A stretch of 64,000 nt of DNA from Arthonia radiata (Eukaryota > Ascomycota > Arthoniomycetes > Arthoniales > Arthoniaceae). The stretch spans positions 3,178,336 through 3,242,335 of the forward strand of contig PSQN01000016.1 of NCBI GenBank assembly GCA_002989075.1, read 5' to 3'. A model generated the notes under the pieces. That model was not told the DNA's origin, made no database searches, and worked only from the letters and a program-made list of their open reading frames with translations. The stretch's first letter is position 1; each line of letters opens with the position of its first letter. The position numbers were made by a program, and so were the translations under genes. Below are positions 1-64,000 of the stretch, piece by piece.

Positions 1-229
1 CGCAAACCCTGCCATCATCAACGCATAGATAGGGGCCAGTATATGCCCAATATGGTAATTATATGCTCGCCAGCAATTACCCAGAATTCTCCAAACACAG
101 TGTGACAGTCCATAGCATCTTCCTGCGCGTTGGTGACATTGTAAATCCCGGACTATTCTACGGATCGAGCGTGAAGCATTCAATATCGCTGTCATCCATC
201 CACGAACTGCTGCAATCTTGCAACCGATT

Positions 230-1805
230 ATGTCAGATGAAGAGTTTGACGATCCACCACCGTCGCTCGTCCCGACAGAGGCCGCACCGAACGCACTGAC
301 GATAGGCGTAGAAGAGCAGATGGATGACATGGAGATTGCTAAAGTGCCCATCACCATTGTGACCGGTTAGTACAAACATCTGTAGGTATGGTAGCAGCAT
401 CATTCAAAAACGCACGTTCTCGGACGCCACAACCAGTGTTGGCTAGGATGTTGCGCCAGCACGTGCTCATTGCTTCCTATCCCATATCCGCATGAGGATC
501 ATAATGAATGAGGCAAAATACCAGGTTTCGCATGCAGCACATGATTGACGTATAGGGGTCTAGGATACCTGGGGTCCGGAAAGACTACGCTACTGAATTA
601 TATCTTAAACGAGCAGCATGGCAAGAAGATTGCTGTGATCTTGAATGGTATGATGCTTGTTTCAACATTGCTAGAGCCTTACTAACAGTGTCTTTCGCAG
701 AGTTTGGCGACTGTGAGTGCTGCCTGCAAAGGTTGATTGCCCCAGCTGGCGGCTTGCTGACAATGGTCACCTAGCCGCAGACATAGAGAAGAGCCTCACC
801 GTCAACAAAGAAGGCCAGCAAGTGGAAGAATGGCTGGAGCTGGCTAACGGATGCATCTGCTGCTCAGTCAAGGATTCTGGCGTCGCAGCCATTGAGAGTC
901 TTATCTCAAAACGCGGCTCCTTCGACTACATTCTACTCGAAACAACAGGGCTTGCTGATCCTGGCAACCTTGCGCCTTTGTTCTGGGTGGATGAGGGTCT
1001 CGGCTCATCGATTTACTTGGATGGTGTGGTGACAGTCGTTGACGCTAAGAACTTTCTGCGTAGTCTACGTGACAAGACGTGGAAGGGCGAAGCTGCAATC
1101 GAGTCTGCGGGGAAACAAGCTGGCACAAATACCAATCTTGCCGTCAGTGGACTTCAGCGGCAAGTAGACAGCAAGAGCGATGATCATGGCAAGCATATGA
1201 CCACTGCCCATCTGCAGGTCTCGCATGCTGATGTCGTGATCGTCAATAAGATCGATTTGGTATCGAGCGCCGAGTTAGACGAAGTCTTGAACACGATCGA
1301 TGGCATCAATACGCTTGCTAAAGTACATCAAACGTCTCATAGCCGCATCAGCAACCTTGAGGGCACACTATTGGACCTTCATGCGTACGATGATATTAGT
1401 GCAAAGGAGCTAGAGGAAGCAACCCGCCAGCGCGGCCATAGTCATCTGGACGAGACCATATCAACGATCGCTCTGAACTTGCCGCGGCTGACAAATGTCC
1501 ACTTACCGTCTGTCGAAGGCTGGCTGCGCTCTGTATGCTGGGAATTGCAGTTGCCAGGTGTTCCCGACGACGCTGTCGAAAAATTCGAGATCCATCGTAT
1601 CAAGGGCAGAATCACATTCGATTCTGGACGCACGAAGATGCTCCAGGGGGTAAGAGAAGTGTTCGAGCTTACTGATGGTCAACGTGACACTGGTCCATCA
1701 GAGCAGACAAGCGGAGGCAAGATTGTCGTAATAGGACGACAGCTTTCACAAGAAGCGTGGCAACGGAGTCTGGATATCGCGCTGAGAGGTGAACGTGTAT
1801 CCTGA
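230..1805 (+). CDS. ZNG1: CobW/COG0523 GTPase, Zng1-type zinc metallochaperone
   Basis: Predicted exons 230-365, 564-647, 701-712 and 775-1805 give 420 aa. The third exon is only 12 nt. Visible motifs in order: Walker [10 protein letters not shown] (about 46-54), switch motif NEFGDSADIEKS, the metal-binding CxCC in NGCICCS (C104, C106, C107), a Walker B-like [11 protein letters not shown] and the guanine-specificity NKID near residue 235. A CobW C-terminal domain follows. The order NEFGDS...EKS...CxCC...DEGL matches the eukaryotic CBWD/Zng1 branch, which loads zinc onto methionine aminopeptidase (family knowledge). At the last acceptor, CTAG (ends 774) was chosen over CCGCAG (ends 780) because it restores the conserved SADIEKS. 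Start ATG 230 is the first in-frame Met. Zinc-responsive regulation is not visible in the sequence. Confidence 0.9.
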
Positions 1806-2343
1806 TAGTAAGCTGAAGATCATTTACACGTTCTATCTTGTAGCTTCGGAGATGTCGTCAGGCAGCCAGCACGCTGGCGTTGTCTCATGATGCTTTGTGT
1901 GAACCGGAACATCAAAAGGGGCCGTGCTGACGTCTTGTTTCTAGAAAGACAGACGAATTGCACATTGCAAGCGAAAGTGCCAGCTGAGCTGTCCCTCATT
2001 GACTTGCCGCAATGCGCTTGGAGTCTGATCCTTGCAAGAGGAGGCTAGGGGGCCTCACCTGTTCTTCGAAGGTAGGTGGTGGCACTTAGCGAGTCCACCT
2101 ATCACGAAAGATTGTTCCGTCGCCCAGTCAACCGGTCATCAACGCGCATCCTACCAAGTTTGTTTACAACTCAACCTCATGCTTGTTGACAAACATTGTC
2201 TTTTTGTCAGCCCCGTGCAAACACGCGTCCAATCGTGCCAAATAAGCAGTCAAATCACTACCCATTGGAGTGTATAACCATCATATACACATCAATAATA
2301 TCTTACTTCTGCGGTCGCTGGGATCAGCTGAGAACCACCGAGA
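1806..2343. other. Intergenic, 538 bp
   Basis: This gap separates two plus-strand genes and must hold the 3' end of the CobW gene and the promoter of the next gene. I see no coding exon, repeat or clear TATA box. Confidence 0.6.
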
Positions 2344-4089
2344 ATGACCATTGATCAGCTGGAGCGCAAGGCGGATGACGAGCATTGCGTTGTCGTATTT
2401 GATGCACCCAGCTCTTACAAAGTTGACTTGCCCTCGGAGAAGCAACGATCTCCGTTTGACACTGAGCAAGACTCTTCGGAGTCATCGTCGTCTGCTGCTA
2501 ACAGTCCTCCAACACATGCCAAAACCTGTCGACATGAGGCATTCACATTCACACATACTCGGAGTGGCAACACAACAGCGCAGACTTCTTGGGATGGGTC
2601 TGAATCCCTTACCCGCCTGGTTGAGGGGAAGCAGCCCAGTGAAGAGTCGGCTTACCATTGCGCGGCACTTACAACCTGTGCTCCTATTGTAGACGAAGCT
2701 GTATCCGAGGATGAGGCGTTTGAGGACGAGACTCATGTCTCAGAATCTGAAGGTCAGCATTCGGAGTCCACATTCCAGAAGACTGACTCGACTTCGGAGG
2801 TGCAAGTGAAGCGCCATGGCACGAAGTTCACTAAAGCACAATTCGGGCGGTCAGCGCGCATGTACGACATGATGTCCTCACAGCTCCCTCTTGGACTTCG
2901 TCACGAGCTCAACAAGCTTGCTCACCACACCGACCTATACTCTTCCCGCAAGATCTTGCGTATACCGGAGCCGGTCCCTTCTGAGCGCGCTTCAAAGGAC
3001 GTATCTCTACGTCCTACTCAACACCGCAATGACCTTGAGAGGGTCAGCAGGTTCGTGGAGAGCCACCTCAGCTCAATGTACGGCACCAAGTGGCGAGCTC
3101 GCCTTCTCCGAGATCTCATGTTTGGTCCCCGTCAGGGTCCTTACCTCAAGACTATCCCGGGTGTCGGCGTCGTAGCAGCGTACGCGCAGAGCCTGACCTT
3201 TGCATACATGACCGACGAAGTCAAGCAAGTGGAGTTCGGCGACCGCAAGCGAGCCTTTCAAAACACGCTGTCTCATCTCCGCGCGTTCAAGATTTCGCCG
3301 CCGAAGAAATGTCCTGTCCGACGAGAAATGCCACCACCAGGGTTGATAGGAAACCAATATAGCGGTCTCGACAGCAGCGACGTTTCTCGGGTTTCCTCGC
3401 CAGCACCAGCGAAGCACTACCCCTCTCCAACCATGCCAACTCGTCATGATCTAGATCACAGTAGAAAGGTTTGGCACAACCAGAGAAAAATCCTAGGTCA
3501 GAACCCCATCAGCCTCAGCGCCATCACCGACCGCTCCGAGCCATCCTCCGCGTCCAACACATTCCATAATTCAGCTGCATACAACATTCCTCGCTTCGAC
3601 GCCGTCCGCTTGCGCCCGCGCCCAGAGCGCAGCACGCCGATTTGGGACGTCGTCGCTCAAAAGGATCGGATGAACCAGCAGATCTCCCCTGAAGAACTCA
3701 TCGCTGCTCTGTGCCGTGTGGAGAAGGCGCAAGCTGGAGCTGAAGGCATGGATTCAGACGCGTTGACTACTGTGCAAGACGAGCCACTCCAAGACGAGCC
3801 CGCTGAAGCGCAGCCATCCACGCCACAGCTATCCAAGCGCGAAGCTCGCCAGCTGGCGCGTCAGCTTCCTGCGGAAGTCCTCGCCGCACGCACAGAGTCT
3901 TCGTCGCCGTCGAGAAAGGAGCTTCGACAGCTGCGCAAGAAGGCTGTTCCCAGTGTTTCAGGCACTACAGCTATCGAGTCAGCGACGCAGTTCACCTTCG
4001 GTAAGTTTCATAAGGATACTCTATTGCCGGCTGCCGGGCCTGAGCCGAAGAAGCGCACTATGCCGATGAAAGGTGCGTTTGGCAAGTAA
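2344..4089 (+). CDS. Hypothetical 581-aa protein, unrecognised
   Basis: A single uninterrupted exon starting at ATG 2344. The first third is acidic and Ser/Thr-rich and probably disordered. The central part (roughly residues 155-330) looks folded, with many aromatic and basic residues around RFVESHLSSMYGTKWRARLL. The tail is basic and low-complexity (SKREARQLARQL, then SRKELRQLRKKA) and may form a coiled coil or charged helix. No signal peptide or membrane segment is visible. I do not recognise the family and assign no function. Its length, composition and lack of frame breaks support a real gene. A nuclear or cytosolic location is only a guess from composition. Confidence 0.75.
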   Translation: MTIDQLERKADDEHCVVVFDAPSSYKVDLPSEKQRSPFDTEQDSSESSSSAANSPPTHAKTCRHEAFTFTHTRSGNTTAQTSWDGSESLTRLVEGKQPSEESAYHCAALTTCAPIVDEAVSEDEAFEDETHVSESEGQHSESTFQKTDSTSEVQVKRHGTKFTKAQFGRSARMYDMMSSQLPLGLRHELNKLAHHTDLYSSRKILRIPEPVPSERASKDVSLRPTQHRNDLERVSRFVESHLSSMYGTKWRARLLRDLMFGPRQGPYLKTIPGVGVVAAYAQSLTFAYMTDEVKQVEFGDRKRAFQNTLSHLRAFKISPPKKCPVRREMPPPGLIGNQYSGLDSSDVSRVSSPAPAKHYPSPTMPTRHDLDHSRKVWHNQRKILGQNPISLSAITDRSEPSSASNTFHNSAAYNIPRFDAVRLRPRPERSTPIWDVVAQKDRMNQQISPEELIAALCRVEKAQAGAEGMDSDALTTVQDEPLQDEPAEAQPSTPQLSKREARQLARQLPAEVLAARTESSSPSRKELRQLRKKAVPSVSGTTAIESATQFTFGKFHKDTLLPAAGPEPKKRTMPMKGAFGK

Positions 4090-4458
4090 CTTAGGAAGAA
4101 CGAGGTGAGTCAGCCGCCGCCGACCTTGGTTGGGCGCTCGATTAAGCGGGATACTTGCAAGGATGCGTAAGGATGCGTAAGCCTGAGGGAGGGTTTGGTC
4201 TTTACTTCAGTATCATGAGTGTGTGTGTGACGGATAGTCAGCTGTTTGTCTTGTTACGACTAACGACGTTGCGCTAGCGATGTCTCGAGTAACAATAGCA
4301 TTAAGTATGGATAACGAGAGTACCCGTTACGAGTAGAAGCGATGAGTTGTCAATGTCCTTTCTCACACGTCATGCTCTCCAATTCGCCTTCCTGTATATA
4401 TACAACTTCATCCCACCTGTTCTCCCCTCATCTCTCCACGCTTTCCCATCACACACCC
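4090..4458. other. Intergenic between convergent genes, 369 bp
   Basis: Shared 3' region of the unknown 581-aa gene (+) and MFE-2 (-). It contains an 11-bp direct duplication (AAGGATGCGTA) near 4159-4181 and a TGTATATATACA palindrome. No coding exon is seen. Confidence 0.6.
4393..4404 (-). terminator. Possible 3'-end efficiency element (TATATA)
   Basis: TGTATATATACA is a perfect 12-bp palindrome about 55-65 nt beyond the MFE-2 stop codon on the minus strand. UAUAUA is the fungal polyadenylation efficiency element. The assignment rests on position and sequence only. Confidence 0.35.
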
Positions 4459-7400
4459 CTACAGCTTCGCCTTCTCAACATCCAACTCTGCGCCCGCCCC
4501 CGCAATACAAAGCTTCCCCGTCTCCACCACCACCATCTGAAACACAACCCGATTCCCCTCCTTCCACATCTCCGTCCGCAAACTCTGCCCCGGCACAACC
4601 GTCCCCGCAAACCTGACCTTCACATTTTTGAACAGCCCGTACGTCTGCACGACGTGCTTTCCCGCGATTCCGAAGAAGCAGAGTCCATGCAGGATCGGCT
4701 GCTTGAACCCACCCACCGCCGCGAAACTCGGGTCGATGTGCAGCGGATTGTAGTCGCCGCTCAACCTGTACAACGCCGCCTGATCCGGGAACGTCGCCTC
4801 CGTGACGCTCGCGTCTGGTTTCCGCTGAGGGGGTTTGTGACTCGCCGTCGCGGCCCCGCGGTCCGGCGTGGATTTCGCGCCGCCGAATCCCCCGCTGCCC
4901 CGCACGAACAAGGCCATCTCCTGGTAAAACAACTCCCTTCCAGAATCTTTGTCCACCATCGTCGTACCCACGGTCACCACGCCCGCGGATCCTTTGTCCA
5001 CGACGTCCACGAGCTTGGGGTAGCAGACCAGCGTGCCCTCGGTGGGAATCGGCCAAGACTTGATTTCCAGGTATTGCTCGCCGTGCAGCAGCATCATGAC
5101 GGAGAAGTTCGGGAGGATGTCAGACATGGAAAAGGGAGCGGCGGCGTTTAGGGAGGGAATGACTCCGAAGGTGGGGATGGGCCCGAAGTCGTCGGCGGAT
5201 TCGTAGACGAGGGGGAGGTCCTTTCGCGTGGCGCCGATACCGAGATTGTAGAGGATGATGTCGCGGTGGGTGTAGGTGTACTCGGAGCCGCTTGACTTGA
5301 GTGTCTTCGCGTGCGCGATGCGCTTGTTGTAGTCGGGGTTCTCTTCGTCGTCGGCGGTATCGGTGTCGCCTTCAGTGGGCGTGGGAGCAGCAACGGATGT
5401 GTCATCTGGTGGAAGGTATCCATTCAGCATACAAATATTTACATTGGTGAGGACAGTACATGAGGAATCATAGCTTACTCTTCCCGCCCTTGTTCTCGCT
5501 GTTTGCCATGATGCTCTGCAGACCTGCGCTGGAGTCTGATGGGTTATCGGCGCGGCCGTCGTCGAAGTTGACAATCTTGGCCATTTGCTGTGCCACGTGC
5601 TCTGGTGTTAGCTTCACGTCCACGGGGAAACCGTGTCCGCCAGAACGCTGCCATCGGGTTTGCCCTTGCCAGCCGCAACCGACTTCGTAAAGCTGACCTG
5701 TTGGGTCTGGCGCGGAGTCTGAGCAGAGCAGTGCGACTAGGGGGGCGACATAATGAGGCTTGAATGCTTGCACGATCTCCTCGGGCATGATTGTGCGTGT
5801 CATGGCCGTTCCAGCGTTGGGAGCGATTGTGTTGACAAAGATGTTGTATTTCTGGCCTTCTAGAGCGAGTGCACGTGAGAAGCCGAGGATGCCGCACTTC
5901 GCGGCTGCGTAATTGGCCTGTCCAAAGTTGCCGTAGATACCGCTGGTCGAGGTGGTGTTCAGCACGCGACCGTACTTCTGCTTGAGAAAGTACGGCCATG
6001 CCGCTTTCGAGCACTTGTATGTACCGCGTAGATGCGTATTCATGACCGGAAACCAGAGGTTGTCGTCCATGTTGTTGAAGGCCTTGTCGCGGAGAATGCC
6101 GGCGTTGTTGACGAGGATGTCGATGCGGCCGTATGCATCAATGGCGGCTTTCACAATGGCATCGCCATCTTCGCAGCTGAACTTCGCGGGGACAGCTTCA
6201 CCTCCGGACTTCTTGATCTCTGAGACCACATCATCTGGGTTCATAAGGTCGTTAACGACGATTTTGGCGCCGAGTGCGGCGAAAAGCAGGCAGTAGCTGC
6301 GGCCGAGACTGTAAATAGTCAGTAGGTGAACGCACAAGGGAGAGTGGTGATATCGCATACCCAGCACCGCCACCAGTAACGACTGCGACTTTGTCCTTCA
6401 ATTCGACATTAGACTTAGACTTGTTGCTCGGCAGCTTCATAGCATCCTGAAGCAGCTCCATGAAGTTGTTGACGCCAGTCGGATATTGTGGCTTCGAGAA
6501 ATCCGTGACCTTGTCCCAATTATCCAAGATCGAGCCAGCGTTGAAAGTGTCATCTGGCTTGAGCAATAGGCCACCTGAGCGCTCCCACCGTAACTTCGCC
6601 ATGTGTCCGCCGCCCACCTCGAAAATTGAGCCGGTCTCCTTTGTATTTGACGAGTGGACGAGGACAGCCACGAGCGGGACAATGAAGTCAGGCTTGAGCT
6701 GAGCAAGAATGTCTGGTGGCATGACCGTTTCAGTCATCCTTGAGGCAGCGATGGGAGCAATGACGTTGCATAGGATGTTGTACTTGACGCCCTCCTTTGC
6801 TAGAGATTCCGTGAAGCCGACCAGGCCGAGCTTAGCCGCTGCTTCATGTCAGCCATGAGGGTACTGACGATGGTCATCCAGGACATACCGGAGTAATTCG
6901 TTTGGCCGAAGTTACCGAAGAGACCTGCTGCTGAAGCAGTGTTGATTACTCGGCCAAACTTTTGCTTTCTGAAATGCGGCCATGCTGCTCTAGAGCACTA
7001 GACGACTCATTAGCCAATGCTGAGCTTGCTGTCTGCGGCGCTGAGGGTTTCCCCACCTTGTATGCGCCCGTGATGTGCACAGTCATAATCAGGTCCCAAT
7101 CCTTGTCTGTCATGTTCTTCAAGCTGACATCTCGCAGGATGCCCGCATTGTTGATCAGGATGTCTATCCTCCCAAAGTTCTGGATGGCAGTATTGATGAT
7201 TGCCTCGCCATTTTCCACCGAGTCATAATTGGCAACGGCGTTGCCACCAGCCTTCTTGATCTCGTCGACGACCACATCTGCGGCCTGCAAGCATACTCCG
7301 TAAGCCTAGGTCCAGCAATGTTCGTCGAGGTGCTGCTCATACCGCTGTAGAGTTGCCCTCACCCTTGAAGGACCCACCAAGGTCGTTGACGACGACATTG

Positions 7401-7593
7401 GCACCCCTTGAGCCAAATAGTAGTGCATAAGCTTTCCCTAGCTATAAGCCGCAGTCAGCATCGCATATGTACGACTGGACAAGAAGCTCGGATTTAAACC
7501 ATGGCATTCTTTGTGGGGTTGAACACTCACCCCACCGCCAGCGCCGGTGACAACAACGGTCTGGCCGTCGTAGCGAAGTTCTTGAGACATCAT
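4459..7593 (-). CDS. FOX2: Peroxisomal multifunctional enzyme type 2 (Fox2): (3R)-hydroxyacyl-CoA dehydrogenase / enoyl-CoA hydratase 2
   Basis: Predicted exons (minus strand) 7593-7531, 7441-7343, 7284-7057, 6997-6889, 6838-6361, 6308-5479 and 5405-4459 give 917 aa, normal for fungal MFE-2. It performs the second and third steps of peroxisomal beta-oxidation. Two short-chain dehydrogenase domains are visible: SDR1 from residue 6 with TGAGGGLG and NYSAAK, and SDR2 from about 318 with TGGGAGLG and NYAAAK. They are followed by a hot-dog hydratase-2 domain with the signature [10 protein letters not shown]. The protein ends in AKL, a PTS1-type peroxisomal signal. The acceptor at 6838 was chosen to restore NYSAAK. 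A second in-frame ATG lies at codon 2. A CCGAGG hexamer, the core of FarA/FarB fatty-acid response sites, lies 90 bp upstream. The last intron has an unusual property, described in the findings. Confidence 0.95.
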
Positions 7594-8154
7594 TGTAGAT
7601 TTAGAGAGGTCCTGAGGAATGACTGAAGGAGTGAGAGCCTCAAAGGTTCGGAGAGACGCTGGCTGTTCTCATCCCACCCTTACCGAGGCTTCAGATTCAT
7701 TGCTCCATTGAGATTAGCGTAAAATGACGTCCGATCTGGCATGTGACGGCCCATGTGACAGCCCCAATGGCAGCAATATCATCGCCGACGTCCTAAAGTC
7801 GTGAAGGGTCGTCGCTAGAAATAAGGACAGGAAAAATCATTGCGCATCTGTATGCTACTATTCGTTGGGTATATACGCCACGCTTGATACAAATGATGCA
7901 TTCTAGCCAACACAATAATGCATTTTACGCTGGGGGACATGTCCCTTCCAAGCCTGATACCGTGGCATAGGCCATGTGCTGTTCCTTTCACCTTGGTGAT
8001 TTTGCGTCCGGTGCGATGTCGTTCCCATGCGGTAGAAGAATGTCCAATTGTAGCTCTGTTCGTATTCAAACCCGACTTGTCGTTATGCAACCATCTCGGT
8101 CGTTCGTCGCCGTCGCAGAGAGACTTCGGTCTTCATGGAGCGGGAGGAAGACCG
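7594..8154. other. MFE-2 promoter region, 561 bp
   Basis: Separates the 5' end of MFE-2 from the 3' end of the Ran-binding protein gene, both on the minus strand. Apart from the CCGAGG hexamer, nothing else distinctive is seen. Confidence 0.6.
7683..7688 (-). promoter_or_regulatory. FarA/FarB-type CCTCGG hexamer upstream of MFE-2
   Basis: CCGAGG on the plus strand (CCTCGG on the minus strand) lies 90 bp upstream of the MFE-2 start. CCTCGG is the reported core of fatty-acid-responsive sites bound by the Zn2Cys6 proteins FarA and FarB in Aspergillus. A six-base match can occur by chance. Confidence 0.4.
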
Positions 8155-9702
8155 TTAGAGGTTCTCCTTGATCGCATCCACCACCTGTATAAGTTCCGCG
8201 AGTACAGTCGGCAATTTCATCTGATGTGCCTCGTCGTCAGCGCGCCAACGCTTCTTACCGATGATGATAATATCATGGGGACGAGGAGGTCTCACCTGAA
8301 TCAAGCACGGTGTAGGTCTTCCATCAATGTAGCCTGTGAATATCTTACTCTTCTCGTTCCCTGCACGCTCCGTGAACGTCACGTCTGTTGTGACGGGCGA
8401 GTTCAACATCGTGCGAAGATTGCCATCAGCACGGAAAACAAAACGCGCTGCGACTTTCTCCTTCGTTGGCTGGCCTGCCTCAATGTCGGCGCCTCCACCC
8501 TCATCACCGTCATCGGCATCGACTTTGACTCTTCGGCAATTAACCTTGAATACACCAACACCTCGCTCTTTCCACGAGTCTCCAGGCTTGTAGTAGAGCT
8601 TTGCTCGATGCTGGAATACTGTTTCCTCGCCCTCTTCGCCTGTCTCAACTTCTTGTTGGTAGAACCGGTCGTCCTGCTTTTCTTCGCTCTGTGTGCCCAC
8701 CTGATGAGCTTCGTCGCCATCTTCCTCGTCTTCTCCCTTGTCATCTTCTGTTGTCTCATCGCCAAACTTCGACAACTTCGCCGCAGATAGACCATTTGAT
8801 ACTGTTCCATTCGCGGAAGAGGCGAAGGACTTCAGAGGTGAAGGGCTACCAGTTGGTGCAGCACTAGCGAACGGTGATGCCGAACTCAGCGCACCGCCAA
8901 ATGCAGACGCCTTTTGACTACCAAGGGCACCAAATCCAGAAGGTTGATTAGCCGATGCAGAAAACGAAAGCTTCTCTTTCCGGGCTTCAACCGGCTGTGT
9001 CTTCTCGGTCGAGTCTGACTTCTTAGATGGTGACAGCGCGCCGAACGGTGACGCAGAGCTTTTGGCGAAGGATGAAAAGCCTGAAGGCGCGAAAGCCTCG
9101 CCATTTGCGGGCACAGAAGAGCCGCTAAAGGGTGATTTGGTTGCGTTTAGTGAGGCGAACGGAGACTTGGTCGACGCGTTGGCAAAGCCGCTATTAGCAG
9201 ACACTTTCGCGGGTGTGAAGGGTTCAGTGGTTTCTTGCTTGCTCTTAGGCTCCTCGTTGATCGCGGCCTCTGCAGGCTCTTTCGCCAGGGGCTCTTGGGT
9301 CTTCGCTACGTTATGTGAAACCTCGTCTGATATTGCTGGCGCTTGTGTGCTCTCAGACGTGTCCTCGACAGCTGCTGTGTCTGCCTTCTCCTTCTTTGTC
9401 GGCCGTTGCTTCTCCTCAATCTCTCGACTCCTCTTCCTTGTGTGTTTCGTTTCGCTCATGTCCTCTCCATCATCTAAGTCGTCATGACTACGCTTTTTCC
9501 GCAGTCGGCCGCGACCATCTGCGCTATCTGGGACTTCTTTCATACTTGCTGCATTGGTTTCCAGTGTTCGCCGGTGTTGTTCGTCGATCCGTGTCTCTTC
9601 AAACTTTTCTCGAACGGGACCCTCGCGGCCCTCGCCAGCTGGCCTGTCAGGTGCGGCGTCGCGTGCCGGAGACGTGTCTTGTGCAACGGAGTGAGAAGTC
9701 AT
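8155..9702 (-). CDS. Ran-binding-domain nuclear transport cofactor, Hba1/Yrb2 (RanBP3)-like
   Basis: Single exon of 515 aa from ATG 9702. The N-terminal 330 residues are disordered and charged, with a basic KKRS...RKRSREIEEK nuclear-localisation-like stretch (about 65-100) and many SPF/FG-type motifs (SPFGALSPS, SGFGALGS, SPFASA). An acidic linker precedes a C-terminal Ran-binding domain (about 345-480), recognisable by the stretches EEGEETVFQHRAKLYY, GVFKVNCRRV and RFVFRADGNLRTMLN. FG-like repeats plus a C-terminal RanBD are the layout of Yrb2/Hba1 and Nup2, which act in Crm1-dependent export or at the pore basket. I favour Hba1/Yrb2 because I see no Nup2-type N-terminal importin-binding motif. 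Nup50/Nup2 remains an alternative. Confidence 0.85.
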   Translation of the reverse strand: MTSHSVAQDTSPARDAAPDRPAGEGREGPVREKFEETRIDEQHRRTLETNAASMKEVPDSADGRGRLRKKRSHDDLDDGEDMSETKHTRKRSREIEEKQRPTKKEKADTAAVEDTSESTQAPAISDEVSHNVAKTQEPLAKEPAEAAINEEPKSKQETTEPFTPAKVSANSGFANASTKSPFASLNATKSPFSGSSVPANGEAFAPSGFSSFAKSSASPFGALSPSKKSDSTEKTQPVEARKEKLSFSASANQPSGFGALGSQKASAFGGALSSASPFASAAPTGSPSPLKSFASSANGTVSNGLSAAKLSKFGDETTEDDKGEDEEDGDEAHQVGTQSEEKQDDRFYQQEVETGEEGEETVFQHRAKLYYKPGDSWKERGVGVFKVNCRRVKVDADDGDEGGGADIEAGQPTKEKVAARFVFRADGNLRTMLNSPVTTDVTFTERAGNEKSKIFTGYIDGRPTPCLIQVRPPRPHDIIIIGKKRWRADDEAHQMKLPTVLAELIQVVDAIKENL

Positions 9703-10039
9703 TGGCGCTAATGCAGGAGTCAGTGTCTATGTTCTTGAAGCGCTTGAGTGCTGTAAATTGTTTGTTGGAGCGTGAGTTGACGATTGGGTGAGACGGGTGG
9801 GGCGAAATAAACGCTCGAAAGAGATGATGCTGGGTGGACACTCGGACTTTACAGTAGCACGCGCCTAATTAATCTCGAAAGCACAGCACCTGATCGAGAT
9901 GAATGCAAGCACTCTAATATTAGTTAAATCGAGGTGTAGACAACGCATCACAAAGTCGATTGAATGCTGAATGTCATGAGCCGCGCTTGGCCGAACGAAA
10001 CAGCCCGAACTATTCCTACATCGACCACCTCGCCTCGAA
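9703..10039. other. Intergenic, 337 bp
   Basis: Between two minus-strand genes: promoter of the Ran-binding protein gene and 3' end of the Yip4-like gene. No other feature seen. Confidence 0.55.
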
Positions 10040-11106
10040 TTATACATTTCCAGCCATAAAACACAGACAGCCAAGCCCGACATAGAATACAAGCAGTGGA
10101 AACACTGCAAGCCCAACACGATTTTTGACAACGCCGGACCCTCCCAGTATACTGATACCCGCGGCCAGCGACCACAGTACGAGGACGATGTAAATAGGTA
10201 TTCGTGGGATCAACGGCAGGCCGAATGCGCTCATGATCGATGCGAGCACAAGTGGGAATAGTGTGTAGCCGATTATGCAGACTGACTGGAAGAATGAGCT
10301 GCAAAGCGGAGTCAGCACGGTTGACGAAAGCAAACGTACCCATACTCACATATTGCCTCCCAGCAGCTTGATCTGCAGCGTGACCACGGCCTCCCCGATC
10401 CACACGGTTGCGAACACGCCCGAGAATGCGAGCGATCGCTCGTCGTTCTTCTCGTCATGCTCCGCGCGCAGCGAGAGAAACAGGCTTAATAGCAAGCAGA
10501 AAAGTAGCGGGCCCCTTCACAACAGTCAGAATAGACTGACGGTATATTAGCACCGTCTGGCTCGACTCACCATAGATCCCAGTTCCTCAGGCCTTCACTC
10601 ATGGTGCCTTGTAGGACGAGATCCGGGTTCAGCCCCTGGCTCATAAGATGTCGTACATTCCCTGCCAGACTTTCACCCTCGCCGCTTTCTTCTGCGCTTC
10701 GGGCGCTGTGCCTTTGCAGAGCACCGCCAAGCAGGTTATTGGGCCACAGCACGAGTCGCATTTTCTCCCATACGGCCAGCAGGTCTCTGCGGACTGTCTG
10801 CCATACTGTTTCATCCAACGTGTTGAGATTCGCTCGTCGGTCTTCTCCGCCAATGGATTGGTTCAGATAGCCACGAGAAATAGACGGGCCGCCTATATCA
10901 GGCTGTATGTTGCCCGTGAGAGGTTCGCGATCCGAGTGAGGCTGTATAGGGTCGTCGAGGTCATTGAGGGATGCTATCGTAGTCTTAGTGTCCGCATGCC
11001 AGGCAACATGTGCAAGCTTACGGTCATCAGGGTCAATCAGGTCTTCCTCCAAGTCTCGTCGGTTCGATCCTTCCTGATACGGGCCTGAGCTTGGCATCAT
11101 GGCCAT
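10040..11106 (-). CDS. YIP4: Yip1-family Golgi membrane protein, Yip4/YIPF6-like
   Basis: Predicted exons 11106-10571, 10514-10350 and 10298-10040 give 319 aa. The N-terminal half (about 1-170) is hydrophilic and cytosolic. The Yip1 domain begins at the conserved NWDLWGPLLFCLLLSL and continues through about five hydrophobic segments, ending with GLAVFPLLVFYVGLGCLCFMAGNV, so the C terminus is in or next to the membrane. The motifs DLWGP and LGGN followed by a QSVCIIGYTLFPL-type segment are typical of the YIPF6/Yip4 branch, which works with Rab GTPases in Golgi vesicle traffic (family knowledge). Both introns are short and restore the DLWGP and GGN-I-SFFQS joins. Confidence 0.9.
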
Positions 11107-11390
11107 AGTTGCGGATTCGGCATGAGCTGAAGTGTCCTCGTGTAGTTCTGCCCAATGTTAGATCAAGAACTCCAAGGGTGGTGGTCGTCTTGGCATAGAT
11201 GATCCGCTAGTCAGCCCTAACCGCTCCGCTGCAGTAGCGTACCGACTGGAATGCCCAAACGTCACATGTTAGATGGACCCCCACGAAATCTGTCAACAAC
11301 GAGCAAATGACACGCTTTCATCCAAGCCTGTTGCATTATGCGGTCTCGCTCACTTGACCTTAGACAACATCTGCCAAGAGTACCGCAATA

Positions 11391-12603
11391 ATGTCTGACG
11401 AAATCCTTAACGATATCTCACATAGACGCTACAATCCGCTAAGAGGCAGCTGGATCCTCGTCTCCCCACATCGGACGAAGAGGCCATGGCAGGGGCAGCA
11501 AGAGGAGCCTTCGAAGACCACCACACCCGAGTATGATGAGACATGCTATCTATGTCCCGGCAATCCAAGGGCTCAAGGAGACCGCAATCCACAATACGAT
11601 GATACCTTTGTATTCGTGAATGACTACAGCGCAGTTAAGGAGGAACAGCAGTCCTACAAGTCACCTCATGCTCCTGGCAGTAAGCTGAGCCCATTACAAA
11701 TGCTCGGCAATTGCTAACGCGACCTCCTTTCCAGCTCTAGCAAACCGCCTCCTCCAAGTCGACCCGGTCAAAGGCAAATGCTACGTCCTCACCTTCTCGC
11801 GGTCCCACAACCTCACCCTCGCCGACTGCAGGCCGCAGCAGATCCTCCCAGTAATCGAAGCCTGGACCAAAATCTACACCGCGCATATCTCCCCTTCCTC
11901 CTCTCTCGCACACCATGCACATGCTACGACGCTCATGCCGCACGCGCACGGCTTCAACCCCGAAGCACCCACCCCCCAGTACACGTACATGCAGATCTTC
12001 GAGAACAAAGGCGCAGCCATGGGCTGCTCCAACCCGCATCCGCATGGGCAGATTTGGACGATGACCGGCCTGCCTGAGGAGATCTCTCTGGAGCTGACGC
12101 AGCTCAAGAAATACCGCCACGAGCACCACGGAGCACACATGCTGGAGGACTATGCGGAGCTCGAGCAAACCGAGGGCGAGCGCATCGTCTTCGAGAACGC
12201 CACATTCCTCGCGGTGTGCCCCTGGTGGGCGACCTGGCCTTTCGAGGTCATGATCGTGAGTAAAGAGCACAAACGAGCTCTCGTAGACTTCAACGAGGAA
12301 GAGCAAAAACATCTGGCTGAGATCATCTCGGAGGTGACGAGACGGTATGACAATCTATTCCAGACGCACTTTCCGTACAGTATGGGTCTGCATCAGGCGC
12401 CGCTGGAGGGGACCGAGGAAGAGATGGAGGCCAGCCATTTTCATATTCATTTCACGCCGCCACTGTTGCGGAGCGCAACTGTGCGGAAGTTTTTGGTGGG
12501 GTATGAGCTGATGGCAGAGCCACAGAGGGATATCACGCCGGAGCAGGCGGCGAAGCGGTTGAGAGAGGATTGCGCGGGAGAGCTGTATCGAAAGAAGATG
12601 TAG
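11391..12603 (+). CDS. GAL7: Galactose-1-phosphate uridylyltransferase
   Basis: Exons 11391-11679 and 11735-12603 give 385 aa, the normal size. It transfers UMP between UDP-glucose and galactose-1-phosphate in the Leloir pathway. N-terminal motifs include [17 protein letters not shown] and the zinc-binding-type CYLCPGN. The catalytic nucleophile motif HPHGQ lies near residues 198-202, preceded by GCSNP. The C-terminal half contains the second conserved block ending in [10 protein letters not shown]. The acceptor CCAG joins APG to [14 protein letters not shown], as in family members. The gene is tail-to-tail with ERG28, with only 58 bp between the stop codons. No other galactose gene lies nearby. 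Confidence 0.95.
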
Positions 12604-12661
12604 AATGCATTGGTCGGGTATATGGCAACCATAGAATTGTCATATGAATTGAACAAAGTCC

Positions 12662-13096
12662 TTAGCTCACGTACGAGCTCCAGCTGAGCAGCATCCACGC
12701 GCCCATTGACGTCGCGACGATCAGCGGCGCCTTGACCACTCCGCTCAAATCCGCAGTTTTGAAGACCAGTAGCTCGCTGACGAAGTGCAGCCAGGCGCAG
12801 ACGTAGGTTGCAAGGCAAAGCCGGTAGACGTGCGTGTCATTGATGTAGACCGCTGCGTAGAGGCGGATGAACCCAGAGAGCGCTGTCCAGATGCCAAATG
12901 TGCGACAAGAGAGACCAGTGACGTCGGACTGTGCGGAGTGCCCTTTCTCAGCTGGGCCTGAGGCGGATCGATTGTAGATGCGGAGATTGTAGTAGGTTGA
13001 TGTGAAGCATTGCGCGGTGTTGAAGACGGAGAGGATGGAAGTAATTGTGAGCGCGATCGGAAGGTAGCCTTCGGCGATAGGCAGGTATGATGACAT
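12662..13096 (-). CDS. ERG28: Ergosterol biosynthesis scaffold protein Erg28
   Basis: Single exon of 144 aa. It contains four hydrophobic segments, including LPIALTITSILSVFNTAQCF near the N terminus and APLIVATSMGAWMLLSW near the C terminus. The central motifs SCRTFGIWTALSGFIRLYAAVYI and the helix CLATYVCAWLHFVSEL are hallmarks of Erg28. This ER membrane protein tethers the C-4 demethylation enzymes Erg25, Erg26 and Erg27 (family knowledge). ATG 13096 was chosen because the frame further upstream opens only from GTG (13111). Confidence 0.93.
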   Translation of the reverse strand: MSSYLPIAEGYLPIALTITSILSVFNTAQCFTSTYYNLRIYNRSASGPAEKGHSAQSDVTGLSCRTFGIWTALSGFIRLYAAVYINDTHVYRLCLATYVCAWLHFVSELLVFKTADLSGVVKAPLIVATSMGAWMLLSWSSYVS

Positions 13097-13577
13097 GACT
13101 TCGCTCGTCACACGGAAGATGGTTGGCGTATGTGAGGTAAGCTTTGCTTGTTAAGAGAGTCGTCCGACTTATAAAGAGAACGATCTTTTGGTCTGCGCAA
13201 CTCTCGTGCCGTCTTTGTTGACCTTTGCCTAGATGGGGTTTAGCTCCGCGTTAGCAATTTCCCAAAAGCATGCGGGTACTTTCTCTCCAGACGCGGAGTG
13301 TCGAGGACAGCGACTACAAAGGCGGCGCTCGTTGCCATGAAAAGATAGTATGCAACTCATACACGAGAAATCATATACCGCCCATCAGCGTTAGCGCTGA
13401 TCTCATGTTACGAGAATGCATTAGTAAACCAGCTTGCGGAGTTGATCAAGATGCGCCTATAGTTGAAGATGACCTTACAAGGCAAGCGCTTATTGTCGAT
13501 TATGTGTGAGGTGGTCGGTGAGGTGATGCTGGTTATGACGTGATAATAATGTACCCGGGTGGTCTAAAAACGGTCAC
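13097..13577. other. Intergenic, 481 bp
   Basis: Promoter region of ERG28 and 3' region of the small minus-strand gene that follows. No other feature seen. Confidence 0.5.
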
Positions 13578-13942
13578 TTATTTTTGGTCCCCGGAACTGG
13601 GACCGTGCAAAGTTCTCCAGAAATGAGACACATCGAAATCTCGTGAATGCCAAAGTTGGCATCGATGTGAGAACGATAATCTGATCAGCAGGACGCACCT
13701 CGTGTCACGATCTGTGATGATATTGGACCAAAGCTGCGTCGGGCTCGATCGACCGACTTGACTGTCGGGTTCTCTGAGGTTGTGATGCGCGAGTGTAAAC
13801 TTTCTTCTAAGTCGAGAAGACCCGTGATGACATAGTCTGAAGGATGCTTCGAGCAGCTGTACTGATGACCCTTGGCTGGTTGGTCCTCTGGAAGCCATGC
13901 CGAGTCCGGACTGAGGTCTAAATGCTTGAGCAAGCTTGCCAT
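13578..13942 (-). CDS. Probable small spliced gene, 101 aa, unknown
   Basis: Exons 13942-13699 and 13639-13578, joined across a 59-nt intron (donor GTGCGT, acceptor CACGAG), give 101 aa. Exon 1 starts MASLLKHLDLSPDSAW after a CT-rich leader typical of fungal 5' UTRs. The spliced tail ends HGPSSGDQK and stays in frame. The composition is hydrophilic and evenly mixed, with no membrane segment and no motif I recognise. An upstream exon is possible: another start at 14287 followed by a GTATGT donor could join to the same frame. If the intron is retained, translation ends nine residues into it. Evidence is limited to composition and splice consensus. Confidence 0.45.
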
Positions 13943-15733
13943 ATGATGAGAGACCTGCTCGGGCTTGTTGAAGATATGTGATTATTGAAGATAAGTGAAG
14001 AGAAGGAAGGGTGGAAGAGAACATCGACGACGGTTCCAAGAGGAGGATGGCGGGAAGAACAGTAAGAGGAGCAAGAAAGGCAGCGCCTGCACAGATTATG
14101 CCCGCCGACTTCTGCTGCTATAGCAACACTCGGAGGTAAGTCGTGCTCATAAGATCTGATATGCAAGGAAGTGCTAGGATCTCGTACAAAAGGAGCATGA
14201 GCTTTTGCTGCTTGATACATACGTGTCGGTCAGGCTCCGTCCCTGACGGGGAGACGAGTCCTGTAGCTTGTCTAAGGACTCTGCCATGTCCCGGGCATGT
14301 GGCAGATGAAGCATTCACGTGGCTGTTCATTTGGCAAGTCTCGCGATCACGCCTACAGCGTTTGCTGTAGCCTCAAGCAGAGAGGCGGCAAGCGCATCAG
14401 GGCCACGCCACAAGGTATATCGGCGGCATGGAGGAGGTGCAGCCGGCGTTGGAGATCTAGAGGTTCGCTTTGACGTGCTTTGGGAGGCACACGAACATAT
14501 CACAGGCGATGTAGTGTCGCTGGCTTGCGAAAATTGAAGTACGCGATGCGTGTCGCGGACTTGGAGCATATTTTAGTGGCAATAGGGACACGACGCTCGT
14601 CCATGATAGAAGACTCCTTAGAAACACTTGGGCCATGTGTATATACGTTGAGAGAGGAAAGCGTTCAGCTTCGTAAACCTAGCTGCGAAACCATGTGAGA
14701 TAGCTCTTTGGCGCATTCGATTCGTTACAGTTAATGGGCATGCTGAGGAACACATGTGCAGTGTTGAACAGATCAGTTGGATGCTTTCCTTGGAGATTAG
14801 GATCTCCGGCTCATATGTTCATTGTCGTAGGCTGTTCTCTAAGAATATCGAGGCCTTCGCATACCGGTGATAGACGTAAAGAATTCGCGTTTGACTATGA
14901 CTCCAATATCATATCATTACGTCGTCCTCATTGATCAAGCCTATAAAAAGCCAACAGTTTTTTTCCGCAACTTTTGCTCTTACCTCCCCGCACTGGATAC
15001 CCAATAGACGTAACAAGTTTCACCAGGCAGTCAGCCCGGCATTGATCAATGAAGATAATGGGAACGACACTCGCGCGGCACATCTCACGATGCTGCAATT
15101 AACGGGCGTAACCTCGTGTTCCTCTGAGGTCAATGGAAGCTGCGCTGACCAGATACCCTATGCCTGAGCTTGGCTATCTAAGTGGCGTGCCATGTGCTCT
15201 GAATGTCACGAATTTCCGTGGCTTCAGCAGTCTGCGGTTGCAACGGGTGCGGCCAGTAGGGTCAAGTATATGCGTAGCACAAACCTTGAAACACGGAAAT
15301 CGAGGACCCGTGATGATATGGCTGAGTAGTGGGACACTGCTACAAAAGCCCTTGACCGGTGTGTCTTCCGGCGACCGTGTCCGAGTTGATACCTGAGGTC
15401 CACAAAAGCTGGCGACTGATGAGTGCCTAGTATAGTATTAGGGCGCATCCTCAACTGGGCTGCGCATAAGTCATCAGTTGACGAATCGTGAATGTTAATG
15501 CTCGAAGTGTACGGTTGCCCCTGTGTTCGTATTCCCCTGACTAAAGGTTCACTGCCTTGTCACGGCTTGCGCATAGCGTGCTCGATGGTAATGTATCCCT
15601 GGCGCTCCGTGCTCTTATGCAAGAATATTGTGTATACACGCTAGTGGCTAGCCGGTCTTGGCATGAAATCCGACCCCGAATTCGACGTTGCTTGAGAAGT
15701 CTGTTCCTCAGTCGGATCCCACAAACTCGCAAA
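13943..15733. other. Intergenic, about 1.8 kb
   Basis: No confident gene. A TATA-like CTATAAAAAG lies near 14940 with no convincing reading frame downstream. Short open frames on both strands around 14140-15450 lack recognisable motifs. A 6-bp-stem hairpin (GTCAGG/CCTGAC) lies near 14228-14246. Confidence 0.45.
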
Positions 15734-17027
<1,294 letters not shown>

Positions 17028-17125
17028 AGGCCGAGGGCCTAACGAGTATTGTATAATCTGTGTGTGACTTTTAGATACCCCAATGACTCCACGCTGCAGG
17101 CATATTATCACGCTTTCTCAAACGG

Positions 17126-18160
17126 CTATTGCTTTTTGGCGTCCCTCTCGGCCTTTCTCAGCGCTCGCTTCCGAATGCTCTCATGCATGCCTTTGTTCTG
17201 GTTGACGACTAGCTCGTTGGACGTGCCGGTGAATGTCATCAACGCCCACTGCATGATGGCGTGGCTCCAGTATGGGGTTGTCGTATACGCCACCCCTTGT
17301 GCACCACCGCTTCTTCCGATTTTACTCAAAGCCGAATTCACAAACACCTTCGCGGTCGGAATGAGCATGCTTGGCCTCTTAATCTTTGACATTGCGGAGG
17401 TGACAAGATAACTCTGCACAAGATCCACAGTGACGCCTTTTGGCGCGAGCTCTGATCCCAAAGCACTTGACCATTGTTGCAAGAAAGCTTTGCTGCCAGA
17501 ATAGGTTGCAAGCAGTGGTGTTGGCATTACTCCGCCGAAAGAAGCCATTGTAAGGATCAATCCACGTTTTCGTTGCGCCATGCCGGGTGCAATCATCTGC
17601 GTGACCTGGAGCGTGCCGAACACGTTCACAGTCACAATCGACCTCAGCTCCTCAGCGGAAGTCTCAATGAAAGACACTGGAATTGAATGGCTGACGCCTA
17701 CGTTGTTGATCAGAATTGACACATTCAGATCCTGAATCAGCTTCTTCAACGCTGCGAAGTCTATTTCACGATTCTGCGCAAAATCCATTGCGAGCGTCTT
17801 CGTTTGCACATCAGCGTTCGCATGTTGAATGTCCTGCGCAAGAGAGTCGAGTTTGGACGCTGTACGTGAGACGAGCACGAGGTTGAAACCTTTCCGCGCG
17901 AGTTGGCGCGAGAACTCAGCACCCAGGCCATCCGATGCACCAGTTATGACGGCCCAGCTGCCTCGTGGTCCAAACTTGGCAAGCTGTTCAACATTAATCC
18001 ATACGATTCGACAAGCCAACCGTAAACGACTTACCGATGCGCCTGGAAGGATGAACACGCTCAAGATCAGCCTCGTCAAGCTGAACAACTTGAATCCAAG
18101 ATACAGCGCTCCGATCACCGCCAACGCTTGGAGCACGGTCTGATTGATTGTTTGATCCAT
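17126..18160 (-). CDS. IFA38: Very-long-chain 3-ketoacyl-CoA reductase (ER fatty-acid elongase)
   Basis: Exons 18160-18035 and 17983-17126 give 327 aa. It carries out the first reduction of each elongation cycle for sphingolipid very-long-chain fatty acids. An N-terminal membrane anchor (about 10-35) precedes the SDR domain with [12 protein letters not shown], the catalytic Ser region (TMASFGG) and YSGSK. The C terminus is basic and ends AKKQ, resembling an ER dilysine signal. The intron (18034-17984) is exactly 51 nt, in frame and stop-free. I removed it because splicing restores the family's LPG-S-...[12 protein letters not shown] spacing. The gene is divergent from a Zn2Cys6 regulator with 432 bp between starts. 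Confidence 0.92.
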
Positions 18161-18592
18161 CTTGTCAATCAATGCTCGATATGGTCAATATTTCCCTTCA
18201 CCGCCTCCCGTGTCTATAACTTGTTGTCACACGACCTCTCCTCGATAATCGATCTTCTTGTCTGTTTTACGTCCTCAAAAAGAGAGCATGAAGTCAAGTT
18301 TCAGTGTTGCTAGACCCCACACCTGGATGACGGCGCCGTTCTAGCCGCCAATATTCGCTCAATGCGGTAATCTGCGCCACACGATCGCGGAAGATGCCGA
18401 CCACAAGAAGGCGTGCACGGCCACTCGACGCTCCCAATCTGCATCACACTCCATCTTCCCCGCAACGCCTCGATTCACTGGCCAACACCACCTGCCTCTT
18501 CCTGCTTGGCACCCTCCAAACTGCTCTTTATGATGGTCTACCAGGCCTCCTTCAGGGATCTCGGCTGAGCACGGTCTACGCTCATCCAAAGC
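18161..18592. promoter_or_regulatory. Shared divergent promoter, IFA38 / Zn2Cys6 gene
   Basis: This 432-bp gap between divergent starts must contain both promoters. No recognised binding site was picked out. Confidence 0.5.
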
Positions 18593-20966
18593 ATGGTAGC
18601 ACGATCACGGACAGGATGGTGCGTCCATCTTCTTATCCTTGCCGATACACGCGTGGCCAGCTTCTAACAATCGAGCAGTCTTACGTGCCGCCAGCGAAAG
18701 CTCAAATGCGATGAGCAACGCCCAAAATGCGGCCAATGTCAGAAGGCTACTCGCGAATGCGTTCCCTCCACTGGCATCGTCTTCCGGCATCAGCAAAACG
18801 CATCCTTGAACGGCGCAGCAGGGGCCGCGAGCTCGTTGCAGAGCTTCTACGCATACAAGAACTCCTTTACGGAAGATAGCACCTGGGTCAAGATACCAGA
18901 GAGAGGTTGGTCGTGCCAGCCTAGGAATTTCGTCAGTCCTGTCGCTGACAACGGAGCAAGTGACTTTCGTGGTCAATGCAGACCCGGAAGCTGATTACAC
19001 CCCTCGAGAAGCGCGCTCTTTTGCTGGCGAGCTCGATACGTCTCCAGTGACTAGCGTGCTGTCTAATGGCCTCTCAATGAATGCGCACTCACCTCCGGAT
19101 CGGGAATATGACGTGCCCTTCACCGGGCCTTCTGGCCTTGACGCACTTTCTGCGGCTGCCACGGGAGACCACTACTTACTCTCTGATACTGCTCACCGAC
19201 CTACCTCGCACCACCACACGACTGATCCACATACGGAGGCTCTACACGCTCTCGATATGTCCCCGACAAGTCGTCTAGCTCCAATGATCTCACCATCATC
19301 CAGTAGCAATTTCAGTCAACCTTTTCAGCCGCCCACGTCAGCAGTGTCACCCGGCGGCGATCCTATCCTTTCATTCCTGCACACTGTTAGGAGCCCGGCT
19401 CAAGATGTCGAGGACTTTGAGACCAACCATGAAGTAACCTTCCTGTTGCGACACTTCGCAGAAGAGCCAGGACCCTGGATGGACTTGTTCGACTACCAGC
19501 GATATTTTACTAACTATGTACCGGTCAAGGCCATGACGAACCCAATTCTCAAAAATGCAGCATGTGCGTACGCTGCCAAACAGCTGCGCCTTGTTAGTGG
19601 TCGAAAACCTGTCATGGGAGGTTCTGCATCTATGCAAGCCCCTTCTGAGCTCTTCCCTAACATCAATGCCGTCGATTGGGCATACAAAGGCACGCAATAC
19701 TATGATAAAGCTATTGAGCTGCTCATGGAGGGCATTCGCGACGGCATTGTCGGCACGGGCCGCACCTCGCCTGATAGCAACCCAGAAGCCTTCGAAGATG
19801 CTATGACCAGTCTTACTAACTATATCGGCGATAAGCGCAAAATGTGCCACGATCGCTCATGTAGCGATTCCCAGTTGCCCGCCCATCATTGGAAGAAGCG
19901 CCGTAAGGTAAGCGAAGGCCGCGCCCTCTCGGATGAGATGACTGCTGCCACAGCAATCTTGTGCGACTATGAACTTCAAGAGGGCCCCGACATTGAATGG
20001 CAGCGGCATCTAGATGGCACTAAATCTCTGCTTGACATTGTTGAGGGCAGCATGACACCCCTACAGACGCCCCTTGTCGTGCCACGGCCTCGAATCTCCC
20101 GAGCGCGTCAAGCCACATTCTGGAATTTTGCGCGCCAAGATTTTCTTTCAGCACTCATCAACGAGACACAGACCCGATTAGACACTGAAGATCTATCGAT
20201 GTGGAAAGACGCCGGGCTCGCTATTGACGATCATGGATTCATCATGTCCTCCAACGTCTCTTCACACGGTCTGCCAGGAGCCAACACCATGAGAGAGGAC
20301 ATGATCTCCAACGCGCTTATCTGGATCATGGGCAAAATTGTCAATTATGCCGTCGCTGCGGATACAGGTCCCTCTGAAGGTCGAGCAAGCTGGGAAGGCA
20401 TCAATCAGGAATCTCTACATCAGAAGTGGGAGGAACTGAAGATGCATCTCGAGCTCTGGTGTGCTGGACTCCCTGACAGCTTCAAGCCATGCGCGCAGTT
20501 GCGTCCAGAATCGCTACCGCCAGAGATCAAAGCTAGATACGGTGAGGATGGTCCAGTCTTCACTGAAATCTGGTACAACATCCCAATGGCCGCGAGCACT
20601 ATGCAGAGCTACCATATGGCCCGCATGCTGCTTCTTATCAACATGCCACAACATTCGACATTTAGGAAAACAACTTATCATAAGAGACTTACGAGCTACA
20701 AGAGCATCACACAGGAGGTGGAGGCTCACGCGCAGGCGATCTGCGGGATCGCTTCGAGCAGACCGGAGAGCGCCGTGAGGATACACAGCGTGCAACCGCT
20801 TTTCACGGCAGGGCAAAGCCTCAACAACGACAGGGAGAAGAGGGAACTGTTACGATTACTGAGGGACATTGAAAGGGATACAGGTTGGGCTACGGAATAT
20901 AGGGTCAAAAGGCTCTGTATAGAATGGGAATGGCCTTCGCCGGAGGGGCCTATGCGCGAGGTGTAA
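18593..20966 (+). CDS. Zn(II)2Cys6 fungal transcription factor
   Basis: Exons 18593-18618, 18679-18905 and 18961-20966 give 752 aa. The first intron splits the zinc cluster right after its first cysteine. Once spliced, the cluster is perfect: Cys at 9, 12, 19, 26, 29 and 36 (spacing 2-6-6-2-6), with basic RQRKLK between the second and third. A Ser/Pro-rich linker (about 100-220) follows, then a large helical region with FDYQRYFTNYVPVKAMTNPIL and late motifs around AQAICGIASSRPESAVRIHS. This resembles the Fungal_trans_2/ARCA-like regulator domain. The start ATG 18593 is followed directly by basic residues, and the frame upstream is closed by TGA. Targets are unknown; divergence from IFA38 is suggestive only. 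Confidence 0.88.
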
Positions 20967-22710
20967 GAATTCGCGACGCGCAGTTATCTCGACAACGGCC
21001 AGAGGAAGTGGTAAACAGTGCCGAATGCACAATCACATTTGCGCATGGCGTTGACCGAGAGCTGGGTCCTGATGACTGCAAGCAAGGTGTTGGTGGTAGA
21101 TGTCAACGTGGCTTGCTCGCTTTCAGGCCTTCTAAGCCTACTGTTGCAGGTATACCCCCTTGCCAGCGAATAGAAACGTGGACTGCGCATGCTCATTAAC
21201 CCTGATATGGAGGTCTTATGGGAACTGAGGTGCTGATGTCTTTCCGCGTGCGTTGAGTCCTTAACGGATAATCGTCGCTGGACTTTCATTTCCGAGGTTT
21301 GCTTCCGAAGACCAGGTTTACCACATACAACGTCAATTTCACACCATTACTGGGCTCCGTGACGCCAATGAACCAAGGGGTTTTCGAAAACCACGCCAAG
21401 TTCACTAGCGCCATTTTCCTTAGCAATGCAAGAGTCTAATCGCAAGAACAGCGTGCCGCGCAATAAATCTAAATCATCCGTGGCATGCGCTCAGACCCAG
21501 TTTTCATCGAGAAGCTCGGTTCTGTATGCAAATAATGAATAGCGTGGGAGTAGCAAAAGTTGTAGACGTTTGGTCGTTTCCCAATGCAAAGCGCGCTAGC
21601 TTGGTGACTAGGGGCTTGGCGCTCACTCCTGGAGTCTACAGGCGCGGATGCTGCTGTCGATGTTCACGACACCAGACAGCCGTGCAGAGCCTCCTGTTGA
21701 GCCCCTTAAGAATAGTCATAACGGCAAAGTGGCGTGAAAACACGATGCGTGACGCGATTTACGGCCGTCCCACCCATCAAGCTCTCATGCCGACCAATTG
21801 GTCATTGGCGCCGGGCGGCCATTAGCCAATTATCAGCAACAGATTGCCGAGCCTTACGTTCTTCCCACAACATGGCACTGAATTCCTCTCAGTTATGTCG
21901 GTCAAAATAACATAAGAGTCTGTTGAGCTCCGTCCGACCTCTGATGTCAAACCCCTATCTAGAAGGTGCTTGAGTTGGGATTGCCCCATTCGTCGAATGC
22001 TCATGAAACTTGGGAATGTCTGCACTGTTACAACCTTGTCAGCAATCAAAATTGTATACTCTTGAAGGGGGACTGTGCAGGCGCTAATGCGAATGGCTAA
22101 TTTCGTCGATGAGCAGAGACCAGGTTGAAGCGATGCTGCGGCCCAGAAAGATCGTACGAACCGGTCCCTCTTGCCCCTTTTAGGTCATGCGCGCTCTGGG
22201 GAAAACACCGGCCGTTAAATCACCGACCTCAGGTCATCGGAAACTATTCCTGCGGCAAGAGTAAGAACTTGAATGAGGATCTTGCAGGAGTTTTCGCCGG
22301 TGAAACGTGTTCGCAAAGAGCCACTGCATGGCTGATTCGTCCCATGTTGAACGCCGTTCTTCATTCCCAGGAACATGGCTGTCACATGCCGAAAGGTAAA
22401 GTGTCGGAAAAGGATCAGCTTGATGCAGTGCGTGTCGCCACGGCTTGCCTTGCAAGCATCCAAACTAGACCACCAGATCAGCACTTTCATCTCTGGCGCC
22501 CACTCGCCTGTGACAGTTCGAAAGGCCAGCTGTCGATGAGCCTCAAGTACACGTGTCCACGATACGTTTTTCCAGAGAATCGATAGATATAAGAAGTGTC
22601 ATGAAAGCGTACTGCCAGCCAAGACTCGGAACAGGAAACATTCATCACTCCCACCCACAGACCAATTCAGCAGCCGATTCAATCAGACCAGTTGCCAATT
22701 CACGCACAAG
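20967..22710. other. Intergenic, about 1.7 kb
   Basis: 3' region of the regulator and promoter of the next small gene. Open frames (for example 22125-22586) begin at non-ATG codons and show no motifs. Confidence 0.5.
22586..22593 (+). promoter_or_regulatory. TATA-like element upstream of the 75-aa gene
   Basis: GATATAAG lies about 120 bp before the ATG at 22711, a normal TATA-to-start distance when a short leader is included. Confidence 0.4.
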
Positions 22711-22988
22711 ATGCCATCAGTAACAGCCGAGGAGCGACAACATCATAAAGAGCTTGACGAAGGTAAACAAGTCCTGAAAGATCCTTTCACAACGAAGGAC
22801 CAGAAAGATTTCGCGCATAGACGCATGATGCGGTACGTGTGAGACTGTTGCATGTGCAAAGCGTGTACTGATCAGAACCCAGAGCCTTTGACACCATGAG
22901 ACTCAAGGGCTTCTTGATTCCCAAAAATCACATCGAGTACCATAAGAAACACCGTCGCGAAGAGGGGCATCTAAGAGGGGAGGACTAG
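22711..22988 (+). CDS. Small spliced gene, 75 aa, unknown
   Basis: Exons 22711-22832 and 22883-22988, joined over a 50-nt intron (donor GTACGT, a CTGAT-like branch region, acceptor CCCAG), give 75 aa. The protein begins MPSVTAEERQHHKELDEGK. It is strongly charged and rich in His, Lys and Glu (the tail has HKKHRREEGHLRGED), with no membrane segment or signal peptide. The frame stays open only when the intron is removed, and the start context is good (CACAAGATG). I do not recognise the family. It is convergent with another tiny spliced TATA-box gene at 23842-24357. A stress- or development-related role is conceivable but not shown. Confidence 0.65.
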
Positions 22989-23841
22989 ATCCACGCTGGT
23001 GCTCCGAGCTCGGTTTCTGGGAGACGCTTCCAGGCTGGTCCGGAGAGTGTGCCCTTAGTGCCGTGGCCCGTCGGAGCCGACCCACAGTGGAAAATTGAAG
23101 ATTGAAGATCTACATTAGCTGAAGTCGCTCCTTGAAGTTCTCTTTTGTCCATGGCTCTATCTACGACGATATTTCTGCGGGGGCTTACAGAACCACACTG
23201 ATACCTGGCTTCGTAAACCTATGAGAGTTCCGTCATCACCGTTCTCCAGAAAAGATATCAGCTGGTAAGCTAAGAAACGACTTCTGTGTCCACAAGTCGA
23301 AGATGCGTTGTTGGCAAGTTGTAGTCGATAGGAGTATACGCGAGTAATCGGTAAACGCTCTTGCTATCGTCGGGAGATAGCCCTTACTTATATAAGTAGC
23401 TTTGACTTGCTGAGCCGGCTCTTTCTATATTCCGTGCGCCGAAATGGGTTGCCATCACGACACGAGCGAGATGTCGAGCACATGTGCAAGGATAAAAACT
23501 CTTCATAACAGCCACAGATAGCAAAGGGCTGGCACAGCATCTAATTTATAATGCTGAAGACAATACATGCTGCTAGCGAAGGCTCAGCTGGAGGCCAATA
23601 GTTCTGGGAAAGGTAGGGCAATCTGAGCGCGTCCGCCGCAGGACTGGTCGTCTGAACGCGTTTGCTCGTATGTTAGCATACCAAAGAATTCATACTAGTC
23701 TATAGCATTGTAGACAATGAGTGATCCGCCTCAGCCGACCACACGACCCCATCTCCACCATCCAGTCGAGCGGAGATAGATAGGGTCATGATAGAACGTT
23801 CCGAGATTCGACACAGCTGGGCGGAGCACGGGTGATCGCGC
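22989..23841. other. Intergenic between convergent small genes, 853 bp
   Basis: Shared 3' region. It contains a perfect 14-bp palindrome TACTTATATAAGTA (23385-23398). No coding exon seen. Confidence 0.5.
23385..23398. repeat. 14-bp perfect palindrome containing TATATAA
   Basis: TACTTATATAAGTA equals its reverse complement. It sits about 400 bp beyond the 75-aa gene. It could serve in 3'-end formation or be a cryptic TATA; no function is shown. Confidence 0.4.
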
Positions 23842-24357
23842 TTACTTCTTTGGCCATCCTTCATTGACCGTCCCATCCTCGTGGACGTGATCAGTGCCAA
23901 GAGGTTTCTGGTCTCTGTCGGCGAAGTGGACAGAGATTACATGTTTTTTGTCATTTGGGTCTTTGTGCGACTGATGCGGCTGGGTACCCCTGTCAAGCAG
24001 TCAGCAAGATGATATGTTTTGTTGGCCGCCGTCAAGAGTAGTCCAGCTGTCGACGGTCCATCGCACACGCAGTGGATGAGCGTGCAGGACAGTGTACGAG
24101 CGAGACAATGATTGCTTGTTTCAGGGCTCGCTGGAGAAGACACGGAGCTCGCTTACTTGATCTTGACATGCTTGACCTCGGGATACTAGTTTTCAATTGT
24201 CAGTCCACCGCTCGAGCTTGAATCGTAAGGAAATACATACCTTTTCCTCCTTCCTCTTGATGTGTGCCGCTACAGCAGCAGCGTGCGTCGGGGGCGAAAT
24301 ATGACCGGGAAGATGGCCGGTCATATAGGTGATGAATCTCTTAGCTGCTCCAGACAT
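23842..24357 (-). CDS. Small spliced gene, 97 aa, unknown
   Basis: Exons 24357-24241, 24185-24157 (29 nt) and 23989-23842 give 97 aa. The second intron is about 167 nt and has a GCTGAC branch-like site 13 nt before its acceptor. The start is MSGAAKRFITYMTGHLPGH. The middle is Lys-rich (HIKRKEEKYPEVKHVK), and the C-terminal half ends DHVHEDGTVNEGWPKK. There is no transmembrane segment, signal or recognised domain. Phases 0 and 2 are consistent only with the acceptor at 23990. The promoter has a perfect TATATAAA about 140 bp upstream. The family is unrecognised. Confidence 0.65.
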
Positions 24358-24495
24358 GGTCGAAGGAGGCTTGAGAGGACGATAGTGTTGTTTAGAGGGG
24401 AGTTAGTAGTCCGGCTAAGCTTCTGATCTAGAATATGTGAACTGTAATGATTGTTTGCTGAAGTCAGAAGACTGGGATTCAGCATTGCATTCGCT

Positions 24496-24503
24496 TTATA
24501 TAT
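24496..24503 (-). promoter_or_regulatory. TATA box of the 97-aa gene
   Basis: TATATAAA on the minus strand, about 140 bp upstream of ATG 24357. Confidence 0.5.
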
Positions 24504-25930
24504 CATGCAAGGGACACCGACAGATGCAATTACCGTCAGGCCACGGTTGTTGATCACGTCAAGACCCAGGCTGGTCAGATGTTGCCTGTCTGTCATGATC
24601 GTACTGTACTGAAAAAGCTGTCCTCTCAAATGGATCTCACAGACCGGCATGCAAGGACACCTATGACGAGCAGCATGAAGAGTCGTCATCGTCGACGTAT
24701 CAGTTATAAAGATTAACTGAGAGCTGGATTGCTTGACCGAGGAGATGCATGCGTCTTCTCAGCTTGGGCTGCGTTGAAATTATCGGCCAGGCTGGGCGAC
24801 TGCTTAGCGAGTTTTCAGAGCTCGCAGACTCGCCGTCGAGGAAACGTATAGAGTTTTTGACGAAGTTTGACAGATGCGATATGCATAGCAGCACCAGAGG
24901 AGGTGCATCTGAAACGGACCCGCAGCAGCGAGCGATCTCTGTCTGTTGGCGAAAATGATCATGAAAGCGAATTTACGGATCAATGGCGGCAGCCTAATTC
25001 GCGAGCTGCCGAGATAGTGTCTGGTGTGCACATGTGCTCAAAGGCAACCATAGATGTTTTCAGTGCCACTCCGGTTGTTTGCGGCCCACTCATACGTGAC
25101 GTCTTCAAGCGTGTATGATCTAGAGCTTGATGAGAAGAGTTGGCGGGATGCAAATTAGCGAAGAAGGATATCCAGTGTGGGGAAGCAAATTTTGGGACTG
25201 TCTCACCTACCCACCCAATCACGCACGGAGCCCGTTACACCTTTTCAATAAGCATCACGAATGGGCCTTAATGCCCATAAGGTTGAGAGAGTGTTTTCCG
25301 GGTTTGACGTGCAGACGAAACCAAGATCTGCCCCGTCCATGCGATCCATGATGTTGCTCAATCTGCAGGGGCGAAGGGGCGGGCGCACGTCCGTCAAGTT
25401 CACACCGAGTACTAGAAGCAGTATGAATGTCTCGGACCCTTGGCCGCCTTGCTGCAGTGAATAGAATCGGGCCACATGGTGCAAAACATTGGAGATCTCG
25501 GTGGGGTTGGGGCGAGTAGGCCCGCTCCGTCGTGGTGTATAACAGATGTTGATAGACGAGGGTGTGCTTCGTTGTCCACTTACAGACTCAGGGTTGGCTG
25601 ACCATGGCTCGCTGCTGCCTAGGAGATGTAATTCCAGGGATCAGATTATCGTTTGATGGGAGAGGCCAACGGGCCGGGAGCAGCGTGATCTGGTACGCTC
25701 ACTGATGATGACAGCGACGGACGACAGATCGTGAGACGGCACGGAAGACCAGAGTTACCGACATCCGTGCAAAGTGCGCGAACGCTGAAGAAAGCTTGAT
25801 ATTTGAAACAGGCTGACTAGCTGAATCTGTCGGATGTATGCCCTACTTCCTATACCATCTTGAGGAAGAGAGACCCTTGGACCTAAGACGGACCCTCTCA
25901 TCCCTCAAGTAGTTTAGCGGCCTTGGCAAT

Positions 25931-25967
25931 CGGGCGGGGCGGCAAGGGGGCGGGGCGGCAAAGGGGC
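25931..25967 (+). repeat. G-rich 16-bp tandem repeat with CreA-type GCGGGG cores
   Basis: Two tandem 16-bp units (25931-25946, 25947-25962) plus a partial third, each containing GGCGGGGCGG. Each unit carries GCGGGG, which fits the CreA consensus SYGGRG. The run is also G-quadruplex-prone. It lies about 230-430 bp upstream of the two possible kinase starts. Confidence 0.5.
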
Positions 25968-26194
25968 GCGCGACTGCCGGAACTCGCCTATCCCGCGCTA
26001 ATACACAACCATGAGGTCGCGTCCAATATCTCCTTCATACGGATGCAGACACATCAACTAGACACATCTGTACTTGACTTTCTTTCCACGTCGTCTCAAT
26101 CTGTCCTGCAGACCACGCCCTCGTTCCCGATGTCTCGCCCCTGTCCTGTAGACTATTTGCACCTGTGTCATAGACTCATCGAGAAGCCGCTTCC

Positions 26195-27626
26195 ATGTAC
26201 CGCTATAGATATCTTCGACGCCCAACTCTCCGTTTCAGAAGACTGCAATCTCCATCCCTTTCGTCTCGAAAGACTGAGAATTTTCATGCAAGACGTTTCA
26301 CCTCGCGGAATCATACTACATCGCGGCCGTCCACGTTCGCTTTTTCTCGCAGATCGACAATGGCTTCTTCCACTGGAAGCTGGTTCCCCAAGGTCTTCCA
26401 ATCTTCTCAGCAGCCGCTTCGATTTCCTGCAGGCGGTGACAGCGTGCCTCATCACGAAGCCATCGAGGAAGAACTATTGCCCAGTTACAAGGCCAGCCGT
26501 TACCTCTCGGTAAAGGTCGGCGACGTCTACCACACCCGCTATCAAGTCGTAGGGAAGCTGGGCTACGGTGTCACATCTACAGTCTGGCTCGCCAAAGATC
26601 TGAAGTAGGCCTTACTCCCTTCTGTTGCCCACATCCCCCTTTTCTTACCTTTCCTGCTTAATCCTCCTCAGGGAACACCGCCACGTTGCTCTTAAGATTT
26701 ACATCAATGAGTCCCTCCAAGCTTCTGGCGCCGCCACCGAGCTTTCACTTTCTTCCCGCCTCCATCACTCTCCCAGCAAGTCCTCGAATCCGCACAACAT
26801 TCGCATCGCCCTCGATCATTTCGACATCCGAAATCATGCAGTGCTCGTCTACGAGCCCATGGCTATGAGCGTATCGGACATGCTCGACGAGCTGTTTGAG
26901 GGCCAACTCCCTGCTGACATCGTGCGTATCGAGATGCGCGCTCTACTCGAGGCGCTCGACTATCTCCACACTAAAGCCGATCTCATTCACACAGATATCA
27001 AAGCCAGCAACATTCTGCTTACTTCTCGGGACCCCAGCGTCTTTAAGGCGGTCGAAGACGCCGCGCTCGCGGAAGCGCCACCCCACAAAGTCCTTCCGGA
27101 CGGCCGCCACATCTATCATTCTTACTCCGTGCCTGCACCTGACCCCGAGAAATGGGGCGAGGCGATCCTCGCCGATTTTGGCGAAGCGCAGAATGGGCCG
27201 CAGAAGTTTACTCGGGCAAGGCAGCCGCGGGCGTACAGGGCGCCCGAGATGATGCTGGAGATGGACTGGGATCACAAGATCGATTTGTGGAATCTAGGGT
27301 GCCTGGCGTGGCATTTACTGGAGGGGAGGCTACCGTTTGCCGGCGATGATGATGCACACCATCTGGCCGAAGTTGTAGGGCTGCTGGGACCGCCGCCGCC
27401 AAAGTGGGTTCAGCGCAGTCCCATAGCTTCAAGATTTTTTGACAAGGACGGCCAGTGGACATCCAAGCGCGTCCCTGAGGCTTCGCTGGAGAGTCGGTGT
27501 AAGTCGCTCAGCGGAAAGGAGAAGACGCAATTTCTGGCCTTCATACGGACGCTACTGGCTTGGGATCCGAGCAGGCGGCCTTCGGCGGCGGAGGTGCTGA
27601 GGACAGATCCGTGGCTCAATGGATAG
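26195..27626 (+). CDS. SRPK-family Ser/Thr protein kinase
   Basis: Exons 26195-26604 and 26672-27626 give 454 aa from ATG 26195 or 399 aa from the in-frame ATG 26360. The kinase domain starts with YQVVGKLGYGVTSTVWLAKD (Gly loop), then VALKIY (catalytic Lys), a catalytic-loop motif HTDIKASNILL, the DFG motif as ADFGEAQ, APEMML and DLWNLGCLAWHLLEG. The long insert between HTDIKASN and DFG is the SRPK-type split domain. SRPKs phosphorylate Arg/Ser-rich proteins. The extra 55 residues from the first ATG are Arg-rich with one acidic residue and resemble a mitochondrial presequence. Specific substrates cannot be inferred. Confidence 0.88.
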
Positions 27627-28651
27627 CGTCCATGGGGATAAATTGGCTGGCTCGCAGTGACGCCGAGGCTTATGTTGACCTTACGGGAGGTGCCCCGCGT
27701 CCAGATAACTCAGTGCAAGATCGTTTTTTGCGGCGTGAGCTTGTAGCTGGCTAAGTCGCAACCCGAGAACGAGCAGAGATCGGCAAGGATTTGAGAAACC
27801 CATCCAGACTACATACAGTCCCCAAGTACGTACGCTTGTTACATGGCTGTTCACATCACGCACTCATGCTGTTCACGTCTTGTGCTCTTAGCCACACGGT
27901 CAACTCGCTGACGTGACGCAAATCTATTCTGAGGGGGGATTTGGGTAGCGAAGGGGTTTGAACATGGGGACGATGTACAATGCCGCTTTTCTATGCAGCA
28001 CAGGTTGCAGAGACGGAGGCGTCGTAGCAAATCATCCCCATACTATTCGATGACATCCTTGGCGCCTGCTAGGTGAGAAAACACTTACACTCATTCCATG
28101 GCTATCACCGTTCTGCTATTGGCTTTAGCACCGCTAGCAGTGCTGTCTCAGTCTGAGGCCTGCCAGCCATATGTTCGCCACCTCTCCGGTTTCTAGTGAG
28201 CTACAATTGGCCAGATCCGCGTGGGGTATCCTGTAACACTTGCTTCCTGGTCGGTTTCGGAAGGTGTCAGTTCAGGAGGGAAAAGCAGTACCAGGGCTTC
28301 GATTAAACACAGATCGGAAGCTGCGCTACGCCCCGAGAGCTTCTCATGCTATTTATTCTTGTTCATTAGAGCAATTCACACCTGTCAATTTTGGCATAGG
28401 TGATGGAAGGTCCTCAAGATTCTGCATTGGGTACTTGTCAACATCCACAGTTGTAGGCTTCGTGATCGTAGTTCTCGACTAGACGATAGAGCACCATTTA
28501 TTTGCGGGTCAGTGCAACCCTCAAAGCTCTACGCCTCACCTCTGTGTCACCCATTCGCCAGTAAGTTTGGTCTTGACTCCGCGCTTGTGACTGCTCAGCG
28601 CGTCGTGAGGGGATGAATAGATTACTGCGCATGCTATGCATGACCTCATAT
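27627..28651. other. Intergenic between convergent genes, about 1.0 kb
   Basis: 3' regions of the kinase and of the GFA-domain gene. No coding exon or repeat recognised. Confidence 0.5.
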
Positions 28652-29326
28652 TCATGTCTGTGTGTCACCAGCTACGCCACAGGAGATCTCCTCATCTACC
28701 TTATACTTCGGATGGATCGGCAGATGACTGTTTTTCTCAATGGCAAACTTGCGAATCCAGTCCACACCGCATTCCCACCAAAGTTGTGTTTCCGGCGCTA
28801 AATTGTCGCCGTCTTCCAGGTATTGTCTATCGATGGTTCCCAGAACAATGTCAAGCATTATTGGCCAATCAGACGGCCACTTCTCAGGCAGTGGAAAGAT
28901 CTGATACGCTAACATCGTTCCGCAACGCGCACAGAAGCTGCGCCTGCGGTTCTTGGACGATGCAAAGAAAGACAACGTCATGCTGGCGTTAGCGCTGATA
29001 GGGGTGAACGTCTCAGCGGCGGCAAGCCATGCGCCTCGAGCCGTGTCTCCCGGGATTCTGCCATCTTTATTAATGGATGCCGCGTCCACACAAGACACTG
29101 TGACCATAGTCATTGGAGTTAGGATCCAGAACGGCAGGATTGACCCCGTCGCTGATCGGCAGTCATTACAGTGGTCAGTACAGATGACCGGCATACGTAT
29201 GTCTTTGCTGGGGCCTCCTGCGGGATAATGCGGTCGTTCTGAGAATGTGGGAATTGAGATTCGGTAGCGCACGGCCTTGCAATTGCAACCGCCCTCTATG
29301 GTGTAAGGCTCCTTCGGCAGAGGCAT
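28652..29326 (-). CDS. GFA/CENP-V-fold zinc protein, copy 1
   Basis: Single exon of 224 aa from ATG 29326 (MPLPKEPYTIEGG). Zinc-ligand motifs of the glutathione-dependent formaldehyde-activating (GFA) family are all visible: GCNCKAVRY (C-x-C), CTDHCNDCRSATGS and FCARCGTM. The C-terminal part continues to DRQYLEDGDNLAPETQLWWECGVDW. Members bind zinc; some bind glutathione-formaldehyde adducts, and many fungal paralogues are of unknown substrate. The frame continues open upstream of the chosen start, but this Met aligns with the start of the neighbouring paralogue. Copy 2 lies head-to-head 463 bp away. Confidence 0.85.
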   Translation of the reverse strand: MPLPKEPYTIEGGCNCKAVRYRISIPTFSERPHYPAGGPSKDIRMPVICTDHCNDCRSATGSILPFWILTPMTMVTVSCVDAASINKDGRIPGDTARGAWLAAAETFTPISANASMTLSFFASSKNRRRSFCARCGTMLAYQIFPLPEKWPSDWPIMLDIVLGTIDRQYLEDGDNLAPETQLWWECGVDWIRKFAIEKNSHLPIHPKYKVDEEISCGVAGDTQT

Positions 29327-29789
29327 GTTGGGCTGATGGATTACCGGGTCGCAAGTGGTGCAAACGATTGAGGCATATGCTACAAAGGTATTAGGCAGCG
29401 AGGCAACGAGGCAAAGAGGCAACGAGGCAGATTTAACAAATTTCGACACCCGCGTGCAGCCAAGACGATAGCGGTGGCAGGGGCCTCGGGAGGCCCGGGA
29501 ACTGACCGGCTGTAGCCCCGGCAACCAGGCCGGCTTCCGCCATGGTACATTTGACAGCCACACATCCAACTCAGAATCCGAGTCACTCGGCCCTCATGTC
29601 CAATGCAACTCCCAGCTGCTTTAAAACAAGTACGCAATGTTCCCTGGTAATGAACCAGACACAAGAGCTTTGGCGGATGCTTTCATAACCAAACCCGGCA
29701 GCTGGTTCTAACAGACCTAACACTCGGCTTCATAAGCATCTCAGCTTGGATAACCCAGGGTTTCAGAGCGGTCTTTTAAGACTGCCTAC
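29327..29789. promoter_or_regulatory. Divergent promoter between the two GFA copies, 463 bp
   Basis: Contains an 8-bp tandem repeat (29392-29430) close to copy 1. No other site recognised. Confidence 0.5.
29392..29430. repeat. Short tandem repeat, unit GAGGCAAC
   Basis: About four to five consecutive 8-bp units with minor changes (GAGGCAAC / GAGGCAAA). Confidence 0.7.
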
Positions 29790-30395
29790 ATGCCACTCTC
29801 ACGAGAGCCGCTTACCGTCAAAAGTGGCTGCAAATGCAACGCCATCCGCTACCACGTCAACGTACCCTCAGTTAACAAACGTCCGCTTTATCCCATCGGC
29901 GCGAAACCAGTCGAGTCCCACATCCGCATGCCCCTCGTCTGCACAGATCACTGCAACGACTGTCGCAAGGCGTGCGGCTCGGTGCTAGAATTCTGGCTTG
30001 TCACGCTGATAGATATGATTATGGCATCTTGCATGGACGCAGCCTCCGTAAACGGAGACGGCAAGCTGGGCACAGAAGGTAGGACCTAGCGGCCAGCTTC
30101 CGACATCTTTGGCGTTCCTGACACGTATCCAAACGACTTTCTGGTTTTATTTGCATGCTCACATGGTCCCCGCCGCAGCTTCTGTAGACGGTGCGGTACA
30201 ATGCTGGCGTATCAAAAGCCCGGCGAAGCGCTGGACATGCTGGATCTGATGCAAGGTACGGTCGACAGACAGTATCTGGAAGACGATAACCTGGCCCCTC
30301 AGAGACAAATTTGGCGGGAGTACGGCATTGAGTGGGTCCAGAAGCTGTCTGTGGACGGGTGCCGTACGGAAGCGGCGCGTTGGTTGAAAAGGTAG
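29790..30395 (+). pseudogene. GFA/CENP-V-fold paralogue, copy 2, interrupted by in-frame TAG
   Basis: A head-to-head paralogue of 28652-29326. The first part starts MPLSREPLTVKSGCKC and contains the CTDHCNDCRKACGS ligand motif. It runs to a TAG at 30087-30089. The same frame then reopens without interruption and carries the last zinc motif FCRRCGTM, then DRQYLEDDNLAP and IWREYGIEW, to a stop at 30393-30395. The parts between align with copy 1, so the only visible lesion is one stop codon. A GTAGGA near 30080 could be a donor, but splicing to the available CCGCAG acceptor shifts the frame. It is therefore a likely young pseudogene, or possibly readthrough or a sequencing error. Without the stop, the product would be 201 aa. 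Confidence 0.7.
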
Positions 30396-30430
30396 GCTGT
30401 TGGCCTTAGATCGACCGCAACGTGGTACCT

Positions 30431-32146
30431 CTAGACTGCAGGGAGTCCAAGATTCGCAGGTAGTCCTTCGCCCAGAATCTCCTCGTGAGCCTTATGAACG
30501 GCTTCCGCTGAGGTATGATGGCTCGGCTTATGCGGATGCTCAATATGCTCTACGATCCCGGACGTCACACCAGCGGAGCGCCAGAGGTGTGAAGCGAGCG
30601 AGATCTTCTTCGCGGTGCCTATCATGTTGCGCACCATGGGCGTGTGCGCAACACCATGTTCTGCTCTCGCCATCCTGAAAGTCTTGAGTATGTCCTCAAA
30701 CATTTCGTCTTTGTTGGCCTCCATCACGTCTGGGTCGTTCCACGTCATGGCAATATGAGCGTCGTGCTTTTCCTCCGCTAAGAAGACGGACTTTCCTGGG
30801 ACTTTTGTGGTGCTTTGATAGATATGGACACGCCGTGTCTTTAGCAAGTGAGGGTTCCTCATCACGACCGCTGTAACAAGGTCGAACACTGGGAAGGATT
30901 TGAAATCGGGACGATAATACCTTCGTATCAAGTCTTTGGCAGCTGGTGACACCTTCCACAGCTCGTGCAATCGAGCATCATCGTATGCGAATTTTGATCC
31001 TTTCACGCATTCCGTTGGCAAGAAGGTCGTTTCGATCTTGTACTTCATAACGAGGTCGATGAATTTTTGAGCAGAGCCCATGTCGACGAACATGTTGAAC
31101 TGGTTCTCAAATAGGTTTACGCCACCGTGAATATAGCCAGCCATTGCAAAAACGCTTTTGACCTTCCCTTTGGTCTCCTCGAGGTATTGCAGCGGCTCTG
31201 TGAAAGGGCCAGCGAGCAAGAAGAACGGGGTCAAGTCGGCTTTAAGGTTCATATGAATCAGGTCCGAGAGCTTGTTCATAATGTTTTTGGGATCGCGGAG
31301 CTTCAGTTCCTTGCCACGCCGCTCAATGTAATCCTCGCAGAGCTTTCGTAGACTATCACGTAGGGAAGGTGAATTGATCGTATCTAACTTTTTCCGCTGG
31401 ATCTGCTGCCAAGCTCGTCCAAGCATCGCTTTGTATCTGTTCTGCTCGCTGATGTTGAAGTCCCAGGCGAAATCTGTCACGTGTCCGACGTGATGTAGAC
31501 TGGTCGTGATAGTTGATTGCGCAGACCTTGAACGTTCTTCACTGAATATGCGATATCGATCTAAAGTAATACCGTGGATGTCCAGAAAGCTGACTAGACG
31601 AACTGCAGATAGCTCCATGTAAAGCTTAGTATCCTCGCGCACATTCTGATCTTTGAAATCTTCGTCGAGCCGAAGCCACTTATGGTAATCACGATTGACT
31701 TTGCTCAAGTCGTACTCATCTTTCTTCTGCCGTATCGGATACAACATCTTGATTGGAATCGTATCTCCAGTGGCGTCCCAGACTTCCTGCCAAAAGTCGC
31801 TGTATTTGCAGTTGAGCGGGACAACAGCAAAAGAGACTGGTCGAGGAGAGAGCACTATTGCAGTCATGGAGTCCTTCCGCCGATTCAGCAGGTAGTAAGC
31901 ATGCATCATGAAGTTGTCGGGATCCGGAACATCAGAGAATGCGACGGTGTCTGTCGCCACACCAGTAGTTTCTTGATACATCTTCAAGGATTGCAGCACA
32001 GGATAGTCTTAAAAGTGATTGCTTGTGGTATCGGTAAAAGGTAGCAGCCTCGAGGAGTGCCACAGACGACTATACATATCCTTGTCCCAATAGACCCAAC
32101 GCTCGGCGGGCTGCGGCGGAGGGCCAGAGATCTGTCGCGACGACAT
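30431..32146 (-). CDS. Nucleoside-hydrolase-like protein (uncertain)
   Basis: The main open exon runs from 32007 to 30431. An upstream stretch from ATG 32146 (MSSRQISGPPPQPAERW) lies in the same frame but is separated by one TAA. A 63-nt intron (32070-32008, weak donor GTCGTC) would remove the TAA and give 550 aa. Otherwise translation could start at ATG 31981 (516 aa). An N-terminal FSDVPDPDNFMMHAYYLL resembles the Asp-rich first strand of inosine-uridine hydrolases, and later stretches (AGPFTEPLQYL, AGYIHGGVNLFENQFNMFVD) resemble the GPLTN and MGG-N-AEFN blocks. The classical DxDxxxDD is not intact, so catalysis is doubtful. It is convergent with GFA copy 2 at 35 bp. Confidence 0.5.
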
Positions 32147-34094
32147 GGCTGCGTGTTCAATACAAAATTAGATGCAGGATTTGCATGCGTCAAGCGCTCG
32201 TGAGCAATGGCATTACTAAAACAACGCGTGCAGGTCCCACAGTGTAAGGCTTGATCAAGAATGGGACGGTGCGGGTGACACGTACGATTAGGAGACATGA
32301 CATTCCGTTGGTAGGGCACGCCACGCCTGGTGAAACGCAGATCGGCCATTGATGTTCCAGGCGTGTGCGACGTCAGCGTGAATGCACTCGGTCGCTATTG
32401 AATTGGGATTCTGTGCATGTTCAAGGCGTTTGATCGTCAGAACATCGCAGCATCTTACACGCCCCGCTCAGTTCCGGTGAACACGTTGTTTTCCGCTGCC
32501 CTGCGGACGTCATTGTATCATCGATGGCAGCAAGCAAGGCCGCTTTTGCGTGTCAGCTTAGCAGTCTGCCATAATATACAGCGGTGACCGTATGTATCTC
32601 GAGCGAATTACGTATGTCACTAAGGATCTCGTGAAATTGAGGATTGCGCCTCGATGCCAACAACGATACAGGCGACTTGCGGGCGTGCACCGAGATCTTG
32701 CTCTTGTTACGCCTTATAACTCACACGACGTGCCTCGCAGTAAATCCCGCACCCAGCTTGAAACAGTTCCGCGGAGCGCTTGATGATGCATCATGAGGCA
32801 CATGATATCGGTACAGGCTCTAAGGCGATTTCGATCCCATGCTGACACATGATGTCCGTGTAATACATTGCGATGCCGGAGTGTGCAACATGGTCCAGTA
32901 CGGTCAGATCGGGTAAGCGGGAAAGATCTGACATCCACGGGTCACTACGCTGATGGTTGTGGGAAGGCACTCCGTACATCGTATCGGCGCCGTGGCCCCT
33001 GCAGCCGAGAAGCAAGATTGCATGTTGTTCTCCTTCATCTGCAAGGCATTGAGTGGAGTCTGAGGACTTTCAGAAGCTTCTAGCGAGAGAAGATACAAGC
33101 GAAAGATGGGGGTGGAGATGAGATGTAGTCGGGCCCGCGTGTGATTTTGCGAAGGCGAGAGGTTGAGTGATACTTTGTTGTAGCTTGGCAAGCTTGGCCC
33201 GATCGAGCCAATGAATTGTGTATTACTGCCGCGGTTGGATACGCGCTGCGAATACGCCGGACCCCAAGGTGTTCACCTGCGCTGAATGCTACTGAATGTG
33301 GCTAGCAGTCCCGGCATTGTCGAATCTGTATTCATCGCTTAAAGAGCGGATACACTACGTTTCATGCGCATCTCAAGTCGAAACAGCTTGCAAACCCTCC
33401 CGTGGCATCAGCCTTTGCCACTCAATGTATTCCATCGCGGCCCGGTGCACCTCGGGTTTGTCTTCATCTCGGTCTTCGAAACGTGTCGATCATCACACCT
33501 ACGATAGCGCAGCTCCATACCGTGCCCAGCACACCACAAACAAACTGTGCCGCACGAAGCGTAAAGAACTCGACACTCCATGGAAGCAAGGCAGACCCGG
33601 GGTGTATGCCCAGCTATTTGCCGACATGAAAAGCCATGTGACGGGAAGGCCTCGCCTACATTCTGGACACCTCGCCCATGAGGAGCAACCGCTGTGGGTA
33701 AGCCCACGGAGCTGTTACGAGTGTTTTGTTATGCCTTTGATGTGATTGTGACAGATTGCCGTTATCCTCACAGGCAATACAGTCAGACCAGATCAACGGA
33801 AGCTCTCACAGAATATGGCAAGGGCTTTCCCCATGATCAAGAGTCGGAGACGAGAATGTAATGAATCTTTCATCGCACGCGAAAGAGACAAAAGACAAGA
33901 TGGAGGCGCTACGGTACGAGTCATATTCCCGCAGAGCCGCGTGACATCATCTCATCTTCGGAGGCACAGAGTGGTGGAATCAACGATGAGATCTGAAAGC
34001 GTTCATCTACCGTCTCGATATATCCGATGGCACGATTATCGAGCTAAGCCACCACTTCACAACCACGCCACCGCCATCATATGGAGCCTAATCC
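32147..34094. other. Intergenic, about 1.9 kb
   Basis: Divergent promoters of the nucleoside-hydrolase-like gene and TDA10. An ATG-initiated 149-codon frame (33296-33745) shows no motif and is not called. Confidence 0.45.
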
Positions 34095-35298
34095 ATGCCC
34101 ACGACCACGATGTCGCAACCCCCAGCCAAGCTCACACTCATCCACTCCTTCCTAATCTCCCACCTCATCCCGCACCTCTCGTCCAGTAGATCTAGTCCGC
34201 TCATTGTCGGCATAAACGGCAGTACGTCTGCTCTCCTCTGCTCCAAAAGCCCTACTCCTACTCTAAACACTCTCCTCCGACTTCAAACACTCTCAACCTA
34301 CTTCAAACACACCTCAAACACCCCACACTCCTCAAACCTCACACTAACACCCCCAGTCCAAGGCTCCGGCAAAACCACCCTCGTCACACACCTCCACCGC
34401 CTGCTCGAATCACCAAACCCTACATCTTCCACCACCTCCAACAGCACACCACCCACCCACACCCCCCTCCGCGCCCTCACCCTCAGCCTCGACGACTTCT
34501 ATCACCCCCACTCCACCCTTGCCTCTCTCCGCTTTTCTCACCCCCAGAACCGGCTGTTACGCACGCGCGGCCAGCCTGGCACGCATGACATTCCACTCTT
34601 ACTTTCTGTGTTACAAAGTCTGAAAGAAGGGCGCGACACGAAAGTCCCGGGGTATGATAAGAGTGCGCACGAGGGGGAAGGCGATCGCATACCCGAGCAT
34701 CAGTGGGGGAGTGTGAGCGGGGGTGTAGACGTGGTGGTGTTGGAGGGGTGGTGTACTGGTTTCAGACCTCTGTATCCGTCCGCTATACCAGCACGCTGGG
34801 AAGCCTCGAGAGAAGCGCTGCAAGCTGAGCCACCACCTGAACCCGGGTCTGTGGAAGCGAAGAGGCGGGAAGGACGGCTGGGGAGTCAAAATCTGGAGGA
34901 TTTGTTGGTGGTGGATAAGAACCTGGAGGCGTACGATGCCGTGACGGATACGTTCGACTGTTTCGTGCATCTTGATGCTGAGGAGACGGGGTGGGTGTAC
35001 GAGTGGCGGTTGGAGCAGGAGGCGCAGTTACGGCGGGAGAAGGGGAAGGGCATGACGGAGAGTAAGGTGGTGGAGTTTGTTAATGGCTGTGAGTCATGCT
35101 TAGTCTTTCCCTGCTTGGCTGAGCGTGTATGGGAGGTGGGGTGCGATACAGATATAGAGACGCTGACGAAAGGCAGATTATCCCAGCTATGAGCTGTACA
35201 CGGAGCGGCTGCGTGAGGGCGTGATGGAGGGGAAGGGCAAGCAGTTGAGGGTGGTGATTGGAAGAGATCGGCAGGCCACGGGACATTTTGTGGTATGA
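34095..35298 (+). CDS. TDA10: P-loop kinase Tda10, glycerate-kinase-like
   Basis: Exons 34095-34221, 34357-35088 and 35177-35298 give 326 aa. The first intron splits the P-loop; splicing gives VGINGIQGSGKTTLVTHL. Later motifs are LSLDDFYHP, the RGQPGTHD block, VVLEGWCTGFRP and the C-terminal FVNGYYPSYELY. This order matches Tda10 and plant D-glycerate 3-kinase, a phosphoribulokinase/uridine-kinase-like fold. Yeast Tda10 is an ATP-binding protein of unsettled substrate. Intron 1 (135 nt) is strongly pyrimidine- and ACT-rich. ATG 34110 is an alternative start five codons in. Confidence 0.9.
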
Positions 35299-35996
35299 AC
35301 GATAGGACCTTGATTGCGTGGTGTCGGTGCGCACAGGCGCGGCGATCGGATTCAGGCGTCAAAGCTCTGAAACAAGCTTGATGGGAGAGCATGAGCTTAC
35401 GAGAATGAGAGTCAGAGCTCCTCCAGAGATTGGTCGTACCGTACTTCCACCGGGCTGTGGAAATGCAGAGCTGACTACCGCGGCTTGAGCGACCAGCAGC
35501 TTACGACATGGGAGAGCGATGCGAGATGGTGCATGTCCATGGCGAAAGGATAGATAGCGAGATCACGGCTGGAAGAACGAGCGCAGTGGCGTTGACAGAG
35601 CCAATGGCAGCGTAATGATGGGCAAGTTCACGATGAAACGCGGTCACACGAGATGAATGTGCAATGACTTACCCAATGAGTGAGTTAAAAAGCCCAGTCC
35701 GGCAATATCCACAGATGCTTCGTCACAGTCACAAACTCCAGTACTTCATACACGACGATCAGTAAACGAAAGCGTTGCACGTGCCTGGGCACTCCTTCAA
35801 ATCGGCGGAGAAATCAAACCTGTTCTCCATACGTATCAGACATTCCTGCTGTCCATTGCTCATGCAATACTGAGACTCGACTCGGCGGATCTGCGAGTCG
35901 TCTCGCCTCTTATCTGTTTGCGGAGAGCAATAGGCCCCTCCAAATTTAGCAGCGACGCGGGCTCAGTGCTGGACTGGTGGTAAACGTCGCTAGCGT
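35299..35996. other. Intergenic between convergent genes, 698 bp
   Basis: 3' regions of TDA10 and the PP1 gene. Nothing else recognised. Confidence 0.5.
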
Positions 35997-37093
<1,097 letters not shown>

Positions 37094-38313
37094 AGCCTAA
37101 CGCTGTTGACCAAATGAGTTTGGATGCAGGGGCGGCGAAAACGCCAGAGGCGAGATAAGTTCGCGATGAAAGAAGGGAAGGTACTGAGGGGGGCGTGTCT
37201 ATGTTAGATGGACTATTTCAGGTCGTCGTTAGTTTCCAAAAGAAAGAGACGTCGGTATGCGATGAAGAGGCCAGTTGCACAGGAGAACCTACTTTTTGTG
37301 CGCAATTGCTCGTCTTAACGTGTCAAACGACGTTTCGATTCTTGAAAATATCTTGCCGCTCGTATGCACGAGGAGCAGATCAAGCTCAAGGTGGCGACGG
37401 GTGTGCTGAGTTGGCAGGATGTTCTTTGTATGCGATTATGTACCCACTGCTTCTGACGCACGCATTCGTGTTCCAAAGTCCGAGAAGAAGGTACTCCTGC
37501 TCACTAGAGCCAGGCCGTGAGAGCCACGCGTCCCCAAGTGTGATCCTCAGTCGGGTCTGACCCAAAGGTCTGCTGGTGAAAACGCTGTGTTGCGAGAGTG
37601 ATCTGGTATAGGTTCAGCGCGTCGGGACTGTCAACAATTTTTAATTGTGTCTGAATCAGCCCGTGTAGCTGTCAGTGATCGATATGCTGTGTTTTCTCAG
37701 GAGGAAGAGAATAGGTAAGAGATCGGTTGAGGGTCCAGGCGGGTGGGTTGGGTTGTTGATGCGGGAGTTTAAAGGGAAGTGGGAATGTGCGCGCAGTTGC
37801 GGTCGAAACAATCTCGGCAGATAGCGACGCGATTTGGTGTGTTTGGGACGTAAGCAGATAGCGAGCTTGGCCGAATCAGCGACAGGTGTGACAGCGAGAA
37901 AAGAATCACCAGAATACGTGCTTTCGTGGGGGATGAAACGAGATACAACGCTCGCGCTTCCGTTTTCTTTCGAAGACGCCTCATCCCGCCAAGACTTTAG
38001 ACGCTAGGGTTAAGTGCACTACTAGCAAACTCGACACGAGCAATGCGTGCTCGAGAAGCAACGGTTGTTTCCAGTGAAAATTGGAAAGTGGAATGTGTCG
38101 AACGTGAATGAATTATGGGAATGTCTGTTGTCATGTCGCAACTCTCATACAGTAAATGCAGACGTCGTGCCTCCAACGCCATCGCTAGAAAGCCAAGCCA
38201 TCACCTGCCAGAAACTCCATGCGTATGCGTCAATATCATGTCTATCGCCAAAATGTACCCACACCCGGAAACTCCATGTCACATATCTGAACCCCAAACA
38301 AATGTCGGGTATC
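37094..38313. other. PP1 promoter/leader and 3' end of LRR gene, about 1.2 kb
   Basis: Long upstream region of the PP1 gene. No coding exon was recognised; possible 5' UTR introns were not resolved. Confidence 0.5.
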
Positions 38314-40807
38314 TCAGATATGAATAGATGCTATGCTTGCGGTCTTGATAGGGGAGAACACGCCAGGCGACGTCTGGTGCTTCATCATCGGGCTGATGCT
38401 TGGCTCTCGTCTCATCCTGGGACTGTCCAGCCTTTTCTGCCACGTGTCAGGATGTTCGTTCTTCAGTGCTTCGATGCGCTGTCTAAAAACCTCGCTGCTC
38501 TGGCTCAAGCCGCGAGACATGGGTGGTCGCGGATCAATACGCGAGCTTTCTGCTTTGCCGCTGACATCTGATCTTCGTTGCGACCGCTGTTCGTTCTGCT
38601 GAGGCGTTGGTGAGCTCTGATGGCCATCGTTCGCTGCTAGGTGGTTGGTATTTGAATGGCTCTCATTGGCAGTCATGTAAGCAGTGTGTGGAGGATCCAG
38701 ATCCTGTTGCCGATCAGGCGTCTCAGTGACCTGGACGACCCGACGTCTAGGCCCCTTTCGACGCGACGCTTTAGTGGTGATGTTCGGCGTCGCAGGTGCA
38801 CCCGTTACTGTATCACCGGCTGGTGGTGGATGGGCATGGCTGACTGCGGCCGCCGAACGCAGGTCTGCTAACATCTCAGTATTCGTGAAAGGCTCGACAA
38901 CTGCAGTTTGGGGCGGTATTGGCACGCGATCCGCGAGCTGGCGACGCTCACTTCTATCCGGACCTGCACCATCAATGCTGATGTCCTCTGTATAGCCAGG
39001 GGTTGCCCGGAAGAGATTGAAGACAGTGATGCGGTGGTTGAGGTGAGTGGTCGTGTAGGGGTTACGCTTAACGTAGATCTCATAGAAGTCAGGCATGGCA
39101 GTCAGACGGGCCGCTTCCGTTGGATCGGTCAGCCTGTTCTCTCTGACATCTAGGCGGTGCAATGATTTGAGCTTCTCGATGCCAGCAAGAGAATTTAGTT
39201 TGTTGCTTCTGAGGTTGAGCACCGTAATGGCAGGTAAGGGTGACCGCGTCAGACTGCGGAGAGAGTCGACCAAGCAATTGGACAGGTTCAAGGCCCGTAG
39301 AGCGACGAGGGAAGACAAGGCGTCCGGTATGTCGGAGAACAGATTTGACGAGAGGTCGAGGGACTGCAGTGTGTCGGTCAGCGGTAGCAGACTCTCGGTG
39401 CTGATCGATGTGAGTCCGCTATCAGGTACACTCAGGTGCTTCAAAAATCGCCACTTGGTCGAAGGGAGCGAAATGTTCAGCATTAGACTTGATGAGCTCT
39501 GAAGGGGAGTGCGCGCCCTTGAGCTTGACTGAGAGCTGCCGGATGCTCTTCTGTCAATAGTAGATCGACCATACATGGACGCTGTCCTCGTGCGAAGTGT
39601 GTTTCGTGGAGAAATGCTACGGCTCAGCTTCTTTGACCGCTTGTCCGAGGGTGTACTTTGATGCGCTCCATCACTGGATCCGGGTCGCATCGTCATTGGC
39701 GGCGTATTAGAACCCGGCCAGCCCAGCTGTTTAGACAAGCCAGAAGAGCCGGTGAGGGGCATGGGAGATGCTGGTATTTTGGACGATCTGTGTCGTCTTT
39801 GGTCCATGTCGTCCAACACAACGTCATGCAACAGCTCAGATAGGTCATCTATCGACCCACGTTTCACGGTCAGACTTTGCACGGTCTCAGCGAGCACGTC
39901 CCAGCCATAGACGGATCTGAAGTCGATGTCGGCTATCTCAAAGGATGTGAGATTTTTGAAGACAGTGATGGGCACGGCAGTGTCAAAGGGAAATTCCTCA
40001 AAGCCCGCTATGCGCTTCAGTCTGTGATCTACGGAAATTTTCAGACAAGGTATTTTGGTAAAGGCTGAGTACAAATAGCGTGTATCATCCCTCGCTGATG
40101 CTTCTTTCTTTGCCTGCTGTCTCTGTGAATTATTCGCGAAGCTGACGTTGGAGAGCATGCTCGACATGCTCGACATGAGACTTCGCACGCTGGTGACGGA
40201 GTGGATCGAATCAGTATCGTAATTCTTGATCTTCGGAGGCTGGGTATGCGCCAGGAAGGAGACGTAATTGGACGAGGATGGTTCCGCATTGAGATTCTCT
40301 AGTCGAATGTTCATCGGACCGGTATTGACGCCCAATTCATCGAAGCGGTTCAAGAGGTAGTAAAGCTGATTCGGCGTCAAAAACAACCTTGCGGGCTTCA
40401 TTTGCGGGCGACCAAACAAGGGTAGCCATGACGACGCAGAAGCAGAGGCCGCAGATCTGGAGACAGCGTTGGAGGACAAGTTCGAGGCGCTAGTTGGTGG
40501 CCTGGCCGCAGTCGCGGTGTGTGGCGCGTTTACCGAATGAAATTGTTGCAGCGGCTGGCGTTGGAGGAGTAGAGAGTCTGCCAACGCCTTCTCATGTGTG
40601 CGGATGAAGTATGCGAGGTTCTGTGAGAGTCAGCAGATCGGGGTAAAGAAATTGGTCATCAACGATGTCTTCCGAGTCTAGCTTCTCACGTCACCATGCT
40701 CTTCCCAGGGCACTCTTGGGAGAGCACCGCCTTGATGCTGTGGGGACTGATATGGGTGAAATGGCTAGTCGTACCTTGATGAAGAGCCCGCCGTCTTCAG
40801 AGTCCAT
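38314..40807 (-). CDS. Leucine-rich-repeat protein, 779 aa
   Basis: An 11-codon first exon (40807-40775, MDSEDGGLFIK) joins a long second exon (40620-38314) at NLAYFIRTHEKALADS. The frame of exon 2 otherwise has no ATG near its 5' end, which supports the tiny first exon. The N-terminal 250 residues include TPNQLYYLLNRFDELGVNTG and a KIPCLKISVDHRLKRIAGFEEF block. Leucine-rich repeats occupy about 395-530 (LQSLDLSSNLFSDIPDAL, LRALNLSNCLVDSL, ITVLNLRSNKLNSL, LHRLDVRENRLTD), capped by a VKRNPYTTTHLNHRITVFNLF segment. The C terminus is disordered and basic. The layout suggests a cytosolic scaffold (nischarin- or LRR-guanylate-like); the precise role is unknown. Confidence 0.82.
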
Positions 40808-42039
40808 GCCTAGACCGCGCTTGGTTGTGTATGCATATAGTTCTGTTCAGCACTCGATCTCGTGAAGCTTACAATGCCGTAGTGGGTATAGATGCGAGCG
40901 CAGTGAATGTCTGTAAACAAGCGCAAGCTCAGTCCGGCGGAAGCGCTTTCACGATCTTGTTTTCGCACGGAAAAGCTTGACAGATAATCAGCACCAAGCT
41001 AAGGACAGTCTGCGGATTTCTCTTTCAAAGGAGCGACTGGGTATCACAATTCTTAGGATATATTAAACTTCATCGACCGCGGCGCGAAAGAGTATTAGGA
41101 CTAGATTTGCAGGCGGTGACGCAGGCGCTCCGGCTTAGAGAGGGTGCGCACGGCGATAGAGAAGGATACGAGTGCGCTTCGAGATGTGTGAGCGGCGGTT
41201 GGCGAAGGCTGGAGCAGGACGGTGAGGAATAGGGTGGGGTGTGCTGCCTGGTTAGATTGGGGTGGAGTGGACCGTGGGTCAGTCACCGGCGGCAGAAGAT
41301 TTCAATAGGTTGACGTAGATTTTGGGATTCGATGACTAGACGAGCAACTGGTACAGTGAATTTGAACATGTCGAACAAGAGAACAGAGAGGTGTTTAGCA
41401 TAGATAACACTCATCAACATCATCCATTCTCGCATGTGCTCAAAGACGATAGAGAAGCACGCTTGAGGGGCAAGCGCTAGTAGCTTAGTGCGGATCTACC
41501 AGGGTCTGCGTTCTGGCGGTTGGTGAGAGTGGCCGCTGATTGGTCGGGGCCCCGACCCCACCAGAAAATTGCATGACCGACCGTTGCATCTCCCTCACCA
41601 CTATACTTGCGATAAGACTCGTCGGTATGCAGCGAACAATCATCCCGCAATTTAACAGCGACTTTGACATATGACCCTCCATGGCGCGGTCTATGGCTCT
41701 TAGACGGACGACGGCCACCATTGTTGTAGTCGTCGCGACCATCCCACCGAAGGCTTCCACCGACGACGAATGATGGTGTGAGCGCTTTTCACCACAATCT
41801 CGCAAGAGTCACGCACTGCAGTCAGCCGCGCTCACGGGCTCTGTCCGACTCTCCGTTGTCGGGATGCTGCATTCCAGTAGCTCGGACGCTGGCCTTGGTA
41901 TCAGCTGCGACTCTGGCGAGCTGCCTATCACTGCCCGCGTCCATCCCACGCCTTCACCGCTTCCGAGCGTCTCCTACCAAGCATCCTGAGCTATCAAACT
42001 CCAAAGCAGACCAACCTAACCGCGCGCCGTGCGAACCCA
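40808..42039. other. Intergenic, about 1.2 kb
   Basis: Promoter of the LRR gene and 3' region of FOL1. No coding exon or repeat recognised. Confidence 0.5.
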
Positions 42040-43746
42040 TCAACGCCAGATCGCGTCTGCCACGCTCGCTACTTGCACCATTTCCTGCACATCATGCACC
42101 CTGATCACGTCAGCGCCGCCTTGTATAGCGGCGCTCACAGCTGCTGCCGTGCCCCACGCTCGCTCACGTGCTTCAACGACCCCAGATATCGTCCCCAGAA
42201 ACTTCTTCCGGCTTGCACCAACAACCCACGGCAGCCCCTGCAACTCTGGTTGGCCGCGAAGCTCGCTGAAGCTCCGAAGGATCTCGAGGTTCTGCTTCCC
42301 TGTCTTTGCGAAACCTATACCAGGGTCGAGTACTATGCGCCAGCGCCTAATGCCGGCCGTTTCTGCAGCTGCGACTCGCGCCTGCAGCTCCCTGCTAATG
42401 GTCGGAAGCAGTCCGTTGGGGTAGCTTGTGTGCTCCTTGCTCGTCATGGTAGATGGGTCACCACGCATGTGCATGAGGATGATAGAGCAGCCCAAATCGG
42501 CGACTGTGCTAAGCATCGCAGAGTCCAACGTCCCCCCGCTCACGTCATTGACAATGTCTGCCCCAGCATCGACGGCTGCACGAGCTACTGACGCTCGGTA
42601 GGTGTCGATGCTAATGCAGACGCGGTCCTCGAGCTTCTGCTCCTGAATCATGTCTCGAATCTTCCGAACAGCTGGGACGACGCGGCTGATTTCTTCAGCC
42701 CCACCCACATCTTCAGCTTTCGGACGAGTCGACTGCCCGCCAACGTCAATAATACTGACTCCAGCGTTCAAGTGAGCTTGTATAGTCTTCTCGAGTGCTG
42801 ACATATCCGACGCAGAGTGAAGTCCGCCATCCGAGAATGAGTCGGGAGTCAAGTTGAGAATTGACATGACGTGCGTCTTGCGCTTATGCAGCAGAGCTGT
42901 CAAAGGAAGCATACTAGCCCCTAGCGACGTTACTGTGGTTGGGGACAAGCTCGACCGCTTGAATTGCTGAAGCTGTCTCAGGTACGTTGTTGATAGCGCT
43001 GGCAAGGATGGATGCGTAGCATCAGGTATGAGCCTCGGAGCACGTCAACACAACGAGCTTTCTAGGAAGACTTACTAGCTTACTGGCAAAGCGGCTGCAG
43101 CACAAACGCTCGCTCGAGCATCAATTTGTGCGGCACTTGCAGTCGCGGCTCATCAATCACTCGGTCCTCATACAGCAACACGTCCAAGTCTATCGTTCTT
43201 GGACCCTTCTCAATCGTCTTGCGACGGTTCAGCTGCTTTTCGATTGACTGCAATCGATCCAGTAAAGGTATCGGTTCAAGACTTGTTTCTATCTACAAAA
43301 CCGTCAGCGTAAATGCCGGTCTACCTTGTACAGCTGCGCTGGGTAGTCCGTACCTCGCAAACTCCGTTGAGGAAATCGCCTTGGTCCGTCACGTACATTG
43401 CTTTTGTTTCCCAGAGACCACTGGTGCGTTTGATACTGATTTCATCATCTTTGCGGAGAGCTCGACAAGCATCCTCAATGAGCTTCAGTCTGTCTCCAAC
43501 ATTTGATCCCAGTGCTACGAAGGCCTTCCTTGGTTGCTGATGTGAGTGCGTACTGAGACTGCGGATTGCGCCCGCGGTGCGATAACTTGGACCGTTGGAT
43601 AAGGTGCGACCAGATGATTCTGCAGATCTCCGCAAGGAACAGCCAAAATTAGTAGGGACGAGCTGTGAGTCAAAGACTGGCCGATGGGCAGATACGCAAG
43701 TAGGGCAAAGCCCAGGAATTCGCTTGCTACACCTCTGTAGAAGCAT
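42040..43746 (-). CDS. FOL1: Folate biosynthesis bifunctional HPPK-DHPS
   Basis: Exons 43746-43354, 43292-43084 and 43033-42040 give 531 aa. It makes dihydropteroate from hydroxymethyl-dihydropterin and p-aminobenzoate. Residues 1-75 are Arg/Ser-rich without clear domains and end RSLSTHSH, like a mitochondrial presequence. The HPPK domain follows with KAFVALGSNVGDR, SGLWETKAMYV, GDFLNGVCE and GPRTIDLDVLLY. The DHPS domain has SILNLTPDSFSDGG, IIDVGGQSTRP, DIVNDVSGG and the C-terminal GGADVIRVHDV. No dihydroneopterin aldolase domain is present in the predicted product, unlike yeast Fol1. The start is uncertain because the frame stays open about 75 codons upstream without ATG. DHPS is the sulfonamide target. 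Confidence 0.9.
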
Positions 43747-44165
43747 CCGTAGCGATGCTGTGCCACTGATGGTGTACGAGGCTAGGATATCAACACCTCT
43801 TTGAAGTAAACTTCTTCGCCGTCTTTCCACGGTATCGACGTCCGCCGACGGTGAAGAAGTTTGGTGAAGAAGTTTGGAGCCCAATCGAGACGAGCGTCGC
43901 TTAGAGAATCCCTGACACTGATAATTCGCATTACAACACTGAAATTGTTCACAATAAGAGAGACCGGTCACATTGTCACAAGGGCCTCGGTAAAGTCATC
44001 TTGCTCGGCTGTATGTGGAGCGGCGCTGATGGCCGAGAAGTGTCTGGGGTAAAGTCATCTCGTCGTGTCCCTTCTGCTCACTACCTTTCGTCAACGTCCC
44101 CAGAAGCACTTGAGACTCTCGACGAAATAATAGACATCTCGACTTAGCTCTCAACAACCGCAACA
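43747..44165. promoter_or_regulatory. Divergent promoter FOL1 / nitronate monooxygenase, 419 bp
   Basis: Contains CCTCGG at 43985-43990 and a 15-base direct repeat of GGTAAAGTCATCTYG at 43989 and 44049. Part could be additional 5' FOL1 coding sequence, since that frame stays open to about 43971. Confidence 0.5.
43985..43990 (+). promoter_or_regulatory. FarA/FarB-type CCTCGG hexamer upstream of nitronate monooxygenase
   Basis: Lies 176 bp before ATG 44166. Same core as the site upstream of MFE-2; the match is short. Confidence 0.3.
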
Positions 44166-45366
44166 ATGGCCGCACCACGTACGTTTGATCCGCCCTTGCA
44201 ACGCTACCCCCAGCTAACCGCCACGCAGAGCAACTCAAAACGACCACGACCGATCTCTTGAAGATCAAGCACCCGATCATGCTGGCTGGTATGAACGTGG
44301 CTGCCGGTCCCAAGCTCGCCGCAGCCGTCACCAACGCGGGCGGTCTCGGCGTCATTGGCGGTGTTGGCTATACGCCAGACATGCTCCGCGAGCAGATTGC
44401 CGAGCTCAAGGGCTACCTTCAAGACAAGAAGGCACCGTTTGGCGTTGATCTGCTGCTCCCACAAGTCGGTGGCAGCGCTCGCAAGACGAAGTAAGGCCAC
44501 CCCATGTCATTGCACAGTTCCAGACATCCCTCCAGTGCACCACATTCATGCAACGTGAGCCCACGCTGACGACTCACAGCTACGACTACACCAAAGGCAA
44601 GCTCAACGACCTCGTCGACATCATCATCTCCTCCGGCGCCAGTCTCTTCGTCTCCGCCGTCGGCGTCCCCCCCAAGGCCGTCGTCGACAAGCTCCACGCC
44701 AACGGCATCCTCTACATGAACATGATCGGCCACCCCAAGCACGTCCCCAAGTGCCTCGACATCGGCGCGGACCTCATCTGCGCGCAGGGCGGCGAGGGCG
44801 GCGGCCACACCGGCGACGTCCCCACCTCCATCCTCATTCCCACCGTCGCCAAGATGTGCGCCGGCAAGATCTCCCCGCTCGGCCACCCTGTGCAGGTGAT
44901 TGCCGCGGGTGGTATCTTCAATGGCCAGGGCGTGGCGAGCGCAATGATGCTTGGGGCTAGTGGTGTGTGGATTGGTACGCGGTTTGTGCTGAGCGAGGAG
45001 GCGGGCGCGCCGAAGGCTCATCAGGAGGCTGTGCGCACGGCGGGCTTTGATGATAATGTGAGGACGATTATCTTTACTGGGCGCCCGCTGCGTGTGCGGA
45101 ACAACCCGTACATCCAGAACTGGGAGGAGAACAGGCAGAATGACATTAAGGATTTGACGGGCAAGGGCAAGATTCCGGTGGAGCACGATATTGAGAGCAT
45201 GGGAGACGACGTGGATGACGATACGATGGACAATGCAAGGCCGTTCTTGATGGGTAAGGCCGCGGCGGTGACAAACGAGCGGAAGTCTGCGAAGGCGATT
45301 GTGGATGAGATGGTGGAGGGCGCCGTGGAGGCGTTGAAGAGGGGCGCGAGCTATGCGAAGCTGTAG
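44166..45366 (+). CDS. FMN-dependent nitronate monooxygenase, predicted peroxisomal
   Basis: Exons 44166-44178 (13 nt), 44229-44490 and 44580-45366 give 353 aa. The protein oxidises alkyl nitronates such as propionate-3-nitronate with FMN. The barrel begins KIKHPIMLAGMNVAAGPKLA and has the signatures NAGGLGVIGGVGY, LICAQGGEGGGHTGD, AAGGIFNGQGVASAMMLGASGV and WIGTRFVLSEEA. Together these define the 2-nitropropane dioxygenase family. The C terminus is SYAKL, an AKL tripeptide of the PTS1 class, so peroxisomal import is likely (inference). Codon use is very GC-rich at third positions, which opens long antisense frames here. A CCTCGG hexamer lies upstream. Confidence 0.92.
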
Positions 45367-45676
45367 ATGAGGTGTGGTAAAGGTGGGTGTGACAAGCGTT
45401 GGGGTGTGGGTGTGTTGAGTATGTATAGCATTTAGCTTTTGTGAATACTGTCTCAAATCTGCCTGTCTCCTGTGCGCCGTCTTCCGGGCCCGTGTTTCTA
45501 CATTAGCCTGTGCTAGTTGCTTCATTACTGCTGCCGTTACTGCGTGACTTGGAACACCGGCAGGGCTCACCTCCAATCCGTCGGGTTTTCGACTTCACAC
45601 TCTTACATTTCGACCCCATTTGCCCGTACAAATCTATCAATTCCCCTGAAATACTCAGAAAGCCTCAATACCAGTA
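45367..45676. other. Intergenic, 310 bp
   Basis: Between two plus-strand genes. Nothing recognised. Confidence 0.5.
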
Positions 45677-45913
45677 ATGTCCTCACTCCTCCGCACCTTC
45701 ACATCCCTCAGCCCCCGCACTCGTCTCTTCATTGGCCTCGGCACCATCGCCTACGCGTCCATCGCCATGTACACCACGGACGCCGTCGCGCCGTCCCTCG
45801 GCTTTGAAGCTACGGAGAAAGACAGGGAGGAGCTGAGGAGGTATGCGCCGAGATTGAGCGTGAGGGATCGGGAGGTCGAGGGGGAAGTGGCTGAAAGGGG
45901 GAGGGGCGAGTGA
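45677..45913 (+). CDS. Small single-pass membrane protein, 78 aa, unknown
   Basis: Single exon from ATG 45677. The N terminus is basic and Ser/Thr-rich (MSSLLRTFTSLSPRTR). One hydrophobic segment follows (about 17-36, LFIGLGTIAYASIAMY), then a charged soluble tail (EKDREELRRYAPRLSVRDRE) that probably forms a helix. Such architecture is common in small mitochondrial inner-membrane or assembly proteins, but I recognise no family. The CT-rich sequence before the ATG is compatible with a fungal 5' leader. Confidence 0.6.
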   Translation: MSSLLRTFTSLSPRTRLFIGLGTIAYASIAMYTTDAVAPSLGFEATEKDREELRRYAPRLSVRDREVEGEVAERGRGE

Positions 45914-47164
45914 GGGTGTAATGCAGAATCAGCAAGCGCGAGCAAAACAGGAGAACAACCGTGGAGGATGATGACTGTGTCTTGACGAGGCTACAAGTCA
46001 GTATGAGGCGAATACCAACGACAAGAACATCTGTCAACAGCCGTGTGAGAGCCGTGATTGCGAGGGTCACTGCGCATCTACGCCGTAAGAACGCGGCGGG
46101 TCCACAACGCAGGAGACAACATATGCAAGACGAGGAAGAAGAGCAGCCGATATCGCTTGAGAATAAACAGCCTCGACAGGAGGCCTGCAATGTTGGATGC
46201 TGGTGGAAGAGTATGTGCAGGGGTTTCACTGGGCAGACAATTAACGCCTAGGCGATCATCGACAAGAAAAGCAGGCGTACTTGAGAAGATCGGGCGGGGC
46301 GCCCGGCGTGATGGGGACGCCAGACACCGATAGCGGCGATCACAGCATGATGGATCGGTTGCGAAAGAAAGAAACCACGCCTTGAGCCTTTCAACGTGCT
46401 TGAAGGCACAGGGAGACGCAAGCGAACATGGACTGATCTGGTAGATGGTGGTGATGAGGATTAGCTGTAGGTGAAGAATTCATGGTGAGTGTGTTCAGTG
46501 TCTTTTTCTTTCACAGCGAAGATACGAGGCCAACCTACTCTTGGTTCTTCACGCCTTCTCTCCCCTAGGTCTGCTTCCTATATGTAGCTTGCCTTCTTCA
46601 ACGTGATGCCTCCCTCCTCCCTGCTTTGGGTAGGCGAGCTGGCGCATTTGCCGTTGTCTTCGCTGGCTCCTCCTCGTGACAAACGCGCAGCAGAATGATG
46701 TCGTCAACACCCCTTGAGACTGGCACACGGGTGACTGAGTTCTGGGTGACGCGGGTAGGCGAGCTCGCTGTTGGTCTCAAGGGTGACTCTTGCGGCAAGC
46801 CGACTTTGGTGCACAATCCGTCGCCCGGTCTTTGCATTCACCATGAGCTCAGTTCATGCAGTTGTGACTTGCACTGATGGGGAAGCTATCGTTCACAGTG
46901 AGCGACATACTGTCCGGGTCATTGCAAGAAACATTTTGTGGGCGAAAACACGGGCACGGCATTTAAGTCAAGTAGTCGAAAAGGGCAGCCCATTCATTCA
47001 TCACCCGCAACTCTTGCTGGCGAAGGCCAAGCGCCAATAAATACAATGAGAGGCTTGCGTCTCAGTCAAGCACAATGAGACCACCGTCACACCATCCACC
47101 GCGGTCATCCTCGCATGCCACCCAAAGGGCGTCAGACAAAGATGACCTCCTCAGGACCACACCT

Positions 47165-47310
47165 CGCCATCACGCCGCAGGGACCGATCGTACCAAGAGT
47201 ATTTGTTTCGCGCCACCCGCTTTATCGATCTGAAGAGGATCAGCTCCACCGAGGAGATCGTTACCCCAGGAACGCCCCGCCATCACGCTGCAGAGACCGA
47301 TTGCACCAAG
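47165..47310. repeat. Two-copy 113-bp-spaced repeat
   Basis: A roughly 33-bp block starting CGCCATCACGC occurs at 47165 and again at 47278 with a few transitions. On the plus strand both can encode TPRHHAA-TD-TK. Confidence 0.65.
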
Positions 47311-47517
47311 GTGCTTCGGCTATTCCGCGTGCGCTTAACAGTTCGCTCGCCGGAGCCTTTTATTCGGGACTTTCGGAGCTCCACAGGACGCCATTTGGCT
47401 TGCAAACGTGTTGATACGCTGCAATAGACGAGGGAAACCAGCCCGAAGGCCAAAAACCTTGTCAGCCCTCCAACACCCACAAAACCCACAACCAGAACCA
47501 GCGCAGCGCGAAGGGAA

Positions 47518-47690
47518 GTGCGTCGTGTGCCTCTCCTGGGGTGGTCGGAGGCAAGTCGTCTTGTCCCTGGTGCCTCTCCAAGAAAGGTCGGAGGCGGTTC
47601 CGCTGGAGTGCGTCGTGTGCCTCTCCTGGGGTGGTCGGAGGCAAGTCGTCTTGTCGAGCCTCTCCAGCGGTCGGAGGCGGTTCGGCTGAT
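47518..47690. repeat. Tandem 90-bp unit, about two copies
   Basis: A nearly identical 47-bp block starting GTGCGTCGTGTG recurs at 47518 and 47608. It contains the CCTCTCC...GGTCGGAGG motif that recurs throughout the region. Confidence 0.75.
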
Positions 47691-47694
47691 CCGT

Positions 47695-48061
47695 CCAGCA
47701 TACGCCTCGAACGCTTCCAGTCCAGCCTCAGACACGAGCCGCGTCAAGGGCGAAACCAAGCAGCAGCAAGCGTCGTCAGCCGTCCCAGTCACAGACGAGT
47801 CGAATGGTCCAGCATACACCTCGAACACTTCCAGGATAGCCTCGGACACGAGCCGTTTCAAGGGCGTCCCCAATCAGCAGTAAGAGTCGTCAGCACTCCC
47901 AGTCATAGACGAGGCGAATGTTCCTGCGCCAGCATACACCTCGGACGCTTCCAGGTTAGCCTCGGACACACAAACCGCGTCAAGGGCGAAACCAAGCAGC
48001 AGCAGGCGTCGTCAGCACCCCCAGTCACAAACGAGGCGAATGTTCCAGTGCCAGCATACGC
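47695..48061. repeat. Tandem 114-122-bp unit, about 3 copies
   Basis: Units begin CCAGCATA at 47695, 47809, 47929 and (partial) 48051, so lengths are 114, 120 and 122 bp. On the minus strand the units translate as a roughly 40-residue repeat containing ADDACCCLVSPLTRLVSEA, broken by one TGA and one 2-bp insertion. This suggests a decayed repeat-protein gene or a minisatellite with a fortuitous frame. Confidence 0.75.
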
Positions 48062-48139
48062 CTGTTGTAGGTACGGATGTACGGCGAATGGTCCAGGTGA
48101 CCTCTCCAACGGTCGGAGGTCTGTCGGCTGAGCGGTTAA

Positions 48140-48415
48140 GACGGCCTCACCGTGGCGTGCAGTTGCTTGTGGGGCGATATCAAACGGAGCCACCATGCGG
48201 TCGGAAGCTCTGAGGGATCATTGGCCATCTCAGTTCGCTGTGATGTGGGCCCCTCCAAAGGTCGAGGGCCAAGTTGGCTAAAGTCGCGACTCGTCTGTTG
48301 AGGGATGCGTTTAGGACGGCCTCACTGTGGCGTGCAGTTGCTAGTGGGGCGATATCAAACGGAGCCACCATGCGGTCGGAAGCTCTGAGAGATCATAGGC
48401 CATCCCAGTGCGCTG
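48140..48415. repeat. Direct repeat, 101 bp, spaced 175 bp
   Basis: Blocks 48140-48240 and 48315-48415 start GACGGCCTCAC and differ at only a handful of positions, mostly transitions. Confidence 0.8.
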
Positions 48416-48639
48416 ACGAGTGTCAGGAAGGCCCTGAGAGAGGACGGCCCCTCCTGAGAGATGGTCGGGGGCAGGTCGGCTGTGATGATATCTTGAACTC
48501 GATGAGGGGTTGTGTGTCTTTGTGGCACCATGGTACCACAAGGCCTCTCCACGAATGGTCGGAGGCAGTCGGCTGCATTGAAGAGCTTACCTTGCTTACC
48601 TTGTTGAGGCGTTGAGCGAGTCGTTGAGGGATGGAAGTG

Positions 48640-49200
48640 AAGTTTAACCTAGTCAAGAGTCAGCATGGTCAGCTCGAGTGACGGGCGGGTGAAGGATGAC
48701 TCACTTGCTGAAGCTGGCGAAGTCAAGCTTGAGTGATGAATTTGACTCTCAAGCTGACTGAGTAAAGCCATCAAAATGACCAGGTCAAGCTTGAAAAATG
48801 GACATGACACCCAAGCTGACCGAGTCAAACCTGGAAAAGGGTCAGCGAGTTGGCAGGAGCGCCTCTGAGATGACCAGAGACTCACCGGATGATGGGAGAG
48901 ATGAGGAGAGATGAAGGAGGGTCAGAGCTGATGACAAAATGACGAGGTCGAAATTTTCATGCGAGGGCAAGAAACCCCAACTGACGCCAACAAGGTCGGA
49001 GAGCCAAGTCGTCGACAGTGAAGGTGAGAAGTAGCAAGGGCAGAAGAAGGGTAGAGAGGTGTAGATGCTCCTCGCCAGGCCGAGGGAGCTGGAAAACGTC
49101 AAAGGGTTGCCAGGAGGTCAAAGAAGCCCAGCTGCCATCAACAAAGCGGTGAAGCCAGGTCGTCGGCAGTGAAGGCAGAAAGTCTGCGTGAAAAGGAGTA
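48640..49200. repeat. Degenerate repeats around GTCAAGCTTGA and GTCGTCGRCAGTGAAGG
   Basis: GTCAAGCTTGA occurs 62 bp apart (near 48722 and 48784). A diverged roughly 65-bp block containing CAAGTCGTCGACAGTGAAGG recurs about 140 bp later as CAGGTCGTCGGCAGTGAAGG. Divergence is higher than in the units upstream. Confidence 0.55.
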
Positions 49201-49565
49201 GAGGAGAGTATGCCGATGTCATCAAGCCAGAGGCCAATGAGTAGTTGACGATCAGAGATGGGTGGAAGGAAGGGTGATGAGGATGAATTGAGAGCAGTCA
49301 GGGAAGCGTGAAGAAAAAAAGAGAAAGATGGCTGGAGAAGATGGGCGGTTTTATGATTTTCGAAGAGGCCCGTGCTCCCTTGCAGCGACGCGTTTGCGTA
49401 CGTCATGAAAATGAAGGCTGGGAAATGAGGGAGTTTAGAAGTGAGGGTTGGGTAAGTGGGAGCGTTTTGGCGTTGACCGGACGACAGGTTTGTTTACGCC
49501 CTGCAGCGATTGAGCCAAAGGCAGCTGAGTCACCACCCTGAGCCACACCTGAGTCAAACCAGGAT

Positions 49566-49576
49566 GGGGGGGGGGG
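49566..49576 (+). repeat. Homopolymer G11
   Basis: Eleven consecutive G. Prone to slippage and sequencing error. Confidence 0.9.
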
Positions 49577-50402
49577 GCGAATTGGAAGGACGGCGTGGCG
49601 ACAATCAAGAGCGATATCCAAGCATGCCAGTCGGTTGCGGTACTAAGTAATGAAAATCTGGACGAGAGGAAAAGATGAGATGGCTGTTGCGATGCTCAGT
49701 CCAGATCAGAAGTGATGGGAGAATCGAGCACTTGAACAAGTTGTATGCATGCTTTCTATGTCTATCTCAAGAGCAGAATCGAAGCATTGGCGGGACACAT
49801 ATGTGAGGCGAGTATATGTCTGAAAGAACTTGCAATGTTGGCGATCTGGGGAGATCGAGGGCAAGTGTTTCGAAAGATATCGTGTATTTGATTTGCAAGT
49901 AAACAGGGGCTGAATAAAAATTGATCGCGACGACGTGAGAGATTGGCAATCAAAACAAACGAGTTGGATTGCCTCTGCTTTCCATTTCCTGAAAGAGATT
50001 AGGACTCGATGGTCTCACTTCAATCACGCATGGTGCAAGTTCGTTTTCTTAGTCGGGATGACGCTTGGGTATATACGCTCGAAAATCACAGCTAGGGTCT
50101 TTTTCATGCAATCTGTTTGAAGGCCGTGCAAGGATCACTGCAGTTTGAGAACGTGAGATTGGAACGGTGCACTCGTTCGCTCTTCGAACATTCTCTTGAC
50201 GTACATTAAGATATCACTGATTGGCTATCTGTTCTCATCACACATGCTACAAATCGACTAGCTGTCAGCTACACCTTCTGCTGCACTATCGTAGACTTCG
50301 ACCTCGAGTTGGTATCATCATATCTGAATGCAAACCATCAATGCTTGCTCAATGCCATGCCATCATGCGTCGTAAATTGCTGCTCTCTGCTATGAACCGC
50401 AC

Positions 50403-53400
50403 TCACCCAGAGAACCTGAACTTGGTTGCTTCGAGCCTGCCGAGACCCTCCCGTGGCGCGACGTTTCGTCGCCTGTACGAGTTTGCGAAATCCTGCAAAA
50501 TGTTTCTAACCTTTGGAGTCTCGTCAGTCATAATTTTCTGCGAAATATTGCCAAGGAGTCGATCACTCTCTTGTGGAGTAACGGAACCTTGCGGAAGAAG
50601 AGTAAGAGTGGTCTTCATCCACTCAAAGACGGTCTCGGGCTGCAGGTTGAACATATCCAAGACGACGCCTGAGGCCTCTGAGAAGCACCCTTGTGGGAAG
50701 TTATAGAGCATGCCTGTCATGACCTGTTGCAGAATGGGCTGACCCTCGGATAGAAGCAGCTCCTTGACAGCTTCCCGGACTTCAGGCGGGTTTGTGAAAT
50801 CTCGATCTTCAATTGAGGTTGGCGAGTCTCTCGTGCCGTTGACCATGAAGTCGCGAAGGAAGAACAGCGTCGCTCTCAAGGGCTCCTCTTTGAGAATACT
50901 CATGGCTGCGTTCGACGCCGCTAAGACATTCTTGAACAAGTGCGAGGAAAGCATACGCCTGGGAAAGTAGCGCACTAAGTCAGATGCCATTCTGAAAAAG
51001 TCTTCGATCATGTCCGGTAGCTCTTCTGGTGTCAGTGCGCTGAGAATAGTAAGGAACGTTGTGATCTGTCGCTCGGAAAACTGGAAGATGGCGTCCGTAG
51101 TTGACTCGTCAACGCCTTGAGCGCCAAGCGAGAACTCTTGAATGATCGAGTCAGTTGCCCAAAGGAAACAACCTTGCTTTGACGCTTGGTATCCGACGCC
51201 TAGCTTGTCTGCAAGCTGTGGCAGGAGCGGACGCACGTCGCCACGGTATGAGAGTACCATCTGGCGCCAGCAATGGCATACTCGCTCGAGTATGGGCGGA
51301 AAGTCCACAAAGATCTCCACCAACTTTGAAAGAATCGGGAAAATCTCTTCACAGTATTGGATGGCGGGGTTGATTTTCCCTCGGTCGACGCTTGGTTGAA
51401 CGGTCTGAATGAATATTGTCACAAGTTTGATGTGGTCTGCCAGTGCCAGCTTCTGCTCTTCGGTAGACGCGGTTTGCGCCATCTGTTTGAGTCGCTCTAC
51501 GACTGGATCGCAGCAAAGCTTGAATTGCTGGTACAAAGATTCGGGTGGTTGAACAGCAACGACAGCAGCAACCCCCTCTGTGACCTCATGCTGACTTGTT
51601 ACTCCGAGACGGTGTATGATTCGCTCGTAGAACTGTTGAAGCTGTGATACGTGGTCGCGTAGGTGCTTTGCGCAGTCGACGCAGAAGAACTGCAGCGCCA
51701 AGGCGGCGGCTTGCACAACGTCCCTAGAAGGGTGCTCGAATGCAGCCATAATGAACTGCAGCTGGTCTTGCAAAGTCTCCGGGTGCTCTGCTGTCCACTC
51801 TGTGTAGCGCCCAAGGACCATGACTGCTTGAAAGCGAACCTTTTCATGATCTGGAATCTGCGTAATTAGTGGTATCAGATGGGGCAGCATAATCTTCTCA
51901 TCCGGCTCGACCATGCGGCCCATTGCACGCATGCTGAAAAGTGGTGCCTCCAAGGCTTGCCAGTCGGGTACCCGACCCTGCTGTGCTTGAGCACCGTGTT
52001 GTGAGACCCAGCGCTGAATGAGCTCAAAAGGCTTCTTGAGGCATTCCGATGCCCCCAGTACCTCGCAACAGTCTTTCAGCACATCGCCCATCTGATGTCG
52101 AAATTCGCGAAACTTGTCTTCCTGTTCTCGATCACCCTCAAACAAATCCTTCTGGTTGGCGTTCTCAGGCCGTGGAAACTCCAAATGCCGGATCATGACA
52201 TCCATGAGCCTGGAATAGATATCCGCGAAATCTGCTCTTGTCTCCATGTAGCGGTCCAAGGTAATCAGCTGTTTCAACTCGAACCAGAAAACAAACGTGA
52301 GTGCGACGGCTTCTCGATCTTGATCCTTGGCAGCACACTCCAATACTGCTTCCACAAGCGGCCGGAATTGCTTGGGCATTCTTGCCAGCAAAAGGACCCA
52401 CGTTTCGCCAGCTTCCGCGAAGAGTCTTGTCAAGCCTTTGAGCTGTTCTGCGTCCTCTGCTTCGGCCGCTTCCGATATCTTGGGCCTGATGGCCATGATG
52501 CGCGTATACAGCTTCTGTATCGTGTCCTTGCATTCATCGACGTCTCTTGTTTCCCTTAAAAGCGCGCTCATGCATTCGATAGCAGCGTCAAAGGAGGAGT
52601 CTGCATTCAATGCATCAAAGATTACGTCCAGCAAGACTGTGTTGGTGACACCTGACATATCAATTTCGCGAACCCAGGATGCGATGCAATCCATCAGCTG
52701 CGGATCTTTGGCGGCAGCAGCTGGAAACCGGTCAGCGCAGTCTAAATGAGGATTGATGTCGTACCTACGTGAGCTCTGCGCGTACTGAGTGAGGATTTGG
52801 AGAACGATTTGGGCGTTATCTGTGAGAAGCTCGCCTGTCCTTTCACTCAGCTCATCTTCCTGGAGTAAAGTCAACGAGTTAGAAACTACCTCTGTAAACG
52901 AAGTGGGATCTCGAAACACATCAATGCTGATCGATTATGCGGCGGCCGGACATACTGTCAAGTTGATTTTGCGTCCTTCTGTAACTTCCTCAGGAAGGAC
53001 GTGCAGGAACTCGAGCATTGCTGGGAAATTCTGCTGGCTCGCGCTGAGGGTCTGGACCACATTTTCGAGCGCATTCTTCCATTCCAACATCTGAATCGCC
53101 AGTAAAGCTAAGCAGACGCATAGTTGTGTTCTGACCGGCTTGGATTGTGGGGTCGACAGGAGCTGTAGTAAGGTGTCGCGAAGGGGCGGCAGCGTCTCGC
53201 GTGGCACTTGGTGCAGGTCATACGTGATCTGGATTTGTCAGGCGCTGCTTACGGGCTTGAGCACGGTGTAACGGACCTTTCCCTTGAGCGTAGTTGCAGC
53301 GAACAGCTTCACATCGGTGCTGGCTTCGGATGACTGAAGGATGCCGTAGGTGGTGGACCATGCGTCTGGCTATTCAGGTTCAGTGAAGTGCTCGCATGGG

Positions 53401-53548
53401 CGATTGCGTAAAGACGTACAGATTTCTGGAAAATTTCAAGATATTGATGAGCATTCGACTTCTGTGCTCGGTCAATGTTCGATTGAAGGGTCTGGAGTGC
53501 TGAAAGGACAGGCGCAAAGGCTTGCTGCGGATTGCCGTTGGCGGTCAT
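50403..53548 (-). CDS. MTR10: Importin-beta family mRNP/SR-protein importer Mtr10 (transportin-3)
   Basis: Exons 53548-53420, 53369-53277, 53228-52956, 52859-52769 and 52720-50403 give 967 aa, matching yeast Mtr10 in size. It imports SR-like RNA-binding proteins and takes part in tRNA traffic. The protein is an all-helical HEAT-repeat solenoid. Recognisable stretches are AHQYLEIFQKSPDAW near the N terminus, SVEF-equivalent SPAAAKDPQLMDCIASW, PDWQALEAPLFSMRAMGRMV in the middle, and LEATKFRFSG at the C terminus. Two introns deserve note: 53276-53229 has the unusual donor GTCCGT, and 52768-52721 is 48 nt, in frame and stop-free. The latter was removed because QSS-PAAAKDP is the family-like join. 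The gene is divergent from SME1. Confidence 0.93.
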
Positions 53549-54062
53549 GATGGCCGTAGAGATCGCGATAAGGCCAGCTTGTATCGCTAGAGAAGCAGAG
53601 TCAGCGTGGCTGAATTTGACTTCAGCCAACAAACTTTACGGCGAAAGTAGGAGTCTGTAGAGGCGAAGCTGTTATGTCGTCAAAACATTTCCAGACGAGA
53701 CCAGCAAGAACGAATGCGGGTTGCAATAGCGTCGGATTTAGCTCCTTAAGATCCGAGAGGAACAGCACAGCGGAAAAGCTTGTCAACAAAGGCGCGGCGG
53801 AAGCTCCACGCTCTGCTCATGAGATTTTGCTGTCTATGAGCGCGGCGCAGACCAGAAGTCGCACTTCCCATTGAATCGCAGACAACCTGAAGCACTTTAC
53901 CGACCCAGATGCTTGGATCGTAACAGCACTCAACTCTCTTGCCGACCGGGAATATTTCTCCGTTCCTCCAACGATCTCCTATTTGCACCATCTCCCTCGA
54001 GATCCGTAGCTCCTGTCAACGGCTCCGACCGCTTCGCGCCAATAAGAATCCATTTATACACA
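53549..54062. promoter_or_regulatory. Divergent promoter MTR10 / SME1, 514 bp
   Basis: Separates two divergent RNA-metabolism genes. No specific site recognised. Confidence 0.5.
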
Positions 54063-54456
54063 ATGTCTGGCCACGGCGGAAAGAAAGTGCTTCTGCCCCC
54101 CATCAACTACATCTTCAAGCTCCTCCAGACGCAAGTCACCGTTCAGATTTGGCTGTTCGAGCAGCTCGGCACCCGCGTTGAGGGAAAGCTCAGGGTCCGT
54201 CGCATTCACAACACATGGAGATTGCTGTCACTGACAAGCCTTAGGGTTTCGATGAGTTCATGAACTTAGTCATCGAGGACGCTGTGGAGGTGAAGGTGTC
54301 TCCGAAGGAGGGTGAGGCCCCGCGAAGAAAGCTCGGTACGGAAGACTTCAGCATGCTTAGCCTGGAACTCTTGCTCACACTTTCTTAGGTCGCATACTTC
54401 TGAAAGGCGACAACGTCTCCCTCATACATGAGGTGCAAGGTGCAGCACCCGCCTGA
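54063..54456 (+). CDS. SME1: Spliceosomal core protein SmE
   Basis: Exons 54063-54194, 54245-54335 and 54389-54456 give 96 aa. SmE is one of seven Sm proteins forming the ring on U1, U2, U4 and U5 snRNAs. The Sm1 motif appears as QVTVQIWLFEQLGTRVEGKLRGFDEFMNLVIEDAVEV and Sm2 as RILLKGDNVSLIHEV (the first is given as positions 25-59 of the fold). The first intron uses the uncommon donor GTCCGT, and splicing at CTTAG restores the invariant GFDEFMN. It lies tail-to-tail with the cyclo-ligase gene, 125 bp apart. Confidence 0.94.
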
Positions 54457-54581
54457 GCGTCATCCGACCCTACGGCACTTTCGACCGCTAGACGAAGATT
54501 CGAGTAGGACAGCGGCCGACAGTCCCCGTACGCCATGACTGATTTTGGATGAAGAGTAGAGCCGGCCAACCTTCTGGGTCA

Positions 54582-55383
54582 TTATACGCGGCTGTCACGA
54601 TCGAGCACACGCCCGAAACCGTCAACGACAGCATCGACGGGGTAATCATGATCGGTGGTAGGGATGAACTCTGGTGCAGCGAGGACTTGCTCTGAAAGAG
54701 CAAGACCAACTCGGGTGGCGTCAGCGGCTTCATGTAAGTAGTCGAACTTGCTGCGAATCGAAACGATACTCTGATCTAATACCTCTTCCTCGTCTCAGGC
54801 TTCTAAGCTGACGTAGTTCTCTCTGGCAGCTGTTCGAGCTGCGACAGTAAATGAAAAAGAGACACGCACCAAGTAAAGGCCTACGGCCATCTTTTCCGCC
54901 CGCATACGAGGAAATGAACCGATCGTAGTACCCCTTCCCATGACCGAGCCGATTCAAGGATCCTGTGTGGAAGGCCATGGCTGGCATGAAGACAATATCA
55001 AGACCTGTTTCGCAAAGCTGTCTGTTCTCAAGAGACTCTTTTGCGAGTGAGGGTATACCCCATGTGTCTCGATGCAGAGATTCAAAGTCTTGTACATCCT
55101 TGAGACTGTACATTCGCATCTCTGAGTAGCCTTTCTCAATGTACGGTACGAAGACGGTCTTGCCAGACTTCAGAGCGTGTGTGACGATATCGTGCGTCTG
55201 TACTTCATTGTTGGGCATGGACAGATAAATGCTAACTTCTCGTGCTTTTTGATACTGATCCATGTTCAAGACAGTCTTGACCACGTTCTGTGACTGAACT
55301 GATACCGCCTCTGGCGGGATGGCTTTCAATTTGTGCGCAAGCTGCTTCCTCAGCGCACTCTTGGCCGCTATAATACCCTCCAT
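54582..55383 (-). CDS. FAU1: 5-formyltetrahydrofolate cyclo-ligase
   Basis: Exons 55383-54870 and 54709-54582 give 213 aa, the usual size. It converts 5-formyl-THF to 5,10-methenyl-THF with ATP. The N-terminal KSALRKQLAHKLKAIP is followed by VSIYLSMPNNEVQT, KTVFVPYIEKGYSEMRMY, and the substrate-binding LNRLGHGKGYYDRF. The intron is 160 nt, with a GCTGAC branch-like site. Splicing to the distal acceptor gives RPLLVGLALSEQVL and the conserved end DYPVDAVV. Nearer AG dinucleotides would lose this domain end, so they were not used. Confidence 0.93.
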
Positions 55384-55952
55384 GGTCGATGATATTGTAT
55401 AGCTTCGCGATCACTTGCACAGGGGAACTATCAGCTAGAAATAACACTCATGTTGACGTCTCAAGTGTGTTGTCAGTGTCAGATTAGATTGCCAGGCTTT
55501 TGATAGGTCGAGTCAAGTACCATTGGCAGATCCTTCGCTAGGAACAAAGATTGTCTTGTACTCTACAGATTACATGCTATGCCAGCTTTTTGTTGTGTCT
55601 GCGTCCATTTCGAAGACTTGATCATCGTTGCCCATGTGCTCAACAGCTAGGCTATCAGTCGGCAACCTTTCCTGACGTGCACACTTTGTCTTGGCATTTG
55701 CGGACGCGACCTCCTCATGCTCCTCACTGCGGACACGCCTGTTCATCTGCCAATCGATCTGCGTGGCCTCCACAACCTTTAGTTGCTCGCGAAGAAATGG
55801 TGCGACCATACATTTCGGCGGGAACGAAGATGCCAGCATAGGGTAGGAAACATGCACAACCACGTTCATGAGCCTTCTGATATCCCGATTCCATGTCTGA
55901 TGGCCACGATGAACCAATCAATAGAATTGCCGTGTCCTCGCGTAAGCCCAAG
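55384..55952. promoter_or_regulatory. Divergent promoter cyclo-ligase / Rad51 paralogue, 569 bp
   Basis: Gap between divergent starts. A minus-strand frame (about 55724-55993) reads protein-like but lacks a start or known motif and is not called. Confidence 0.45.
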
Positions 55953-57280
55953 ATGTCGAGGGTATAAAATTCTTGCTAATCATCAATAGACCGCCTGCCA
56001 ACGGTGTCTGCGTCACAAGCGCTGCGGCAGAGCACGCCGACGACATCGCCTCGCGTTCCCTTTGGGCTGAAAGAACTTGACAGCTTCATTGCGGGCAACG
56101 AAAGTCGCAGCACGGGTGAGCATGGCCTTCGGCGTGGAAGCGTGGCTGAGCTTTACGGACCACCGGGGATTGGAAAGACCGCGTTGTGGTGAGTAGAGGA
56201 ATCCAACGACACCTTAACGCAAGTAAATCCATCAATTGTGCGGAGCACTGAGATCATGTAGCATGTCCGCAGCGGCATCAGTGCTGAAACGAGATGGCAA
56301 GGTCACTTGGATAGGTAGGCGAAAGAAGATGCACTGTATGCTCTAATCTAACATGCCTAGATACAAAATCGCCACCGCCCGCCCTGCGTTTGCGAAATAT
56401 GCTCGCTGAGCATGACCACGACGCTGACCAAACGGAAACTAACGAGATCACCGGAGCCGGCATCAACGAGCGATTGAGTCACTTCGAGCATTACAGCGTG
56501 CCAACACTTGCTCATCTACTTGCACTACTTCTTCATACACCACCATCATTCGCTCCGACGGGAACCGAACTGGTCGTCGTTGAATCGTTGGCGACTCTGA
56601 TTGACATTACATATCCTCGAATGAACGATCGTCCAAATGCACGCAAAGGCGACTCGAAGTCGTCCTCAGATCGCCGCAGAAGCGTCGTTGCGGACCTTGC
56701 CAACAGTCTTTCCCGCATCGCCGCAGTCAAAAACTTGGTCGTGATTATCACAAACAACATGGTCACGCAAATCAGGGCTCAGACTGCGCTGCTAAAGCCT
56801 GCCATCGCGACAATGGAGTATGACAATACCATATCTACACGTATCGCGCTCTTCCACGATTGGGCACAGCGCAGCAATGGAGATGAGCATTCACGTAAAA
56901 AGCATCTTCAGGGAGCGCGGTTTGCCAAAGTGCAGAAGGTGGCAGGCACCAAGCCAGCAGTGAACAGAACAGACACACTGTTCGCATTCGATATCGGCGC
57001 CAAGGGCGTTCAAGAGCTTTCAGATATTACGACTGCTTATTTAGCAACAGATCTAGAATCTGGTCTTCCTGTGCTTCCTACGAAGAGGGGCATCGATGAA
57101 GTCGAAGCTGCCGAGTCGGATGAAGAGTACGGATGGACTGAAGATGACATTCAAGTTGCTACTGAAGGCCTTGTCGAGGAGCGCTTCTTGACAGCGAGAG
57201 ACGTCAAGGACACCGAGCAGGTTGTACAGCAATCTGAACAAAATGCTGGTACAGCCGACAATGCTATTGACCAGGACTAA
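55953..57280 (+). CDS. RecA-family Rad51 paralogue (Rad55/Rad57-like)
   Basis: Predicted exons 55953-55961, 56031-56188, 56262-56314 and 56361-57280 give 379 aa. The 9-nt first exon (MSR) is tentative; the frame otherwise begins at GTG 56004. The ATPase core shows FGLKELDSFIAG, then Walker A GPPGIGKTAL. A Walker B-like hydrophobic strand follows (ELVVVESLATLID), then AAVKNLVVIITNNMVTQ, the L2-like region of RecA folds. The C-terminal tail is acidic (EVEAAESDEEYGWTEDD). Such paralogues help load Rad51 in homologous recombination. The branch (Rad55, Rad57 or Rlp1/XRCC2) cannot be fixed from motifs alone. Confidence 0.8.
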
Positions 57281-59645
57281 AAACACGCGAGACATGCACA
57301 CATCTTGAGGCTGCATGTCTCATACACGGTCTCCGGTACATACTGCAGCATAGCCTGCACGACATCGCATGAAAGCTCTAAATAGCGATGCCAATGTCTC
57401 GGTTCACCGCCTAGGTATCGGCTGGAGAGACGCGCCTGGATTGCGCCACTTGTCTTATCTCTCAATTGATCTGAGACATCTGCAACCCAAGGGAATACAT
57501 GAGGAGCAAGCTGCGAGCAACGGAAATGTACCCCCGCAATCGGCGACAGCGAGGGCTGCCCCACGCGCGTTCCTGATCATCATAGGGCTGACAGGGGCCT
57601 TATCGTCGCCAAGCATCAGATCGACTCTGGGGAATTGGCGCCATTCCCCGGGTGCTTTTCAAGCCACAGGCCGCCCACGTGAAAGTCGGTCGTCAAGGCC
57701 CAAAAGAGATCTGTTGGGATTTTCACATGCAATTACCGGTACTTGTGCGCAAACTGGGCTCAAAAAAATTCCTGCGGAGAAAGGGGATCCTGCAATGCCT
57801 CCGCTTGTTATCCTGGGCGAGATGTCGCATCATCTAAGGCAAGCCGGTGAATCCATGCTTTGTTTGCGTGAGCAGGGACACGGGAGGAGCAGGATGTGGA
57901 TTACGCGATATTTAGCATATTGTGCGTCATAGACCGTCTTAGAACATCTGCTGTACGCGGCATCGAATATCGGACGGTCGCACGTTGGATGGCGCGGCAA
58001 AAAGGCGGCTCACGAAGACCCCACAAAGCGCATGATGAGGCTTACGTGGAGGAAGATGAGAGGTGGGCGGCACACTTCAAGAATCTTTAGATGGATGAAA
58101 TGGAGGCCGCAAATCACGGAAAGATGGAGAAGCTCTCGTGAAGAACCGACGACGTTGCTGGCATGGACTCGCGCATCTCACTTTCACGACTTAGATTCTT
58201 GGAGCGGAGACTGCAAACGGATAGTAAATAGGAGAAATTCAAGGTGTGGCTTTTTGGCCAGATCGTTGACAGCAGCATCGCGGCTAACCCCAGGTTGCAT
58301 GAGTCGCTGTTGCGCAGGCTTCCTGTAAGACGCCCACGTGCATGCGGCGCATTGGGGGGTTACACAGCTGCCGTTGAAAGTACCAATGTTGCGCGGCATG
58401 CAAAGGTTTCCAAGACAAGCGAGCTGCATACGAACCGTTGTGAAGTCCATGAACTGGAATGTTGTTGTCGACCCGAAAGCAACGTCTGACGGAGAGGTGT
58501 AGCAAATTCTGTTCTTTGAGATGGACACGTAGCTCTCCACACTGACCCCACGGTATCATCATCGTAGGCCTAACCGTACGGCAAGGGGCACGGGTGGCTT
58601 CACCGGCAGGAAGCCTTCTCTGGGGCGCGGGACGAGGAAGGCTACACGAATAACGAGAGCAACAAGCGTTCACGGTCAGACGCAAACGGGTCTTCTGGCG
58701 GGCGCAGCACAGACTGGATTCTTTTTCAATCCCAAAAAGCGGACGCTTGGCCCGGTGAGGACACAAGCCACACCTTGTTCAGCGCTCGGCACTTTCCAGG
58801 GCTTTATCAGTTCCAGAGACAGCTGATCTCGTTCCTGCATGAGCACTCTTCGACCTGACAAGCTCGCGTCGAATCAGTTGCACGTCTTCTCCGCAAGCGA
58901 AGACGTGCTTATCTTCGACTCCGCGTTTTTGCTCGTCTGATTGAGGAGAGGGTGTCGACGGAGGGCCAGAACTCTGCCCCAGATATTGGCGCGCGCGTGA
59001 GGCCCGCGATCCGGGAGAGGGGAGGGTTGTGGAGCACTGGCAGACGAGAGTTGCATGCGTGTCTTGTCTTATCGGGGCGCGAGTTGACAGCAGAAGCAAG
59101 GCAAGGAGTAGAGACGTCAGCCCCAAAAGAGCGGCATCTCCCTCATCTTTTCTCCAGTTTTTCGATCTTCGTTCTTCTTGCTGCGCCGTGGCCTCCCCAG
59201 ACTTTGTTTTCGTCTCGACTTTTTCTCCTCTCCTGCCTTCCCCACAACCACCATCCATCGCGTCACTACAAACTTTTACCCGCATCCATGTCCCTGGGCC
59301 TTTTAGGCTTCGGAGTCGTCCGATCACCCTTTTAGTCCACCACAGCTGAAATTGTCCACCGCATCCAACAACAGTCTCAATTTGTCCACGAAGCCTCAGC
59401 CCCATCCTCGGCACCCTACCTCAAAACGCGACATCTTCTTCACAAGCCAGACACTTTGTCTTACTTTTTCTCTACCGCAACCTCCCTGCGACAATCACCC
59501 CGACTCAACTCCCTTGGTCGGCCTTCCGAGCCTCGCTTTCCGTCCTATCTAATCACATATCAACCACTACAACCTTCTGACTCATACGTATCCCCGTTAT
59601 CTCGAACGTGCACTGAATGAAACGCCAAGCTGGACCTATTTTCAC
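57281..59645. promoter_or_regulatory. creA upstream region, about 2.4 kb
   Basis: Unusually long gap before the CreA gene. The last ~600 bp (from about 59050) is CT-rich with CAAC-type tracts, typical of a fungal long 5' leader, and includes two short upstream ORFs. An ATG frame of 187 codons at 57369-57932 has no motif and is not called. Confidence 0.5.
59288..59335 (+). promoter_or_regulatory. Upstream ORF 1 in the putative creA leader
   Basis: A 15-codon uORF (ATG to TAG) in the CT-rich leader, 310 bp before the main stop-to-start interval. Real only if the transcript starts upstream of it. Confidence 0.35.
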
Positions 59646-59676
59646 ATGTCATCCGACAATTTTTCGCCGTCCGTAA
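59617..59676 (+). promoter_or_regulatory. Upstream ORF 2 overlapping the creA start
   Basis: ATG 59617 opens a 19-codon frame ending at TAA 59674-59676. It overlaps the creA ATG (59646) out of frame, so ribosomes using it would bypass the main start. The transcript leader very likely includes it, since it is only 29 nt upstream. Confidence 0.5.
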
Positions 59677-61151
59677 CCGCAACACATATGCATTCTCCCC
59701 CCATCACGCAACCATCCTCCACCAACCCCTCCCCACCATCTGATACAAGCATGGCAGCAGCAGCGGCAGTCGGTACTGCACAACCGGTGCTTCACGAAGG
59801 TCAGCTCACGCAACTAGACGAGAACCGCCAGGATCTGCCACGCCCGTACAAATGTCCTATTTGCGACAAGGCCTTTCACCGCCTTGAGCATCAAACGCGG
59901 CATATTCGAACGCATACCGGCGAGAAGCCCCATGCATGCCAGTTTCCAGGCTGCCAGAAGCGCTTCAGCAGATCAGACGAGCTCACGCGGCATTCCAGAA
60001 TACACAGTAATCCCAACTCACGTAGAGGCAAGGCCGTGAACAATGTACATCAAGCGCTAGCCTTCCCTGGCACATTACCAGAAGGGCAGATGCCCTATCT
60101 CATGCCTGCGGGCCCACAGGCCATTCAGTATCCCAATACCGCCCCGAATTCAAATATGGCGTCGCCGGACGTCTCACCACCCCATTCTTACATCGCATAC
60201 CACACTCCACCGCAGTATCCGACACCCTACTCATACAGCGCCCAGAGCCATTCCGGCTACGATTCGCCTGTTTATGCTCAGCCGCACTCGCAGCCAGACC
60301 GTGGTATCAACCTCCTCGCTACAGCTGCTAGCCAAGTAGAAATCGAGCGCGAGCGTCAATCTGCTTCTGCACCAACCTCGGCGTTCCAACCCCACCGAAG
60401 ACCGCCGCACCACCATACTGCACACCACCACCCCTACTCTCACGCCTCGCCAGCATCGGGTTCTGCGCGAATTCCCTCCATCGCCCAATACGCCTTCTCG
60501 TCACAGTCCATGTCTCGATCGGCCTCGCAAGACGGCTACTTGGACGATCCGTACGCGCACGCAGTGCAAAAGAGATCAAGGCCGCCAAGCCCTCAATATA
60601 CGAATCCGCACTCCCCTATTCACTCTGGTGGCTCCAGTGGCTATTCGCCGACCCCCGGTCATACACCCGCGATTACGCCCGGCCATTCGCCGAGGTTGCA
60701 GGCCGAGGCTGTCCAGCTACCTGGAATCAGAAGTCTCAATATTGGTCATGCTACGCAGCAACATCCGCACCCTATTCCCGGGAGCAGACTGGGTGCACCT
60801 GAGACGCTCGAGCCGACAGCGGATATCAATCACAACACAAGCTTCACCAACAACGTCAACAGCTCTTACGGCACCTCAATGCCCGGATCAACTTCGCACA
60901 GCAGACGGGCCAGCCTGACTGGCAGTCCGAAAGACGAGAGGTTATTCCCTTACTCGAGAAGCTTGAACAACAGTGGAATGAGAATCGGTGATATCGTGAA
61001 TCGCGGTGAAGCAAGGACGCTGCCGGCGCCAAAGCAAATACCGAGTGGGACGGCGACACCTGCTAGAGGCAGCATGGGTGAGAGCGGCGGGCGGGAGAAG
61101 GGCGTCAATTGGATGCTGAATGACGGCGAAAACAAGATGGATGAGTCTTGA
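59646..61151 (+). CDS. creA: Carbon catabolite repressor CreA (Mig1-type C2H2 protein)
   Basis: Single exon of 501 aa from ATG 59646. Two C2H2 zinc fingers span about 70-120: CPICDKAFHRLEHQTRHIRTH and CQFPGCQKRFSRSDELTRH (each 4-residue ligand set complete). The linker is TGEKPHA. The fingers are the CreA/Mig1 type that binds SYGGRG in promoters of alternative-carbon genes. The N terminus has an Ala run (37-41). The middle is rich in Ser, Pro, His and Tyr, including a His-rich patch (PPHHHTAHHHP). The conserved C-terminal block DERLFPYSRSLNNSGMRIGDIVNR is present. Length is somewhat above the 415-450 aa I recall for Aspergillus. No intron, as usual for creA. Confidence 0.95.
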   Translation: MSSDNFSPSVTATHMHSPPITQPSSTNPSPPSDTSMAAAAAVGTAQPVLHEGQLTQLDENRQDLPRPYKCPICDKAFHRLEHQTRHIRTHTGEKPHACQFPGCQKRFSRSDELTRHSRIHSNPNSRRGKAVNNVHQALAFPGTLPEGQMPYLMPAGPQAIQYPNTAPNSNMASPDVSPPHSYIAYHTPPQYPTPYSYSAQSHSGYDSPVYAQPHSQPDRGINLLATAASQVEIERERQSASAPTSAFQPHRRPPHHHTAHHHPYSHASPASGSARIPSIAQYAFSSQSMSRSASQDGYLDDPYAHAVQKRSRPPSPQYTNPHSPIHSGGSSGYSPTPGHTPAITPGHSPRLQAEAVQLPGIRSLNIGHATQQHPHPIPGSRLGAPETLEPTADINHNTSFTNNVNSSYGTSMPGSTSHSRRASLTGSPKDERLFPYSRSLNNSGMRIGDIVNRGEARTLPAPKQIPSGTATPARGSMGESGGREKGVNWMLNDGENKMDES

Positions 61152-61670
61152 AGATTTTGGGCTACTGGATGACGGCGATGCTGGTTTCGCCGAGGCGACC
61201 TTGGGCTTGGAGCACTGAGAAAATTGGATGTAATGGCGATGAGAGGACAAGAGTATGGATAACGACTACTGGTAATGGACGGACACGAAGGAAACGATAC
61301 CATATAGATTTGCTGTTTATTGCAGGTGGGAATTTGATGCTTTTCGCTGCTCTATCAATTGCGAGGAAGGAGCGAGCGGGCTCTCGCTGATAATAACGGG
61401 GCATTCAAAATACTGATATATTGACTTCGTGGTTTCGATTGTGCGAAATTCTCGTTCTCCAAATTTCCCCTCAAACAACGTGCTTTCCTCTCCACATACT
61501 ACTCCAGACACGCGACACCTAAATCAAGAAGATTAGTCATGGCTCCAGTAAACCTAAGCAATCGCACTGGTCCACAGTAACTTGCCCAAGCGATCGGCCA
61601 TAGACCAGTTTCACACGCACACCCGCCCACAATTATTGAAACCTCGTGACCGCGCGTTCAAATCGCATCC
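61152..61670. other. Intergenic, 519 bp
   Basis: 3' UTR of creA and promoter of the dihydroorotate dehydrogenase gene, same strand. Nothing else recognised. Confidence 0.5.
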
Positions 61671-63233
61671 ATGCTCCGCCCATCAGCACTGAAGCTGCAC
61701 CACCGGCTCGCCTCCAAACAGCTACTCAACCACCAAAAATCTCAAGCCGCCTTGTTCCTACTCCCATCACTGCCTTCACGGCGCCCGGCCACCGCTCGCT
61801 ACGCCTCAACCTCAACCTCAACCTCCACCACACCTACATCCTTACCAAAACCAACCCTCACCATCAGCCTCCGCCGCCTCGCCTTCACCACCTCCATCGC
61901 CCTCGGCACGCTCACAGGCTACCTCTACCTAAGCGACACGCGCTCAGCCCTCCACCGCCTCTCCGTCCCCGTCCTCCGCGTCCTGTTCCCAGACGCCGAG
62001 GCCGCGCACCACGCCGGCGTGTCTGGTCTTTCCATTCTCTACAAACTCGGCTTACACCCGCGCGAGCGTGACACGACTTACTCCAATGTCAACGGCAGCG
62101 ATCTCAGCGTCACCGTCTTCGGCCACCAGCTGGACTCTCCTCTAGCCATCTCCGCCGGCCTCGACAAGGATGGAGACGTACCGGACGCGCTGCTTGCTCT
62201 CGGTCCAGGTATTGTCGAGATCGGGGGCGTGACGCCCCTGCCTCAGCCTGGGAACCCGCAACCACGCGTTTTCAGGATTCCCTCGCAGAATGGGCTGATT
62301 AACCGGTACGGGCTGAACTCGAAGGGCGCGGATCACGTCGCTTCGCAGCTGAGGCGTCGGGTGCGTGAATTTGCGCGTAGGCGGGGTTTGGGGTATGATG
62401 ACGAGGCGGAGACGGAGGTCTTGGATGCCAGCGAGTGCGGTGTCCCGCCTGGATCTTTAAGGGAAGGCAAGTTACTGGCGGTGCAAATCGCGAAGAACAA
62501 AGCCACGCCAGACAGTGACATCGAAGCGGTACGAGCTGACTACGTGGCCTGCGTGCAGAAACTGGGGAAGTACGCGGACATCGTCACTGTGAACGTGAGC
62601 TCGCCTAATACGCCTGGGCTGCGCGATCTGCAAGCTGCGGAGCCGTTGGCGTTTATACTAACGGGTGTGGTGGACGCGGCGAAGAATGTGGAGAGGAGGA
62701 CGAAGCCAAGGGTGATGGTTAAGGTGAGTCCGGATGAGGATTCGGAGAAGGATGTGCGGGGCATTTGCGAGGCGGTGTGGAAGGGTGGCGTTGATGGCGT
62801 GGTGGTGGGGAATACGACGAATCGGCGGCCGGGGCCTGTGGCGGGGAGTGGGGGGTTGAGTGAGGTTGAGGGGAGGACGATGGGGGAGACGGGCGGGTAT
62901 AGCGGCCCGCAGCTTTTTGAGAGGACGGTGAGATTGGTGGGACGGTATCGGGGTATGTTGGATGAAGGGTTCAGAGATCAGTCAGGGAAGGAGTTGGAGA
63001 GGAAGGTGGTCTTTGCGACGGGTGGGATCACAAATGGAGAACAGGCGCTGGAGGTGCTAGGGGCGGGTGCAAGTGTGGCGATGGTCTATACGGGGATGGT
63101 GTATGGGGGTGTCGGCACGGTGACGAGGATGAAGGACGAGATGAGGTCGGCGCTGCGGAAAAGTCACGGTACCTCGGCGTCGATTGAAGCACGATATCAG
63201 AGTGACAAGCAAGCAACTCAAGGCCTGCCCTGA
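61671..63233 (+). CDS. URA9: Dihydroorotate dehydrogenase, class 2, mitochondrial
   Basis: Single exon of 520 aa. It oxidises dihydroorotate to orotate in pyrimidine synthesis and passes electrons to quinone at the inner mitochondrial membrane. A basic presequence (1-45, MLRPSALKLHHRLASKQ) is followed by a hydrophobic anchor (about 70-88). The FMN barrel includes LAISAGLDKDGDVPDAL, GIVEIGGVTPLPQPGNPQPR, QNGLINRYGLNSKG, the catalytic-Ser region VNVSSPNTPGLRDLQ, KVSPDE, VVVGNTTNRRP and VFATGGITNGEQALE. The N-terminal anchor and class-2 motifs exclude the cytosolic yeast Ura1 type. The C-terminal ~20 residues are probably disordered. No link to neighbouring creA is implied. Confidence 0.96.
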   Translation: MLRPSALKLHHRLASKQLLNHQKSQAALFLLPSLPSRRPATARYASTSTSTSTTPTSLPKPTLTISLRRLAFTTSIALGTLTGYLYLSDTRSALHRLSVPVLRVLFPDAEAAHHAGVSGLSILYKLGLHPRERDTTYSNVNGSDLSVTVFGHQLDSPLAISAGLDKDGDVPDALLALGPGIVEIGGVTPLPQPGNPQPRVFRIPSQNGLINRYGLNSKGADHVASQLRRRVREFARRRGLGYDDEAETEVLDASECGVPPGSLREGKLLAVQIAKNKATPDSDIEAVRADYVACVQKLGKYADIVTVNVSSPNTPGLRDLQAAEPLAFILTGVVDAAKNVERRTKPRVMVKVSPDEDSEKDVRGICEAVWKGGVDGVVVGNTTNRRPGPVAGSGGLSEVEGRTMGETGGYSGPQLFERTVRLVGRYRGMLDEGFRDQSGKELERKVVFATGGITNGEQALEVLGAGASVAMVYTGMVYGGVGTVTRMKDEMRSALRKSHGTSASIEARYQSDKQATQGLP

Positions 63234-64000
63234 ACGACGACCGCGATGTGAGAGAACGCCAACATATTTCGCAAAAGGAGCGAGTCTCCGCTCGCCCAAC
63301 ACAAGAAATCTAAAGAGATTTCCACAATTCCCGACACAAACGGTGGCTTGTGTGGGCATCCTCACACCTCAAAGTGCTCCGCACAATTTCATTGAGAGAC
63401 GCCGATCTCCCTTGACTACCGGCACTTCCTACCGCACTCACGTACAGACAGAAAGCACCTCAACATCAGCTAAATCGCTCGCAGCCCAGTGCGGCTTCAT
63501 CAGCGACCCCATGGCCATATTTCCGTCCTCAAGAGAGATACCGCTTCAGAGAGGCGGCCGTCGACTCTCTGGTCGCCCGCGCTATTCCAACAAGCGCAGA
63601 GCATGCACATTGCAGAACGCAGCTGAGCGTTGCGACATGGTACAGAAGTCTGGACTCCTCCTCTCTAGGCTGTGCGAAAAGATGGCAGACGGGCCACAAG
63701 CCACTGCACAACCAACCCACCTCAGGCCGTTCCCATACTTCGCTGCGGCGTTTCCAGAGAACGAGATACGCGTATATTACTGTCGTTGGCAGGAACAAGA
63801 CCGGTATAGCATACTAGTTTGAGACGCTCGCTTTATACACTAAAGACTGAGGCAGGTATCATTCCAAGACGAGGTCTTGAATCTTCTCACTACCGCATTT
63901 CGCTCGCTTCTTACTATATACATACGCTCTTCCTCTGCTATAGGTTTCGAGTCACGGAAGTCTATAACTGTTGGCCTTGTTGTACGTGTCAGTCACTGTT
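63234..64000. other. Window end, 767 bp without a called gene
   Basis: 3' region of the dihydroorotate dehydrogenase gene. A plus-strand frame to 63822 begins at TTG, overlaps the previous gene and has no motif. A gene entering from beyond the window cannot be excluded. Confidence 0.4.

Follow-up and report, generated by a model that had tools for sequence, protein, structure and literature searches.

Retention of the last intron of the MFE-2/FOX2 gene in Arthonia radiata would give a reading frame that ends in Ser-Lys-Leu, a second peroxisomal signal (PTS1) beside the one at the natural C terminus. The locus raises the question whether this tail marks an isoform that the fungus uses or arose by coincidence. 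Positions given below are those of the window, i.e. the whole stretch of 64,000 nucleotides that was analysed. We suggest that the SKL-stop of the retained intron is a coincidental cryptic PTS1, and place the probability of this reading at roughly 0.78. The measured features lean towards coincidence over a used isoform.

MFE-2/FOX2 and a stand-alone hydratase 2

The MFE-2/FOX2 gene lies on the minus strand and is modelled from the sequence with seven exons, 7593-7531, 7441-7343, 7284-7057, 6997-6889, 6838-6361, 6308-5479 and 5405-4459. In brief, exons 1-5 with their introns (6361..7593) encode dehydrogenase A and the first part of dehydrogenase B, exon 6 (5479..6308) encodes most of dehydrogenase B and the start of the inter-domain linker, and exon 7 (4459..5405) encodes the rest of the linker, hydratase 2 and the natural C terminus. 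The Pfam matches are adh_short (PF00106) in exon 6 and MFE-2_hydrat-2_N (PF22622) and MaoC (PF01575) in exon 7. Translation of the spliced model gives, as initially annotated, an enzyme of 917 aa with the hydratase 2 domain and a peroxisomal signal, AKL, directly before the stop. The C terminus of A. niger FoxA is likewise described as AKL (PMC8140964).

Structure and Pfam matches agree on two (3R)-hydroxyacyl-CoA dehydrogenase domains in tandem, with hydratase 2 behind them. In a PDB search, the dehydrogenase fragment of C. tropicalis MFE-2 (2et6) aligns over residues 9-593 and hydratase 2 (1pn2) over residues 647-918, both numbered on a 918-aa model that has one Ala more than the 917-aa model. 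The acceptor of intron 4 (6839-6844) is a NAGNAG site, AAGCAG, of which the 917-aa model uses the second AG; use of the first would add one more Ala in the NYSA(A)AK motif of dehydrogenase A.

Searches of the own genome (33.5 Mb) with exons 6 and 7 found no second gene with both dehydrogenase and hydratase parts. At E <= 1e-20, the exon 6 search (43 candidates scored) matched only the two dehydrogenase parts of MFE-2 itself. The exon 7 search (four candidates scored) returned MFE-2 itself, 70 residues of a long frame on contig C13, and a second hydratase-2-like frame at C10:186690-187250 that is 36% identical. By its predicted product, MFE-2/FOX2 is an ordinary fungal gene for peroxisomal multifunctional enzyme type 2.

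The frame on C10 belongs to a putative stand-alone hydratase 2 of the MFE-2 type, located on the plus strand at C10:186375-187358 (L065:176-1159) and ending VKVTEVKSKL before the stop. It carries the MFE-2_hydrat-2_N and MaoC domains, and in a structure search it matches hydratase 2 and MaoC structures, some of them peroxisomal. Its 5' exon appears to be located further upstream in a different frame. Because this hydratase 2 has an SKL end of its own, a dehydrogenase-only MFE-2 need not lack a partner. Its predicted existence makes such an isoform biochemically more plausible, though it is no evidence of its production.

Splicing and retention of the last intron

The last intron (5406..5478, minus strand) is 73 nt long and in phase 1, with the donor AGA/GTAAGC and the acceptor CCACCAG; it begins with GTAAGC after an A, as the initial annotation had stated. 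The two frames could be spliced together through any of 22 GT-AG pairs of 40-220 nt. Only in the pair 5478-5406 does a GTRNG donor occur together with a CAG acceptor and a branch-like site, and the gene model is thus well founded independently of cDNA. The choice of donor among these pairs does not affect the tail, as the unspliced frame ends in SKL-stop in every case.

The branch-like sites of the last intron are CTCAC and CTGAA, 42 nt and 18 nt from the acceptor end respectively. It has no CTRAY site, and among the six introns such a site is otherwise missing only from intron 2, which has CTTAC at 16 nt; four of the five other introns carry one (CTGAC or CTAAT) at 10-13 nt. The predicted U1 pairing of the donor is -5.3 kcal/mol, and that of the other five is -4.4, -5.2, -5.4, -9.3 and -10.1 kcal/mol. 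The value falls within this range, and we dropped a weak donor as an argument for retention. As far as sequence signals go, the last intron allows some retention and does not predict it.

When the intron is retained, and only then, the stretch 5468..5479 is read on the minus strand as AGT AAG CTA TGA, Ser-Lys-Leu-stop. Translation bears out the earlier reading of the unspliced frame, AAG AGT AAG CTA TGA or K-S-K-L-stop, with its end at 5468. The truncated product would, as had been claimed, contain both dehydrogenase domains, lack the hydratase and end in SKL, and its length is 605 aa (ending GGKSKL), not about 640. The claim that a donor in this phase always encodes Ser-Lys does not hold: this requires both a GTAAG donor and A as the last exon base. 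The last intron has A at position -1, which accounts for the Ser of the tail, and the other five introns have G.

The stop after residue 605 falls in the inter-domain linker. The alignment with the dehydrogenase fragment 2et6 ends at residue 593, and the first residue aligned to hydratase 2 is 639-647 in chains 3kh8, 1s9c and 1pn2, and 621 in 7mku. With 604 residues, 2et6 has nearly the same extent and boundary as the predicted 605-aa form, and its structure was solved alone, which shows that a chain of about this length folds. We take 2et6 to be an engineered fragment of C. tropicalis MFE-2, not a natural isoform.

These features invite the reading that retention of the last intron is regulated and selected, and yields a 605-aa protein of dehydrogenases A and B that enters peroxisomes by its own SKL. 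The proposed effect would be more dehydrogenase relative to hydratase 2, or a pairing with the stand-alone SKL-ended hydratase 2. This reading draws on the canonical tail at a linker stop, the separately solved dehydrogenase fragment, the stand-alone hydratase ending VKSKL and the lack of a CTRAY site. The same material counts against coincidence: a prototypical PTS1 appears in a gene for a peroxisomal product, at a boundary that leaves a foldable unit. The missing CTRAY site, the A at -1, the second hydratase 2 and the rarity of donors with SKL-stop add to this.

Against a selected isoform, both C termini, AKL and SKL, are predicted to act as PTS1. The two forms would share one compartment, and dual localisation, the usual gain from such splicing, is absent. 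The early stop is a further difficulty. Retention sets the stop ahead of the last exon, which is 947 nt long, and decay of the RNA is predicted from the early stop in the retained frame. Since it is the last intron, its retention would leave no exon junction downstream of the stop, and nonsense-mediated decay (NMD) might be milder for this reason. In Yarrowia, retained introns lead almost invariably to premature stops, are, according to the authors, mostly NMD targets, and are for the most part first introns (PMC2911113).

Two further reports on filamentous fungi, neither of them about this MFE-2 gene, speak in favour of retention. In Cladosporium fulvum, alternative splicing is described as taking the form of intron retention more often than any other (PMC11694984). 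In Trichophyton rubrum exposed to undecanoic acid, 290, 165 and 879 retained introns are given for 0, 3 and 12 h, respectively (PMC5802734). Retention that shifts with undecanoic acid makes fatty-acid-tied retention not far-fetched, and this speaks for a selected isoform.

The other five introns of MFE-2 bear on a milder version of selection. In that version retention is noise, and weak selection keeps the PTS1 as a fail-safe that prevents the truncated enzyme, a possible dimer partner of full-length MFE-2, from being stranded in the cytosol. It would explain the same anatomy of linker stop, foldable unit and SKL. On retention, none of the five other introns gives a PTS1-like tail (0/5 by translation), and we regard a fail-safe as very unlikely.

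The last intron also holds an ATG (5428..5430, minus strand) in frame with hydratase 2, which opens a 323-aa frame. The locus could in principle comprise two units, a dehydrogenase frame ending in SKL-stop and a hydratase 2 starting at the ATG at 5430, through gene fission or reinitiation. The gap of 37 nt between stop and ATG is too short for a terminator and a promoter, and the consensus ends of the intron, whose splicing restores the 917-aa MFE-2 order, speak against fission as well. We rejected reinitiation at hydratase 2 on RNA that keeps the intron, because three other, out-of-frame intron ATGs come earlier. We consider two units highly improbable.

For the preferred reading, a coincidental tail, we propose the following. 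Ser-Lys would come from the last exon base A joined to a GTAAG donor, a combination favoured by splicing itself, and Leu-stop would be chance. The unspliced RNA would be rare splicing noise, mostly removed owing to its early stop and downstream tail of about 1 kb. Any 605-aa protein made from it would be import-competent yet unselected.

Background rate of SKL tails

The probability of such a tail was estimated from 264 kb of the own genome, comprising the window and 20 stretches of 10 kb; the sample includes the SKL-stop site itself. In six-frame translation, SKL stands before 13 of 19,107 stops (0.07%), [SAC][KR]L before 50, and the PTS1-like motif [SAC][KRH][LM] before 66 (0.35%). Of 146 AGTAAG sites on the two strands, counted whatever their nature, 4 (2.7%) run on into Leu-stop, and the base composition of the six MFE-2 introns gives an expectation of 0.5%. 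In view of these rates, the initial annotation was too strong in calling Leu followed at once by a stop unlikely by chance.

For the six introns of MFE-2, the six-frame rates predict about 0.004 SKL tails and 0.02 PTS1-like tails. Assuming 100-150 introns in peroxisomal genes, which is an estimate and not a count, the expectation per genome is about 0.07-0.1 SKL and 0.35-0.5 PTS1-like tails. A chance SKL tail at an intron of a peroxisomal gene would, at this assumed number, be expected in roughly 7-10% of genomes, and scanning many windows will turn up similar cases. For Saccharomyces, about 1% of genes are reported to have a PTS1-like motif in the 30 bp after the stop when all frames are counted, with few of these motifs common to several species (PMC4526572).

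Two home-made intron finders were run on the same 264 kb and dropped. The 76 introns called by the first had implausible donor bases, and of the six in MFE-2 only the last was correct. The second, at its middle setting, called 10 introns against 1 to 4 with decoys, and recovered one of the six (intron 5). The rates of SKL-stop and PTS1-like tails given above are independent of both.

Across the own genome, the pattern AGTAAGYTNTRA, which admits Phe codons and omits TAG, occurs 174 times, compared with 59 times for a backwards control. Among the 30 of these 174 sites that were examined, 25 read SKL and 5 SKF, at least 100 open codons lie upstream in 5, of which L022 alone connects to a long downstream frame, and no convincing retained-intron SKL-stop was found; the MFE-2 site belongs to the other 144. 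The only convincing intron donor among the 30 is in L022, around position 1501 (C1:1323808), and its tail is SKF-stop. There an apparent phase-1 intron, with the retained frame DDFSKF before the stop, joins 174 and 239 open codons. L030 contains the natural SKL-stop end of a putative acyl-CoA-dehydrogenase-like protein, as read from its translation, and the remaining sites with long upstream frames are L015, L023 and L036. In the list of 100 AGTAAGYTNTRA matches, AGTAAGTTATAA is found many times over, in several cases behind short frames that resemble each other (DTDSKL, DRITILYSKL); the number of SKL-stop sites is therefore probably inflated by repeats. Real donors with SKL-stop, and with them the MFE-2 case, look rare in this genome, but not beyond chance.

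Two glycolytic enzymes were considered for comparison. The phosphoglycerate kinase (PGK) gene of the own genome (L066, C2:499700-500560) ends ALSSK before the stop, and a donor-like GTGAGC overlaps the stop. Taken as a positive control, it revealed no cryptic PTS1, either by readthrough, with the tail AGAARKVEKIR, or by the splices tested. Two sets of splices were covered: GTRN[GT] donors close to the stop, allowing introns of at most 200 nt, and the donor overlapping the stop, combined with each AG in the rest of the 861 bases. In this it differs from the PGK of A. nidulans as described in PMC3798809. The family of the GAPDH C-terminal domain, PF02800, had no match in the own genome; such an absence is unexpected for a fungus, and perhaps reflects a gap or an intron-split gene.

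Searches for relatives with the exon 6 and exon 7 queries gave none in viral contigs. A search of genome contigs gave 13 loci, all bacterial by title and 41-45% identical, which are uninformative for a fungal intron.

These results weigh on the selected isoform. On the background rates chance is a possible alternative, the donor is not weak for MFE-2, and neither readthrough nor the tested splices around the stop reveal a cryptic PTS1 in the PGK gene. Taken with the early stop and the shared compartment, we judge a selected isoform unlikely. Quite unlikely, too, is the specific proposal that the fungus switches, by regulated retention of the last intron, from the three-domain enzyme to a dehydrogenase-only form with SKL that acts alongside the stand-alone hydratase 2 in peroxisomes.

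Comparison with known fungal systems

The precedent invoked by the initial annotation, alternative splicing that adds PTS1 signals to glycolytic enzymes of Ustilago and Aspergillus, is indeed described. In U. maydis GAPDH and A. nidulans PGK a cryptic PTS1 arises by alternative splicing (Freitag et al. 2012, as described in PMC3798809), and PTS1-changing splicing of this kind is a point for the selected isoform. The MFE-2 case would resemble them in that a choice in the splicing of one gene endows a C terminus with a PTS1. In GAPDH and PGK a cytosolic-type enzyme gains a peroxisomal isoform, for GAPDH via a C-terminal extension, whereas in MFE-2 both forms would be peroxisomal, the choice would drop a domain, and the isoform is a prediction from sequence.

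The malate dehydrogenase of Yarrowia lipolytica, whose alternative introns are 4 nt apart in length (Kabran et al. 2012, according to PMC3798809), resembles MFE-2 in that its PTS1 depends on splicing. Unlike in MFE-2, the difference lies in intron size and not in retention, and it alters the location of the enzyme and not its domain content. The fungal MFE-2 enzymes FoxA/Fox2 are, like the enzyme studied here, multifunctional hydratase/dehydrogenases of beta-oxidation with a natural AKL end, and the excerpts of PMC8140964 hold no mention of a dehydrogenase-only isoform of A. niger FoxA. In a literature search, no title or abstract opening among the matches listed concerned a retained-intron PTS1 isoform of a fungal MFE-2. 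The fungal splicing cases described in PMC3798809 switch location; a change of domain content at an unchanged address would add a new form to this kind.

If the isoform were real, intron retention would send a truncated enzyme to the same organelle and uncouple two catalytic steps that are normally fused in one chain. If the tail is due to chance, which we judge likelier, three-residue organelle tags arise easily at splice sites, where AGTAAG already reads Ser-Lys, and such tails call for conservation or RNA evidence before they are labelled as isoforms.
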